A stretch of 64,000 nucleotides of DNA from Incurvaria masculella (Eukaryota > Arthropoda > Insecta > Lepidoptera > Incurvariidae), in assembly GCA_946894095.1 (NCBI GenBank), contig OX335642.1, positions 14,519,021 to 14,583,020 of the forward strand, in the 5' to 3' direction. Of the stretch, positions 1 to 64,000 are shown one piece after another (within the stretch, counting starts at the first letter, position 1; each line of letters opens with the position of its first letter). A program made the position numbers and the translations under genes. The notes below the pieces were generated by a model. It was not told where the DNA came from and ran no database searches. It worked only from the letters and a program-made list of their open reading frames with translations.

Positions 1-2779
1 TCCGTACCGTCGAACAAGACATAACACAAACAAGTTTTGCATGTAATCTTAACTATTTTTTAATTCCATATGTTTTTCTTATGGAGTCTTTGACGTGCTA
101 TCTCTAATGGTGAAAACGTCATTTAAATCTGTAAATACGGTACATACATTTGCATCGGTATAAATGCCTCTTTCTTTAAAATTCATTTAAAAACCTTTGA
201 AAATTTTAAATGTGTGAAAATATAAATACCGTTGATCTTTGTTTGCTCATGGAGTCTTCAACCTATTACTTTGAATGGTGAAAACTTTATTTAAATCTGA
301 TCATTAATATCTGAGATATTCGCATGTGAATATTGTCGAAACAGTACATTTTCCATACATTTAAAATTTGAAACAATTTTTGAAATGCATTTTCACCGAT
401 CTAAAAAAACATGAAAAATGTGTTCTATATCGAATATAGATAACGTTGGATCGGTGTAAGTGCCCTTAACAATGTTTTAAATTTTAAAGAATTGAAAATT
501 TACTGTTTTGAGCGCATTCGAATGCGAATATCTCGTAAATTAGTCGTCAGATTTTAATACAGTTTTGATCATTTAAAATAACACGTGAACGACTCCATGA
601 GCATGAAAAACCAGCCATGTGCGAGTCTGACTCGCACACGAAGGGTTCCGTACCGTCATACAAGACATAACACAAAAGAGTGTTGTATGTAATTTTGACT
701 ATTTTTAATTCCATATTTTTTGCTTATGGAGTCTTTGACGTGCTATCTCTAATGGTGAAAACCTCATTGAAATCAGTATATACGGTACACACATTTGTAT
801 CGGTATAAATACCTCTTTCTTTAAAATTCCTTCAAAAATTTTTGAAAATTTTAAATAGATTATTTGTTTGCTCATGGCGTCTTCAACCTGTTATTTTGAA
901 TGGTGAAAACTTTATTTAAATCTGACCACTAATTTCTGAGATATTCGCATGTGAATAATGTCGAAACAGTACATTTTCAATACATTTAAAACTTAAAAAC
1001 AATTTTTGAAAGGCGTTTTCACAGGTCTAAGAAAAACATGAAAAATGTGTTCTATATCGAAAATAGAAAACGTTAGATTGGTACAAATGCCTTTAACAAT
1101 GTTTTAAATGTTAAGGTATTGAAAATGTACTGTTTTGAGCTCATTCAAATGCGAATATATCATAAATTAGTCGTCAGATTTTAATGAAGTTTTCATCATT
1201 TTAAATAACACCTCAACGACTCCATGAGCATGAAAAACCGGCCATGTGCGAGTCTGACTCGCACACGAAGGGTTCCGTACCGTCTTACAAGGCATAACAC
1301 AAAAACGTTTTGTACGTAATTTTGACAATTTTTTAATTCCATATTTTTTGCTTATGGAGTATTTGACGTGCTATCTCTAATGGGGAAAACCTTATTCAAA
1401 TCTGTATATACGGTACATACATTTGCATCGGTATAAATGCCTCTTTCTTTAAAATTCGTTTAAAAACCTTTGAAAATTTTAAATGTGTGAAAATATAAAT
1501 ACCGTTGATCTTTGTTTGCTCATGGAGTCTTCAACCTATTACTTTGAATGGTGAAAACTTTATTAAAATCTGACTATTAATTTCCGAGATATTCGCATGT
1601 GAATACTGTCGAAACAGTACATTTTCCATACATTAAAAACTTAAAACAATTTTAAAGAGGCTTGTTCACCGGTCTGATAAAAACATGAAAAATGTGTTCT
1701 ATATCAAAAATAGATAACATTGGATCGGTGAAAATGCCTTTAACAATGTTTTAAATATAAAGGTATTGAAAATTTACTGTTTTGAGCGTATTAAAATGCG
1801 AATATCTCGTAAATTAGTAGTCAGATTTTAATGAAGTTTTCATCATTTAAAATAGCACGTCAACGACTCCATGGGCATTCAAAACCGGCCATGTGCGAGT
1901 CTGACTCGCACACGAAGGGTTCCGTACCATCGTACAAGATATAACACAAAAAAGTTTTGTATGTAATTTTCATAATTTTTGGTTCCATATTTTTTTCTAA
2001 TGGAGTCTTTGCCGAGCTATCTCTAATGGTGAAAACCTCATTTAAATCTGTGTATACGGTATAAACATTTGTATCGGTATAAATGCCTCTTTCTTTAAAA
2101 TTCCTTTAAAAAAATTTGAAAATTTTAAATGTGTGAAAATATTAATACCGTTCATCTTTGTTTGCTAATGGAGTCTTCAACCTGTTATTTTAAATGATGA
2201 AAACTTAATTAAAATCTGACGACTCGTTTACGAGATATTCGCATTTGAATACACTCAAAACAGTAAATTTTCCATACTTTTAAATTTAAAACATTGTTTA
2301 AGGCATTTCCACCTATTGAACGTTGCCTTTTTTCGATATTGAACATATTTTTCATGTTTTTTTTAAATCGGTAAAAATTCCTTTTCATTATATTTTTGAA
2401 ATTTTACTGTACAATTTTGACAGTATTGACATGTGAATATATCGGAAAAATAATGGTCAGATTGAAATGAGGTTTTCACCATTAAAGATAGCAAGTCAAA
2501 GACTCCATAAGCGAAAAAAGATGGACGGTATTTTTATTTCCATACATTTAAAATTTAAAACATTGTTAAGACGCATTTTCACCGATACTTTATACACCGA
2601 CGATCTTTTTCATGCTAATGGAGTGAATATACTGATAAGTTGAATACATTATCAATTTTCTCTAGCCACATAAAAGTCAATATGAAGGAAACATAAAATG
2701 CACTTATTTTTTTTAATTCAAAGAAAAATCCGGTGGGTATAACATTTTATTTACTTTTTTAATCATATAACAACATATT
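1..2779. repeat. Satellite-like tandem array, about 630-650-bp units with internal inverted repeats
   Basis: Four units start with the same TCCGTACC junction at 1, 647, 1274 and 1921, giving spacings of 646, 627 and 647 bp. The last unit runs about 860 bp before an intact dispersed element begins at 2780. Each unit holds a left arm (GCTCATGGAGTCTTCAACC..., e.g. 247-408) and its inverted partner (...ACGACTCCATGAGC, e.g. 445-607), so a single strand could fold into a stem of about 160 bp. Each unit ends with CCATGTGCGAGTCTGACTCGC, the head of the dispersed element seen at 2780. In the fourth unit an inverted copy of the 'GGAGTCTTTGACGTGCTATC' segment appears at about 2450-2515. No coding capacity was seen. 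The array runs off the left edge, so its true size is unknown. Confidence 0.85.
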
Positions 2780-3095
2780 AAAAACCGGCCAAGTGCGAGT
2801 CGGACTCGCACACGAAGGGCTCCGTACTATCGTAGAAAAAAAAACCAAAAAAATCACGTTTTTTGTATGGGAGCCCCCTTTAATTTTAATTATTTTTTAA
2901 TCTTACCTATTTGTTGTTATAGCGGCAAAACTAAATACACACTCTGTGAAAATTTCAGCTGTCTACCTGTTACGGTTACTGAGATACAGCCCTGTGACAG
3001 ACGGACAGACGGACGGACGGACTGACGGACGGACGGACAGCGGAGGCTTAGTAATAGGGTTCCGTTTTCACCCTTTGGGTACGGAACCCTAAAAA
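2780..3095 (+). mobile_element. Dispersed lepidopteran element with GGAC microsatellite, full copy
   Basis: The head is AAAACCGGCCAAGTGCGAG followed by a palindrome (GTGCGAGTCGGACTCGCAC). The middle carries TTGTTGTTATAGCGGCAAA and a GACAGACGGACGGAC microsatellite. The tail is TAGGGTTCCG...CTTTGGGTACGGAACCCTAAAAA, whose GGGTTCCGT and ACGGAACCC form a small inverted repeat. At least eight related copies lie elsewhere in the window. The layout recalls microsatellite-associated interspersed elements described in moths; the family name is not assigned. Confidence 0.85.
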
Positions 3096-3118
3096 GTAAT
3101 AAATAAATAAAATACATA

Positions 3119-3260
3119 CATACTCTGTGAAAATTTCACCTTCCTACTTATTACGGTTCATAAGATAGAGCCCTGTGACAGACGGACGGATGGACGGACG
3201 GAGAGCGGAGGTTTAGTAATAGGGTTCCGTTGGCATCCTTTGGGTACGGAACCCTAAAAA
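3119..3260 (+). mobile_element. 3' half of the GGAC-microsatellite element
   Basis: This is a second tail lying 24 bp after the full copy, from ACTCTGTGAAAATTTCA through GACAGACGGACGGATGG to TTTGGGTACGGAACCCTAA. It lacks the head, so it may be a truncated tandem copy. Confidence 0.8.
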
Positions 3261-3797
3261 AGTAGTATTCAGAGTGGGCGGTCTAACTTGACGACCCGGA
3301 TTATGTCCGTCCTATGTATTATTTTGCATGGTTAGTCCAGTGATAATCCGTATAAAATGATTACAGTTCACTCTGAATACAACTGCTAGAATCTACGAGT
3401 CGAGCCGGTTATAAAGATGTGTCACTTGTCATAGAAAACTTACACGAGTTATGCACGTACATGACCAATTTATTTACCAAAATCATCCGAAATGCTCGCC
3501 AGCTCCCAACTACGCGCTCACTTTAGGTACATTCGATTATGCACCACCAAAGTAATTATTAGTATTATCTTTGCCACCACACTCCAAAGCCCCGCGCCTC
3601 GAGCGTTTCGTTGCCTCGAGCAAAGGTCGGCGCACACGCACACTTACGTAATCACACATATTGAAACACGTGCCTCAGCCGCCGCTGCCGTCCCGCTTCG
3701 GCCTGCCTCAGCCTACCACCCGCGCTCATCTTGCCGTTTCAGCGCGAAATTCAAAGTTGCGTTAAACGCTGCAAAACTGACGGTCGTGTAACTTTTT
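3261..3797. other. Unassigned DNA
   Basis: No repeat family was recognised. A mildly CpG-rich stretch sits at about 3560-3760. The open frame at 3492-3791 (+) has no domain or coding pattern that I recognise. Confidence 0.4.
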
Positions 3798-4222
3798 TGT
3801 TGGATTCTGTTAAATATATCTTCGATTATATCTTTTATTGTCATTATATTTCAAAAAGTGCGCGGGCCAATTATGCTGTTCACTTTATTTGGGCATTTGC
3901 AAAATATATGTGTTGCCAGTAACAATTTTGTTGGATTCTTTGAAATTATCGATCTGATTAGAATTAAAAAACAATGTGTGACGACAGATTGGGCTGGCCA
4001 ATTTTGCCGATTTTATGAGAGCAAAAACTGTGTATTTTTTAAAAAAAACTCGCTTTTGTGTAAAAAAATTGTTGGATTCCTGAACACATATATACCTATT
4101 AACCCATTTTATTAGACATTGAAAAGAAATTTGGCGGGCCATTTTTGCAGCAAATGATACCGCATATTTTGTGTTTTTGGCCAAAATACCTAAGTTCCGG
4201 GAAAAAAAAATGTTAGATTCTG
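3798..4222. repeat. Imperfect tandem repeat, period about 130-140 bp
   Basis: TTGTTGGATTC recurs at about 3798, 3930 and 4069, with a variant TGTTAGATTC at about 4210. GCGGGCCAATT-like motifs recur in step at about 3862, 3990 and 4132. A minus-strand frame of 128 codons (3885-4271) stays open across the repeats, and 'ESN' recurs in it at repeat spacing. This may be an old minisatellite or a decayed repetitive coding sequence; no family was recognised. Confidence 0.6.
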
Positions 4223-4421
4223 AGTCATTCGTTTTTAAAACCTGTATTTGTACACATTCTGAAGATTTCATGGACGGGCGAATTCATGCATGTCTCAAAT
4301 GCCCCATTCAACGGAGTATTTGTAAAAGTAAGGAAGTTGGTAGGGTTAATGCCGCCTTTGTTGGTTTTGTATCAATTTCAATGTAGCAGTGCCAGTGCAG
4401 TTAGGGTCTGCCGGCACATTT

Positions 4422-4806
4422 GTCAGCCTCAGTGGCCCAGTGGCGCGACACTTCGGCGATCGCTCTCCGAAGTTAAGCAACGCTGGGTCCGGTCTGGTCT
4501 TGGATGGGTGACCATTCGACCGTTGAGAGAGGCTGGCCGTGGTTCGGATTCCACGTTAAGCTGTAGGTCCCCTTCCTTACTTACTAGGTGGTAGGGTTTA
4601 TCCCGCCCGGGTTGGTACCATCGCATTGGATGAACGATGGTCGAAGCGGCAATGAAAATTGTCCGTGTTATCCATCCAGTTCAATGTAGCCGTGCAATAT
4701 AAGGAAGGTCCTGGCATGGCACCTAGTTCCCATGTGGTGTGTTGGGCTAATACCATGACAGTACTTGTGGTATTAGCCATCCATGTCCAGTCACATAAAA
4801 AAAAAA
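4422..4806 (+). mobile_element. 5S rRNA-headed SINE, full-length
   Basis: Positions about 4457-4527 closely resemble the 3' two thirds of 5S rRNA: CCGAAGTTAAGCAACGCTGGG, then CTTGGATGGGTGACC, which cover the internal pol III promoter elements of 5S genes. A shared SINE body follows (CCCGCCCGGGTTGGTACC, ATGGTCGAAGCGGCAATGAA, AAGGAAGGTCCTGGCATGGC, TGGTATTAGCCATCC), then a run of A at 4797-4806. A 5S head, shared body and A tail define a SINE3-type element. It needs LINE enzymes in trans for retroposition. Confidence 0.88.
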
Positions 4807-4811
4807 CATGC

Positions 4812-5037
4812 GTTTAAAATTCGCTCCCAAATGTTTACGAAGCTCTAAATGGGAATATGTCGATTTTTATAATTAAATCATGCCATATCGGTTCAAACGA
4901 TTTTGATTAAATTTGGTAGATATACCACATAGTCCTGGACCAGCCTTTTGGTGGGTTACTTTTTATCCAGGAAATAATTCAAACCGAAATCAATCCAACA
5001 CGACATTGACCCGAGCGGAGCCGAGTACCGCAGCTAG
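4812..5037 (+). mobile_element. Non-autonomous Helitron, 3' portion
   Basis: It ends GACCCGAGCGGAGCCGAGTACCGCAGCTAG|T, with a GCGG...CCGC hairpin just before the terminal CTAG, as expected of Helitron CTRR ends. The internal sequence (TTGATTAAATTTGGTAGATA, GGTTACTTTTTATCCAGGAAATAATT) matches the complementary strand of the Helitrons at 58592 and 60594. The 5' end was not found and may have been lost when or before the SINE inserted. Confidence 0.7.
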
Positions 5038-6763
5038 TATTTAATAAGGGCCTGGATGCTAGGGCGTGTAAGAAATATTGCTGTAATTTTCTGCTAAACG
5101 TGTGCAGAAAAAAAATGCAAGCTGTTTTTTGGATTCCATGTAAAAGTATAGGTATTTTCTTTAAAATAACGTTCATTCGAAAAAAAGTTAAGGTTACAGC
5201 ATTACAAATAAACGCCGAGAAATTTTCCTAAAAAAAATAATAGCGGACTCTATAAAAAGCAATTTTTTGCAAGAACATTAATTTGGAAGATCGTTTGTCA
5301 TGATTTATTGGTACGTCCCTTTCATTTCCTTGTGCGCGTCACGCAGCGTTCACACGTGAGCAGTGGACAGGATATTAGGACAGCAGTATCATTCTCTGAA
5401 CGTTTATTTCAAGACAGGAAAGTGCACCATAACAGGGTCTTCGAAATAGACTAACGTTAAGTCCAGCGGACTGCCAGCGGCATAGAATAATAGTTTTCAC
5501 ACGATGCGCAGTAGGGTGCGGCGCAAGCATTTCAACGCTAATGGACTGGCACCAGTGAACTAGCAAGTGGATCGCCGGTGATGGCGACCGGCGCTGTCCG
5601 GGTGGACTGGTGCCAGTGCTTGATTGTTGCAACACTTCGTGCTACTAGCGCGCGCTGCACGCTGCTGCCCCATTGTCCAAAGCTTGGAAAGCTCGTTAAT
5701 TAATAGTACGGCCTACTATCGGATCCGCCCTTTAGGAATTTCTCACTTTCGGCGCACTGCTGCCTAAGCTGCATAGTAGCATTAAGACGTTCGAGCATGC
5801 TTTCGTTGAAATCCTAGTTGTGACCGAGCGACAATATTGATTTCCGTAAACAGGTTTGTTAGACCGATTAATAATAGTATGATGTCTGCGAGGACAGTGC
5901 TGATTACGGAGATCGATCGTCGATCTCCGTGGTGCTAATAGAGAAATACGTGCTCGAATCATACACGTTTAAAAACGGTCATGCCAGCGCTGTACTGTTC
6001 TGTCTACTCTCAATGTGTGGACACACCCTACTGTTTGTACAACCCGTGTTCCAACACGATTAGCGGTTAAATGGACGAATGTTACAACACGCTCAGGTAT
6101 TGGCTTCAAATGTGTTTTCATGTAATGCGATTTATTGGTACATTTTTAGCACCTGCATTTCGGGTTATAGCAACAAAGAATTGCATTGGGTGAAATGCAC
6201 GTATACTTTTACTGATTATTTTCAAGATCTGGCCACAACGCTTCAATGTAGGTGGCATCGCATTTGTCGCAGTGTTCAGTTTTGTGTACAGAACCCCCCA
6301 TTTCGGCTCCGAGCACTGTTTTTTGTAGTCCGCATATGGCTAATTTTCCAAATCGTGTAAGTGGTTATTTGAAGAACTGAAAGTTTCAGGAAAGTTCAAT
6401 TTTAATTTTTAAGGTTTTTGAAATTTGTACTTAGACGAAGACATGGACTGGACAAAATACACCAATTAGAAGCAAAATGTTCCTCTATTAACATATCTGC
6501 ACCTAAAACAAGATGTTGGTGCTTTTATTTGTCAAAATTTGTTATAGCAGAGTTACGGTTTTCACAAATAAAGATATTGCTTCAGCTTGTCAAAAGATAG
6601 GACCATACAAGGGACACATTCCCTGGCATCGCGAAGAAAAACGTCCGCCCGCCGCGCCGAGACGAGCTAGAAATATTTAGAGGAGGCAGATTTAGTTTTT
6701 TATGCTTCTTAGGGTATGTATTTCGGAAAACAAGATTTACATATAACAATACCCAAGCAAAGA
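5038..6763. other. Unassigned DNA
   Basis: No gene or family was recognised. There is a hairpin-prone stretch at 5546-5616 (CTGGCACCAG and CTGGTGCCAG flanking a GCCGGTGATGGCGACCGGC core) and a palindrome at 5906-5930. Short frames at 5375-5635 (-) and 6079-6360 (+) show no coding character that I recognise. Confidence 0.4.
5906..5930. repeat. Near-perfect short palindrome
   Basis: The arm ACGGAGATCGA, a 3-nt spacer TCG, and the arm TCGATCTCCGT make an 11-bp perfect inverted repeat. Function is unknown. Confidence 0.8.
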
Positions 6764-6936
6764 GAGAACTAATAATATTAATGAAAAAAAGTTTGTATAT
6801 TTCCTACGTCTTTTCGAATAAACTAAGTTAGAGAATTTGATTATAGATACAGTGATAAATTTAATTAGAACATTTCTCAACAATGTTCGTACCAAATTCC
6901 TAATTTCATGCGAGCGAAGCCGCAGGGAACGGCTAG
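6764..6936 (+). mobile_element. Small non-autonomous Helitron, decayed
   Basis: The left end AACTAATAATATTAATGAAAAAAAG resembles the family start (TACTAATATTATAAATGCGAAAG). The right end GCGAGCGAAGCCGCAGGGAACGGCTAG|T has a GCCG/CGGC hairpin and a terminal CTAG before T. The exact 5' base is uncertain. Confidence 0.6.
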
Positions 6937-7074
6937 TACTTAATTAATTAGAGACAATTAATACCGATATCGGAAACAAACGGTAATGGACACTCAAAAT
7001 CATTGCTCAATTTCCTAGATTAATTCTCGGTAGATTCCTTCGGCGATGTTCTATTATCGAGCAAGCAACCTTAG

Positions 7075-7231
7075 GCGCATTCGAGTTCTAAATGGGTGAT
7101 CGTTTTGACCGTTGAGGAAGGCTTTAGTTCAGATTCCATGTAAATCTGGAGGATCCACCTCCTAACAAACCCGGGGAGGATTTGTATTATCGAATTGAAC
7201 GAAAGATGGTCCAATGTCAGTAAAAATTGTC
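7075..7231 (+). mobile_element. Decayed 5S-headed SINE, interrupted
   Basis: AAATGGGTGATCGTTTTGACCGTTGAGGAAGGC matches the end of the SINE 5S head. It is followed by a degraded body (GATTCCATGTAAATCTG, CCCGGGGAGG, GAAAGATGGTCCAATGTC) up to AAAAATTGTC, where the TIR element at 7232 begins. Confidence 0.6.
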
Positions 7232-7708
7232 GTTTTTAAGAGCGAAGACATAAATGGAATTCAAGGTATGCAGCACTAAGACACAGTGATAATCAGTAAA
7301 TGCACTGCTCTATTACATATTTTTTGCACAAACATATAGATGTTGAGTATGTTGCATGAATTAACTGAAAACGTATTTCAAAATTCATGGAAAATTGTAA
7401 ATAAGTATTTTTTCCATGTCAGCATATTACATATACTTACTACATTTACCGACGGTTGACGGTTTAACAAGCAGTGACAGGTTTGTTAATAACATTTTTC
7501 TTTTCGTCCTAAAAGCTTTCCAAAATTGACTGTAATGACGTCGATTTAATGCACAAATTCATTTCTGATTTAGAAATTAGAGATATAAATATTAATCTGT
7601 CTGTGTATTTAAACATATTGAATCAAAGTAAGCTAAGGTCGTTTTTACAACGTTGGACACACATTCTCACATTCCTTAAATTTCGTTTGGGTCTTCGCTC
7701 TTAAAAAC
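7232..7708. mobile_element. 477-bp DNA element with 18-bp perfect terminal inverted repeats
   Basis: The left end GTTTTTAAGAGCGAAGAC is the exact reverse complement of the right end at 7691-7708, and the similarity continues imperfectly inward (ATGGAATTCAAGG against CCTTAAATTTCG). The element starts inside the SINE body. No clear target-site duplication is visible and no coding region was recognised, so it is probably a non-autonomous DNA transposon of unassigned superfamily. Confidence 0.65.
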
Positions 7709-8064
7709 CTTATAATGCGCCTTCCGCCGTCCTTTTCTCGAATAAAAATATCGAGATATGCCGCCTCTGTAAGTTACCAACGCCCACTCCAAGAGGTCCT
7801 GTTTACCTTTCGAAAGAGATAAGTTTTTAACTGCTGGCGTCCGGACGGCGAAAAGTTGAGAGTGCTTTTACGGCATATTTTATGTAGAGACCCATTAGGT
7901 AAAATTATCGAGTGTGATTTCGTTACGATTAGCATGCGCTTTGAAAGTGCTCTGTCATGCAGGTGTATTATTATTATTTTTCTTGAAAGGTCGTTTTAAG
8001 TATTGTATGCTGAAGTGAACACTCATAAAGAGGGATTTGCAGCACAAAATGCTGAGCAGACTCC
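7709..8064. other. Unassigned DNA
   Basis: No repeat or coding signature was recognised between the TIR element and the next microsatellite element. Confidence 0.4.
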
Positions 8065-8192
8065 TTTTTTTAGGGTTCCGTACCCAAAGGGTAAAAACGG
8101 ATACAAAAAAAACAGATTTTTTTGTGTTAAATCTTTTACCATGGTACGGAACCCTTCGTGTGCGAGTCCGACTCGCACTTGACCGGTTTTTT
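8065..8192 (-). mobile_element. GGAC-microsatellite element, internally deleted copy
   Basis: On the minus strand the head (AAAACCGGTCAAGTGCGAGTC) joins almost directly to the tail (CCCTTTGGGTACGGAACCCTA). The microsatellite and middle are missing. Both termini are intact, so the loss was internal. Confidence 0.8.
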
Positions 8193-8295
8193 CTTTACAC
8201 ATGTGTATGTTTAATTTTGTAATTGTTCTAAATTGTGTGATGGAAAAAATAAACGTATTTTAAAACGTATGATAATACAATCGAATTTCATCATC

Positions 8296-8545
8296 GAACC
8301 CAGAAATGTGATTTTTTAGTTACAGTAGCTTTCTTTAAGGGTGAGATTGCTTAATATGAAAGGTTTTTTTTTATTCTACTGTTGGGGTATTCAAGGGGGG
8401 TAAAAGAGGGCAAATTGTAAACATTTCTATCTCTAGAGCCGCTGAACCCAGAAATGTCAGAGTAGGTTTTGTTTTAGATGAGAATGCTTCCGAAGACATT
8501 TTTTTTTAATTCTACTATTAGGGGGGTAAAACAGGTCAAAATGAA
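8296..8545. repeat. Imperfect direct duplication of about 110 bp
   Basis: GAACCCAGAAATGT followed by TTCTACTGTTGGGG...GGGGGGTAAAAGAGGGCAAA recurs as GAACCCAGAAATGT...TTCTACTATTAGG...GGGGGTAAAACAGGTCAAA. The two copies start at about 8296 and 8447. Confidence 0.6.
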
Positions 8546-9280
8546 CACATTTAGGCGAAAACCACTCATGTTGAGATCTCCGAAACCAATTATCCTAGAA
8601 ACTTAAAATTTTCAGTGACTTCTATTTACGACGAAAAGGCTCGCTCACAACAGATTTTACAAATTTCAACTGTTAAGGGCCTGGTACTAGCCAAATCGCA
8701 AAGTTAGACGAGGCACCCCAAGTAAACTAACTAAGTCTGACGATTATAAGTGTCATCCTTACAATATATGATTCCTTGTCTAGGAATCGAATGATTTTCG
8801 TTAATGTATGTTTCCTTTTTCTATACAAAATACATTGCGGAAACGGTGTCCATTTCCGAACTTTTTTGACTAAATGTAGAAATCTAAAAGCAAATGGAAT
8901 TTTTTGTTTATGCATATATGCTGTTTTTGCTTATATCTAGAAATCGAATGACTTTCAGATTTCTAATGAGAAAAATCAACTTTTTTTATTTTTATTATTA
9001 TTTAAATAAATGATGGAATAAAAAAATATTAACAATCCATTATCAGTCTGGAGTTCTATTTGGATTTGCTGAAGCGTTTCACTACATATTATTACATTTG
9101 TTAAAAAGTGCATTTGTATGGCGCGAGTAGTTGGCAAGTCCTAGCGCCTTAAGGGGATAAACGAGGCTGATATGTACACATTTTAGTACAACACTTACGC
9201 AAGAAACAGACTCTCCGGAACGATGGAAGGATGAGAAATTCAGAAGCTCAGCAGTTCCGGACATTCGTTGTTTTGCCTTG
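8546..9280. other. Unassigned DNA
   Basis: AT-rich DNA with no recognised gene. A motif AGAAATCGAATGA..TTTC recurs loosely at about 8780 and 8940. Confidence 0.4.
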
Positions 9281-9708
9281 TTAGGGTTCCGTACCCAAAG
9301 AGTACCAACGGAACCCTATTACTAAGCTTCCGCTATCCGTCCGTCCGTCCGTCTGTCACAGCGCTCTATCTCATGAACCGTGAACTCATGAATCCAGATA
9401 GGTACCGGTCTACCTTTCGTTAGAAATGAGATTCTCAATGGCTTCATTTCTGCTAAAGCTCGTTCATTGTAGGGTTTAGTAACAGTTTAGAGGGTTCGCA
9501 TGGGATAGTGAGGTGCGCATGATCTTCTTTCCACGTTGTATGTGAAGTTGAGTAGGATGTCTATCCCACCTTGAGTCAAAAAGTTACGCCACCACTAAAA
9601 AGCAAAAAATAAAATATTTTTAAATAAAAAAAGGACCGCCTTCAAAAAAACCATACAAAAAACGTGATTTTTTTGTGATAAATATTGTACGATGGTACGG
9701 AACCCTTG
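9281..9708 (-). mobile_element. GGAC-microsatellite element split by unrelated DNA
   Basis: The tail (TTAGGGTTCCGTACCCAAAG, with CCGTCCGTCCGTCCGTC) lies at 9281-9390. The head half (ATACAAAAAACGTGATTTTTTT, GATGGTACGGAACCC) lies at about 9648-9708. About 250 bp of other DNA lies between; part of it (GCGCATGATCTTCTTTCC..., 9510-9570) recurs at about 19693-19745, so it may be a repeat that inserted here. Confidence 0.65.
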
Positions 9709-10169
9709 GAATTTAATTGGAACATTAGAAAGGGTCAACACTGGGTGACTCGTGGCTATGATTCCACGAGTAAGAACGTTTGATAACTGTGAATGACCGG
9801 CGAATGTGAATTATAAGAGTAGCTCTCCCCAGAAATTGAAAACGCCATTTCCAATACGCGGCCATTACGCCGAGGCTACAATCGAAATGGAAGAAGAAGA
9901 TTCCCATCATCAAACAAAGGGTCCGAGTCCTCGATGCAACAGTACGGGCGGATAAATAAAGAAAACAAATAGGGACAAGTGTTCGTTAGGCGAGATGACT
10001 GGCGCTCCGTACCTGCGTACGATCGGCAGGAGCGGCGAGGAGACAACATCTTCGAGCAGAACCTCCTGAATTTCTCTGAATGTTCATTGACGTGTCTGAT
10101 CACATATTTTTGAAAGATTCGGCTGATATTTTATTACTGGATAAACCTTAACCTAGTCACGTACAGCCT
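9709..10169. other. Unassigned DNA
   Basis: No repeat family or exon was recognised. A small frame at 9876-10103 (-) has no identifiable domain. Confidence 0.4.
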
Positions 10170-10375
10170 AATGTCACCTACAGACCAACGCCCCGCATTT
10201 CCGAAGGAATTAGGTGTTTTGCCCAGGACCCTCTATTTATGAGCATGGATAACACGGATTATCTTTCTTCGAATGCCAACCTGAGCGGGTTTAACGGTAC
10301 TGAATAATAGGGAAGGAGGCGTAGTTTTACATGGATTCAGAACTATGATGCAGCTCGCATTCGTGACAAATATAT
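10170..10375 (-). mobile_element. Highly decayed SINE copy
   Basis: It can be aligned by eye to the shared SINE body: CCGAAGGAATTAGGTG, GCCCAGGACC, TATGAGCATGG, AACACGGA, CAACCTGAGCGGG and TAGTTTTACATGGATTC. It ends in the sequence leading to the tRNA-type head (ATGCAGCTCGCATTCGTGAC). Confidence 0.55.
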
Positions 10376-13144
10376 ATGGTTCCAACCTTTTTTTATTCAG
10401 CTGGCCCACATACTAATGTCCGCTACATCGATACCATACCACAACGTTCAAAAAGGCGTTCACGTAATCAGTTACTCGAAGCTAAATTAAGAACGTAGTT
10501 TTGTTTAATACGTACTAACCAAGCCCTCGAACGAGAGAATGGATTGATATCTTTTAGCGACTATAAGTATTCAAACTTGGTTTTAGGAGGAAACAAGTCC
10601 TAATCACCTATAGGCTGACTCTAATCTGTGGCTGACTCAGAAGTAAGTGTTCTCAGAATAGTCCGATTATATTTTAGGGTCTGTGGAAAACGGCTTACTC
10701 ACGGTGTGTCTATGATGTTGCATATCTATAACTAAAATAATATATATAATAATATAATTTAATAAATAATAATCATAATTTTTATTCTCAAATTATATAG
10801 TCCGATTCTAATTTAAAATCGTCAATTAAATTTTTTTGTAGTCACCAAGTTGAAAGAAACCACCTCTCCAGTTTAATATACTTATTAACACAAGTCTCGA
10901 AACAACTAATTGATAACTTCTTGTGTCCTAAAGGCCAAAAGTGGCCTAATGTCACGAAGAAGTCGCCCAAACAAAGTCTGGAATTCATGGAGGAAGTGAC
11001 TCATGGCGTAATTCATAGACACAAATTGTTTCGACGCAGTCGATTTGGAGATTAATTGTGCTTCATCACGGTGAGATTTCTTCGGTTAGGTTAGGTTATT
11101 CTTTGATTCCTTCGTGTACTTTTTTAGTATCGTACCGTCAAGTAAACTGCCGTACTGTACTCAATTTTTAGCATAGGTATATTAATATGTGTCGTGGCCT
11201 CATGACGAAAATAAAAAAAAACAATGTGACAATGAGTATCCCAAAGCTTTTTGCACGAGATCCTGCGATTGATCCTGTAATCATTCATATGGCTTTCGTT
11301 TGACCTAGGTCACAAAAATGAAAACAGGCCTATCCTGCATCAACGATCATTTTGTGGTTATGATAATTATGATTCGCATACAAAATGTGTACGGATAGAG
11401 TCAAAGAGCCTACAAATTTCTTCGCATGGGAAAAGGATCCCGCAAACATATAAATATATGATGATAAATATTGTAAAATGAAAGTATTTTCACACTTAAC
11501 TTGTTTTTCTAATAGATCATGTTCTGATTAGAAGCAAAAACCTCGTGATCATTTACGTCGGCCATTTGTTCTTATGAGACACAAAAATATCAATGAATAT
11601 CGAGAATCAGACCAAAATCACATATCTCGAGGCTTGAAACGACGTCTCTTCCTGTTACATTTCAACAGATTTAAAGTAATTTAAAAAATAAAAATATTGA
11701 CAAAAGCAGCGAAAGCACACGGGGAACTCGGTGAAGATTTGGAAAAAGGAGAAATCTTTCAGCCAGTTTAATATCGTTTTTTTATTTTTTTCTTACTATA
11801 GCTAAATAACTATACATTGCAGAATGAAAATATCTCAGGAGCCTCGATATTTTTTTCTTGGAACTCGATACTCGAGAAAGTTCGCTGGGAAACTTTTTAA
11901 CGATCGCCAACTTGTTAGCAGCATTCGGGCGCAACGTCACGCAACCACAAAAACCGCAAATTGATACCCCAAATTGACCAGCCAGAAGGTGACTGACTCG
12001 CACCAATCTCAGCTCCCCCGAACTAGGCTCCCGGTAGGGCCGGCCCGGGGCTACAAAACGTCCAAGACTCTAACAAGTCCTTCGACATAGCCAGCTATAC
12101 CAACACGCACGTCATTACAAAAAAGGAAACAAAACTAAATATGCTTTTCGTGATGCACACAAAAAACGCGTCGGATGCGTTGTAGCGGCGCGCGGAGAGT
12201 CAGCACAAACGGTCTGTGTACGTTTCGTGATATCACGTTGTTGAATATTGTGTTGAAAAGTTGAATTTGCATTTATGATGTAAAGAAAACTTTCACATCA
12301 GTAGACGGAATCCAAATGACCTTTGCGAGTTCAAGTTGCTTGCATTAAGGTTGCAAATTAAGACCGCACTACGTGTAATCCTTTCATTGAAATCAGAGCT
12401 GCAAAATGGCAAACTGATATTTTTTATAATTAACAGCGGGTTATATTACTTGTCCTTATCACTATTCCCAGATGTGGTTGGCCACCAGAGAAGATTTTTA
12501 AATTATCACACCTCAAAAGCATTAATTTGGGGGCACTAAATAAAACAATTTTATAATAATTGTTCAAGCAAATTATTGTATAAGGGTAATATAATTACGC
12601 AAAATATTATAAATTATTACAATTGATATATTGTAGATACTTCGGTCCATACCGACAGAAAGGTTTAACGCTTATTTTTTGGGCTGCTTGATCTCTGTTA
12701 CAAAATTATAATCAGTCTATTAATGTTTTTAATTTATAACTATGTACATGTTTCGGGTTGATTCATATACAGAAAACATTTCTGAATTGTTGGCTTTGAA
12801 CCAACGTATCCTTGTTATAAGGTGGGTCGAAAGAAACATCTGGCACGAATTGAGGAGAGCCCTTTTTCACTATATTGTATGTAAATTCATAATAATTATG
12901 GGGCAGAAGTGTGGTAAGTAGGCAAACGGTTAACGCCTGTGTTCTCGTGTCGATGGTAAGAATTCCAGATTGTTTTACTTACTAGGGGGTAGAGCTAAGT
13001 TCAGTAGAAAACATACAATTTATTTTAAAAAAATATCTGAATCTACAAAATAATGAAAAAATTATAGAGAATTGTAGTACTTCATCGATTTGTCCGGGGT
13101 CCGTGGTTAAGCCATATGGTTGAAAAGGCCAAGTTAAGAGTCAA
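10376..13144. other. Long stretch without recognised genes
   Basis: AT-rich, apparently single-copy DNA. A short GGTTAGGTTAGGTTA run (three units of the insect telomere motif) occurs at about 11085-11100. No exon, RNA gene or transposon terminus was recognised. Confidence 0.4.
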
Positions 13145-13532
13145 TTTTTTTTTGTTTTTATGTGACTGGACATGGATGGCTAATACCACACCTTCTGTCA
13201 TGGTATTAGCCTAACACACCACATGGGAACTAGGTGCCATGCCAGGACCTTCCTTATATTGCACGGCTACATTGAACTGGATGGAAAACACGGACAATTT
13301 TCATTGCCGCTTCGACCATCGTTCATTCAATGCGATGGTACCAACCCGGGCGGGATTAACCCTACCACCTAGTAAGTAAGGAAGGGGACCTACAGTTTAA
13401 CGTGGAATCCGAACCACGGCCAGCCTCTCAACGGTCGAATGGTCACCCATCTAAGACCAGACCGGACCCAGCGTTGCTTAACTTCGGAGAGCGATCGCCG
13501 AAGTGTCGCGCCACTGGGCTATTGAGGCTGAC
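13145..13532 (-). mobile_element. 5S rRNA-headed SINE, full-length
   Basis: The tail T-run (13145 on) is followed by GACATGGATGGCTAATACC, the shared body, and then the reverse complement of the 5S-like head (GGTCACCCATCTAAGACC, CCCAGCGTTGCTTAACTTCGG). It ends at GAGGCTGAC. It is close to the copies at 4422 and 32479, suggesting recent activity. Confidence 0.88.
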
Positions 13533-13559
13533 ATAATATTAAATAAGTAAAACCTATAT

Positions 13560-14001
13560 GGTTAATTTTGTTTTTTTTTTTATTTTAGCTTATTCGAACT
13601 CGGTTACAACAAACGGCCTAGGCTTACGGATGAGTGGCACATTCAACCATTCCGCGCCGACATATATGTATACATCCTGCCCGAGAAGACAATCCCAAAG
13701 GGGTCCCCCATTCCAAGGCGTTCGCGGCTACCTCCTGCCACTGCGGACCGCTCCCCGAAAACTCACGATATTTGCTCGCCGGCCACTAACAATGGGAGAA
13801 AACATTGCCCACAAGTGGCAGGGCAAACACGAACGGAGCCCGCTCAGACGCCCGGGTGGGCCAATACCGGTAGCGGGGGCCCGCGTCAATAGCGAGGTGA
13901 TACTAGACAAATATGTCGACCGTACGCGCATTCCGGACGCTAGCCGAGCGCGTATCCCTTCCTTTTCTGCGCACCCTCCGACGCGCAAGGTGCCGGGGTA
14001 A
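13560..14001 (+). other. GC-rich open frame after an acceptor-like polypyrimidine tract
   Basis: A TTTGTTTTTTTTTTTATTTTAG tract ends at about 13588, and the frame then stays open for about 137 codons with high CpG. The translation is rich in R, P, S and G without a recognisable domain, and the opposite strand is also open (13728-13988). This fits GC-rich non-coding DNA as well as a lineage-specific exon, so I do not call it a gene. Confidence 0.2.
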
Positions 14002-15439
14002 TATTTCTATATTTTCAATTTACTGGAACGCCTTCGCGATCGAGGTGGTTCGCGCTTCGCATCGCTCGCGTGGATGGCAACATGTTTACAAGTTATTGAA
14101 ATTAGTTGCATACACTAGTAGGTGGATTTATAGGACCGAACACCCAGATGGTATTTAGCACACATTGACAGTTGTAGTAACAAACTCGGACACCGCTTTA
14201 CGCGTCGGCTCATAATGGAAAAAAATCTGTGTGAGCTAATGATTTTTAGCTGCATTTTCAAAACTTCGCACTGTTGCTCCTTAAAAACCGACTTCTCAGT
14301 CTACCCGTCCATTTGAAGTATTGTAGAAAAAGGTTAATTTTCGTTTCTTATTTCTTAAAACTGAAAGTTGATTCAGTGACGAGAGAAGGCAGCGAGGGTG
14401 GAATTCCATCCTGACATCCTCGCTAAGAGAAGTAGAGCGAACGAGTGACAAAAGTATGACGAAAACTGTGGAACCCTGGCTAGAGGGATGAGGTACTTCG
14501 CAAAGGTCAGGTAAGTAGCACCCGTAAACGTAAAGCATGTAAGGAGAGGTATGTATGTGAAGGAAGCGAAAGATTAACCCTTCCATCTAGTCAGTACAGA
14601 AGGGGTCCCCTTCCGACCCACGAACGACGATTCCCTTAGTCGGCTCTTACTACATGTACGGGAAGAAATGCAGTAGGGTCCAATTGTATTCTATTTACGT
14701 GCCGGAACCCACACTGATAACCAGCTTTTAATGTATTGTTAATATCAGCTCAGGGATGTTTCAATGAAAATAAAAAAAATTAAGTAATGTGGTATTAGTG
14801 AAGGCGAGATTATAAATCCAATAAAGTCTCAAGTTTCTAACGAGACCTTAAGGGCCTTCGCAATGAAGTAAAAATACTGAAATCATAAAATATTTTTATA
14901 GGAGTGGATCCAACGGCAGGTCATAAAATGTTGGCAGTAGCGCGGGTGGTCTGATCGGCGTGATGCCCGGCGAGGAGACGAGGAATGCGACCCGGGAAAC
15001 CCACGTATGAACTCTGAAACCTATGATGGAGACGAATTCGAGATCTCATTTGGTCATATTGACGTCCACCATAGAGTAAAAGGCACTTACGAAATGTTTA
15101 ACTTTCATTTGGTCTTAGAGAGTGCATACTACGGGTGGTACTGTTTACATGCTCAATGTTTTAATAGAATTTTGGAAATTTTGGATTCTAAAATATATTG
15201 TCGAAATCTACGTATATATGTTTGAATTTGTTTAAAATACCTTTCAGATTGAAAAATATTGGCTTGGCTTTTTATTTTATTTTTATTAAAATCTTACGAC
15301 TTTGCTACGGTTTCGCTAGTTTAATGGCAGTCGCCGTGCAGAATTGTGCATAAGTCAATTGACATAGAATGCATTTCAAAACTTACAAATCTTCGTTTTC
15401 CGCTGCGATCACGACAGCCTTAGCGTCCGTACATCCGAA
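14002..15439. other. Unassigned DNA
   Basis: No repeat family was recognised. A 72-codon frame at 15007-15225 (+, MNSETYDGDEFEISFGH...) lacks a recognisable domain. A fragment near 14575-14625 (CCTTCCATCTAGTCAGTACAG) weakly resembles the SINE body. Confidence 0.35.
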
Positions 15440-15571
15440 TTATTCAGCATTATTTGGTCCTAGGTTTTGGTCCGAATCTCCTACAGGTATCTCATACTTT
15501 ATTGTTGCTACATTGAAGCCATTTTCCTCTGTCGTCGTAACCGTTCCTATTGCAGTGTCATTCTCTGCCAT
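15440..15571 (-). CDS. Uncharacterised candidate short exon or ORF fragment
   Basis: On the minus strand an ATG at 15571, in a CpG-rich context with G at +4, opens 43 codons reading MAENDTAIGTVTTTEENG... to KYEIPVGDSDQNLGPNNAE, then TAA. The frame is also open upstream for about 90 codons through a GCG-repeat stretch. The acidic, low-complexity composition looks more protein-like than other frames here, but I recognise no family. It could be a first coding exon (a GTAGGA donor-like site lies within it), a retro-fragment or chance. Confidence 0.2.
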   Translation of the reverse strand: MAENDTAIGTVTTTEENGFNVATIKYEIPVGDSDQNLGPNNAE

Positions 15572-15847
15572 CGGGCAGCTTGTCACGGCTTCCCCTGCCC
15601 CTCGAGCCGGACAGCGAATCAATGCGGCACACTCGGCACCCCAACCGTCAAGCCACATGCCCACGGTGTGCGGATACCCCTGGAGGCTGTGACAGCGCGC
15701 CACACCCCATCTATTAGGCGCTGATCGGCTCATTAGCGCCTGCGGTATGTAGAACGTCGCGCCGGCGGCGGCGGCGGCGGCGGTGGCGCACGCGCAGGGG
15801 CCGGGCGAAGCGTACCCTAGGGCGAATGGATGGATTGAATAGAGCAT
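15572..15847. other. CpG-rich stretch with GCG repeats
   Basis: High CpG density with GGCGGCGGCGGCGGCGGCGG at about 15762-15782. It stands out from its AT-rich surroundings and may be a promoter-type CpG island or an unmethylated exon; no gene was identified. Confidence 0.35.
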
Positions 15848-18562
15848 TTTTAGAATTTAAGAGCAGGGAAAAAATATTGTTGAGTTATTTATAAAGACTA
15901 ACAATTTGTACACTTTGTCATACTCTGATATGAAAAAAATATTCCGACAAATTGATTTCGGATTCGGTTAAAAACAAAAAATACAGCATTTAGTTTTAGG
16001 GTTCCGTCGCAAAAAGCGAAAAAAGGTACTAAATGGTCTGGCTCTGGTGTCTGTCGGTGCATTACGTCTTTCTTATATTTTATCATAGAGAAAACTCTTT
16101 AAATGTTCATATATTTTATTAGAAGTCAAAGTTCCTTTGGCCCGGTTGAAGAAAGAGACATTACCATACATTTCTCATTCAATTACTATTAACATAAATT
16201 TGTGAAACCTATGAAGCCAAGGAAACTGCCAATACTTTTCACAAAAAGTGACATATTTTTAATCATGCGTTAGCGGAAACTTAATTTAGATGTCCGTTTC
16301 TGCAGCCAGGCCTTATTTTTGGCACGAACTTATCCACCGATTCGATTCCACGAAACAAAAAATAAAGAGAAGGTAATTAACTGGCCGCTTTTGTCTTTGG
16401 TTTAAATTAATGTGTACATACTTTTATGAACACAATTTTGTGACTTAGATGCAATCGTCTTCATTTAAAAGAGGCATAGTGAATTTTTTGTTTCCTTGAG
16501 TGAACTAGGAAGTAGCTTACTTTATAGGAAAGACCATCTTTAAAAGTAAAAGATATTATTGACGAAAATGTTTTCACACTCACTTGACCTTCCGGAAACC
16601 GAAATATATTTAAAAACTCCCAGTGTCCATCGTAAAATTAAAAAGACAAATTTATTGGACGCGTTCGTGGAAGACAGCCTTTGTTATCCCGGAGGTTTTT
16701 TGAAATAAGACTTTTGTTAGTCGCCGCATCTCGCTCGCACCGAAGCGACCCGCCTCGCTCCGTCTCGCTCTCTAGTTAATGCGCAAACGAGGCGATCGGA
16801 GAAGGCGTAACCGCCACGTGCTCTTGTTACGTAATTTCGACGCGTATTCTTCAACTGACAAGGTCACTTTTTGTGTCCATTATGAACACGTTTTATGAGT
16901 GAAGAGTGGATGGTTATTTATAAAAAGTCGTAACGTGAAGCCCAAATGCAGCGGAAAACTGATACTTATTGGTTAGGCTGCAAGCGTTAATTTAGTTCGA
17001 TAGATATACAGCTTGTTTCGGAGCGCGTATACACTTGCGTCCGAAAACGATTCAGAAAGATAGCAAGTGATCGCAAATTAATCGATGGATTTCATGCCTT
17101 ATGGTTTACACACTAGGTCCATTCGGTCCTTTTTGTGTCGGTTCGTAGAAATGAGCAGGTGTTTTCATAGAGAGTACACAGAAAGATCCGACCTAAAGCC
17201 GCCTCCGCCACCGCCGCGAGCCGGGTGGAAACACCCGCCATTTAGATAATATTGCAACAGAATTGCGGTCGTAGAATGTAATTAAAACGTGTGTGTATTT
17301 GGCTTTTCAGAGCACCTTTGGTCCTCACCAATGACACCCATACCAGTTTTTAGCAAATAAATATATAATCTAAATTTGAAATTGAAAATGGGATACCCGG
17401 TTTATCAAATCTTAAAAGAAATAGTGTCATTTCAATTAAAACACTCTATGTTTCATGTAGAAATCTTTTGTATACATACGACGGATTTTTTAAAAATTAT
17501 TGCTATGCTTGAAGATGGCAATGAAAGTATTTGTAAGATAGTATATGAGCATATAAAATTAAAGATACATAGATATGTACGCAGCAGAACTGGATGCCGA
17601 TTTTATTATTTTTAAAATATATCTGTCTTTATTTCTCTATCTAAAATAACCTTAACTTTAATACTAACTAGAGATCGTGCACTCCAGCCTAAGTTGGTTC
17701 TCGTAGGGCTAATTCATAGAATTTAAGTCTACAAGCACATTTGAGACGCGTTTGATGATTGCTAATAAAGCCACACTGGGTGGATACACATTTTTGTACC
17801 TATTACCGATTAAAGCATAAAAATATGTTTTCTTCAAATTGTTGTTTTGTTTGTTTATATAAACTTCTGCATATAATATTTTTTTCACACCTATTCTTTA
17901 CTTTTGAGACCTGGTGTCTCAATCAAGAAAACGACAAAACGTAAGGATACAAGGAAAAGTGATTATGTATACAGTGTTTGGTAATTCGATTCATTCCTTC
18001 TAAGGGGGTCATTCTAGAGCGAATTTGCAATATATTTGGCTCCGTGAAATGGGGTCTAATATCAATATTTAAGTTTTAAGATTTTTTTTAAATGTTCTGT
18101 GTTATTATGAAAAAGTGATGATTGTAAAATAACTACTACACTCTGGGTATTTTATCAGCGATTTTGTAATAACTGATAAATGAGAAACTACTTAAAAAAA
18201 TGCATTCAAAATATCCATCATCTCAGAAATAAAAGGTCATAAATGACAGATTCTGATTAAAAAAAACCTTCCAGAAAAGGTACAATTGTTGTCCACTTTC
18301 ACACAGGTTCCATATTATTTTTTGTTTGGTACGGTTTGCGCTGACGATTTATGCCTAGTATGTTTCCTTTACATGACTTAGGTTCTCTGAGCCCTTCACT
18401 CTCATTTTGTTTTTAAATAAAAGTGAACTATAAGCATGCAAGATTTTTTTATACACATAACGTGACAAATGGCTTCTCGAAAGGTGCCCGACGACGCCAT
18501 TTCAATATAAGAAAGGTCTCCCATGTGGTGAGAGCCATCCTCCGTCCAGTCCAATGAAAACA
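15848..18562. other. Long stretch without recognised genes
   Basis: Mostly unique-looking DNA. A CpG-rich patch at about 16715-16830 holds TCTCGCTC-type repeats. No RNA gene, exon or complete mobile element was recognised. Confidence 0.4.
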
Positions 18563-18857
18563 AGTGCGAGTCGGACTCGCCCACGAAGGGTTCCGGTTAC
18601 CATCGTAAAAAAATGTATCAAAAAAAATCACGTTTTTTGTATGGGGACCCCCTTTAATTTTAATTATTTCTTAATCTTACCTATTTGTTGTTATAGCGGC
18701 AAAATAAATACACACTCTGTGACAATTTCAGCTGTCTATCTGTTACGGTTACTGAGATACAGCCCTGTGACAGACGGACAGACGGACGGACGGACGGACA
18801 GCGGAGGCTTAGTAATAGGGTTCCGTTTTCACCCTTTGGGTACGGAACCCTAAAAAA
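18563..18857 (+). mobile_element. GGAC-microsatellite element, near full
   Basis: The head AAGTGCGAGTCGGACTCGCCC, the TTGTTGTTATAGCGGC middle, a GACAGACGGACGGACGGAC microsatellite and the GGGTACGGAACCCTAAAAAA tail are all present. It lacks the first bases of the usual head (AACCGGCC). Confidence 0.85.
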
Positions 18858-18869
18858 CCCCGTGTCCGA

Positions 18870-19260
18870 CGCGAAGGTCGAACGAGTTGAGAGATGGCAG
18901 CGTTAATTATGCGCGCGTCTGTCCACGCGATTACTCCCGGCCGGGGGCCAATTGGCGCAGGGTTCGCCGCCCGGTTATGGCTTCGCGCAATTCGGGACAA
19001 TCAGGCCGCGGCTTCCTTGTGCGACGCGCGCGCGCAGCGGCGAGCCGGCCTTCGGGTGTCGCCGCCGCGCGGACGATTCATCGGACTATTCTTGCGAGCA
19101 CAGAAGAGTAGAAGCGCCTAGCGTGGGCGCCAGCGATGGGCTCACTCCGGCTGAACCCGCTCTTGTTGACCAGCGGGTTCCGTACAGAATATTGCTGCTG
19201 CTCCGGCTCCTGACTGGCTTGTATGTTCAAAAGCGAGGAGCAGGCGGCGATAGGTTACGT
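18870..19260. other. CpG-rich region
   Basis: Dense CpG (GCGCGCG runs, GGCCGGGGGCC) over almost 400 bp, against an AT-rich background. Several overlapping frames are open on the plus strand purely because of base composition. It may mark a promoter or first exon; no recognisable protein was found. Confidence 0.35.
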
Positions 19261-20139
19261 TAGGTGGCCCTTCCCGACGGGAATAACTCATTCACGGGCA
19301 CGGTACAAAACCGTGCTGTTACGCTCTGGGATGGCTCCATGATGAGGAGGATGCAACATGTCCACAAAGCAGACAATGCGCATAGTGTTTGATTTGGTAA
19401 GATTTAAGAACATTTTAATTGCAAAACGACTTATAGCTAATAGTAAATCACGACCGCTGTAATAAAAAATCAAACAAAAACCAAACTGATTACAAATCTT
19501 CATGAAACAAGCTAGGTCTGATGACTAACCATTTTAAGATATTTTTGTACAAAACGCGCCAAGTATTCGATCACTCTGACCTGATAACTTTAAAACCAAA
19601 CACTATTTTACAATACCAATGGTCATCAGACATCTAGTTCGATTAAATAAAGCTCTTTTGAGTATAATTTTGGATCTCTGACAAGAAATATACGCATGAT
19701 CTTCTTTCCCCGTTTGTATCGGGAGTTGAGCGGGAAGGCCCACCTTAAGTTAGGGACTGTTATATCCAAAACCAAGCGTTTTCTGTATTGAATATTGTTC
19801 CACTTCACCTCCCTCCCCTCCCCACTTCAACTCAAGCGAGGAGCAGGACTATGGTCGCATAATCATAATCGTGTGCCACACAGTCCAACCTTCACCGCCA
19901 CGCGCGAATGTGCTTCCGAAATGCGTGTTCCCACCAATACAAACCCTCCAACACGTCTACAACTAGACTTGCGCGGTTAGGTTGGTTGTTTAAACAAAAT
20001 GGCGACAGCGGGTATTATCGCAGGTGCGGTTGCACATCGGTTCTTTTTTTTTTGATCTTAGGTTTCAACGCTCGCGTTCAATCGCGAAAATCGAAAGGTT
20101 TCTAAGGAGGTCTAAGACAGATCTATTTTGGAGTTAGGA
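19261..20139. other. Unassigned DNA
   Basis: Contains a second copy (about 19693-19745) of the CGCATGATCTTCTTTCC...GAGTTGAG motif also seen near 9510. Nothing else was recognised. Confidence 0.4.
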
Positions 20140-20390
20140 GTGGAGCTGGTCGTATAACACATCTACTGTCATGATATTAGTCCATCGCACCACATTCCTG
20201 AAGGAATGAGATGGCACGCCAGAACGTTCCCTTTATTAAAACGGTTAAATTGAGCTGGATTTAGGTGGGCTTTCCAATATGTCAATCTTTCATATATGAT
20301 ATCAACCTGAGCGTACTCTTACCCTGCAAGGGGACCTACAGTTTTACATGGGTTCCGAAACATTGAGTGACCACCTTAGTAACCGTAAAA
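20140..20390 (-). mobile_element. Decayed SINE copy
   Basis: Body motifs of the shared SINE are present in order: ACTGTCATGATATTAG, CACCACATTCCTGAAGGAA, GGCACGCCAGAACGTTCCC, AACCTGAGCG and GGGGACCTACAGTTTTACAT. Divergence is high. Confidence 0.6.
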
Positions 20391-20959
20391 GCAAATTAAG
20401 ATAATTGAAATAAGGATTCTTTGTCGGCAGTCATACACACCGATTACATAATTATTATTTTCACTGTAAACATACAATTCAATTCATTGTACCTCCCAAG
20501 ACACGATAAAATTGTCGAATGTCACAGTATCGCGACTTTATCTCTCACCCAATTCCCTATCTCAATTACGCATTTCATACGTTATATGCACATCCTACTA
20601 GGAGGGCCATTGTTCATTACGGACTATTTATTACAAGAAACGCTAATAAATCTCGTCTTTTATCTTCATACTCTTTCATAACCATCGTTAGAACATTGTA
20701 TGTTGTAGTATTTTACGCTGATTGAATTATTGGTTTATATTATATGCTGATAAGTGCATTTATATATATTGGAAGGGCATCTTGAGAGCAGTGCAAATAA
20801 TAAACTTCGATTTATTTATGTCCCGGATGGCAGAAAGGAAGAGGGCGGGCTAGTAGCGCCAACAATAATAGGCGATCGCATCGTTAGGGTCATACTCAAT
20901 GGAATAATACGTTTTAAACATTTATATCTCAAGAACAAGGCGTGTTTTTTTATATCATA
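20391..20959. other. Unassigned DNA
   Basis: AT-rich DNA. The frames at 20421-20725 show no recognisable domain. Confidence 0.35.
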
Positions 20960-21140
20960 CTAGCTACGGTGCCCGGCTCCGCTCGAGGCAAAGTTGAAAA
21001 CATAAAATATTGGGATAAAAAGTCTCTCTTTCAAGCGGGAGCAAAGCATTAACATTCACAACATTTCATTGAAATCGGTTGGGTGCTTTCGGAGATTAGC
21101 GTGTACGAACATAATAACACGTGATTTTTATATATTAAGA
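20960..21140 (-). mobile_element. 181-bp non-autonomous Helitron, both ends visible
   Basis: On the minus strand it starts A|TCTTAATATATAAAAATCACG (21140) and ends CGAGCGGAGCCGGGCACCGTAGCTAG|T (20960). The 5' TC, the 3' CTAG and insertion between A and T match Helitron rules. Confidence 0.7.
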
Positions 21141-21184
21141 TTACGATGCTGAAGGCATGCTATTAAGAGGATAATGAGGTGATC

Positions 21185-21475
21185 AAGATTCATGCGATGG
21201 CTCGTGCCTGTTTCCTCACTCAAATTCCATGCCAGGACACACCCTCATATTGCACAACTACATTACACTGGATTAAAAACGCAGAAAATATTCACTGCCA
21301 CTTAGATTCTATGATACCAACCCGGGCGGCGGTATTCGTAAGTGGATCAGGACCTACAGACGTGAGATTCGAACCACGGTTATCATGGGTCGAAAAACGG
21401 TCACTCATCCCGAACCGCCGAGCAGAGTTGCTTCACCTCGACAAGGCGTCGCGTCACTAGGCTGCCGAGGTTGAG
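21185..21475 (-). mobile_element. Diverged 5S-headed SINE
   Basis: Body motifs (CATGCCAGGACA, TTGCACAACTACATT, ACCAACCCGGGCGG, GGACCTACAG) are followed by the 5S-like head in reverse (GGTCACTCATCCCGAAC, CAGAGTTGCTTCACCTCG) and the usual end CACTAGGCTGCCGAGGTTGA. The A-tail end is not clear. Confidence 0.7.
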
Positions 21476-22159
21476 AGTTTCCGTGAAGTAAAACATCTTG
21501 AGGAGACCAACTACTAAGGATTCTCGAGGCCAGATGAGGCAGCAAAACGGCACAACGAGGTCGCAATTTGGACCCAGACACCGAACGTTGGCTTTTCTGG
21601 AGCTAGAAAACAACCACCCGTGGAAGCCTTTTTATTACACATATTGGACTTTTCATATACATTCAAAATAAAAATTACATCAATTAGTCATCGACCCGAA
21701 ATCAAATCGTTATGACAATATCCATCAAAATTCCGAAAGAATGACCATGTCCTTCTCCTTATCAATGAATCGATAACACCCCTTCTGTCAGATTACAAGC
21801 GATAAGTAGCCTTTTAATAGCCTTTCCTATCTGAAAGTTGAGCAATAATGAAACAAAAAACCATCTGCAAATCCTGCTAAAGGATCTATGATCATCCATA
21901 TTTGGTCAATAAAGATTCGATCCATGACAATAGACTCTTTAATGAAGGGACTTATGTTGTACCTGATCTAGAAATGTGTATTATGTTTTATTTGATGTGG
22001 CTTTACAATGATGAAGAGGAATACTAAAGAAATATTTGTCCTTTCTCATTATGAATTATGATTAGATATTTACAAATATCTATTTACTCAGGGGGTTGTT
22101 TTGTAGCCGTGCGCATATATAACAGAACATCTTTATCTAGTACCAAATTCCTTCGACGG
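21476..22159. other. Unassigned DNA
   Basis: No repeat or exon was recognised. Confidence 0.4.
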
Positions 22160-22227
22160 TCCGGTGTGTTGAGCTAATATGATGGTGGGTGATATTAGCG
22201 ATCTATGTCCAGGTCCGTAAAAAAAGA
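22160..22227 (+). mobile_element. 3' end of a SINE
   Basis: GGTGTGTTGAGCTAATATGATG, GATATTAGCGATCTATGTCCAGG and a short A-run match the shared SINE 3' end. The rest is missing, a typical 5'-truncated insertion. Confidence 0.6.
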
Positions 22228-22997
22228 CACTAAAATAAAAAACGTCCTTGTGGAATGCACGCATAAGACATTACAATCAAAATGCAGGAACTTGTGGAAA
22301 AGTATAGATTAAACTTTTCTATCCACACTTCAATAGGCCAGTGCAACGGAGATGCATTTAAAATTATTTTAGGATCTCAAGCACTTGATAGGGATAGGAA
22401 ACAACCTCTTGCAAACAGTACAATGACGCTGGCTGAAGCCCCAAATAAAGAATAGAAAAAAAACATTACGGATGAGCTCAACAGGACAAATCTGCATGCA
22501 GCCAGATGGATTTCATCGCACGTTGCCAGTACGAGCCCGGAACATTACCGTGGCTTATCTGACTAAATATTTACATTGAGGGTGCACCATCGAGGCGTTT
22601 GACCCCAGCATTTTTATTGCCCAGCGGTAGCTGGCAGCCAGGAATAATAGCTGAGCACGTGTGTCTTATCTCATTATTTATATGGCATTGTCTCGGACGA
22701 GGCTTGACTGCGTCTGTTGAGAGAGAAACGAATTCACAGCGATTAAAACTACTGTTATAATTGGTTTGGAGACCTACGTTTCATTAATAAGGAACCTGTT
22801 TAATATTTTAATGATTCAAGTATCTAATCGATGCAGCAGCTAAAAGATCTTTTAGTATATTGAGTGATACATGTCTCAAGCTAGACCCCTGAGGCACTCC
22901 AATCTGTATTAATCATATCTTTTTCTGAAATTGATCACGATCAGTTCCACCACTATAAACACATCTCACAGATGTAATTAATCGTTGTAGCGGGGAA
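22228..22997. other. Unassigned DNA
   Basis: No gene or repeat family was recognised. Confidence 0.4.
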
Positions 22998-23240
22998 ACA
23001 AATTAGTAAATTGATAATTTAATGCATTTAATGGATGCGACATTACCGTTATGTCATTAATTTGAGCTTATTTAAAGACATTTGTATTGAAGCATTGTAA
23101 TGTTGATTTTGAAAATAATCAGAAAACGTTTTTGGTCTGCGGACATTCATCGGAAGCATGATTTGAACGTGCGACGAGCTGCGCGAATCCTGCTTCAATG
23201 TAGATGTCGTTAGATAACCTCAAATTAAATTAGTAAATCA
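22998..23240 (-). mobile_element. Inverted-repeat element with tRNA-like core
   Basis: One end reads GGATGCGACATTACCGTTATGTCATTAATTTGAG and the other TAGATGTCGTTAGATAACCTCAAATTAA, and related sequence occurs at 49553-49706 and 50907-51110. On the minus strand the core contains GTCGCACGTTCAAATCATGC, a tRNA T-arm-like stretch, followed by CCAAAAACGTTTTCTGATTATTTTC, which is shared with the other copies. Confidence 0.5.
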
Positions 23241-23707
23241 TCCCCAATCCTGAGCTTATACTCAAAGGCATACGACAAATCAGGAAGCTTCTTGCACTTT
23301 CGCTCGTTCGCTATAGTTAACTGTTATCAGCTAGCTTATGATCGTTTTGTCATGTACACAGCTCGGCACACATGTGTGAGTGTGAAGGCACAATATCGAG
23401 GAGCGATGGGCCCGGCTCCGTGTCACGTCCACCCGATAAGATAACTGGCGTGCTCGCTATTATTACCGCATCGTGTGTTCTGCATTATGCGACCGTGTTC
23501 GTGCGCACCGTATAACAGTATCACCGTTACTTTATATCGGGCCATATTTCACTTTGCCAAGAGGCGAGAATACAACCCGAGAGTAATGTATGATACCTAC
23601 GTCAGAATTTATGTACATCCAAAAGCATTCTTCTGTAGGTATTTGATTTAAGTGCTTTCGTGGGTTTTGGACGGTAAATTTTTTACGTTGCATAGTAAAA
23701 TGTATAT
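23241..23707. other. Unassigned DNA
   Basis: Slightly GC-rich near 23400-23500; nothing recognised. Confidence 0.4.
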
Positions 23708-23752
23708 TAAAAACCGGTCAAGCGTAAACGTGTTCACGCGCCAAGAGTTCCG
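23708..23752 (+). mobile_element. Degenerate head of the GGAC-microsatellite element
   Basis: AAAAACCGGTCAAGCGTAAACGTGTTCACGCG followed by AGAGTTCCGTC aligns with the family head. The palindrome is mutated and the rest is absent. Confidence 0.45.
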
Positions 23753-24047
23753 TCATTGCTGGACATGGAAATGGGGCATATTGGGAGGTATACAAGACAG
23801 AGTGCAAAACGAAGAATTCGCCTTTTGCACAATACAAATGAGCGCTTCAGGAATCTAACTTTTTCTCAAAAAGTATGACGTTTTGAGCAAAAGTAATTAT
23901 AAAAATAAGTGTCCTTATTAGTTTTTTTCTTCCGGATTTTCAAACCACCGTTAATAGGAGAAACATTCATGACAAAATGCGTCGGACCGACAGACAACCG
24001 ACCCAGACCATAAGGGTACCTTGTATCGTTGAATTGTCAATCAATTG

Positions 24048-24165
24048 TCAAGTGCGTCGGCGGAAAGCAGTGGTTCCGTACCGCTGAAAGCCGGGAAACT
24101 GGAGGAAAATTGGAGAGGCGTATGTCCAGCAGTGGACGCAAACACGCTGACTGACTGACTTCGTG
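24048..24165 (+). mobile_element. RTE-like LINE 3'-end fragment
   Basis: It reads CVGGKQWFRTAE...RKIGEAYVQQWT in the plus frame, matching the C-terminal tail typical of RTE-type reverse transcriptase ORFs of insects, then a stop and a (TGAC)n-like tail GCTGACTGACTGAC. Almost the same sequence occurs inverted at 56620-56740. It is a severely 5'-truncated insertion. Confidence 0.8.
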
Positions 24166-24284
24166 ATAGGTTACAGAAACTTCAGAAATAAATTATGATA
24201 CCATAAATCTAGATTGGTTTTTTGGCGGTTCCAACACAAATTTCGATTTGAGAAATAAGTAATTTCTTCTTCCAAAAATGAGTA

Positions 24285-24428
24285 CAGTCTATCCCTAGAA
24301 TATCTGTTACCTATCCTGAAAGATCCTGCACATGGTTGGCGATGGCATAGAATATGCAGCCTATCCCTAAAATATCTGTAACCTTTCCCGAAACATCCTA
24401 TATATGGTTGGCGGTGGCATATAACATT
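24285..24428. repeat. Two tandem 72-bp repeats, open on the minus strand
   Basis: CAGTCTATCCCTAGAATATC...TGGTTGGCGATGGCATA at 24285 recurs as CAGCCTATCCCTAAAATATC...TGGTTGGCGGTGGCATA at 24357. The spacing is 24 codons, and on the minus strand (24171-24482 frame) both units read CHRQP....G...RY.RDRL. It may be a fragment of a repeat-containing protein or chance; no family was recognised. Confidence 0.55.
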
Positions 24429-25644
24429 CCTAAGCATATAAAAAATGATATTATAAAATGCAACATCTGTCCGTCCGTTCATAACTTGATAACCACTTAC
24501 CCGATTTTATGCGGTTAGCATCTACGTTTAGCGATTCTTGCCGGCAATCAAAGGATAACCAAGATCATGCTCTGAGGAGTGAGCAGAAGAATTAATTATG
24601 AGGAAAGTCGGATTTTCTGCCTTGCTTTAACGCGTGAGGAGCCACAGGCATCTATTCACTAATAACATGTTTACTGCGGCTCTGGTGTAGGCCTGAGACA
24701 CTACCAACTAAGTAAGTAGCGAGTCATTATGATACAACATTAGAACTACCTAGGGAGTTAATAGATATAAAATCCCATCAAGATAATGTATATAAATCCA
24801 CACAATAGACGTAGAAAGTATCAAACTAAAGTAATCCCTAAAAACAAGGCAATAAAGTAGTCATTACCACTATGCTGATATCAATTAGGGTTCCGTTGGA
24901 GGTGATATAGATGGAGTAGATAATGAGGAGGTTTACAATCGGTTAAATATTTAACTGCGAGACGCAGCTCTAGGTTTAACGTCGTATTTACTTAATGCAC
25001 TGGAAAACGTTTTTTATTATGCCCAGTACAGTGAGATAAGATAGTTTATACGGGTTGCGTTAATATTATAGATTATTGCGGGCACCTGCCACTAACCTTC
25101 CGTATTAATTAACTCGATACGAAAGGGAATTGAAGATTAGATAAAATGTACTATTCGTAAACGATGAAAATCATATTTGATGCAGAAAAAATAAGTAACA
25201 TTCAAAATACCTTAAATGATCTGTGACAAGTATGAATATCGCTTGAGAGAACACGAATGTTGATTTTCGATCCATGTGCAATGTAATAAATACAATTATT
25301 CATGTTTTCGATGATGGTTCAATTTTGATGAATCTTAAGAAAATACAAGGATTGTAAATAGGCGATACAAAAATGAAAAAAAAAATGCGTATAGGCCACG
25401 CGCGATCGAATTGTCGGCGTCCTCAACATTACATCTACACATGTAGATAGTCAATGTTTTGTAAATTATTATAAATGTTTCTTAATTACAAAGAGATAAT
25501 TATTTAAAATAGTAATGATTTTGGAATGGTCTCAAATGATAAAAAGGCACGAGCAGCGTTACGAAAAACGTAGCACGACTGCTTCTAGCTCTCCTTAGCT
25601 GTCACCTCATACGAACGTTTTAACACATATAGTTTGCTACGCAT
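24429..25644. other. Unassigned DNA
   Basis: AT-rich with no recognised exon. A GTTCCGTTGG scrap at about 24890 resembles the microsatellite-element tail. Confidence 0.4.
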
Positions 25645-25836
25645 GTGGATGAAAAGATGGTCGAAGCCGCAATTAAAAATTGTCGATAATTTCCATCCAG
25701 TTCAATGTAGCCGTGCTTATAAAGGGAAGATCCTGGCATGGCACCTAACTCCTTCAAGAATGTGATGTATTAGGTTAGTATAATAACGGTAGTTGTGGTA
25801 TTAGCCATCCATGTCAGGGTGGATAAAAAAATAATT
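25645..25836 (+). mobile_element. SINE, 5'-truncated
   Basis: Begins in the body (GATGAAAAGATGGTCGAAGC) and continues through CCATCCAGTTCAATGTAGCC, GATCCTGGCATGGCACCTAA and GTGGTATTAGCCATCCATG to a short A-run. The head is absent. Confidence 0.75.
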
Positions 25837-25889
25837 GAAAAAAACCTACCCTTCCCCCCGCTTTCTACCCGCCGCCGTCTTCTCTTTCA

Positions 25890-26200
25890 CGGCTAGAGTA
25901 TCAGCTAGAGTGGAGGCAGAAAGAAGTACCCGCGCGACCTCGTCGTGGTAGACGAACTATCGGAGTAGACCTGCAGTGGGGAAGACCAGCAGCAATAAGG
26001 AAGACCATCAAAATGGCCTGAAGAAGGACCCCCAGAGACCTGCCTACGGTAGCAGACAGCGTATGACACCACGGCAAAGAGGCAGACCGCCAAAAGCCGT
26101 TTCCCGCGCCCGGTCCCGCGGGCGGAAGAAAACAACGAGAGTGGAGACGCTGCTGAGAGACTCGCAATCGACTATTCCCCTAAATAGATTTTTTATTTTC
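25890..26200 (+). other. Basic GC-rich frame with an AT-hook-like motif
   Basis: The frame at 25976-26233 contains RQRGRPPKA, similar to an AT-hook core, followed by a basic, arginine-rich stretch. The region is GC-rich and the minus strand is open too. It may be a transposon-derived or exon fragment; I cannot assign it. Confidence 0.2.
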
Positions 26201-26367
26201 ATTAAAATTTTAAACGCCAGCAAGTATTTTTAATTTCATAATACAATAATAAATAAATAGTGTTGACGATAAGATGATATTTAGTAACGTGCAGTAAGTT
26301 ATTTAGTGTTAGTTAGTAGAGCAAGAAGAGCAGAAACGATTATGACATTTTAGCGAAACTTAATTGA

Positions 26368-26676
26368 TCTATACTATTATAATAAAGCTGAAGAGTTTGT
26401 TTGAAGGCGCTAATCTATGGAACTACCAGTCAGATTTGATAAAATAATTTTTGCATTTAATAGCAAGGTTATAGGCTATTTAAGATCACGCAACGACCTT
26501 TACGGGCCGATCAAAAATAAAAAGGACAGGAAAAACTCTAAGCGAAAACTAATTCGTAGCACGGGGCGGGCGATGCTACGCGGTGAATCGGGAACCGAGG
26601 GCGTATTTTACCGGGCTTCACTAGGGTGCCTGTCCTAAACGAAACTAACCCGAGCGAAGTCTGGAACTTCAGCTAG
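26368..26676 (+). mobile_element. 309-bp non-autonomous Helitron (Lep1-like), complete
   Basis: It starts A|TCTATACTATTATAATAAAGC and ends GAAGTCTGGAACTTCAGCTAG|T. The 5' TC, the GAAGT/ACTTC hairpin about 3 nt before the terminal CTAG and insertion between A and T are all Helitron hallmarks. GCTGAAGAGTTTGTTTG near the left end is typical of lepidopteran Helitrons of this kind. There is no coding potential. Confidence 0.8.
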
Positions 26677-27149
26677 TAATACATATTAAACAAAACCGTA
26701 AGCAAGAAAGTTCAATCCGTTGATTACGATGACAATCGCACTGACTGTACCGCCGCCATACGTTTTCTAGCGTACATTAACACCCGAAACTTTAAGACGG
26801 CTATAAATCTGGCCCGCTCGTCAATTACGGGTGCCGGCTATTTCTGTCTCGCTCTAACTGCGCGCAATTAAAACTCCGAGCCGTTCCGTCTCCGGTGTGG
26901 GCAATGTCAACTTTAATGAGCTCGGACCGCAGGCTCACAGCCCGAATTTGAGAATAGTCGGCATCGCATGCGAATGTGTGGGGATCACAGGGTAATGCCA
27001 AGTTATTGTTTAAAAACTGATAGAGTTTTATAAAAAAAATAGTGCTGCTAGCTGAGAAAAAATCACGAGGGCACGGGCCACAGGATTGTATTGCATTGTT
27101 TATTCATCATCCATAGACAGTACACTGCACTCGGATTTGTCATATTTTA
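26677..27149. other. Unassigned DNA
   Basis: No repeat or exon was recognised. Confidence 0.4.
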
Positions 27150-27345
27150 ACATTGGCCAGTTCAGCAAAACAAAACACAGCGAAGAAGAACTGGAAAGAA
27201 ACTCCGCTGTTTTTTTTTAACGTCCACTTGGCGTGTGGCCTGTCTACCCGTACAAAGGTTAGACAGGCGGAAAATGCCTTAGGCATTAAGTGCTACCATT
27301 GTGTACGATTAGAGTGCAATAAACGTTTTTTGATTTGATTTGAGC
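27150..27345 (+). mobile_element. LINE 3' untranslated fragment
   Basis: AAAATGCCTTAGGCATTAAGTGCTACC followed by GTGCAATAAACGTTTTTTGATTTGATTTGA has the form of insect LINE 3' ends: a short palindrome, an AATAAA-type signal and a simple repeat tail. No reverse transcriptase sequence remains that I recognise. Confidence 0.55.
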
Positions 27346-28208
27346 CTATGACCTCTGGCATGGAAGGCAAGTCCACGCGCCCTGAGCGCAGCCGTACTGG
27401 AAAACATCTCCAAGTCCCCACAAGCATGTGCCGCGTGCCCGTACCGGACGCGCGCGGTCGGCCGCCGCTATAATTAGCAGACAACGCGCCCTCTGTGCGC
27501 TCATTCATACACGCGCGCGGAACGCTAAAATGAAGATATACGGCAGCGAGAGAGATATTGCGATGTCCGCAGAGACAAATTAACTGTGTGAATCGTGTAC
27601 TTGTTATGCGGTATTTGCTCATACAAAAAAAGGAGATAATCAAACTAGCGCGTATAGTATGAGACCCGCTGTCTCCAATTTACTAAAGCTATTAACTCAA
27701 CTTCAACATACATGCCACACGCAAAAATAGTCGCAGACGTATTGGAGGGTTTGTGTGTAGATAGTAACTGACTGGGCGAACGCATTTCTGGAACACGCGC
27801 GGCCGACTTCCTATACGATTATATGCACACTTATTCCGGGAGGTCACGATAAGGTAAATGGCTGAATCTGTGTTCACATGTTAGAGACCAACCCTCTGAT
27901 GCTAAATGTGTCGGTCTGCCTGCGGCAAGTGTTTGCGTTATCTAGATTGGCTATATAAAATAGCTGCTGGTATGTACCTGCTGATGAATATACTGATTGT
28001 CTAGAAATATTGTTACCTTTAAATTAAACAGCAATAACCAGTCGGTTTTTGCTGTTAAATACTTAAATATACCTAAAGTTATATCTGTAACTAAATCGCT
28101 TATAACTACGAAATTAAACCGAACATTTCTTCCGTTTTGGTATTTCTAAGCAAGTATGTACTGATACTTTCATGCTTCGATATTTGCAGCCATTTACCTT
28201 ATCATATA
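27346..28208. other. Unassigned DNA, partly GC-rich
   Basis: A CpG-rich patch lies at about 27370-27520. The 116-codon frame at 27293-27643 (-) overlaps it and has no recognisable domain. Confidence 0.35.
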
Positions 28209-28620
28209 TTTTTTTTTTTTTTTATGCGACCTGACATGGATGGCTAATACCACACAACTACCGTTATGATATTAGCCCAATACACCTCATTCCCGAAGGA
28301 ATTTGGTGCCATGCCAGGACCTTCCCTTTACGAGCACGGCTACATTGAACTGGATGGAAAACACGGACAATTTTTCATTGCCGCTTCGACCATCTTTTCA
28401 TCCAATGCGATGGTACCAACCCGGGCGGGCATAAACCCTACCACCTAGTAGGGGAAGGGGACCTACAGTTTTACATGGATTCCGAACCATGGAGCAGCTC
28501 GCATTCGTAACGAAATGCACTTGTCGAACTCGGAAAGAGAAAGACAGTGGTGCATGTCGGTATTGAACCCAGGTCTCTGGTACGCTAGGCCAGTCCCCGC
28601 GCCACTAGGCTACGAGCCGC
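28209..28620 (-). mobile_element. tRNA-headed SINE, full-length
   Basis: On the minus strand it begins GGCTCGTAGCCTAGTGGCGC, where TAGCCTAGTGG fits pol III box A, and GGTTCAATACC (28559-28569) fits box B. The body and tail are the same as in the 5S-headed SINEs (GGACCTACAG, CCCGCCCGGGTTGG in reverse, GGTCCTGGCATGGC, TGGTATTAGCCATCC) and end in an A-run (T-run at 28209-28223). Confidence 0.88.
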
Positions 28621-28924
28621 TTTTAATATAATTTGTTGTCACCTTAACAACTTTTACAGGCGCCTTGTCTACGTACATAACTCATCCACTTGGCGCAGGC
28701 AGACCAACACAGTTAGCTTCGGAGGGTTGGTCTTTATCCTGTGAACCCAGTTCCAGCCATTTACATTATCGTTACCAGTTTTGTCGCGACCTCCTAGTCT
28801 AACTGTCCATACAACGGTCACGAGCCACTTCTCCTTCCTTTTCTCTTCTGTGGGTATCTGGGCGGTGTGGTTCGACTGCACTTCTTCCCGTGCATTTCGT
28901 GCATGCATGCCGTGCATGCCGAGA

Positions 28925-29112
28925 CTCCCAGGCTCGGGTTAGAACCATCGCACTGAAAGAAAGGTGATCGAAGCGGCCATGAAAATTGACCGTTTTATGT
29001 GGGCTTGTAATATATAAGGAAGGTCCTTGCATAACATCTAATTTGTAAGGATAATATCAGGAGTGAAATTAGCCATCCATTGTAAGTGGCAAACAAACAA
29101 ACAAACAAACTT
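28925..29112 (+). mobile_element. SINE fragment with (CAAA)n tail
   Basis: GGGTTAGAACCATCGCACTG, GGTGATCGAAGCGGCCATGAAAATTG, AAGGAAGGTCCTTGCAT and TTAGCCATCCAT match the shared body. The tail is AACAAACAAACAAACAAAC, unlike the plain A-runs of other copies. Confidence 0.7.
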
Positions 29113-29904
29113 GAACGATGGTCGTCCGTATTTTCATGGTCGGGTTGTGTGTACATTTGTAAATTGTCACAGAACATACAGTAATACATTTTAGAATTAA
29201 ATACATCTGATTTAGTAAATGTTTGTAATGCATTTCACAAGACTTGGTGATAATTATAACTCACTTTAAGGTTTAAACGCGACGAATTTCATTGCAATGG
29301 TTTCCGTTTTCTACCATATTTTTAATTCACACTATCATTTGAAAATAATATTACATACGTCTTATTCAGAACATCCAGCAAGTTTATTGAGAAATCCTAA
29401 AATACTACCCAATATTTCACGGAACCTAAACAATGGGGTAACAGTTCCCCATTCCAGCTAACAACCGCTGCGACTAACAAATCATGACAAAGCAATGGCT
29501 CTTCTATCCGGAGTTGAAGAAAAAAAAACTTTCAAAACCACCCCCATGTAAATAAAACCCCAGACATAGTCCTGCCATTATTCAATTTAAACGCACAATA
29601 AAAAAAAGCGGGCCACATACGGCGCGGCGACCCGGCGCGCCGTCCCACTGCATAGAGGCACAGAATAAGTAATAGATAGAGGTGTACGCTGCGCACGGGG
29701 GATATTACACCGGCACACAAAAAGAAAACGCGTTCCTTACAAAGGATGTCCACTTGTGCGAGGCCACAGATGTAGGAAGCGGTCGAGACTTGGTGAACAA
29801 GGCTGTTTCAACGTGGAAGAATCCTATGCAGGACAAAAGGCTTGGAAAACATCTGATCTGTTCAACCAGCGAGACGGCAGAGACAATATAAAACTTTAGG
29901 TTTA
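29113..29904. other. Unassigned DNA
   Basis: No repeat was recognised. Frames at 29532-29947 overlap on both strands and lack recognisable domains. Confidence 0.35.
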
Positions 29905-30000
29905 TGGATCTGGACATGGTTACCACACCCACTGTATATGAGCTCAAACGCCACGTTTCTGAAGGAACTTACATAGGTACTATGCCAGCTAACATCTTCT
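29905..30000 (-). mobile_element. SINE 3'-end relic
   Basis: CTGGACATGGTTACCACACC, CCACGTTTCTGAAGGAACTTA and GGTACTATGCCAGC align with the reversed SINE tail at low identity. Confidence 0.45.
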
Positions 30001-30152
30001 AAACTAAAGAATAATGATCCTCCCGTTCACTCACGCACACACTGAAATGAAGAACTAGTATGTGTTTCGGAATAGTAAGGATAGTTGGACGAGGATAGTA
30101 GCATTGTAGGCCCGTGTGAAGTGCATACAATTTTATTCATACTTTTCAGTAG

Positions 30153-30275
30153 GGCCACACTAACGCCAAATACTAGTCATTACCGCGTTTATTGAAGTGT
30201 CAAACCAGCGTAGAAAATCATTATTTAAATGGAATTGGTAATGACATTGCGTTAGACGATAGGGTGGCAGTTTTA
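30153..30275. mobile_element. Possible MITE with inverted ends
   Basis: AGGGCCACACTAACGCC...TAGTCATTACC on the left pairs imperfectly with GGTAATGACATTGCGTTAGACGATAGGGTGGC on the right. No clear target duplication. Confidence 0.4.
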
Positions 30276-30934
30276 TGCACATTACAAAACACTCGCAAAC
30301 CTAATTATATTAAGCTGTTCGCAAATAAATAATGTTGATATTCTTCGAGGCATTCTATATTTTAGAAATGGTGGATGATAGTTTGTTTTTAGAAAACGAG
30401 GTCACTTGGTTTATTTTCTATGGATTGTCAGCATCCACAATTTGTTGTTACGTTATGGTTTTTACTGTTAGAGCTACAAATGCAATAAAGCCAACATCAA
30501 ATGAAAAGCACCAATGGCTTCCACCATCTTGTAATTAAAATGCCTGGCCATCAACCGCTACTCTTTTTCGTCGGTAATCGAACCGTCTTTGAATAGTGAC
30601 GAAACCAAGAGTAAGTGAACACCGAATGGCGGAAAAGAAACGAATAAACACTATCGAAACCATCTTGCATTGGACGACAACTTTCCCTGCGTTTCGAACA
30701 ATACCCTACAACTATAAGACATAAACTCGGCAGGTGTGTGGACATGCCTGCGGCTACCTGAACACCCCCACACAGTCCCACTTCCCGGTATTTCTGCTAC
30801 GTCGAACGTACAAGATTACGGTGATGCCTTCGCACTTTCGATTATAGATTCGATTGAGAGATGTCCCCTTCTGATAGTATAGGTGCATTGACTATGCTCT
30901 GGGAAACCCTTAGAAGTAGCGAAGCACCTTGTGT
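30276..30934. other. Unassigned DNA
   Basis: Frames at 30332-30538 (+) and 30551-30781 (-) lack domains that I recognise. Confidence 0.35.
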
Positions 30935-31145
30935 ATGTACAGAGAGCAAGGAAGGACGGGAGTAGCGTTAAAACTGATTCGTATGACAGCAGCGTAACCA
31001 CGTATTAGTGTGATTGCACTGACGGTGTTAGTTCGCTAACGCATGTTCGTTGCACTAAATAACGTCCTGTGAAGTTCTTACATGTCGTTGGAAGCTGAGA
31101 ATATCAGTACTGAGTCAATTCATAAGAGAACAATCTGGTCGGTTA
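30935..31145 (+). repeat. Dispersed repeat, copy 1
   Basis: AAGGAAGGACGGGAGTAGCGTT, ACTGATTCGTATGACAGCAGC, GCACTAAATAACGTCCTGTGAAGTTCTTAC align with 51520-51745. Both copies are on the plus strand, about 20 kb apart. Class is unknown. Confidence 0.65.
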
Positions 31146-31384
31146 CCATGGTAATTTACCTAGTGAGTGATCAAATCTGACGTTTAGTCGCACTTCGTAC
31201 CATGCTTTGGTAAAATTCAGTTCACTTGGCCGAATAATGTCGTTTGAAAGTTAGCGCAGCACGAAAAGCAACTGAACCTCAGATTTAATCAAACACTTAC
31301 CTGTACACCCGGGGAGTTAATTTATTATGGTAACCCCAATGGCCGGACCTACCGTCACTGTATGCATTATTTTCACTAATAAAA
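31146..31384. other. Unassigned DNA
   Basis: Nothing recognised. Confidence 0.3.
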
Positions 31385-32056
31385 AAACAAATTTAACAAA
31401 AAAAATAACCGACTTCAAAGGAAAAGCACTAAAAAGTAAAAAATAATTTCCATTTTTGTAGTTACGATTTCTGTTATTTATTGAGTCGGCGTCAGCCGGA
31501 CACGCGCTGCGCCGATCAAGAGAAACTAACCTAACCTAACCTAACCTAACCTAACCTTGGCTGACACCGACTCAAAAAATAACAGAAATCGTAACTACAA
31601 AAATGGAAATTATTTTTGTAGTTACGGAAATTCAAAGGGAAAGTGCTTTTCCTTTGAAGTCGGTTATTTTTTTTGTTAAGTTTGTTTTTTTATTTGTTTA
31701 TTTTTAGTGAATCTGAAGTACACTTACTAATTTGTAGACTTCCTTTCCAATAAAAAAAGAATCACCGAAATCGGTTGGGGTTATATTGAGTTATTCGTCC
31801 ATTTGTCGCGCACATCTTAATACAAATTTAAGACTTTTATGATTTTCTCATGGGTATCATTGTCAGAACTTAACCAAATTAAAATGGGACCACTTGGGAA
31901 GCACAAGCTATCATTTAAAAAAATAATCATCAAAATCGGTTCACCCAGGCAAAAGTAATGAGGTAACAAACATAAAAAAAAAAAAAACAAAAAAAAAAAA
32001 AAACATACAGACGACTTGATAACCTCCTCCTTTTTTTGAAGTCGGTTAAAAAGTGG
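31385..32056 (-). mobile_element. Foldback-like element with telomere-motif core
   Basis: On the minus strand it begins TTAACCGACTTCAAAAAAAGGAGGAGG and ends AAGTCGG...TTTTTTGTTAAATTTG. Its distal half is a large inverted repeat. One arm (31403-31500) reads TAACCGACTTCAAAGG...GAGTCGGCGTCAGCC, the other (about 31557-31680) is its complement, and a CTAAC repeat lies between. A second copy is at 40476-41128 in the opposite orientation and a fragment at 52104. No open frame was recognised; the 5' half (ACCTCATTACTTTTGCCTGG in reverse) is shared with many lepidopteran repeats. Confidence 0.75.
31526..31556. repeat. Interstitial (CCTAA)n telomere-type tract
   Basis: Six perfect CTAAC units. (TTAGG)n is the telomere repeat of most insects, including Lepidoptera. 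Here it sits in the loop of the foldback element, not at a chromosome end. Confidence 0.9.
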
Positions 32057-32478
32057 CAACGCTGCCGATATACGAATTAGTTTAGATCGCCTCGTTCTTC
32101 TTGTTCGCTCAGATTGTGTCACTCAGATACCCAATGGTCGAAGACGCGGCGCTCTCAAATATTGTCACAGCGATAGGGCTTCCGGTTTTCCTGGAGTTAG
32201 AATAATCCGACCGTGGTTCTCAAGAGGATTTAGCTACTACTGGTATCTGCGTAAAACCCTGCAGGTAGAAAATAGTGGGCAGCTAAGAGAACACAAACAT
32301 TACTTTATTTTTATCCGAGACTAGCAGCTAATGTTTGGGTCATTTTGGACAATCACTAGAGCGGACCCCGGAAAAATGCGCCCTCGGCCCCCGACCACCG
32401 AGTCGCATCGCCCGCCCGCGCTATTATTTCGTTTTCGCTTAGCGTTCCTTCTGATATTTTTTTCTATTTGCTCAGCAC
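32057..32478. other. Unassigned DNA
   Basis: A short CpG-rich patch at about 32355-32425; nothing else recognised. Confidence 0.35.
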
Positions 32479-32890
32479 TTTTTTTTTTTATGTGACTGGA
32501 CATGGATGGCTAATACCACATCTTCTGTCATGGTATTAGCCCAACACACCACATGGGAACTAGGTGCCATGCCAGGACCTTCCTTACATTGCACGGCTAC
32601 ATTGAACTGGATGGAAAACACGGACAATTTTCATTGCCGCTTCGACCATCGTTCATCCAATGCGATGTACCAACCTGGGCGGGGTAAACCCTACCACCTA
32701 GTAAGTAAGGAAGGGGACCTACAGCTTAACGTGGAATCCGAACCACGGCCAGCCTCTCTTAACGGTCGAATGGTCACCCATCCAAGACCAGACCGGACCC
32801 AGCGTTGCTTAACTTCGGAGAGCGATCGCCGAAGTGTCGCACCACTGGGCTACTGAGGCTGACGTACTGGGCCACTGAGGCTGACAATAA
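32479..32890 (-). mobile_element. 5S rRNA-headed SINE, full-length, with duplicated 5' end
   Basis: T-run at 32480-32489, shared body, then the reversed 5S-like head (GTCACCCATCCAAGACC, GCGTTGCTTAACTTCGGAGA). The terminal segment CACTGGGCTACTGAGGCTGACGTA is followed at once by a second CTGGGCCACTGAGGCTGAC (to about 32890), a 21-bp duplication of the SINE start. Confidence 0.88.
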
Positions 32891-33027
32891 CCTAGGCTGG
32901 GCTATAACCTTGCTCAAGAATTGCAAGGTATCAAATGCAAGAATAATTATTCAAAACCGACAGATCCAACTCTTCATTTTTATTATATTAGTATCGGTAG
33001 ATGAAATGTGCATTCCTCACATACTTG

Positions 33028-33145
33028 TATAGGTCCCCTTCAATACTTACTAGGTAGGGGTAAGCCCACCCGGATTAGTACTACCGCATTGAAAGAAAGA
33101 AAGAAAATAAATGAATCTATATGTCAATATGTATGGTATTAGGAA
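33028..33145 (+). mobile_element. SINE fragment with GAAA repeat
   Basis: TAGGTCCCCTTC, TTACTAGGTAGGGG, CACCCGGATTAGTAC and CGCATTGAAAGAAAGAAAG align with the SINE body. The remainder is short and decayed. Confidence 0.5.
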
Positions 33146-33214
33146 TCCATCGTGCTACAAACAGATATCGTGTAAGCAACAAAAATCAATACGTAAAGAA
33201 AAAATTCAGCACGA

Positions 33215-33757
33215 TAATAATATTAATAATAATAATATTCTTTATTGCTATCATACACATGGTACATACAAGGGCGGACTTATTGCCTAATGTCAATCTC
33301 TTCCAATCAACCCGATAATGGGACAAAAATATACAGGTAGCAACAAGAAAAGTAACCTAAGAATAGATGTTGTGCACTATTTATTTCTATAAAAAAAAAA
33401 GTTACAGACCAATTTAATAACTATAGACATAAAGTATGTCAGCCTAAAAATGTATATACAGAATTTATGCAAAAAAAAAAGAAAAAAAACACATAACTAA
33501 AAATATAAAAAAAAATTGTTTAAAAGTAAGAAATTCTGTTTTTGTTGAACATAACTCATTTAGTTAGGAAGTATAATTTTAATCGTTTTTTGAAGATTTC
33601 AAGTGAAGCAGAGCTCCTGATATCAAGAGGTAATTTATTCCAAAGACGGGCCGCATTAACTGTAAAAGAGTTGCTAAAAGAAGTACTATTGTGTGACGGT
33701 ATCAGAAGAAGAAAGTTGTCAATTGACCTGACGATACCTTATCGCAAAACGAGACAT
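33215..33757 (-). mobile_element. Jockey/CR1-like LINE 3' end (RT C-terminus plus 3' UTR)
   Basis: On the minus strand the last about 60 codons read IDNFLLLIP....SFSNSFTVNAARLWNKLP, then LDIRSSASLEIFKKRLKLYF, with stop at 33556-33558. The 'ARLWN.LP..IR...SL..FKK.LK.YL' tail is the classic C-terminus of Jockey/CR1-type LINE ORF2. Just upstream the frame is broken. The 3' UTR follows, with AATAAAGAATATTATTATTATTAA at 33215-33245 as signal and tail. The element is a dead, 5'-truncated copy. Confidence 0.8.
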
Positions 33758-35054
33758 CGTCAAAATTAGCAACTTTCTCTAAAAAACATATTAGAACGAA
33801 TTATAGAGATCTCTTATCACTTTTTCTCCCAATAATATATATCTCCACGCAAAGCCAGTTTAAAATATATGCACATTCCATGATGCATTCTTACTAAATC
33901 ATGACTAAATTTACGAGCGAGATGTCTATCCAACTAGGAGCGCTAATAGAAATGAAGTAATAAAAATCCAAATGAAGCACTCAACCCTGCTAACCGCGCC
34001 GAGATATCATCTCGCATATTTGCCGTGCTCTCGCGGCGTGACGGACAGATCTACGGACAGATAAACACGAGTCATTTCACGAACCGAATCGCAAATTATC
34101 CGCAAAACAAACATATTGGTCGAACAAAAAGCGCCGAAACAAAACAATGTCCCCATCCGCAAACAGAGATCTTAACGGCGCCAGCAGAGAACCGCAGGTA
34201 GATACGGAGTTTACGAGAGAGCTCGCACTAGAACCGATAAATTATTTATTCATTGTATGATTTCCGAAAACTCTATTATCCTGCCCGAAGGACCGCGGGG
34301 AGCGGAGGACAATGAGGGCCTACCTGCGCCGGCGCAGGTAAACAAACTCCCACTGCAATTTCTCGCTACACCCCGCCTTTTGTGCCCAAACATACCTGTC
34401 GACTTGGTCGAGAGAAGAGCAAATAGTACGGGGCGTCGTGATGCGATCAGCCGCGCCGGTACGTCGGAATAAATATTGGATTATATTTTACGTGTAATTT
34501 TCGATGCATGTCATAATAACGTCGATTATCCTACGTGATGTCATTACAATGCGCATTGTGAGCCCCTTCGCCTTTATCTCGTCGTGTGCTCTCGATCTCG
34601 GGCTGTACCTAATAAAGGTCGCTCTATCTTTTTATCTTTTGTCGAATTCGCGAGCTCGTTCGGGGGCCTATACAACATTGCGCCGGTCTCCGATTCAATC
34701 CACTGGCGGTTTTTTTTTCATTCAATGCCAGTGGCGGAAATGTCTGCATGGGAGATTGTGAATCTGATACCAACAACCCACCCTATTATTGACATCCCTG
34801 ATTTGATTGAATCGTTACGGGGTGAAGCAATAAATAAAATAAACAGGAAATTAACAATGAGTATAATCAAAAGGACCCCTAACTGGCCGAGCGAAGCGCA
34901 AAGCCCAACGTCACCGTTTCAGCTTGGTCAAAAATGTCCGGCTGTCCGGCCGCTGGCATTTTTCAAACGACGCTCGAGACATTTTGTGAGGAGGTTCGAT
35001 AAATGTATGGATTTTTTGTCGATAAATTTCTGCAAAATTTTATTATTATCCTTC
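33758..35054. other. Unassigned DNA
   Basis: A moderately GC-rich tract occurs at about 34010-34460. The frame at 34584-35111 (+, 175 codons) runs into SINE sequence at its 3' end and has no recognisable domain, so it is probably not a gene. Confidence 0.35.
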
Positions 35055-35335
35055 AAGGATCTTTCCTTTATGAGTACATTGAACTGGATAGAAAACACGG
35101 ACAATTTTTAATTGCCGCTTCGACCATATTTTCATTGCATTCAGCACAAATCAGCAGGACATGGAGACCTACAGTTTTACATCTAATCCGATCCAAACAG
35201 TTTCGATTCGTGAGGAAATGCATGTATCCAACACGGTAAGAGAACGAACGTGGTGCATGACCGGGGTAGGATTGAACCCATGACCTCTCGCATGAGTAGC
35301 AAGGCCTCTGCAAGCTACGAGCCACTCAGATTAAT
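35055..35335 (-). mobile_element. tRNA-headed SINE, 3'-truncated or decayed
   Basis: The body (CATTGAACTGGATAGAAAACACGG, GCCGCTTCGACCAT) runs to a tRNA-type head with box B-like GGATTGAACCC at 35270 and the terminus GCAAGCTACGAGCCACT. The A-tail end is missing. Confidence 0.75.
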
Positions 35336-36131
35336 AATGGAATGATGATATCAGTGCATTCTGAGAATTCAAAAACAACACATCATCTGCACGCTATCAC
35401 CTTGAACTATTTACGAATAGTCTAGCATTGATATTTATTTAAAAATAAACTTCATGAGCCCACTCAACTTGCATTAATCTCCGAGATTGGTTTTCTGAAA
35501 ACTAAATTTACGACGCGTATGATACAATTTGGTCGCTTTATGGTCATTTTATGGCGGAGTCTGTTTATTGGCTCCGAAGATCGTACGGGTAGAGTCTCGA
35601 ACGTTCTGATTTGAAACTGTGAATGGGAAATTTGTGGTCGGAGAAGTGCAAGATCGAAAAAAAAACATGGGTCATTTCGATTACCGAGATTACAACTTGA
35701 GTTCATTTCCTGTAGTCACTTAACGGAAAAAGATTAGGTTATATACAGGTATCATGCAATACCAGCATATTGCACCGTGGCATGTATAACGGAAATCTCC
35801 GAATAAAGATGTAAGTACTGAAATGTAGGAACGAATCAACCAAAGAAGCGAGATATTGGAAAAAGTAAATGGTGCTGAAAAAAGCAAATCAAAATTAGAC
35901 ATTACCATTTAATACGAAATAGATTATTGACGCCTAGAGGCAACATACTGGCACGTGCCTAACTTGGCTAATGTTCTTCGTTTGTATTTCTTCACCAAAA
36001 GACAGGTTTAGTTTAGTTTCAATTTTCAAGGGCACTGTTGAGAGATCATCATTCCGATCTTCAAGCCAAGAGTTATTTGGCTCGGTGAAATATTGATCTG
36101 TAAGTCCTATTAAGCTTGAACATCATCTATG
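35336..36131. other. Unassigned DNA downstream of the pan exon array
   Basis: On the minus strand this lies just 3' of the exon array and is probably intron if the gene continues. No exon was recognised. Confidence 0.4.
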
Positions 36132-36271
36132 ATGTTCTCCTCGCCGTCGCCCTCGTCCTTGACCACTTTGACCTCGTCCGTGGAGCCCAGGTCGTCGCAC
36201 CTCCCGAGCTAGCGGCCGAGCCCGAGTGCGCGTGAGGCATCGTCACCTACGCCGCCCGCCGCGCTCGCATA
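36132..36271 (-). pseudogene. pan: Broken eighth copy of pan exon 1
   Basis: It keeps the 49-bp spacer and the start codon region and reads into the [12 protein letters not shown] part, but carries a 2-bp insertion within the GG/DD codons (frameshift), and the homology stops after the GDGEE codons at about 36132. The last third of the coding exon and the splice donor are absent, so it cannot act as a first exon. It forms the 3' edge of the array on the minus strand. Confidence 0.8.
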
Positions 36272-36289
36272 CTATCCCAACTCACTCAC

Positions 36290-36457
36290 CTCGCTCTCGG
36301 TCCAGTCGATGAGGCTCGACTTCTCCTCCAGGAGGTTCTCCGAGCTGCGCTTCTCGTCCTCGCCGTCGCCCTCTTCCTTAAACACTTTGACCTCGTCCGT
36401 GGAGCCCAGGTCGTCGCCGCACGAGCTAGCGGCCAGGCCCGAGTGCGCGTGAGGCAT
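36290..36457 (-). CDS. pan: pan (TCF/LEF) exon 1, tandem copy 7
   Basis: An intact 56-codon copy from MPHAHSG to WTESE with its GTGAGT donor. It differs from the other copies by Cys at residue 13 (Gly elsewhere) and Glu at residue 28 (KEEG for KDEG); the latter lies in the acidic beta-catenin-binding stretch and is conservative. It has Leu at residue 8. No splice acceptor lies in front of it, only the 49-bp spacer. Confidence 0.75.
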
Positions 36458-36506
36458 CGTCACCTACGCCGCCCGCCGCGCTCGCATACTATCCCAACTC
36501 ACTCAC

Positions 36507-36674
36507 CTCGCTCTCGGTCCAATCGATGAGGCTCGACTTCTCCTCCAGGAGGTTCTCCGAGCTGCGCTTCTCGTCCTCGCCGTCGCCCTCGTCCTTGAAC
36601 ACTTTGACCTCGTCGGTGGAGCCCAGGTCGTCGCCGCCCGAGCTAGCGGCCGAGCCCGAGTGCGCGTGAGGCAT
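36507..36674 (-). CDS. pan: pan (TCF/LEF) exon 1, tandem copy 6
   Basis: An intact copy with Ser at residue 8, like copy 1 and unlike copies 2-5 and 7. The silent ATCGAT/ATTGAT site near the Ile-Asp codons is shared with copy 5. Donor GTGAGT is intact. The mosaic of variants suggests unequal exchange or conversion among copies. Confidence 0.75.
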
Positions 36675-36723
36675 CGTCACCTACGCCGCCCGCCGCGCTC
36701 GCATACTATCCCAACTCACTCAC

Positions 36724-36891
36724 CTCGCTCTCGGTCCAATCGATGAGGCTCGACTTCTCCTCCAGGAGGTTCTCCGAGCTGCGCTTCTCGTCCTCGCCGT
36801 CGCCCTCGTCCTTAAACACTTTGACCTCGTCCGTGGAGCCCAGGTCGTCGCCGCCCGAGCTAGCGGCCAGGCCCGAGTGCGCGTGAGGCAT
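36724..36891 (-). CDS. pan: pan (TCF/LEF) exon 1, tandem copy 5
   Basis: An intact 56-codon copy with Leu at residue 8, start codon in ACGATGCC context and donor GTGAGT. It shares the silent change near the Ile-Asp codons with copy 6. Confidence 0.75.
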
Positions 36892-36940
36892 CGTCACCTA
36901 CGCCGCCCGCCGCGCTCGCATACTATCCCAACTCACTCAC

Positions 36941-37108
36941 CTCGCTCTCGGTCCAGTCGATGAGGCTCGACTTCTCCTCCAGGAGGTTCTCCGAACTGCG
37001 CTTCTCGTCCTCGCCGTCGCCCTCGTCCTTAAACACTTTGACCTCGTCCGTGGAGCCCAGGTCGTCGCCGCCCGAGCTAGCGGCCAGGCCCGAGTGCGCG
37101 TGAGGCAT
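36941..37108 (-). CDS. pan: pan (TCF/LEF) exon 1, tandem copy 4
   Basis: An intact copy. The spacer upstream of it carries TGG where the other spacers have the TAG just before the start codon, so the upstream frame is open back to the preceding donor (about 13 extra codons). Other features are as in copies 2, 3 and 5. Confidence 0.75.
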
Positions 37109-37157
37109 CGTCACCCACGCCGCCCGCCGCGCTCGCATACTATCCCAACTCACTCAC

Positions 37158-37325
37158 CTCGCTCTCGGTCCAGTCGATGAGGCTCGACTTCTCCTCCAGG
37201 AGGTTCTCCGAGCTGCGCTTCTCGTCCTCGCCGTCGCCCTCGTCCTTAAACACTTTGACCTCGTCCGTGGAGCCCAGGTCGTCGCCGCCCGAGCTAGCGG
37301 CCAGGCCCGAGTGCGCGTGAGGCAT
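37158..37325 (-). CDS. pan: pan (TCF/LEF) exon 1, tandem copy 3
   Basis: An intact 56-codon copy with Leu at residue 8; start and donor are preserved. By eye it is identical in protein sequence to copies 2, 4 and 5. Confidence 0.75.
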
Positions 37326-37374
37326 CGTCACCTACGCCGCCCGCCGCGCTCGCATACTATCCCAACTCACTCAC

Positions 37375-37542
37375 CTCGCTCTCGGTCCAGTCGATGAGGC
37401 TCGACTTCTCCTCCAGGAGGTTCTCCGAGCTGCGCTTCTCGTCCTCGCCGTCGCCCTCGTCCTTAAACACTTTGACCTCGTCCGTGGAGCCCAGGTCGTC
37501 GCCGCCCGAGCTAGCGGCCAGGCCCGAGTGCGCGTGAGGCAT
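37375..37542 (-). CDS. pan: pan (TCF/LEF) exon 1, tandem copy 2
   Basis: An intact 56-codon copy directly 3' of copy 1 (minus strand), separated by the 49-bp spacer. It has Leu at residue 8; start and GTGAGT donor are preserved. There is no acceptor-like tract in the spacer, so it could enter an mRNA only through its own start site or by retention of the upstream unit. Confidence 0.75.
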
Positions 37543-37591
37543 CGTCACCTACGCCGCCCGCCGCGCTCGCATACTATCCCAACTCACTCAC

Positions 37592-37759
37592 CTCGCTCTC
37601 GGTCCAGTCGATGAGGCTCGACTTCTCCTCCAGGAGGTTCTCCGAGCTGCGCTTCTCGTCCTCGCCGTCGCCCTCGTCCTTGAACACTTTGACCTCGTCC
37701 GTGGAGCCCAGGTCGTCGCCGCCCGAGCTAGCGGCCGAGCCCGAGTGCGCGTGAGGCAT
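37592..37759 (-). CDS. pan: pangolin (TCF/LEF) first coding exon, copy 1
   Basis: Pangolin is the HMG-box transcription factor that binds beta-catenin (Armadillo) in the nucleus and executes canonical Wnt signalling. The exon encodes MPHAHSG, then [18 protein letters not shown] at residues 13-30, an acidic E/D-rich run, [14 protein letters not shown] and ends TESE at codon 56. This matches the N-terminal beta-catenin-binding domain of insect Pan and vertebrate TCF/LEF (DELG..DE...FKDEGE). The start ATG has A at -3. The exon ends GAG|GTGAGT in phase 0, a strong donor. The HMG box and later exons are not in the recognised sequence and would lie at lower coordinates or outside the window. This copy alone adjoins a unique leader and a splice acceptor, so it is the likely functional one. 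Confidence 0.88.
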
Positions 37760-38004
37760 CGTCACCTACGCCGCCCGCCGCGCTCGCATACTATCCCAAC
37801 TCCCGACACATCACTGCACTAAGTGTTGTCCAACATCGTCACTGCTCGACACACCGCGACATTCTACACTTCTCTCTAGTTCCGTTCGAACGCTTCTGTT
37901 AAATGCTTAGTTAGATCACAGATTACTTTTGTCAGGTTGAACTTAAATTGCTACGGTGGCTCCTCGTTGGATCCGATGTGGAGAGTTTGTTTGAGGATCT
38001 GTAC
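37760..38004 (-). other. pan: 5' leader of pan exon, unique part
   Basis: The minus-strand sequence between a splice acceptor (38005-38006) and the start codon of copy 1 would be untranslated leader. Its last 46 bases (GAGTTGGGATAG...GTGACG) are what is repeated in each spacer; the rest is present once. Several in-frame stops precede the ATG. Confidence 0.6.
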
Positions 38005-38040
38005 CTGCAACAGAGAAATTAAATATCAGGACATGTTAAG
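38005..38040 (-). promoter_or_regulatory. pan: Predicted splice acceptor for the pan exon
   Basis: The minus strand reads GTCCTGATATTTAATTTCTCTGTTGCAG|GTACAG: a branch-like CTGAT, a pyrimidine tract and CAG. It implies a further upstream non-coding exon at higher coordinates. A second AG lies 6 nt downstream. Confidence 0.55.
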
Positions 38041-38212
38041 TTATCTTTAAGCATATTGAAATATAAATGATTAAAAAATACATGAACAGTCTTAAGCAAG
38101 CATATTGTTAAGTTTGTTGGAAAATTACCGAATATTAAGAAAAGAACTTTCTGTCTGGGCCTATGATGAATTCATACGAAATTAATGTGAGATTTAATGA
38201 AATTTAATTGCA

Positions 38213-38322
38213 TTTTTTTATGTGACTGCATATGGATGGCTAATACCACAAGTTCTGTCATGGTATTAGCCCAACACACCACATGGGAACTAGGTGCCAT
38301 GCCTGGACCTTCCTTCTTCTTC
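38213..38322 (-). mobile_element. SINE 3' end, 5'-truncated
   Basis: T-run, GACTGCATATGGATGGCTAA, TGTCATGGTATTAGCCCAAC and TGGGAACTAGGTGCCATGCC match the young SINE copies. The match stops at GGACCTTCCTTC, where a TTCTTCTTCTTC run begins. It lies about 200 bp upstream of the pan acceptor, within the predicted leader intron. Confidence 0.8.
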
Positions 38323-38832
38323 TTCTGATAGTAAATGTACACTAAGTTACGTCTGATCATTTTTTTTTTCATTGAATTATCTATTGCTTAAGACTTTGGG
38401 GGCTTTGTATTAATCGAGATCAAGTACCTTACTGGCCTTACTCTTCGGTAGTATGAGTACATACATCTTGCAATAATTTACGTTCTGTATTACCCTTCCT
38501 CGCTACGTAATGCTGGTGGCAATAAACAGTTCTAGTTTGGCAGCACAGAGACCACCGATAAAGTTTTAAGTCTCAACGTACTAAAACTAATTTCTTCGAA
38601 TGCATCAATGCGCCTAGCGGTCGTTCGAAACGAATTATCGAGATAACGAGGGCCACACATCCCATAATAAAGATTGAACGGATTACAAATAATTTTAATA
38701 AAATCAGCACGTCGCGTCGTAGCGGCGTCCGCCGGTAACTTTTGACCAAGCACAATTCGAGACTTGGTTCTTCAGGGCGCTAATATCAACACTAGTCTAT
38801 GTAAGAGGAATTGGTTAGATAAGGCATAAATG
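38323..38832. other. Unassigned DNA
   Basis: Open frames exist at 38532-38753 (-), reading through ARRIDAFEE-type sequence, and on the opposite strand. They could be a retroelement remnant; not assigned. Confidence 0.3.
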
Positions 38833-38960
38833 TAATCTAGTGACAAAGACAGAGAAGATGAGAGTTGCAATAAAAAATAAAATCTAGTTACAAAGACAGA
38901 GAAGTTGAGATGGTTTGGACATTTAGAACTAACGTGTAATGAAGGAATAACGAATCCCAT
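38833..38960 (+). repeat. Short direct repeat plus LINE-like scrap
   Basis: AATCTAGTGACAAAGACAGAGAAGATGAGA at 38833 recurs with few changes at about 38880. The second copy continues as KLRWFGHLE in the plus frame, like the C-terminal segment of many LINE reverse transcriptases. Confidence 0.45.
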
Positions 38961-39789
38961 TAACAGAGCAGTATTCAACTAAATCACCACATTGGTCATA
39001 TGCTTCGTAATTTTCAAATAAATAGCACCCGTAATCGAAGAGGGTGTACAAAGAGATATCGCTGAAGATGCGACATGCTGTCGTCCCGCATGGTATTCCA
39101 TAATGTCTGCCTACCCCTCCGAGAAATGTGCGGCGTGATGTCATATGTATGCATGGTCCTCCAGCATATCTCGAGTGGAGGTTGCCGGTGCCTTGAGTAC
39201 CGCGTGGGAGGACGGTACACGGCTGGTGGGTGCGCCAAGTCCTACCTGGGTGTCGAACGCTGCATATGCACACATGCGATATGCGAACGATCGATACCGT
39301 TGAATGTAAGAGACGCTGCTTTGGTTATTTTTGGAAACTGCGTCCTAAATTCCTTTACCGGGGCTGTTTAACTTTGGAATGTTTATGTTAAACACTATTT
39401 GTCGATGATATATTATGTTGAAGGGATTAAATGGAGGTAAAACAAGATTGGTGGATTTAAACGATTTGACATATTGTAAACTAGCCAAACGTAGCTTGCT
39501 TAAGAACTAAATGTGCATTTCGATAATTGATGGAACTGTCCTAAGCGTGTTTTATGAGGGTTTTTTTTCTTTACAGTGTGAAGGTTTTCAGACTTAGAAG
39601 TGATTTTTTTATTTCCGAGACTATTTCGCAAAATAATAACAGGTACATGAAGATGTGTCTTGCAATCAGATTTATAAAAGAAACGCATGGATGTTTGATA
39701 TCTCCTTATATCTATACATATAGAATCGATATGTGTGGTGAATATGTTTGTATGTTCCCTATCAACTTATCTAGGCTATGCAGATTTTG
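38961..39789. other. Unassigned DNA
   Basis: A 114-codon minus frame (38929-39273) and a 98-codon plus frame (39075-39371) overlap. Neither shows a recognised domain. Confidence 0.35.
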
Positions 39790-39901
39790 ATGAAATATTC
39801 AGGTAATCTTTACATTAGCCCAGCGGGTGATCCTGTGCAGCTCCGCTCGGATGAATGTCCAAAACAAAATTGACCCGAGCGGCGCCGGGTGCCTCAGCTA
39901 G
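39790..39901 (+). mobile_element. Helitron 3' end
   Basis: Ends AAAATTGACCCGAGCGGCGCCGGGTGCCTCAGCTAG|T, matching the family terminus. The 5' boundary was not found. Confidence 0.6.
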
Positions 39902-40475
39902 TCCACAATAAAGGCAGATTTACATCACATATTTGGTGCGATAATGTACGCGCTAGTAACCTAAGTAGGGCAATTAAACCTAAGAGTTCAAGTTAACCCA
40001 CGCAACGCGAGCTGTAAAGTGTGCAAGGTGAAGCATAAAGTTAATGGTAATGCGAGCGTCAAGTTTATTGGCGAGTTTGCGCTGATAATGCTAGCTAACG
40101 CTTGGTATTACGAGACTGACAGGATTTTAAGGTGATATGAAATGCTCGCTAATATCTTCAACAAAATATAGATGGCCTGGGATGGATGGATACAAATATA
40201 GATTACCCGAAAAATAGGAAAATAATCAACTAGAGTTGATGATTTATAATCTGCGGAATTAAATTTTTTGAAGGGCCGCATTATTAAGATGGTTATACTA
40301 GCCAATGCGAATGGTTTGATTGCGTTAAGTTCCTGATCTCTATGGAATGAGAACATGAATGAAACATTTATAATTCCAGCTAACGTTCTACCAAAACAGA
40401 AAGAAAAATGTTAAAGAAATTGATATTTTATGCATGGAAAAAATTTTTGAAGTCAGGTCTCAAATATATTCTTTT
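39902..40475. other. Unassigned DNA
   Basis: AT-rich; nothing recognised. Confidence 0.4.
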
Positions 40476-41128
40476 TAACCGACTTCAAAAAAAGGAGGAG
40501 GTTATCAATTCGTCTGTATGTTTTTTTTTTGTTTTTTTTTTATGTTTGTTACCTCATAACTTTTGCCTGGGTGAACCGATTTTGATGATTATTTTTTTAA
40601 ATGATAGCTAGTGCTTCCCAAGTGGTCCCATTTTAATTTGGTTAAGTTCTGACAATGATATCCATGAGAAAATCATAAAAGTCTTAAATTTGTATTAAGA
40701 TGTGCGCGACAAATGGACGAATAACTCAATATAACGCCAACCGATTTCGGTGATTCTTTTTTTATTGAAAAGGACGTGTACAAATTAGTTAGTGTACTTC
40801 AGATTCACTAAAAATAAACAAATAAAAAAAATTATCAAAAAAAATAACCGACTTCAAAGAAAAAGCACTAAAAAGTAAAAAATAATTTCCATTTTTGTAG
40901 TTACGATTTCTGTTATTTTTTGAGTCGGTGTCAGCCAAGGTTAGGTTAGGTTAGGTTAGGATAGGTTAGGTTAGGTTAGGTTAGGTTCTCTTGATTGGCG
41001 CAGCGCGTGCCCGGCTGACGCCGACTCAAAAAATAACAGAAATCGTAACTACAAAAATGGAAATTATTTTTTTACTTTTTAGTGCTTTTTTTTGAAGTCG
41101 GCTATTTTTTTTTGTTAAATTTTTTTTT
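40476..41128 (+). mobile_element. Foldback-like element with telomere-motif core, second copy
   Basis: It starts TTAACCGACTTCAAAAAAAGGAGGAGG, passes through ATGTTTGTTACCTCATAAC and TGAACCGATTTTGATGATT, and ends in an inverted repeat. One arm is about 40840-40936 (AACCGACTTCAAAG...GAGTCGGTGTCAGCC), the other about 41012-41110, with a GGTTA tract between. It is the same structure as 31385-32056, inverted in the window. Confidence 0.75.
40938..40987. repeat. Interstitial (TTAGG)n telomere-type tract
   Basis: About ten GGTTA units with one GGATA variant. It lies in the loop of the foldback element and is longer than its counterpart at 31526-31556. Confidence 0.9.
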
Positions 41129-42298
41129 CATGTTTGCGGCTTACATTGATATTAACTAATATTTATTTTAATACCATTTCAAAGATCTTAATATTATCTA
41201 CCCATTCAGCGAAGAACATGTTTAACTTTTCCTAATTTCTTTAACGAAACAATAAAAAAAACGGTTTCACGCGTTATGCGGGTTGGTCACATTTAGAAAG
41301 AATTATTTCGAGCTGCTCTAACTAAGCGACGTCGGGCTCTGGCTATCTCGTTTTAATCGCAAAAATTGGTCCAAAATGCTTAGGTATGAGGATGCTCTTA
41401 AATCGATTTTGTCGTGTGTTTGTGTGTTGTGTACTCTAGTTGTGGCTGCACAGGTAGCGACTAGGGCACGACGGGTGACATGGCTATATACGAGCTCAGT
41501 ACATTATATTCCATCACATGAACAAAATACTGCAAGGTTTACCTTCCATATCCCTCTTAAATTCAATTAGACTTGTGTGGTTTGTTTTCAGAGCCGCATA
41601 AAAAGTAATGAGTGGCGGCAGGCTGCGGGTTGGGTACCGCTGGCGAGATACTAGATCTAGATCATTCTGTGAAATGTGATACTATTCCCACAACAATATC
41701 AGCATTTTCCAGTCTACTGCTGTACGAAGGCCTTTCACAATGCGCGCCATTTCGATCGATCATGTCTCACACACAGTAAAATATTACCTGTCCTTTAAAC
41801 CTTGGAATAGTGAGAACATTCCTGAAGTACACGATCTCCGTGCCAAAGTAACAGCTAACCCTTTACAATTTTATTTCATAATACATCATAAAACTCTCAT
41901 GCATCGCACGATCGCAGAGACATGACGCATTCCCGAAGAATATCAGTGCACCACTGAATTGAAGTATGAAAGTAGTTTTTTGCACGAGGCCTCAGCACAT
42001 TTGTAAATGTCGGGCCCTGTCGGATCTAGGATGTTTTTTGATCTAGAAATACATAACTGCACAGACAGCCGTCACGCAAAAGCAAATCTGCCGTAACAAA
42101 TTATCGATAATAATTATCCCATGGCTATATTATCATGCATGCCGCGTATGGGGGCAGGGCCTTCGATTCAGCCTCGCATATTATTCATTTTCGAACGGTG
42201 TTACCACAGAGTTAGGAAACGGCCAGAATTGTCTATTATCTCGCATCACTAGCGCGAGCTTATCGAAGTGTATATTTTCATCGGTTGCACGCCCGTTA
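41129..42298. other. Unassigned DNA
   Basis: No repeat or exon was recognised. Confidence 0.4.
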
Positions 42299-42470
42299 TC
42301 CCTACTAACAATATAAATGCGAAAGTGTGAATTTGTATTCTTTCACGCAGCAAAGGAGCGAAGGATGGACGCGATTTATTGTTTATGGGACTTGTTTATG
42401 TGATAAAGGCTGCTTATTCCAGATTTTTTTTATATTGTCCCTAGCGGAGCCTGGTACCGCATCCAGCAGA
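42299..42470 (+). mobile_element. 172-bp non-autonomous Helitron
   Basis: Starts A|TCCCTACTAACAATATAAATGCGAAAGTGTG and ends CCTAGCGGAGCCTGGTACCGCATCCAGCAGA|T, the usual terminal CTAG having mutated to CAGA. A TCTTTCACGCA motif near the start is typical of the family. Confidence 0.6.
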
Positions 42471-43093
42471 TAATATAAGTAATAACGAAATGTGATTTGT
42501 GGAATGGGGACTGGCTCTGTTAGTAGCAGTTCTTGTTGCAGTTCGTGTTGCATTAAGACAAAAAATATAATACACAGGTTGCCATGAAAGTCGAGGGAAT
42601 CGTTGTAGGAGCCGAGAGAGGAGATTATTTGAAACATAAAGTGTTTCGGTTGATATTCGGGTAGTATCTCGAATATCGTGACGCTTCGTTATGTTCTGAA
42701 TCATATGTAGAATCGGTTCCTAAAAGGATTAACTTAACCTTTATAACGCCCTGTACATTTAACACGGTGACAAGAGAGAGCACAAGCACTTCTACCCTAT
42801 TTCCCACTCTATGGGTGTCACGTTCCAGTGAGCACACCGATACCGCGTCCATCCCGTGCTCACTCGATGGAACCGGTCGCGCCAGAGCGAGACAGATCGC
42901 TCCGAATACTACCAGTGCGATGAGCTATACGGCAGTATGGAACGCGAGTTATGCTAAGCAGGCGATCTCGGCTAGTTCACACCTACACGCCCGATCATTT
43001 AATGCCAATATGCAATGTGCATGCAACACGCGTTGCAATAGGGAGACAATGCACCGAAGTTGCTATACCAAGCGTTTCTTCCATTGCTATAAC
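42471..43093. other. Unassigned DNA
   Basis: A 111-codon plus frame (42767-43102) is rich in S, T and R with no recognisable domain. Confidence 0.35.
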
Positions 43094-43498
43094 TCTACTT
43101 AAATACTTGAAAAATGAAGAATTTGTTTGTCGACTGCGCTAATCTCTGGAACCACAAGTCTGATTGGAAAAACATTTTTTGCATTTGATAGCCCAATTTC
43201 CTTAAAAAAAGGTATAAGTAAGGTTTCTTAGCCCGAGTTCAATGTTTGATATGATGTCAAGAAATACTGCGCGTGGTCTATTTAAAAAAATAATCATACA
43301 ACAAATTTAAATGTTGAAAATAATTCAAGTTTCATAAATAAAAAGTTGTTTTTTTTCCAAATGCCTTTTTTCTACCCTTAAATTGCGTTCGGATTCGCAA
43401 TGGGTCAAAAAATGTGAGAAAACCCTGCCTTTTAAGCCATGCATTTTAAGCGCATCCAAATCTAAATTCACCCGAGCGGAGCCGAAAACCTTAGCTAG
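43094..43498 (+). mobile_element. 405-bp non-autonomous Helitron
   Basis: Starts TCTACTTAAATACTTG...GAAGAATTTGTTTG, with CTGCGCTAATCTCTGGAACC as in the copy at 26368, and ends CACCCGAGCGGAGCCGAAAACCTTAGCTAG|T. The middle is expanded relative to the 309-bp copy. Confidence 0.65.
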
Positions 43499-44023
43499 TC
43501 ACCCCATATGGACATAATTTAAAGTATCTTTTAATTGAACAATGCATGTCAGTATGTACTTATTTAACATACAGATGTTTAGTCACCTGAAAATTACATA
43601 TTTCTGAAGCCAAATATACCGTTACATAATATATTTATTATTCTAAACACTGAAACGGCAAAAACATCGCATTCGTTTCGTAGCTAAAAGATATGTGTAG
43701 CCTTCAAACGGTCTCCCTTAAAAATCTAGTATTTTGGAACGTTTGACGGTATGTCTGGCCACGTCTGCGCAGTACTCCTACTAGTAAATGCGGTAACTGA
43801 ATACGTGATTAAAAACGCATGCGTTCAATACACCGGAGTACGGTTTTACGGCACGGTTTACGATTCGATTCCATAATAGTGAAAATGTTGGCAGAGTCGC
43901 AAACCCCTGCTCGCAATTATTGCGACCGCGGACATGTGGTCAGATAACAGCGGAAATATTCGACCATAGCTAAGAGTTCGATTAAAACATTTTATATTTC
44001 AAGGAAAGCTATATTTTGAGGGG
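43499..44023. other. Unassigned DNA
   Basis: Nothing recognised. Confidence 0.4.
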
Positions 44024-44333
44024 AAAAAACCGGCGAAGTGCGAGCCAGACACGCACACGAAGGGTTCCGTACCATCGTTAGAGATTTAAAAAAACACATT
44101 TTTTGTATGGGAGCCCCCCTATTTTTTTTGTATATTTTACATATTTTTTGTTATAGCGGCAAGATAAATACACATTTTGTAAAAATTTCAGCTGCCTGCC
44201 TATAACGTTTATAAAGATACAGCCCTGTGACAGACGGATGGACGGATGGACGGACGGACGAACGGACGAACGGACAGCGGATGCTTAGTAATAGGGTTCC
44301 GTCGGCATCCTTTGGGTACGGAACCCTAAAAAC
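44024..44333 (+). mobile_element. GGAC-microsatellite element, full copy
   Basis: Head AAAAAACCGGCGAAGTGCGAG, TTGTTATAGCGGCAAG, a GGATGGACGGACGGACGAACGGACG microsatellite and GGGTACGGAACCCTAAAAA tail. The microsatellite is interrupted, suggesting an older copy. Confidence 0.85.
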
Positions 44334-44428
44334 TATATTTGCTGTGAGGGCATTGGAAAACAAGATAAGTGTTACCACTGCATTTACTTGCGTGAATGTC
44401 GTAAAAGGTGACGTAAAACTTAGGTAGC

Positions 44429-44663
44429 ATAATCCTGCCCGGGTTGGTACCATCGAATTGCATGAACGATTGTCGGAGGGGCAACGAAAATGGTCCGTGT
44501 TTTACGTCCATTGAACTGGATGGAATTAATTAAACAACCGTAGTAAAAGGAAGGTCCTGGCATGACACTTCACATGTGGCGTGTTGGGCTAATATAATGA
44601 TTATGTCACGGTTTGGTATTAGCCGTGGGCATTAGCAAATATGTGCAGTTACATAAAAAAATA
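44429..44663 (+). mobile_element. SINE, 5'-truncated, diverged
   Basis: CTGCCCGGGTTGGTACCATCG, GATTGTCGGAGGGGCAACGAAAAT, AAGGAAGGTCCTGGCATG, GGCGTGTTGGGCTAATA and an A-run at the end match the shared SINE. It includes a small duplication around CCATTGAACTGGATGG. Confidence 0.7.
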
Positions 44664-44862
44664 TACAATCAAAGAGACGTCGAACTATTTTGGCCAAAAT
44701 TTGGTCGAGACGCTTTCATAAAAAAATTGTTAAAAAGTTTGTGCTCAAAATCCGTCACGCCAAGTACTTATTTAATGAGATCAATCATGGATAGGAAAGT
44801 CAGTTTTTAGTCAGATGTTTGCGCTGTGAAGCTACCAGCTCGTAAAACGACTGCCAAATTTA

Positions 44863-45138
44863 TCCATACTTTTAATATTATAAATGCGAAAGTAACTCTT
44901 TTAGTCTGTTGTGTTTTCACGCCTGAACCGCCGAACCAATTTTGATAAATTTCGGTAAGGAGATAGTCTGGACTTTGGAGAAGGCCAAAGGCTACCTTTT
45001 GTGGCAAAAATCAAACTTGCGAGTGGTGATATAAGGGTGAAAGTTTTGAGGGGAACTCATATAATATCCAGAATATAATTCAGAACGACATCAATCCAAA
45101 ACTACTTTGACTCGGGCGGAGCCGGGTACCTCAGCAAA
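44863..45138 (+). mobile_element. 276-bp non-autonomous Helitron
   Basis: Starts A|TCCATACTTTTAATATTATAAATGCGAAAG, has GTTTTCACGCCTGAACCGCC internally and ends TTTGACTCGGGCGGAGCCGGGTACCTCAGCAAA|T, where terminal CTAG has decayed to CAAA. Both boundaries fit A^T insertion. Confidence 0.7.
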
Positions 45139-45152
45139 TTAAGAATAAAATA

Positions 45153-45451
45153 CAAGTGCGAGTTGGACTCGTACACGAAGGGTTCCGTACCATCGTACAG
45201 GATTTACAAAAAAAAACATTTTTTTTGTATGGGGCCCCCTTAATTTTTTTTATTTTATAATGTTACCTATTTGTTGTTATAGCGGCAAAATAAATACATA
45301 ATCTGTAAAAATTTCAGCTTTCATTTCATTTTAGGTTCATGAGATACAGCCCTGTGACAGACGGACGGACGGACGGACGGACGGACGGACGGACAGCGGA
45401 GGCTTAGTAATAGGGTTCCGTTTTTACCCTTTGGGTACGGAACCCTAAAAA
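45153..45451 (+). mobile_element. GGAC-microsatellite element, head slightly truncated
   Basis: AAGTGCGAGTTGGACTCG through TTGTTGTTATAGCGGC, an uninterrupted run of eight (ACGG) units (about 45360-45393) and the ACGGAACCCTAAAAA tail. The pure microsatellite suggests a young or slippage-refreshed copy. Confidence 0.85.
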
Positions 45452-45485
45452 GGAAAGAAGCGTTCATAGTTTCGTGTCAGAACTT

Positions 45486-46092
45486 AAAAACCGGCCAAGT
45501 GCGAGTCGGGCTCGCACACGAAGGGTTCCGTACCATCGAACAAAATTTAACAAAAAAAAAACACTTTTTTGTATGGGAACTCCCTTTAATTCTTATTATT
45601 TTTAAATGTTACCCATTTGTTGTTATAGCGAAAAAATAAATACACACTCTGTACAAAGGAGAATGCCCATTACAAAAGCGCTAGCAGTTAGCATGTACAC
45701 CAATGAATCCACTTTGCTTTCATTCCTCGCATCATATAAGTAAAAATGTGTGACTTTCAGTTTTTTCACAGCAACACTCATTAAAGTACTTTTAATGTGG
45801 GAAATATCCTCAAAGTTCGTCTTTAGCCGTGTTTGCTGACTTATCCCCATTATAGAAAAAAGTAAAATTTACAGATTGTTACTTTTATGATACGAGCAAT
45901 AAAATAAAATTGGTTTCATGTCTGTACACGAAAATTTCTAGCGCTTTTCTAGCCCATACAGGAATGGGCATTCTCCTTTCAGCTTCCCATCTATTACGGT
46001 TCATGAGATACAGCCCTGTGACAGACGGACGGACGGACAGACGGACATCGGAGGCTTAGTAATAGGGTTCCGTTGGCGCCCTTTGGGTACGG
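45486..46092 (+). mobile_element. GGAC-microsatellite element interrupted by a 319-bp insertion
   Basis: Head AAAAACCGGCCAAGTGCGAG through CACACTCTGTACAAA, then the insertion at 45658-45976, then TTTCAGCTTCCCATC through the GACAGACGGACGG microsatellite to CTTTGGGTACGGG, where the terminal AACCCTA is lost. It lies 35 bp from the previous copy. Confidence 0.85.
45658..45976. mobile_element. Spy-like DNA transposon (non-autonomous), no target duplication
   Basis: Terminal inverted repeats GGAGAATGCCCATT and AATGGGCATTCTCC are perfect over 14 bp, and AGCGCT-containing subterminal sequence is repeated inside. The flanks are AAA on the left and TTT on the right with no duplication. Sister copies of the host repeat show the empty site GAAAATTTCAG, so insertion was exactly between AAA and TTT. 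Spy elements described in insects share this rule. A 75-codon minus frame (45623-45850, reading SVAVKKLKVTHFYLYDARNE) lies mostly inside; it is not recognised and may be a transposase remnant or chance. Confidence 0.75.
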
Positions 46093-46726
46093 GTATGACT
46101 CAACGCGATCCGTAATGTAATGCCGATAATACAGATCCCGAACGTCAGAATTCGTTCTATAACGTAAGAATTTTTAAAGCTTCCTATGAATACCCACTTA
46201 TAGGAAATAAGATAAGGAACACATATAATTATGGCCTTAAGAGCACACAAGACCTCGAACTCCGGCGAGCATCAGCGCCATTAGATTAAGATGACATAAA
46301 CATTGGAGTTTAATATCCAGTAAAAGGTTGGTAAGTGCAAATGTCCGTGCTAGTCATCTGAGATGTCGTAAGCCATAGGACTCGGTCCCGAGGTTGCATT
46401 CACCCCGTAGATTGGCAACCGGGTATAAACACTTTTATTGCTACCGGGCCAATATATTCACCATGAGACGAAAACGCGCGCGTGTACGTTATCACACAGG
46501 TAGACGTAACCTCTAACGATTCAAGCTGCATTTATTTACACGTAAAATTTGAGCGTGCTTGCTTGCTATCAGAATGGTCTGTCAGCAGTCAGAATTAAAC
46601 AAGAAAATACTGCGGCGGCGGCGTCAGCACTCGGGTTTTCTGGTCCAGCGAGGGGTCAGTCACTCGAGCAAAAACTGTACACCAAGATTACCAGAAGTCA
46701 ATATTTCCAAGATTACCTTGATTACG
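46093..46726. other. Unassigned DNA
   Basis: Nothing recognised. Small frames at 46549-46810 run into the SINE. Confidence 0.4.
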
Positions 46727-47110
46727 GTGGTGTATTGGGCTAATATCATAGCCCAAATACACCACTTTCCCGAAGTAATTAGGTGCTATACCAGGTCTTT
46801 CCCTTTATAAGCATGGCTATATTGAACTGGATGGAAAACACGAAAGATTTTTCTTTTCAAAGCAGCTTCGACCATCTTTTCATACAATGCGATGGTACCA
46901 ACCCGGGCGGGTTTTTAAACCCCACCACCTAGCAGGAGAACCTACACTTTTTAAATGGATACCGAACCATGGAGCTACTCGCATTCGTGACGACATGCAC
47001 TTAGCCAATTCAGAAAGAGAAAGAAAGTGGTGCATGAACGCTTCGAGGATTCGAACCCAGCCCTCTGGTGTGCAAGGCAAGTCCCCGCACCACTAGACTA
47101 CGAGCCGCTC
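46727..47110 (-). mobile_element. tRNA-headed SINE with inverted duplication at its 3' end
   Basis: The head on the minus strand (GAGCGGCTCGTAGTCTAGTGG, box A; GGGTTCGAATCC at about 47048-47059, box B) is followed by the shared body. At the 3' end the A-tail is absent, and GTGGTGTATTGGGCTA (46727-46742) faces TAGCCCAAATACACCAC (46749-46765) across 6 nt, i.e. part of the SINE was copied back on itself. Confidence 0.82.
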
Positions 47111-48807
47111 AAGTATACAGAACCCACAAGGAAAATATATTCCGAAAGAGTTGACTACACATGACCTGAGAATATCAATAAGTGCAACCGGTTGATAGCA
47201 CTAATTTCTATTCTTTTTTTACAAATCAAAAGTTATTCTTATTTTAACCGCATTTAAGGGTGGCTTGAAGCGAGTTGAAAATTTTTGGTCCGATGGTACC
47301 CCATAGAATAAAGAATAGTTTACTAGTTTGCTGACTCAAAAATAATTGTGTAAACGCGGCCTAACGTTTGTAAACGCGTGTCCGGTTGCGATCGGGGAAG
47401 CCGGCCGGTTTCACTGCGAGGTGACGAGTGAAGTTTGTTTCTTTACTGCAGATTGCGCCGTTTGTTGTGCGAGATTGGATGCCTCGTAATGGGCCCGCCA
47501 CCGGGACTATATAATATATTAAAAGGTAGGAAGAATCGAAGCCGGAATTAACTTCAAAACATCCACAGAACAAACCTTATTGGGAAACGGTACAAACAAT
47601 AAACTGGCGTTTGCGGGATCCACGGGCATCGCGGCACTATTCAGGAGGCCAATTTTGGGAATACCGAGTTGATGAATCCTGAGTGCCCTTAGTGGAGGAA
47701 TTCTCTTTGACATTTCCTCGCTATTCTGGTAATCGATCGCAGCGCAACACGCGAATTACAAGATTCCACCGACTGAGTCGGTATTAGATAGCTATTTATC
47801 TCAACGTCAGTGAATCTGTCATTGTTGTGTATGCGGAGTGCGGCGCGGTGGAAGCGGCGCCGACGTGACACATGGGCGTGCTTGGATCTCGTTACGCTGC
47901 GCGGGCGCAGGCCGCGTGCGGTGTCGCCTTTCGGCAGAGCAGAGGCGAGGGCATGTGCCTCGAGTGTCGCGCAGAGCCATCGGCAATTGAGGATTTAACT
48001 AATTTGCTAAGGAGGTATTTATTTAGACAAACAAAGCACTTGTCATGCAGACAATGTATCTTTTTTTTACATATATATATGCCATGGGTACTACATTGTA
48101 GTATGAATTTGTTTATTTACTAACTGATATTTGATTTGATATTACCTTGTATCAAAAATGACGATGGCTGTTTACACCTGAATAATTTAGATCAAAATTC
48201 ATATTAATTTAGAATAAGATGTCATTCTCGTAGTCAAGATTTTGCCAATCAGCAATGTATGTAATGTTCTTATTATAATGTTCTTTGTGCGCAGTAGTAA
48301 TCAATCAATCACTGTTTTGTAAGTATCAACGGAAAAAAAATACAATGACCAACCTGACGAAATTTCTTGTCGGCTCTTCTATGCCAGAAGTAATCTAACC
48401 GACAGTGGTATGCGGCATTAGAAACATTATGTGCAGTTAAAAGTAAAACTCTGAAAACAAAACCGTCGGGTCTTCGCGTCGAATTGTAGATATATTTGTA
48501 AAATGAAATATAATATTACTCGTTTATGAACCATAGTCATTGATTCAAAGGTAAATATAACAAGCATTGTAGGTTGTAGATGTGAATTCCAGGAAGGGCG
48601 GCGTAGGTGCGCGGAGTGACATGTTTTCTAATTTAAAATCATTTATCCAAAACAAGGCACGTCCATGGTGGGATTGTTTTGACAGCTGATCCGAGATTCT
48701 TTGCCACTAGCCATAGTGTGGCTATAAGAACAACGCATTGTGATGGATCATTCTGGTTCCAAAGAGGAATGCATTCCTACTCGACAAGCAGGGGCAAGTG
48801 GACTTGC
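47111..48807. other. Unassigned DNA with a CpG-rich patch
   Basis: CpG-rich at about 47825-47965 (GCGGCGCCGACG, GCTGCGCGGGCGCAGGCCGCG). Two overlapping plus frames (47810-48123) reflect composition. No exon was recognised. Confidence 0.4.
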
Positions 48808-48815
48808 ATTCCATC

Positions 48816-49033
48816 TAGGGTTGCCATCTCTAAAATTTGGCAACCAGGACAAGACGAGAAAATACACGTGAAAACCCCCGATGTTAGAGCCCAGAACACG
48901 GACATGTCAACAGGTTTTTTAAACAGTCAGTCAATTTGTTAACCCGGACTACGAATAAGCCCCGCCCGGATGCTCCCCGGATGCCCTCTAAACTAGGACA
49001 AATCCGGGGAATCCCGGACGGATGGCAACCCTA
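48816..49033. mobile_element. 218-bp hAT-type MITE
   Basis: Perfect 13-bp terminal inverted repeats TAGGGTTGCCATC / GATGGCAACCCTA are flanked by an exact 8-bp target duplication ATTCCATC (48808-48815 and 49034-49041). An 8-bp duplication with short TIRs is the hAT signature. The ends still match perfectly, so the insertion is recent. No transposase is encoded. Confidence 0.9.
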
Positions 49034-49126
49034 ATTCCATCCCACAAGTTCAAATCCCAGATCTGCGGGTCTACTTATGCGATTCTCACCTGTATGGCAT
49101 GATTCCATACGAAATTGTTTCACCCT

Positions 49127-49164
49127 GAGTCACTGGTAAGTCACCAGTGACACACCAGTGACTC
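49127..49164. repeat. Palindrome with repeated CACCAGTGAC
   Basis: GAGTCACTGGT (49127-49137) and ACCAGTGACTC (49154-49164) are perfect complements across 16 nt, and the loop contains another CACCAGTGAC. Multiple alternative hairpins are possible. Confidence 0.75.
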
Positions 49165-49439
49165 ACAAGTGAAAATCTCACATGTAGACCCGCCGTATTT
49201 TTTTTTAAATTATTTGCAATCGCTTGCAGCCAGCGATTAGCAATGCAATCGTAAACGCTCAACAACAGCCAATGGCCGCCGGGCGCTGCTATCCAAACGT
49301 CATTCAAAACTACGAAACTGCGTTTTTAGCGATCAGAATCGCAAATTTCTGCAGCAATTTGGTAGCAATCGTTTCAAAAATAGGGCAGCCGAGCTCAACC
49401 TGTTATGATACAATGATATGGATACAATATGATATGGAT

Positions 49440-49537
49440 ACAATGTCGTGGACCAGCTTTTTAGGTTACTTTTCATTCAGGAAATAATTCAGCCCGACAT
49501 AATCCAAAACGACATTAACCCGAGCGGAGCCGGCTAC
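49440..49537 (+). mobile_element. Helitron 3' end, terminal CTAG decayed
   Basis: GTGGACCAGCTTTTTAGGTTACTTTTCATTC, CAGGAAATAATTCAGCCCGACA and TTAACCCGAGCGGAGCCGGCTACCACAGTAAA match the 3' part of the Helitron at 4812-5037. Confidence 0.65.
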
Positions 49538-49552
49538 CACAGTAAATTAATA

Positions 49553-49706
49553 TGTTTAATGAATACGACATAACCGTTATCGTTATTCTGCTTCCGACGA
49601 ATGTCACGACCAAAAACGTTTTCTGATTATTTTCCAAATCCGATTGCAATGCTACAATGTAGATTTCGTTGGATAACCTCTTATTAATAATAAATAGCCT
49701 TTGTTT
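49553..49706 (+). mobile_element. Inverted-repeat element related to 22998 and 50907, core deleted
   Basis: Left TTTAATGAATACGACATAACCGTTAT and right TGTAGATTTCGTTGGATAACCTCTTATTAATA match the termini of the related copies. The middle keeps CTGCTTCCGACGAATGTCACG and CCAAAAACGTTTTCTGATTATTTTCC but lacks the tRNA-like part. Confidence 0.55.
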
Positions 49707-50906
49707 AGTCTGTGATGCAGCATCGATGTGATTTTTATTATTGAAGTTTACCCTACCCAGACACCCAGTCCTGTTCAGAAATCTACCGAAGATGAGCCCG
49801 GAGTGCATGAAAAAATATCTATGGACATGGACATGACAAGTGGAACGAATCTGTACGGTAGGTGGTATTTTTTGCGCAGGCAACCGTTGCGTCCTCCGCC
49901 GCCACAAAAAAGGCCCAACTTCCTCGCGTCCTGCACGCGATGTTGAGCCGAGTGACGACAACAATAGACGGTCTTATCCCTTGTTGATTGCGCTCGACGT
50001 AGAGCATTACGGACTCAGCTATGAGTGGCGTGGCGAATGGCGGCGCTCCGGAAATGAGTGCGCCTAATTAAATAATTCTCCGTTTAAATTATTCAATATT
50101 TATCTATGATAAGTGAACTCGAGTACGATAATGCGATAAAAACTGACAGATTATCGTTTTCATATTAATAGAATGCGCCGTGAGGACCGTGCAAAGTCTC
50201 CGATAGGCACACTGAAGATCTTCTCGTGCGTCTTGTAAGTGGGTGAGGTCAGTGGCGAAAGGCTGAAAATATTTTCAAGTATTTGTGCGCATATGTTGCC
50301 CTACAAATGTTTATATAACTGCAAACATCGATAAGTTAACCTGCCTCGACCAGAGATTTGCCCTGTTTAGAAATTCGAAATTTAAGTCGATGCAAATGAC
50401 AAAACATTGCATAACTATTCAGAGGACGATCTGAATTTATTAGCAACAGGGATGGAAGGAGCGGATAAACAAGCTCGAAAGCTCAGCGATAGTCCGCAAA
50501 TACCCTGGTATGGTGCCTCGCTGAGCGCGGTTTCGCGAGGTGAGGTAAATAAGGCTCTTCTAGTGAGCTACTTACGTTTGCCCCCAGAATCACCCCCTGC
50601 AGTGGTGTGCACATTCAAGAGGGCTCAGCGTCATGTCGGGGACTATGGCATCGCCTAGTCCACAAAAATCGCCAAAGTCCTCAGACGAGCAGCGCCTTGC
50701 GAAGGCGTTCTGGTGCCAACTCACAATTTCCACCCAGACGTTTTTATGGTACGCACGAAACGCAAACATTGGCCGACTGCCAACACTGATATACGTCCAC
50801 TCCTAATCACTTACATACTTCGACTCATGCATCATTTCGGTCTCGGATTTGTCTAGAATTGAGATGTACGTGAATCTTGATATTTTGTAAGGATTTAATG
50901 GATACG
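49707..50906. other. Unassigned DNA
   Basis: The plus frame at 50407-50658 (MHNYSEDDLNLLATGMEG...SRGEVNKALLVSYLRLPP) has the most protein-like composition here but no family that I recognise. Frames around 49840-50067 overlap on both strands. Confidence 0.3.
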
Positions 50907-51110
50907 AAAATACCGTTATCTCATTAATTTTAGGTTATCCAACGGCATCTATGAGACTGGCGTCGTTGCCGGGATAGCTCAGAGGTAGAGCAATGGACAT
51001 GTAATCCAAAGGTCGCATGTTAGAATTCTGCTTTCGACGAATTTCCAGGCCAAAAAGGTTTTCTCATTAAAAAAATTAGATGCATAACCTCAAAACATAT
51101 GTCCGTGCAT
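50907..51110 (+). mobile_element. Element with terminal motifs and tRNA-Thr-like core
   Basis: TTTAATGGATACGAAAATACCGTTATCTCATTAATTTTAGGTTATCCAACGGCATCT is the family left end. A tRNA-like segment follows (50968-51040), then CTGCTTTCGACGAATTTCC and CCAAAAAGGTTTTCTCATT. The right terminus is short or missing. Confidence 0.55.
50968..51040 (+). pseudogene. tRNA-Thr(TGT)-like sequence
   Basis: ATAGCTCAGAGGTAGAGC forms a normal D arm, and TGGACATGTAATCCA could form an anticodon arm with TGT. The T arm (GTTAGAATTC) is mutated from GTTCGAATC and the acceptor GCCGGGA has no partner at the 3' end, so it is not a working tRNA gene. It is part of a mobile element. Confidence 0.6.
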
Positions 51111-51221
51111 AACTGAATGCAGAAAAGGCATATAGGTAGACATATTTTTGTGGTTTCGACTAATCGGTAACGTATTCGATTCCCGCCCCGTTCGATACCC
51201 TGGGTTTTTTTATACATATAA

Positions 51222-51310
51222 CTGGACGTGGTGGACGAATATCACACCAGCCGTCTTGATATTCGCCCAATACACATAATTCCCGGAAATTAGGTGTCAT
51301 GCCAGGACAA
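51222..51310 (-). mobile_element. SINE 3'-end fragment
   Basis: AACTGGACGTGGTGGACGAATA, TATTCGCCCAATACAC, ATTCCCGGAAATTAGGTG and CATGCCAGGACA match the reversed SINE tail. It is directly followed by a Helitron end. Confidence 0.65.
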
Positions 51311-51361
51311 CCTTTTGTCCAAAACGAAATCGAGCCGAGCGGAGCCGGGAACTTCAGCTAG
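51311..51361 (+). mobile_element. Helitron 3' end
   Basis: TTTGTCCAAAACGAAATCGAGCCGAGCGGAGCCGGGAACTTCAGCTAG|T. Only the terminal about 50 bp remain, joined to the SINE scrap. Confidence 0.65.
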
Positions 51362-51519
51362 TAATCATATAAATATGCACCAACACAAACAAATGTCCAG
51401 GTTGAGCTCGATTCGTCACAAAGGCGAGACTTGCCAGACTTTCCGAAGACGTCCCAATTTAGTTTCTCCAAAACAAATGCAGCTAAATGAGAGCGAAAGG
51501 AGAGATTGCTTCGTTCTCG

Positions 51520-51745
51520 GCAGAGAGCATAGAAGGACGGAAGTAGCGTTTAAAACTCATTCGTATGGCGGCAGCATAGCCACGAGTAGTTGAAAACATC
51601 TAACCGTAGTTTGTTCGCCTAAGAATTCGGGTTGCGCAACATCGAATGTTTGTTGCGCTAAATAGCGTCCTGTGAAATTCTTACGTGTTTTTGGAATTAG
51701 AGAAAATCAGTAGCAAGCGAATTTGTAGGGAACTGACTCGCCGGC
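51520..51745 (+). repeat. Dispersed repeat, copy 2
   Basis: AAGGACGGAAGTAGCGTTTAAAACTCATTCGTATG, TTGCGCTAAATAGCGTCCTGTGAAATTCTTACGTG and AATCAGTA align with 30935-31145. Unknown class. Confidence 0.65.
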
Positions 51746-51750
51746 GATAA

Positions 51751-51845
51751 CGTTTTTAAATCTATAAGTTGCTACGCCCCGCCACCATAAAAACTAGTTT
51801 CGGTTGCTTCTCCCGGCCTTCCGTGCTCACTGGTTCTCGGAGACG
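51751..51845. repeat. Repeat pair member A
   Basis: AGCTACGCCCCGCCACCATAAAAAC...TTCGGTTGCTTCTCCCGGCCTTCCGTGCT aligns with 52850-52920. Both are preceded by ACTCGCCGGCG within about 35 bp, so this is an old duplication or dispersed element. Confidence 0.5.
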
Positions 51846-52103
51846 ATTAGAAGCATCCTGACCGACTCCCAAGATGGCGGCCGGTTCCACACTTCCACTA
51901 TAGTCCACATTCCGGAAGTCATCAATATACCTTCGCTCGTTCTGTTCCAACACTCGCGTGCCGAGCGGCTATGAGAAATGATTTCCATAGCACGTTTTAA
52001 CAACTTATTTTAGCTTTTAATACGTCCTATTATCCATTGAAGAATCCACGGAGTAGCTACCAGATATTTTTTTTAAATTTATACCTATACTAAACTTGTT
52101 TTT

Positions 52104-52178
52104 AACCGACTTCAAAAAAGGAGGAGGTTATCAATTCGTCGGAATCTTTTTTTGTTTTTATGTATGTTCACCGATTAT
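52104..52178 (+). mobile_element. 5' fragment of the foldback-like element
   Basis: TTAACCGACTTCAAAAAAGGAGGAGGTTATCAATTCGTCGG then a T-rich stretch match the start of the elements at 40476 and 32056 (-). The rest is absent. Confidence 0.75.
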
Positions 52179-52819
52179 AGATGTACATATTAACCATAGT
52201 ACATACATGTGATTTATAATTACGGATAGATAGTGTTCAGCTTTACTAAAGACAGAAGTTTCCTACACCACGCTGTGGACTTCATCAGGATGCCATATTC
52301 CGCTAACACTGATGCAAAATGAAAGCCGACGACCTGTAGTTGACATCTGACAGAACGATCCTCCAGGTAGCTTCGCGAATCCCGAAGATATCCGCAACGT
52401 TATGGACAAAACGTCGAGCGATATAAGTAAGCTGAATACTGCTTATTAGTTCCAACGAAACGTTTTTTCTAGTTGACTAGTTCATACAAACTATATGTCG
52501 AACAGTAAAACTCTAAACAAGCATGCAGATATTATACATACATATAGGTACAGTTATGTACTTTAATGCCGTTGCATCGAAAAGAAAAAAATAATTCCTT
52601 CTACTCCAGCGTCGACGTCAATGTCTAGTCGACGACCCCGAAATATCCCAGACTTTAGGGATCTCCAGCTCCGAAGGAACGAAGGGTCTCTTTCTGGGAT
52701 TTGTCGTATGTTCTAACGATACCGCAGAACATGGTCTTGGGAGCAGCATAATGTTATCCGTCAATTTCCTTTTCACAATCTCTCAGATCAACAGACAGGG
52801 GTTGGAAAGTTCGTAAAGC
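52179..52819. other. Unassigned DNA
   Basis: Nothing recognised. Confidence 0.4.
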
Positions 52820-52925
52820 GCACTCACTCGCCGGCGCTGCGGCCATTGCATGTAGCTACCCCGCGCCGCCGCCCCCATACAAGCGAGGTTCGGTTGCTGC
52901 CCCCGTCCTTCGATGCTGGATTTCG
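52820..52925. repeat. Repeat pair member B
   Basis: ACTCACTCGCCGGCG, then AGCTACCCCGCGCCGCC and GGTTCGGTTGCTGCCCCCGTCCTTCGATGCT align with 51730-51830. Confidence 0.5.
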
Positions 52926-53471
52926 AGACCACATTCGCGCGTGATGGCGATGTTTGGTCTGTGTGGTTTCTTCCTTTTCTCTCTTGTCCACTGCTTGACC
53001 CTTCGGTTAAAAGCGTGATGATATCATACACAGGTCAGCATAGTTCTGCGGCCTCGTCATACCTAAGATGTCGCACCACAATCGTTGTACCCATCGTAAA
53101 TCACGTTTTAGATAAAAACACAAAAGGTCCGTTTTGTTAGTTTTATTTGGGAAGGTACAAAATAAAATATTTACGACAGCTCGAATAGACGCACATAAAG
53201 TGAAGTTATGGCGCTATTGTTCGGACGTTTCCGAAAATACTTAACGTTCGACGGCCTAAAGACGTGCTGGATACAAAATCTATTTTATATGTGCTATTAA
53301 TTACAAATATAAAACTTTACCTACTTACTTTGAATGTCGATAAAAATCTCGAATAATACCACATCCGATTACCTAAAATAAAAGAAGCACCTAGCCGCCC
53401 GGCATCGGGCAAGTTCGATAGCCCATGGGCATGAAGAAATCATTGTTCTATCTAGAGGCGGCAGCATTTTA
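52926..53471. other. Unassigned DNA
   Basis: Nothing recognised. Confidence 0.4.
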
Positions 53472-53722
53472 ATATTTTGTAAATGTAACTGGACAATTAC
53501 TTTACCACAGCTAACATCATAATATTTCCCTTACACCAGATGGAAACTAGGTCTCAGAATAATTAATAGTCCAAGGTGCCATGCCAGGTCCTTCCTTTTA
53601 TTGAACGGACAACTTTAATTGGGTAGAAAACGCGAACAATTTTAGTTGCCGCTACGACCGTCCTGACTTTAATCCTTCCGAACCTGCAAAGACCTGCAAT
53701 TTTACGTGGAATATAATTTCAA
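53472..53722 (-). mobile_element. Decayed SINE copy with small insertion
   Basis: AACTGGACAATTACTTTACCACAGCTAACATC, TGGAAACTAGGTCTC...GGTGCCATGCCAGGTCCTTCC, TGAACGGACAACTTTAATTGGGTAGAAAACGCG and GCCGCTACGACC match the reversed SINE. About 20 extra bases split the ACTAGGTGCC motif. Confidence 0.65.
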
Positions 53723-54119
53723 GTAATGAAAAATTTCTGTCCCCTTGTACTTTTCTAGTCAATTCGTCGTCTATTGTCGAATCGACAAATACGGGAAACG
53801 AAATCCGAATAAATACATATGCAAACAAAAATTAGTGAGAAAAAATATCCGTGTTTTATGATTGAATATGATTTTCAAGTAATCAAAGACCAATTTTAAC
53901 CTTTTAATGATCCGAATGTGGGTTTTTTTTATAATAGTCACAGTCAGAGCAGTAAATGTATGTTCTTTTAAGATGCAACAAAGAATGGCGTGTCAGTTCG
54001 CCACGTATTCATCCAGCCACCGCGCTAATTCCGGTCGTTAGTCCAACGTATAATTTCAAAAGGACTCTAAAATCCGCACCTAGTTCACACCATATTGGTT
54101 AGCAGCCTACTTAGCTCAG
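53723..54119. other. Unassigned DNA
   Basis: Nothing recognised. Confidence 0.35.
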
Positions 54120-54370
54120 AACAGTAGTCCTTCCAATTACAGCCCGCTTCACGACCGCTCTCTACCGAGGAACCCGCGCGACGCGCTCCTTCCGCTCCCA
54201 GCCGTCGCCCGTTCGGCGACTTCGCAGAGCGTCGAGGTGTCGCGGTGCGGAGGAGCGTGCCGTCCCGCTCGCGCGCGCGGACCCGCACGGGGCGAGGCGG
54301 CGCGGTCCGGCCGGAACCGGTTCTCAGACGCCCGAGTAAGGTTCGGTAAATATGGTGGCGCTGCGATGCT
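54120..54370. other. Strong CpG island-like tract
   Basis: Densely CpG-rich (CGCGCGACGCGC, GTCGCGGTGCGG, GCGCGCGCGGACCCGC), the clearest such tract in the right half of the window. A 167-codon minus frame (54085-54588) and a plus frame (54237-54440) overlap it, which is expected from composition. It could be a promoter and non-coding first exon of a gene on either strand, including pan, whose leader needs an upstream exon; this is inference. Confidence 0.35.
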
Positions 54371-55429
54371 GCTTCGATGCTCGGAATTTTGGAAATGTAA
54401 CTACAACGATTCATTCCCAGAGGACACTGAAAAGGAGTAAATTGGTCCAGTCGTGTATTTTTTATTTCGTTACTCTGAAAGGTCGACGTCAATGACACAA
54501 TGGAAGATGGAACAGAACAACAATGACATGACGTACCGTGACAAGCACTATTACTTATTCTGTGGTAGCGAACCCTACACGCTCGCAACCAGACGGTCTG
54601 GTTACTAACCCCACTGCCTACCCCTTATGGCATTTACAGTGATGCTGCTTAACTTTACTACCTATACTTGTTGGGAAAAATATTGCGTCCGCTTTTAAAA
54701 CAAGTATAAAGACAAAGCTACACGCTGGATTTTATAAGAGATAGAATATTTCTGCATAAAAGTGTTTCAAAATAGGATTTTTATTTTACGAGAAAGCAAT
54801 AGTGTCAAAATTTAAGGTATTTTGGCATGAAAATCATTACCAACTTAACATTTACCTTAGATCAAATCTACAGTTGCATCACATCACAGAGTTGTAACAA
54901 AGTTGTTGGCTTATATCATAGAATAAATATATTACTTAATCTATGCTTACATACGTTTCTAGGTGTATTTCAGCCATTAACCCGAAATATAGGTAAGGAA
55001 AAAGCTCCACCAGAAATTGCATATACAGACGGGATATCAAATACTAGAAAGCAAAATGTTCCTACCATTGGTCAGCGTGTGTACGCCCTAGCATCTAATG
55101 GCTGTTACATGATCTACAGTCTACACGAACTTCAGCTAGTATGCGAGGAGTGATCCGCTAAGATCACTCCAATTATAGTCAATATGTGTGATGGCTGCGC
55201 AAGCGCATTGGCTCTGCCACAGTAGAAAATAAAAAGCAGTTGGCGAATCGGCATTTGCAGCATTCGCCTCATCATCATTAATCATTATTATTAGAATAAT
55301 TTTGTCTGTCTGTGTATGCTACAAAAAGCATAAATTGATCTATACATTTATTTATACAGCATGTAGTCAAACTACACTTAAGTATAGATAGTCTCAACTG
55401 AAACTACTAACCCTAAGTAATACCAACTT
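54371..55429. other. Unassigned DNA
   Basis: A 108-codon plus frame (54827-55153) has no recognised domain. CACGAACTTCAGCTAGT at about 55123-55140 resembles a Helitron terminus (CTAG at 55136-55139). Confidence 0.35.
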
Positions 55430-55520
55430 GTGTAAAAAGTGGCATTTCGCCCATACAAAATGGGTCAAAGTGACTTAAGAAAGGACTACTTTTCGTTACG
55501 GCTATTTATCTCAGCCTAAG
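55430..55520. mobile_element. Right end of the Harbinger-like MITE found at 61235
   Basis: CATACAAAATGGGTCAAAGTGACTT, ...AGGACTACTTTTCGTTACGGC and TATTTATCTCAGCC|TAA match the right half and terminus of the 61.2-kb MITE. TAA at the junction fits its 3-bp target site. The left end is not clearly recognisable. Confidence 0.65.
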
Positions 55521-56139
55521 ATGTCACAATCTGATTAATCCATCAAAATCAAGTAAGTAATTTTTGAAGTTCCGAAAAAAAAAAGTTAATTTAAAAAAAT
55601 AAGGGTTATAGTTATAGTCAATTAAAATTATCCTCGATAAATGAGACTGGCAAAACTGACACTGGCGGCCACAGTTTAAAACATAAAATGCTTATGTTTT
55701 CATACATGGCGCCAGCAGCCACGCGACGTTGCGGAGCTGGATTCAGAGGATAAAACCATACCCACTTCTATCTCTTTCATCAAAATGGTGCAAGAAAGAG
55801 AGAGTTCCGTTTGTCGGCGTCCGCGTACGCGATTCCATTTGACACAATCGGAGGTAAACGTTATAATCAGGAACCATTTATTTGGATACTTCATAGGCAA
55901 TGTAGGTCTCACGTCTCAAAAACTCACGTGCGGTACACGCCCCCCGAGCTGCCTCACTGACATGTTCTTACCACTGTGACTCAGCCAGTTCCCAGGCGGT
56001 CGGAGCGGTAGCCGCGGTGTGGTTACCTGCAGTTCTGATCTAGCTGACTTCTAGATGTGCACCTCTCGCAGTTCACATATAGTCTAAGCAAAATGTATCT
56101 AGGTGACTTATGGTGAAAACGATTCGCATTTATTCTAGA
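55521..56139. other. Unassigned DNA
   Basis: Nothing recognised. A SINE scrap (TTTTACACGGGTTCCGAAACATGGAGC) occurs at about 56142-56168. Confidence 0.4.
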
Positions 56140-56182
56140 GTTTTACACGGGTTCCGAAACATGGAGCGTCCATAATGACTAA

Positions 56183-56309
56183 CGCCCGGTTCCACCACCT
56201 CCAGCTACAAAAATCCCAAAGTTATCTTTCGGTTACATCATACAAATATGCAATGTAGCCGAAAGTTAACTATCGGATTTCAGGTAACGGGAGGTGGTGA
56301 AAACAGGGG
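56183..56309. mobile_element. 127-bp palindromic MITE with TAA target duplication
   Basis: Ends CGCCCGGTTCCACCACCTCC and GGAGGTGGTGAAAACAGGGG form imperfect terminal inverted repeats, with further pairing inside (AAAGTTATCTTTCGG against CCGAAAGTTAACT). TAA lies at 56180-56182 and 56310-56312. The 3-bp TAA duplication fits PIF/Harbinger-type MITEs. Confidence 0.8.
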
Positions 56310-56589
56310 TAAATGCACTCTTATGTATTTTCCTTACTTCCTTTCTTGTACAATGTAATCAGTAATTATTTGCTTGTCACACTGGTCCTACTGATTCAAG
56401 GGTTTACTTTGTGGATTGAATTTGTAAGATATCTTTAATACATTTAGTAAAAGCGTTTATGTGCATATGTATCTCATGATTATAACTGTTTATCTACGAG
56501 TATTTCGTTTCTATATTATTAGAACATCATTACTTTTAAGTACATTTTGTTGTACACTGTTTTTGCCCGCCTCACGGCACCTCCCACGT
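56310..56589. other. Unassigned DNA
   Basis: AT-rich; nothing recognised. Confidence 0.3.
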
Positions 56590-56975
56590 CTCTGAGGTTG
56601 AATGTCATAGAATGTCAGTCAGTCAATCAGTCAGCGTGTTTGCGTCCACTGCTGGACATACGCCTCTCCAATTTTTCTTCAGTCCTCCCGGCCCTCAGCG
56701 GTACGGAACCACTGCTTTCCGCCGACGCACTTGATGTCGTCCCATCTGGCGGGTGGTCTCCCCACACTCCGTTTTCCTGTCCACGGCCGCCAGTGCAGGA
56801 TACGGTTACTCCAACGGTCGTCGTCTATTCGGCTGACGTGACCAGCCCACTGCCATTTGAGCTTAGCCACCCGGTGTCTAATATCGACTTCTTTGGTAAG
56901 TGTCGGCGGATTGCCTCGTTACGCATCATATCCCGTAGCGATATTCCCAGCTTTGGTTGCCTTATGTTATTCTTT
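56590..56975 (-). mobile_element. RTE-like LINE 3' fragment, frameshifted
   Basis: On the minus strand it reads MRNEAIRRHLPKKSILDT, then after a frameshift AKLKWQWAGHVSRIDDDRW, ILHWRPWTGKRSVGRPPARW and DDIKCVGGKQWFRTAEG; after a stop, RKIGEAYVQQWT and a (TGAC)n-like tail (56605-56635). The WQWAGH, GRPPxRWxDD and AYVQQW motifs are the C-terminal signature of RTE-type LINE ORFs in Lepidoptera. It is inactive. The copy at 24048 is its close relative. Confidence 0.88.
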
Positions 56976-57031
56976 TCTGCCTTTTTTTAATCCATATTGG
57001 CTTGAAAATAAAGATTTTTCATTTCATTTCA
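56976..57031 (+). mobile_element. Possible LINE 3' tail
   Basis: TTTTTTTAATCCATATTGGC then AAAATAAAGATTTTTCATTTCATTTC looks like an insect LINE 3' end with a polyadenylation-type AATAAAG and simple repeat. It abuts the RTE fragment in the opposite orientation. Confidence 0.35.
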
Positions 57032-57375
57032 AATTCAACTAAACATCAGAATGAATCGATCACTTGACTGTTCACCGGGCGAGTAAATTTCCCATGGTAG
57101 CCACCGTGGACACGGCTTTACCGCGGCGCGCGTCGCTCCAGTCCAAGCCGCTCGCACCAGACGATATCCGGCGTGTCCGTCGGTCTGGTCGTGTGTGTGC
57201 GTGTGCGCACGGAGTCTAGACTCCTCGTTAGCGAGCAAGGACGTTCTCAGAACCGACACCGGGCGTTATCCTGCCGAGTTTTACGCTCCCTGCTCAGCCC
57301 TAGAAGACAGTACTTACTGATAAAACTGGGCGTACGCAAACTCTAATTTCTTTGCAAAGTGCATTTGTACTCTAA
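57032..57375. other. CpG-rich patch with GT-rich run
   Basis: CpG-rich at about 57120-57290 with GTGTGTGTGCGTGTGCGCAC at 57191-57210. No exon was recognised. Confidence 0.35.
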
Positions 57376-57534
57376 GGGCCGAGTGCACGAAAGGACAAAA
57401 AATCCAAATCAACGTCAAAGTATGATCAAACACGTCACTTTGTGTGGACAGTATGGAAGGAACTCTATGACGATCACTAAAAGTGACGTGTTTGAACATT
57501 GATTAACTCGGCCGTCTCTTCGTGCAACCGGGGC
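57376..57534. mobile_element. 159-bp palindromic MITE with TAA target duplication
   Basis: Ends GGGCCGAGTGCACGAA and TTCGTGCAACCGGGGC, with long subterminal pairing (TCAAACACGTCACTT against AAGTGACGTGTTTGA). TAA at 57373-57375 and 57535-57537. Harbinger-like. The family differs in sequence from the MITEs at 56183 and 60125. Confidence 0.82.
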
Positions 57535-57987
57535 TAAGTGCGTGCCAAACTCTGTTAAAGTTCCTTCAAACAGCCCAATCAATCATACATTCATGTTTAG
57601 CCGCAGCCTTTTTTTATTTTCAAACTAATACATGCTGTATAGATCAGGATTTTTTTTTTGTTCTTGCTTGTGGTCAGGGCGTTTTAGGAAGATAAAAAAC
57701 ATCCCTCGACTTAAACAATTAGGAATAAAACTAACAAAACGACCATCTAGTCTCATATCCATAGTACGGTACAATATTCTAGTTTGACAAGTAAACGAAT
57801 AGATAGTTGACCCATTCAGGTAGCTGTCCCAATCAACATATCCTCGAAGGGACAGTTAGGCAGCCTTCCAAGAACATAACTCTGTCCTGCGCTCATTATC
57901 TATCGCATAAAAAGTGTCGCAAAAACTGCGGGTGCAGGGGGCACGCCTAACTTCGGGGACCGCTTCGCTATCGCAGAACACTTCAAG
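57535..57987. other. Unassigned DNA
   Basis: Nothing recognised. Confidence 0.4.
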
Positions 57988-58211
57988 AAAAACCGGCCAA
58001 ATACGAGTCGGACTCGCAGACGAAGGGTTCCGTACCATCGTACAAGATTTAACACAAACCTAATCACGTTTTTTGTATTTTTTTCAATTATTATTATTAA
58101 TTGATTTTTTCTATTTGTTGTTATAGCGGCAAAATGACAACAGACGGACGGACAGCGGAGGCTTAGTAATAGGGTTCCGTTGGCACCCTTTGGGTACGGA
58201 ACCCTAAAAAA
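57988..58211 (+). mobile_element. GGAC-microsatellite element with deleted middle
   Basis: Head AAAAACCGGCCAAATACGAGTC, TTGTTGTTATAGCGGCAAAATGACAAC, only three ACGG units, and the tail GGGTACGGAACCCTAAAAAA. About 90 bp between the TATAGCGGC motif and the microsatellite are missing. Confidence 0.85.
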
Positions 58212-58238
58212 GAAAACGTTTGGAGAGGTGGAGTCATT

Positions 58239-58262
58239 ACAGTAGAACCCCGATTATACGAA
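58239..58262 (+). mobile_element. Possible pogo/Tigger-type terminus
   Basis: TACAGTAGAACCCCGATTATACGA resembles the terminal repeat of pogo/Tigger elements with a TA target. No partner end was found downstream. Confidence 0.35.
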
Positions 58263-58591
58263 TATATCCATAGACCTAGCGTAGCGCGCTGTGCTCACAA
58301 GAACGAAGAAAGTGTGGGAGACAGGCGTCAACTCAACGTACCACTACCGCGAGTTAGAGAGAGATGGAACACGTCTGTCCGATGAGACAACTTTTCAAAT
58401 CGGTATCAATAAATTTGAGCGACTCCTATGTATTGATAACGATTTATCAATGCTCATGAAATGTGAAATGTTTTTTTTTATGTGAAATCTTTATGATTTC
58501 TCTAGTGTTCCTTAGATAAAGCATGGTGACATGCGCATTTGTTAAGTGAACTTGAGTAAAAACCTGGACAAAAATCCTTTTTTATAGTAAA

Positions 58592-59618
58592 CTAGCTGCG
58601 GTACCCGGCTCCGCTCGGGTTAGTGTCGGCTAAATTATTTCATGGATAAAAAGTAGCCCACGTGGCCGGTCCAAAATAGGGTTAAACTGGTCCAGGACAA
58701 TGTATCTATCCACCAAATTTAATCAAGATCGTTTGAGCCGAAATAGCATGATCTAATGAGAAACATCCAATAATTCCTATTTAGAGCTTCGTTGACACTT
58801 GGTGGCTATTTAAAAAAAAGCATTCACCACCAGAACCTTTCTGCACTTGCACTGCTACATTGCTTACCTAGCAAGTAAGTAACGTCTAACGTAACGTAAC
58901 GTAAGCTTTGCGTGGACTCCAACCCACAGCCTCAACATCGAAAACGGTAACCCATCCCGAACCTGACTGTTCCCAGAGATGCTATACGTTGATAAAATAC
59001 GCATATAAATCGGGTAAGTGGTTCGCAAGTTATAAAAATGTAATACTTACTACTCACCACTTTGGTAATGAAGCGTTATATTATGTAGCCTATACATTTT
59101 GAGTAGAATCAGGCTAGACGTAGATACAATCCGCATCTAAATCAAGTAATTGGTTCTCAAGTAATAAGTATTTTATTCCATTGGTCGCACCTGTGACAAT
59201 TTAGCGTGATGCCAAGTAGTTCTAAAGTTGCGGGAAATACCAAGCCTTACTTCGGTACAATTAGTAACAGTAAGCGTTGCCGCCGCCCCCCCCCCCCCTC
59301 CAGCCGCCGCCCTCCCGTCGAGCCGTGCAGACCATTGCAGTTTGTATGAGACCCACATCTTAGCGTAAGCGGAACTGAATTCTATTTACCCTATCCTAAT
59401 TCCCGGGTAGTTAAATGTACGTGTACTAAGTTTCATCTAATTCGAATGATCGGTTAAAGAGTTATGGAGGAACATACATACATAATACATACAGAACTGA
59501 TTTCCAAAAATCGACCATTTAGATTTAGTATCATACATTAGTTCAACCAACGAAGTATCTTAGAAAATAAAGCAACTTACTCCATGAACACCCCTTGCAG
59601 ATGTATTATTAGTATAGA
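58592..59618 (-). mobile_element. 1,027-bp non-autonomous Helitron, complete
   Basis: On the minus strand it begins A|TCTATACTAATAATACATC (59618) and ends AACCCGAGCGGAGCCGGGTACCGCAGCTAG|T (58592), with a GCGG/CCGC hairpin before CTAG. TC start, CTAG end and A^T insertion are all present. Internally it carries a relic of the 5S-headed SINE (about 58840-59000) and a poly-C run at about 59286-59300 next to a G/C-rich stretch. No Rep/helicase coding sequence was seen. Confidence 0.82.
58840..59000 (-). mobile_element. 5S-SINE relic carried inside the Helitron
   Basis: GCACTGCTACATTG, CCTAGCAAGTAAGTAACG, GTGGACTCCAACCCACAGCC, AAACGGTAACCCATCCCGAACCTGAC line up with the reversed SINE body and 5S-like head. 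The same relic sits at the same place in the Helitron at 60594, so it was present before that element spread. Confidence 0.6.
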
Positions 59619-59968
59619 TAAGGAGGGGTGACCCACTAATTCTTTGTCGATCATATTTCTTAACTTTTCTTCAATATTTTAAAGTAAAACTTAAAACATA
59701 ATTTCAGATCATTATTATGAAGCTAGATAGCGATTTATAAAGGTTTTAGAGTAAAAAAGAAATTTCTGTACATTTTGCATGCAAGGATTTTGGTCTCATC
59801 CGTCAGTTGACTGTATATCTTTACATGCTAAGCCTATGGATATTAGTACTAATGGATTAGGACCTGTCTTCCGGATCACCTCAAAGATCCGAAAGTGCAA
59901 ACGGTTCTTTTATAAAATATGAACAAACTGTTTAAACAAATTATTTAGTTGCACATATACCATACATG
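59619..59968. other. Unassigned DNA
   Basis: Nothing recognised. Confidence 0.35.
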
Positions 59969-60000
59969 TCAGCCTCGGTAGCTCAGTGGCGCGACACCAT
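59969..60000 (+). mobile_element. SINE 5'-end scrap
   Basis: GTCAGCCTCGGTAGCTCAGTGGCGCGACACC matches the first about 30 bp of the 5S-headed SINE (GTCAGCCTCAGTGGCCCAGTGGCGCGACAC). Nothing further aligns. Confidence 0.6.
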
Positions 60001-60124
60001 TCGTTTCAATAAGCTTGGTGAGGGAATTCAGATGAAATGTTGTTTATTTTTAAGTGCCGGAACCCAAATAAAAGGTAAAACATTTTAACGACGTTTTTAG
60101 TTAAAAAAGTATATCAAACATTTA

Positions 60125-60281
60125 GGGCCTTTTTCACCTACTGCTGATTAGCTTAATCGTCACATATTAAGGGCCTTTAATAGCAGCTTGCCATCAATAC
60201 AAGTACAAGATAACCAGCAATTTAGTAATAAAGGCCTTTAACTGTCGATTAAAATAAATCGGCAGTTGGTGAAAACCAGGC
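60125..60281. mobile_element. 157-bp MITE with TTA target duplication
   Basis: Ends GGGCCTTTTTCACCTACTGC and AATCGGCAGTTGGTGAAAACCAGGC are imperfect inverted repeats. TTA lies at 60122-60124 and 60282-60284. Harbinger-like; internal GGGCCTTTAATAG / AAAGGCCTTTAA also pair. Confidence 0.8.
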
Positions 60282-60284
60282 TTA

Positions 60285-60593
60285 ATGTCTCATTAACAAA
60301 CACTATAACAGGCGCTGCGGCCATGTGCGGCGGCGTGTCATGCTGCCTCTCGTATGGATTTGCATGGCAAGTGACATAATGGCGACCGCGACGCTATTAT
60401 AGAGCCGTCGCGTCGTCGCTACGTGACGCGGCTGGGGAATCACACTCGTACGCATTCTGTGACATCGTCACAGAGTACATCATGTTTCGGCTGGCATTAA
60501 GTGTGGTCTAAAATTATACGAACTATTCGAGAGAGCTTTGAACTTTGAGAATTATTTGAGGTATTTTAGGATAGATATGATTTTTATTACAAA
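60285..60593. other. Unassigned DNA with CpG-rich patch
   Basis: CpG-rich at about 60305-60435 (GCGCTGCGGCC, GCCGTCGCGTCGTCGC). Nothing recognised. Confidence 0.35.
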
Positions 60594-61234
60594 CTAGCTG
60601 CGGTACCCGGCTCCGCTCGGGTTAGTGTCGGCTAAATTATTTCATGGATAAAAAGTAGCCCACATGACTGGTCCAAAATAGGGTCAAACTGGTCAAGGAC
60701 GATGTATCCATCTACCAAATTTAATCAAGATCGAGCCGAAATAGCATGATTTAAAGAGAAACATCCAATAATTCCCATTTAGAGCTTGGTTGACATTTCG
60801 TGGCTATTTTAAAAAAAAAGCATGTGCCGCCAGAACCTTTCTGAACTTGCACTGCTACATTGCTTACCTAGTAAGGAAGTAACGTGTAACGTAGGTAAGT
60901 TTTGCTTGGACTCCAACCCACAGCCAGCCTCAACATCGAAAACAGTAACTCATCTCGAACCTGACTGCTCCCAGAGATGCTATGCAGTGATAAAATACGC
61001 AGATAAATCGGGTAAGTGGTTCGCATGTTATAAGAATTTAACACTCACTACTCACCCCTCTAGTAATGAAGCGTTATATTACGTAGCCTATAAGTTTTGA
61101 GTAGAATCAGGCTAGACGTAGATACAATTCTCATCTAAATCAAGTAATTGGTTCTCAAGAATTTTATTCTATTGGTCGCGCCTCCGGCGATTTAGCGTGA
61201 TTCCAAGTAGTCCTAAAGTTGCGGGAAATACTAA

Positions 61235-62173
61235 GGCTGAGATAAATAGTCGTAACAGAAACTAAGAGTAACGAAAAATAGTACTTTGTGACGTCACTTT
61301 GCATCACTTTGAGATCTCGTTCATACAAAACGTGTCAAAGTGACGTCACAAGTAGTACACTTTCCGTTAGTCTTAGTTTCTGATGCGACTATTTATCTCT
61401 GCCTCAGTTTCTGATGCGACTATTTATCTCAGCCTTAGTTTCTGATGCGACTATTTATCTCAGCCTTCTGATGCGACTATTTATCTCAGCCTTAGTTTCT
61501 GATGCGACTATTTATCTCAGCCTTAGTTTCTGATGCGACTATTTATCGCAGCCTTAGTTTCTGATGCGACTATTTATCTCAGCCTTAGTTTCTGATGCGA
61601 CTATTTATCTCAGCCTTAGTTTCTGATGCGACTATTTATCTCAGCCTTAGTTTCTGATGCGACTATTTATCTCAGCCTTAGTTTCTCATGCGACTATTTA
61701 TCTCAGCCTTAGTTTCTGATGCGACTATTTATCTCAGCCTTAGTTTCTGATGCGACTATTTATCTCAGCCTTAGTTTCTGATGCGACTATTTATCTCAGC
61801 CTTAGTTTCTGAAGCGACTATTTATCTCAGCCTTAGTTTCTGATGCGACTATTTATCTCAGCCTTAGTTTCTGATGCGACTATTTATCTCAGCCTTAGTT
61901 TCTGATGCGACTATTTATCTCAGCCTTAGTTTCTGATGCGACTATTAATCTCAGCCTTAGTTTCTGATGCGACTATTTATCTCAGCCTTAGTTTCTGATG
62001 CGACTATTTATCTCAGCCTTAGTTTCTGATGCGACTATTTATCTCAGCCTTAGTTTCTGATGCGACTATTTATCTCAGCCTTAGTTTCTGATGCGACTAT
62101 TTATCTCAGCCTTAGTTTCTGATGCGACTATTTATCTCAGCCTTAGTTTCTGATGCGACTATTTATCTCAACC
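61235..62173. mobile_element. Harbinger-like MITE, internally expanded
   Basis: Left terminus GGCTGAGATAAATAGTCG and right terminus CGACTATTTATCTCAACC are inverted repeats flanked by TAA at 61232-61234 and 62174-62176. The other Helitron copy shows the empty site (AATACCAAGCC against AATACTAA...TAAGCC). Inner pairing (TGACGTCACTTTG against CAAAGTGACGTCA) is preserved at 61290-61350. All extra length lies in the right terminal repeat, which is present 26 times. Confidence 0.85.
61372..62172 (+). repeat. 31-bp minisatellite, 26 copies
   Basis: The unit contains CTTAGTTTCTGATGCGACTA and TTTATCTCAGC and recurs every 31 bp with very few changes (TCATGCG, GAAGCG, ATTAATC, ATCGCAG variants; one unit lacks AGTTT). 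It equals the right terminal inverted repeat of the MITE. There are no unique spacers. Confidence 0.95.
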
Positions 62174-62223
62174 TAAGCCGTATTTCGGTACAATTAGTAA
62201 CAGTAAACGATGAGCGATTTCTT

Positions 62224-62245
62224 CCCCCCCCCCCCCCCCCCCCCC
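62224..62245 (+). repeat. 22-nt poly-C run
   Basis: An uninterrupted C run followed by a C-rich stretch (CCGCCCGCCCCGACCCCGCCCC). The other Helitron copy has a shorter C run at the matching place, so the tract is part of the Helitron and has changed length. Confidence 0.9.
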
Positions 62246-62522
62246 TCCCGTCAACCACCGTGCGTCGGACCGCCCGCCCCGACCCCGCCCCGCTCCCCGC
62301 CATCACCGCCTGCTGGTTTGAAGTAGCATCGTTTTCGCAGCCCCGTGAAAGTTCGAAAGCCCATGGGCACAATATCTTTATAAATTGTAGCCTATGTGTT
62401 ATTCTGATGTATAAGCTACATTTTTGTAAAGTTTCATTAAAATCCATTCAGTAGTTTTTACGTGAAAGAGTAACAAACATCCATCCATATTAAAAACTTT
62501 CCCCTTTATAATATTAGTAGGA

Positions 62523-64000
62523 TTTGCAGGACAAACCAGTTTAGCGCAGTTCTAACTAGCTATTTAAAAATGTTAAATAGGTTGAGATTATTTTTTGCTG
62601 CTATCATTTTACAATTTGTATCATTTAACAATTTGATTACTTTATAACACCAGGAGTCAATCAAGTCTATTTGATACTGAGAAAAAATTACCTTAGCCTA
62701 TTTTAGATTTTACGAAACTAGTTTTACCTACGGAATTTGTCTTCCTAAATTCCGATAAAATTATAAGGCACTGACCTGGTAGAGGCTAGCAGAATTTAGA
62801 GGCGGCACAGACGTACGATTTCCGGATTCGGTTTACGAATACCGAATCGGAATCGAGTTCTCAGAACTCAGCCGCTACTCAAAGTTCATTTTTCAAATTA
62901 GAAATTCGAAACGTACAACGGCATGTGTGCGACGGGTCATAGATTTTGTATAAAGGCGCCATATTCGGAGGACACCACAAAGGTATGTCTGCGCAGTATT
63001 TTATACGACTTCATATGCAATGAGATGCTGTTGGATTGTCTATTACTACACTAACTGGGTAGGTAACTTCAACTTCGGTTTTGACTTCCGCCCGGCACGT
63101 CCGCATAAAATGAACACGGTTCCTGAATAATTTCTCACTGTTTGCCGTCCCAAATATATTCATGGTCAGCAGATTTCCTGCTTTGCTCCTCTTCGAGGGC
63201 AGTATCTATGTCGGAAACGAAATTTAATAATATTTCTTGTAATTATCACTACCTGATAATATCTAACGCCTGGCGACTCTGTATTTCCCTTCACTTCACA
63301 CCAACATGGTATGTGCGGCTTGTACCTATGGAAAGCTTCATTGTTACCGTAAATTATAGGCTACTTACCATCACATAAAATCACCTAAGGAGTAAGCTGC
63401 GGGGTTATATGTGAAAGAAGCCGGGTGAAAACCGACAGTTTTCCCCACCCTAAACGCCTAATACTAGTGTTTCGTTACAATTAAATCGTAAATTCCTTAT
63501 AACGAACATCTCTATTCGCCAGAACACGCAAACGACGCAAACGGTTTAGTAAGATATTTCACTCGGCAGCAAGGATTTCTGGGTATGAATATTGTACAGG
63601 GAATCGCTCAGTATTCCGCCTACACGCCCAACAACACACGACACCATTACCATTCACACATTCTAATAAGCACTGACAGATAATACCTACCTACGTACCT
63701 GCATACTTACCTAGTAATCGATAGAACTGCCATCCTTTGGAGAAAATAAGTTTTAGCGAACTGTCTCTTCGTCTTGCCAAATCTGTAAATTGACCTAGAA
63801 AACCAAGTGGTAAAATGTTAGGGGGGCATTTTGGTGTGGTTTCGTATTTCACGGGATATTGACTAAGTGATAAGTAAGTAGATAGGATATACAAGTGAGT
63901 TGACAGTAAAGTCATTCTAGCGGTCATTTTTTTATCGTAAAAACAGGAAAAAGTTTGCGCTGCAAACATTTTACATGCAAATAGTGATTCGTTATTTTAT
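62523..64000. other. Unassigned DNA to the window edge
   Basis: No gene or repeat family was recognised. A small inverted repeat (CCGGATTCGGT / ACCGAATCGG) lies at about 62820-62850. The frame at 63691-63969 (-) has no recognised domain. Confidence 0.4.

Follow-up and report, generated by a model that had tools for sequence, protein, structure and literature searches.

A tandem array of seven intact copies and one broken copy of the beta-catenin-binding exon of pangolin in Incurvaria masculella

In Incurvaria masculella, the exon that holds the start of pangolin and its beta-catenin-binding domain lies in a tandem array that is both real and unusual. We found that the expansion is most likely recent and is most likely tolerated because splicing takes the first donor. 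Our preferred explanation, which we think is probably correct, is that copy 1 functions, that copies 2-8 are recent intronic passengers that are spliced out, and that the protein is ordinary. An earlier note on this DNA knew of no described pan locus with such an array, and our literature search agrees with this: in the titles and abstract openings that were listed from the open-licence literature, we found no description of pangolin/TCF exon arrays or of tandem first-exon/donor arrays.

The window is the whole 64,000-nucleotide stretch of DNA that was analysed, and positions are those of the window unless a contig is named. TRF reports a direct repeat of 217 bp at 36138-37802 (7.7 copies, 98% matches, 0% indels, score 3186). 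On the minus strand, the array consists of seven intact copies followed by a broken eighth copy at the 3' end. A full unit comprises 43 bp of leader, a 168-bp exon (56 amino acids), and the donor GTGAGT, and successive exons are 49 bp apart. The repeat runs from a point inside the leader to intron base +6. The array and its flanks are as follows.

37803..38004, minus strand: leader upstream of unit 1, beginning at a predicted acceptor (tract ATTTAATTTCTCTGTTGCAG; 38004 is the first base of the exon)
37586..37802, minus strand: unit 1; 43 bp leader, coding sequence 37592-37759 (ends ...WTESE), donor GTGAGT from 37591; S-type (TCG, TTC)
37369..37585, minus strand: unit 2; coding sequence 37375-37542, donor 37374; L-type; equal to the majority sequence
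37152..37368, minus strand: unit 3; coding sequence 37158-37325, donor 37157; L-type; identical to unit 2
36935..37151, minus strand: unit 4; coding sequence 36941-37108, donor 36940; L-type; TAG in the leader changed to TGG
36718..36934, minus strand: unit 5; coding sequence 36724-36891, donor 36723; L-type; GAT at codon 51
36501..36717, minus strand: unit 6; coding sequence 36507-36674, donor 36506; a mosaic, S-type with GAT at codon 51
36284..36500, minus strand: unit 7; coding sequence 36290-36457, donor 36289; L-type; G13C and D28E
36138..36283, minus strand: unit 8, the broken copy; has a 2-nt insertion, is S-type at codon 8, loses similarity inside the exon, and lacks GTGAGT
35650..36137, minus strand: single-copy downstream flank; the native start of intron 1 beside an intact exon is absent here

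All seven full units retain the ATG, the open 168-nt frame, and the donor GAG/GTGAGT, so that AGGT, a potential dual-specific splice site, is present in each of them. The 18-nt sequence at the start of the unit has eight matches in the window, all of them exact; even with a tolerance of up to 3 mismatches, chance would give 0.03. As compared to unit 1, the broken eighth copy has a 2-nt insertion, which shifts the frame, and two substitutions, and the similarity ends after 146 bp. Directly beside this end is a short palindrome (GAACATCAT-AG-ATGATGTTC on the minus strand, window 36118-36137), which may mark a deletion point. With head-to-tail copies of small divergence inside one gene, this is an intragenic minisatellite-like tandem array.

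The repeated exon is pangolin's own exon and not a stray copy. The 56-amino-acid frame matches the Pfam family CTNNB1_binding (PF08347; 31.6 bits, with a cut-off of 22.4), as well as PDB chains named TCF7L2, TCF3-CBD, and LEF1. Its best protein relatives are 98% identical, and those with names are lepidopteran, including Choristoneura, Papilio (named pangolin), and Pieris. The majority protein of the units starts with MPHAHSG followed by S or L; unit 7 deviates at two further residues. Exon 2 (C2:14501531-14501468, minus strand; DKSGEPYAGKLSVKSDLSPVF) follows in phase 0 after ...WTESE, and the resulting junction, ESE-EKSGEPYSGKLSVKSDLSPVF, is the same in proteins from Ostrinia, Aphomia, and Colias. 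The position of exon 2 relative to donor 1 implies a first intron of about 55 kb. Farther downstream in the 223 kb examined, again on the minus strand, are the two halves of the HMG box (C2:14381856-14381981 and 14379961-14380110) and the two pieces of a split C-clamp (C2:14377041-14377100 and 14371411-14371446), which we located with query pieces of these domains. We infer that the HMG-box and C-clamp exons are spliced to the exon of the array. The Pfam match, the 98% identity, and these downstream exons on the same strand all support the earlier note's reading of the repeat as the beta-catenin-binding exon of pangolin (TCF/LEF). The second half of the HMG box has two apparent alternative exons, at C2:14379961-14380110 (96% identity to the query) and C2:14378699-14378842 (65%), which suggests that there may be isoforms that differ in the DNA-binding half.

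We found no other copies of the exon in the 552-Mb genome (31 contigs): a DNA search and a family search, which score the best candidates only (1 for DNA, 7 for the family), each gave 8 matches, all in the array. We considered whether the array is a fragment carried by a transposon and rejected this, as the sequence from 35650 to 36140, up to the 3' edge of the array, has a single match in its own genome, and the dispersed repeat on the upstream side is away from the array's edge. (This dispersed repeat, of roughly 100 bp, is at about 38201-38300, with a match span of 38190-38300; it has at least 40 other matches in the genome, the best 40 of 740 candidates.)

For comparison with other species, we collected 173 related proteins from three protein searches (the best 120 of 190, 235, and 564 hits) of a database that was clustered at 90%, and 27 of these carry the exact core motif of the lepidopteran type. 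Neither a second copy nor the VSELG continuation that marks a unit junction was seen in any of the 27 lepidopteran-type relatives (17 of them informative) among the best 120 hits per search. The 17 continue with V, as the donor does when it is read as codons, so they test the junction. The other 10 resemble spliced or predicted models and are a weaker test. The clustering of the database at 90% could hide species that have an array. Two proteins that we inspected as candidates were rejected: P0144 was suspected of having two domains because of its high score, and its sequence has one; P0065 was the sole protein to be flagged in a loose motif count, and there a short motif recurs at the boundary of exons 1 and 2 without a second domain.

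Across the seven full units, 9 of the 217 positions are variable, and the mean pairwise difference is 3.3 (1.5%); diverged coding sequence of the kind that separates 5' cassettes is not seen. At codons 8 and 26, units 1 and 6 have TCG (serine) and TTC, respectively, and units 2, 3, 4, 5, and 7 have CTG (leucine) and TTT. At codon 51, GAT is found in just two of the full units, 5 and 6. Codons 8 and 51 occur together in all four possible combinations, which implies either that sequence was exchanged between units or that one site mutated twice. Given these four combinations and the small mean difference, exchange between units seems likely, and both observations fit the earlier note's view that the event was recent or that the units had been homogenised by exchange. 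At a mutation rate of 2.9e-9 per site, a divergence of 1.5% corresponds to about 2.6 million generations, which would date the last homogenisation and not the origin.

The broken unit 8 has retained the serine at codon 8 as well, and all 27 lepidopteran-type relatives have it. Codon 7 encodes glycine in all eight copies and serine in 27/27 of those relatives, so the change to glycine is either older than the expansion or was spread by it. Four of the seven coding events among the units are synonymous. Under neutrality, the probability of four or more is 0.04-0.09, depending on the mutation model, or 0.07-0.15 if the change at codon 8 counts as two. This weak excess leans towards constraint on the units. 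All seven frames are open, but even without selection the chance that no new stop codon would arise is 0.75-0.83.

We scored splice sites with an approximate matrix, and therefore only the ranks matter. The predicted acceptor of the leader, the best one nearby, scores 10.1, which is rank 35 among the 3256 minus-strand AGs in the window. The AGs inside the units score -0.1 at most, so after unit 1 none of the units resembles an exon with its own acceptor. The seven donors all score 11.3; of the 3727 minus-strand GTs in the window, eight reach this score or more, and the seven donors are among them. Dscam1-type alternative exons each have their own acceptor and donor; according to this approximate matrix, the copies of the pangolin exon do not all have both a 3' and a 5' splice site.

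The layout of the array had been described correctly in the earlier note. TRF and the alignment of the units agree with its seven intact copies and one broken copy at a head-to-tail period of 217 bp, the seven full units have the start codon and the strong donor that it ascribed to each copy, and its statement that only the 5'-most copy has a leader and an acceptor agrees with the approximate splice scoring, in which the acceptor is a predicted one.

Several other reading frames surround the exon. Short upstream ORFs in the leader start at 37862, 37836, and 37811, and the last of these enters unit 1 by a few codons. A seven-codon upstream ORF (MRARRAA) is at 37766-37789 and at the equivalent place in the other units, and it ends six bases before the pangolin ATG. 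In unit 4, the stop codon of this upstream ORF is TGG instead of TAG, so the frame continues into the exon, and the open frame is 76 amino acids instead of 63. If the donor is read through, each of the seven units gives an ORF of 61 amino acids, from ATG to VSELG. We found no special RNA structure in the unit (z 0.03).

We propose that the array began with a tandem duplication of the first coding exon, from its 5' leader as far as intron base +6, and that it grew to eight copies, probably by unequal exchange; units would later have undergone conversion or crossover with one another. Transcription would start upstream, and splicing would link donor 1, in phase, with exon 2 (about 55 kb farther downstream) and would take out units 2-8 as the beginning of intron 1. 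This is what we would expect given that there is no plausible 3' splice site before units 2-8, and with those units removed along with intron 1, the protein would be ordinary Pangolin. The deletion that broke copy 8 probably also removed the native start of the intron, after the last copy. The ends of tandem arrays tend to decay, so an intact copy 1 and a broken far end would fit selection on copy 1. Copy 1 also has the lepidopteran serine at codon 8 (as do units 6 and 8). On the other hand, the seven donors are identical and none has decayed, and the unit ends at the donor and not at random, which could be a hint of selection. The synonymous excess also counts against passengers, as it is unexpected if units 2-7 are unconstrained. 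A regulatory role for the array is possible.

One such role would arise if any of the seven equal donors can be joined in phase to exon 2. Use of donor k would place k-1 mini-ORFs of 61 codons before the Pangolin ORF, which would tune the output: Pangolin would fall, and a free beta-catenin-binding peptide could arise and compete with it. The seven identical strong donors, the 61-amino-acid ORF in 7/7 units, the phase-0 join to exon 2, and the weak synonymous excess are all consistent with this idea. However, the exon from the predicted acceptor would be 413 nt with donor 1 and 630-1715 nt with later donors, which exon definition would disfavour, and such an array is kept in 0 of the 27 other lepidopteran-type relatives (17 informative; best 120 hits per search). 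We consider this explanation to be unlikely, and we see a slim chance for a fully working ladder of donors in which copy number tunes the output of Pangolin and the locus also yields a free peptide that binds beta-catenin.

Alternatively, the array could be an artefact of assembly, with a real copy number of one or of some different value, for instance if S-type and L-type alleles had been chained together. A single assembly was examined, and the two sequence types do recur along the array. But the array is a 1.7-kb part of a 32.9-Mb contig; the sequence downstream of it is single copy, and on the upstream side only 38190-38300 matches elsewhere (among the best 40 of 740 candidates). Furthermore, units 4, 6, 7, and 8 have private variants, which is unlike a simple stutter. 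An artefact is thus improbable.

The array could also have been selected as a set of promoter-proximal U1 sites that boost transcription through the 55-kb first intron, or protect it, in the manner of telescripting. U1 telescripting is described in Drosophila (PMC5499120 and PMC4889658), and seven strong 5' splice sites directly ahead of a very long intron would suit it. We nevertheless regard this as very unlikely, as no array was seen in the other Lepidoptera examined (the proteins of 27 relatives, 17 of them informative).

Splicing from unit to unit would remove a 43-nt GT...TAG and fuse beta-catenin-binding domains in frame into a multi-domain Pangolin. GT...AG is kept at 6 of the 7 links, and the 174 nt that are left after removal are in frame. 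However, an intron of 43 nt would be very short, and there is no pyrimidine tract: the last 20 nt before the AG are 35% pyrimidine and 5% T, versus 70% pyrimidine at exon 2. No two-domain protein was seen among the 173 proteins either (best 120 per search), so we would be quite surprised if this occurred. Finally, each unit has an ATG and a donor and could be an alternative first exon with its own promoter, but the 49 bp between exons make a promoter per unit unlikely and the products would be nearly identical, so this is hardly credible.

The remainder of the locus serves as a control for the origin of the array. Using TRF with thresholds of at least 5 copies and a period of at least 60, we identified three further arrays in the 223-kb locus.

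Same 223 kb: 125-bp unit, 5.1 copies
Same 223 kb: 126-bp unit, 5.0 copies
Same 223 kb: 411-bp unit, 8.3 plus 15.3 copies

Judging by these arrays, tandem growth is a common event in this locus, and a neutral origin thus becomes more acceptable. What is exceptional is not tandem growth itself; it is that the array struck this exon and ends at its donor.

The 411-bp unit forms two divergent arrays between pan exons, within C2:14416579-14426291 (L046:6659-9612 and L047:326-6156). These arrays contain predicted tRNA-Thr(TGT) genes, 8 on the minus strand and 15 on the plus strand, and their units are 99-100% alike. The window itself contains a minisatellite at 61372-62174 (31-bp unit, 26 copies, 97% match) and another predicted tRNA at 50968-51039 (plus strand, 39.9 bits). 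It also has short runs of the TTAGG type, which is the insect telomere repeat, at 31526-31557 (CTAAC, 6.4 copies) and 40938-40987 (AGGTT, 10 copies).

An array that stops at a donor, in the beta-catenin-binding exon of a core Wnt factor, is a natural test of how well splicing tolerates repeated exons. Either the spliceosome reliably picks donor 1 although six identical ones follow, or a developmental regulator changes its output with the number of copies. Should individuals differ in copy number, the array would offer a ready-made natural experiment on Wnt output.

How does the array compare to known systems? Like the 5' cassettes of chelicerate sDscam and of vertebrate clustered protocadherins, it is a tandem 5' array that feeds one constant 3' part, but those cassettes have promoters and give a diversity of isoforms (PMC4835542), whereas the pangolin units match each other at 98% and their exons are 49 bp apart. 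Arrays of the Drosophila Dscam1 type are likewise tandem copies of an exon within one gene (PMC1397879). In contrast to the pangolin units, which after the first have no plausible acceptor, Dscam1-type exons are mutually exclusive alternatives (PMC1397879).

Polyubiquitin and VCX3A (which has 8 repeats) also consist of tandem units that each contain AG/GT (PMC10809524). In those genes as in this one, AG/GT in each unit means that extra copies can be concealed by splicing. The introns of those systems originate within repeated genes (PMC10809524), while here the donor was pre-existing and the extra copies most likely lie in a long intron that already existed. Similarly, intron gain by tandem genomic duplication involves tandem duplication within a gene that is tied to AGGT splice boundaries, but in that case a new intron is gained (PMC4974935), and the seven or eight copies here are located where an exon/intron boundary already existed. 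Lastly, panish in Chironomus and the localized pangolin transcripts of Anopheles are also examples of insect pangolin evolving by duplication or by alternative transcripts (PMC6783274). However, panish is a separate gene without the beta-catenin domain (PMC6783274), while in I. masculella only the exon for that domain was copied, and it was copied in place.
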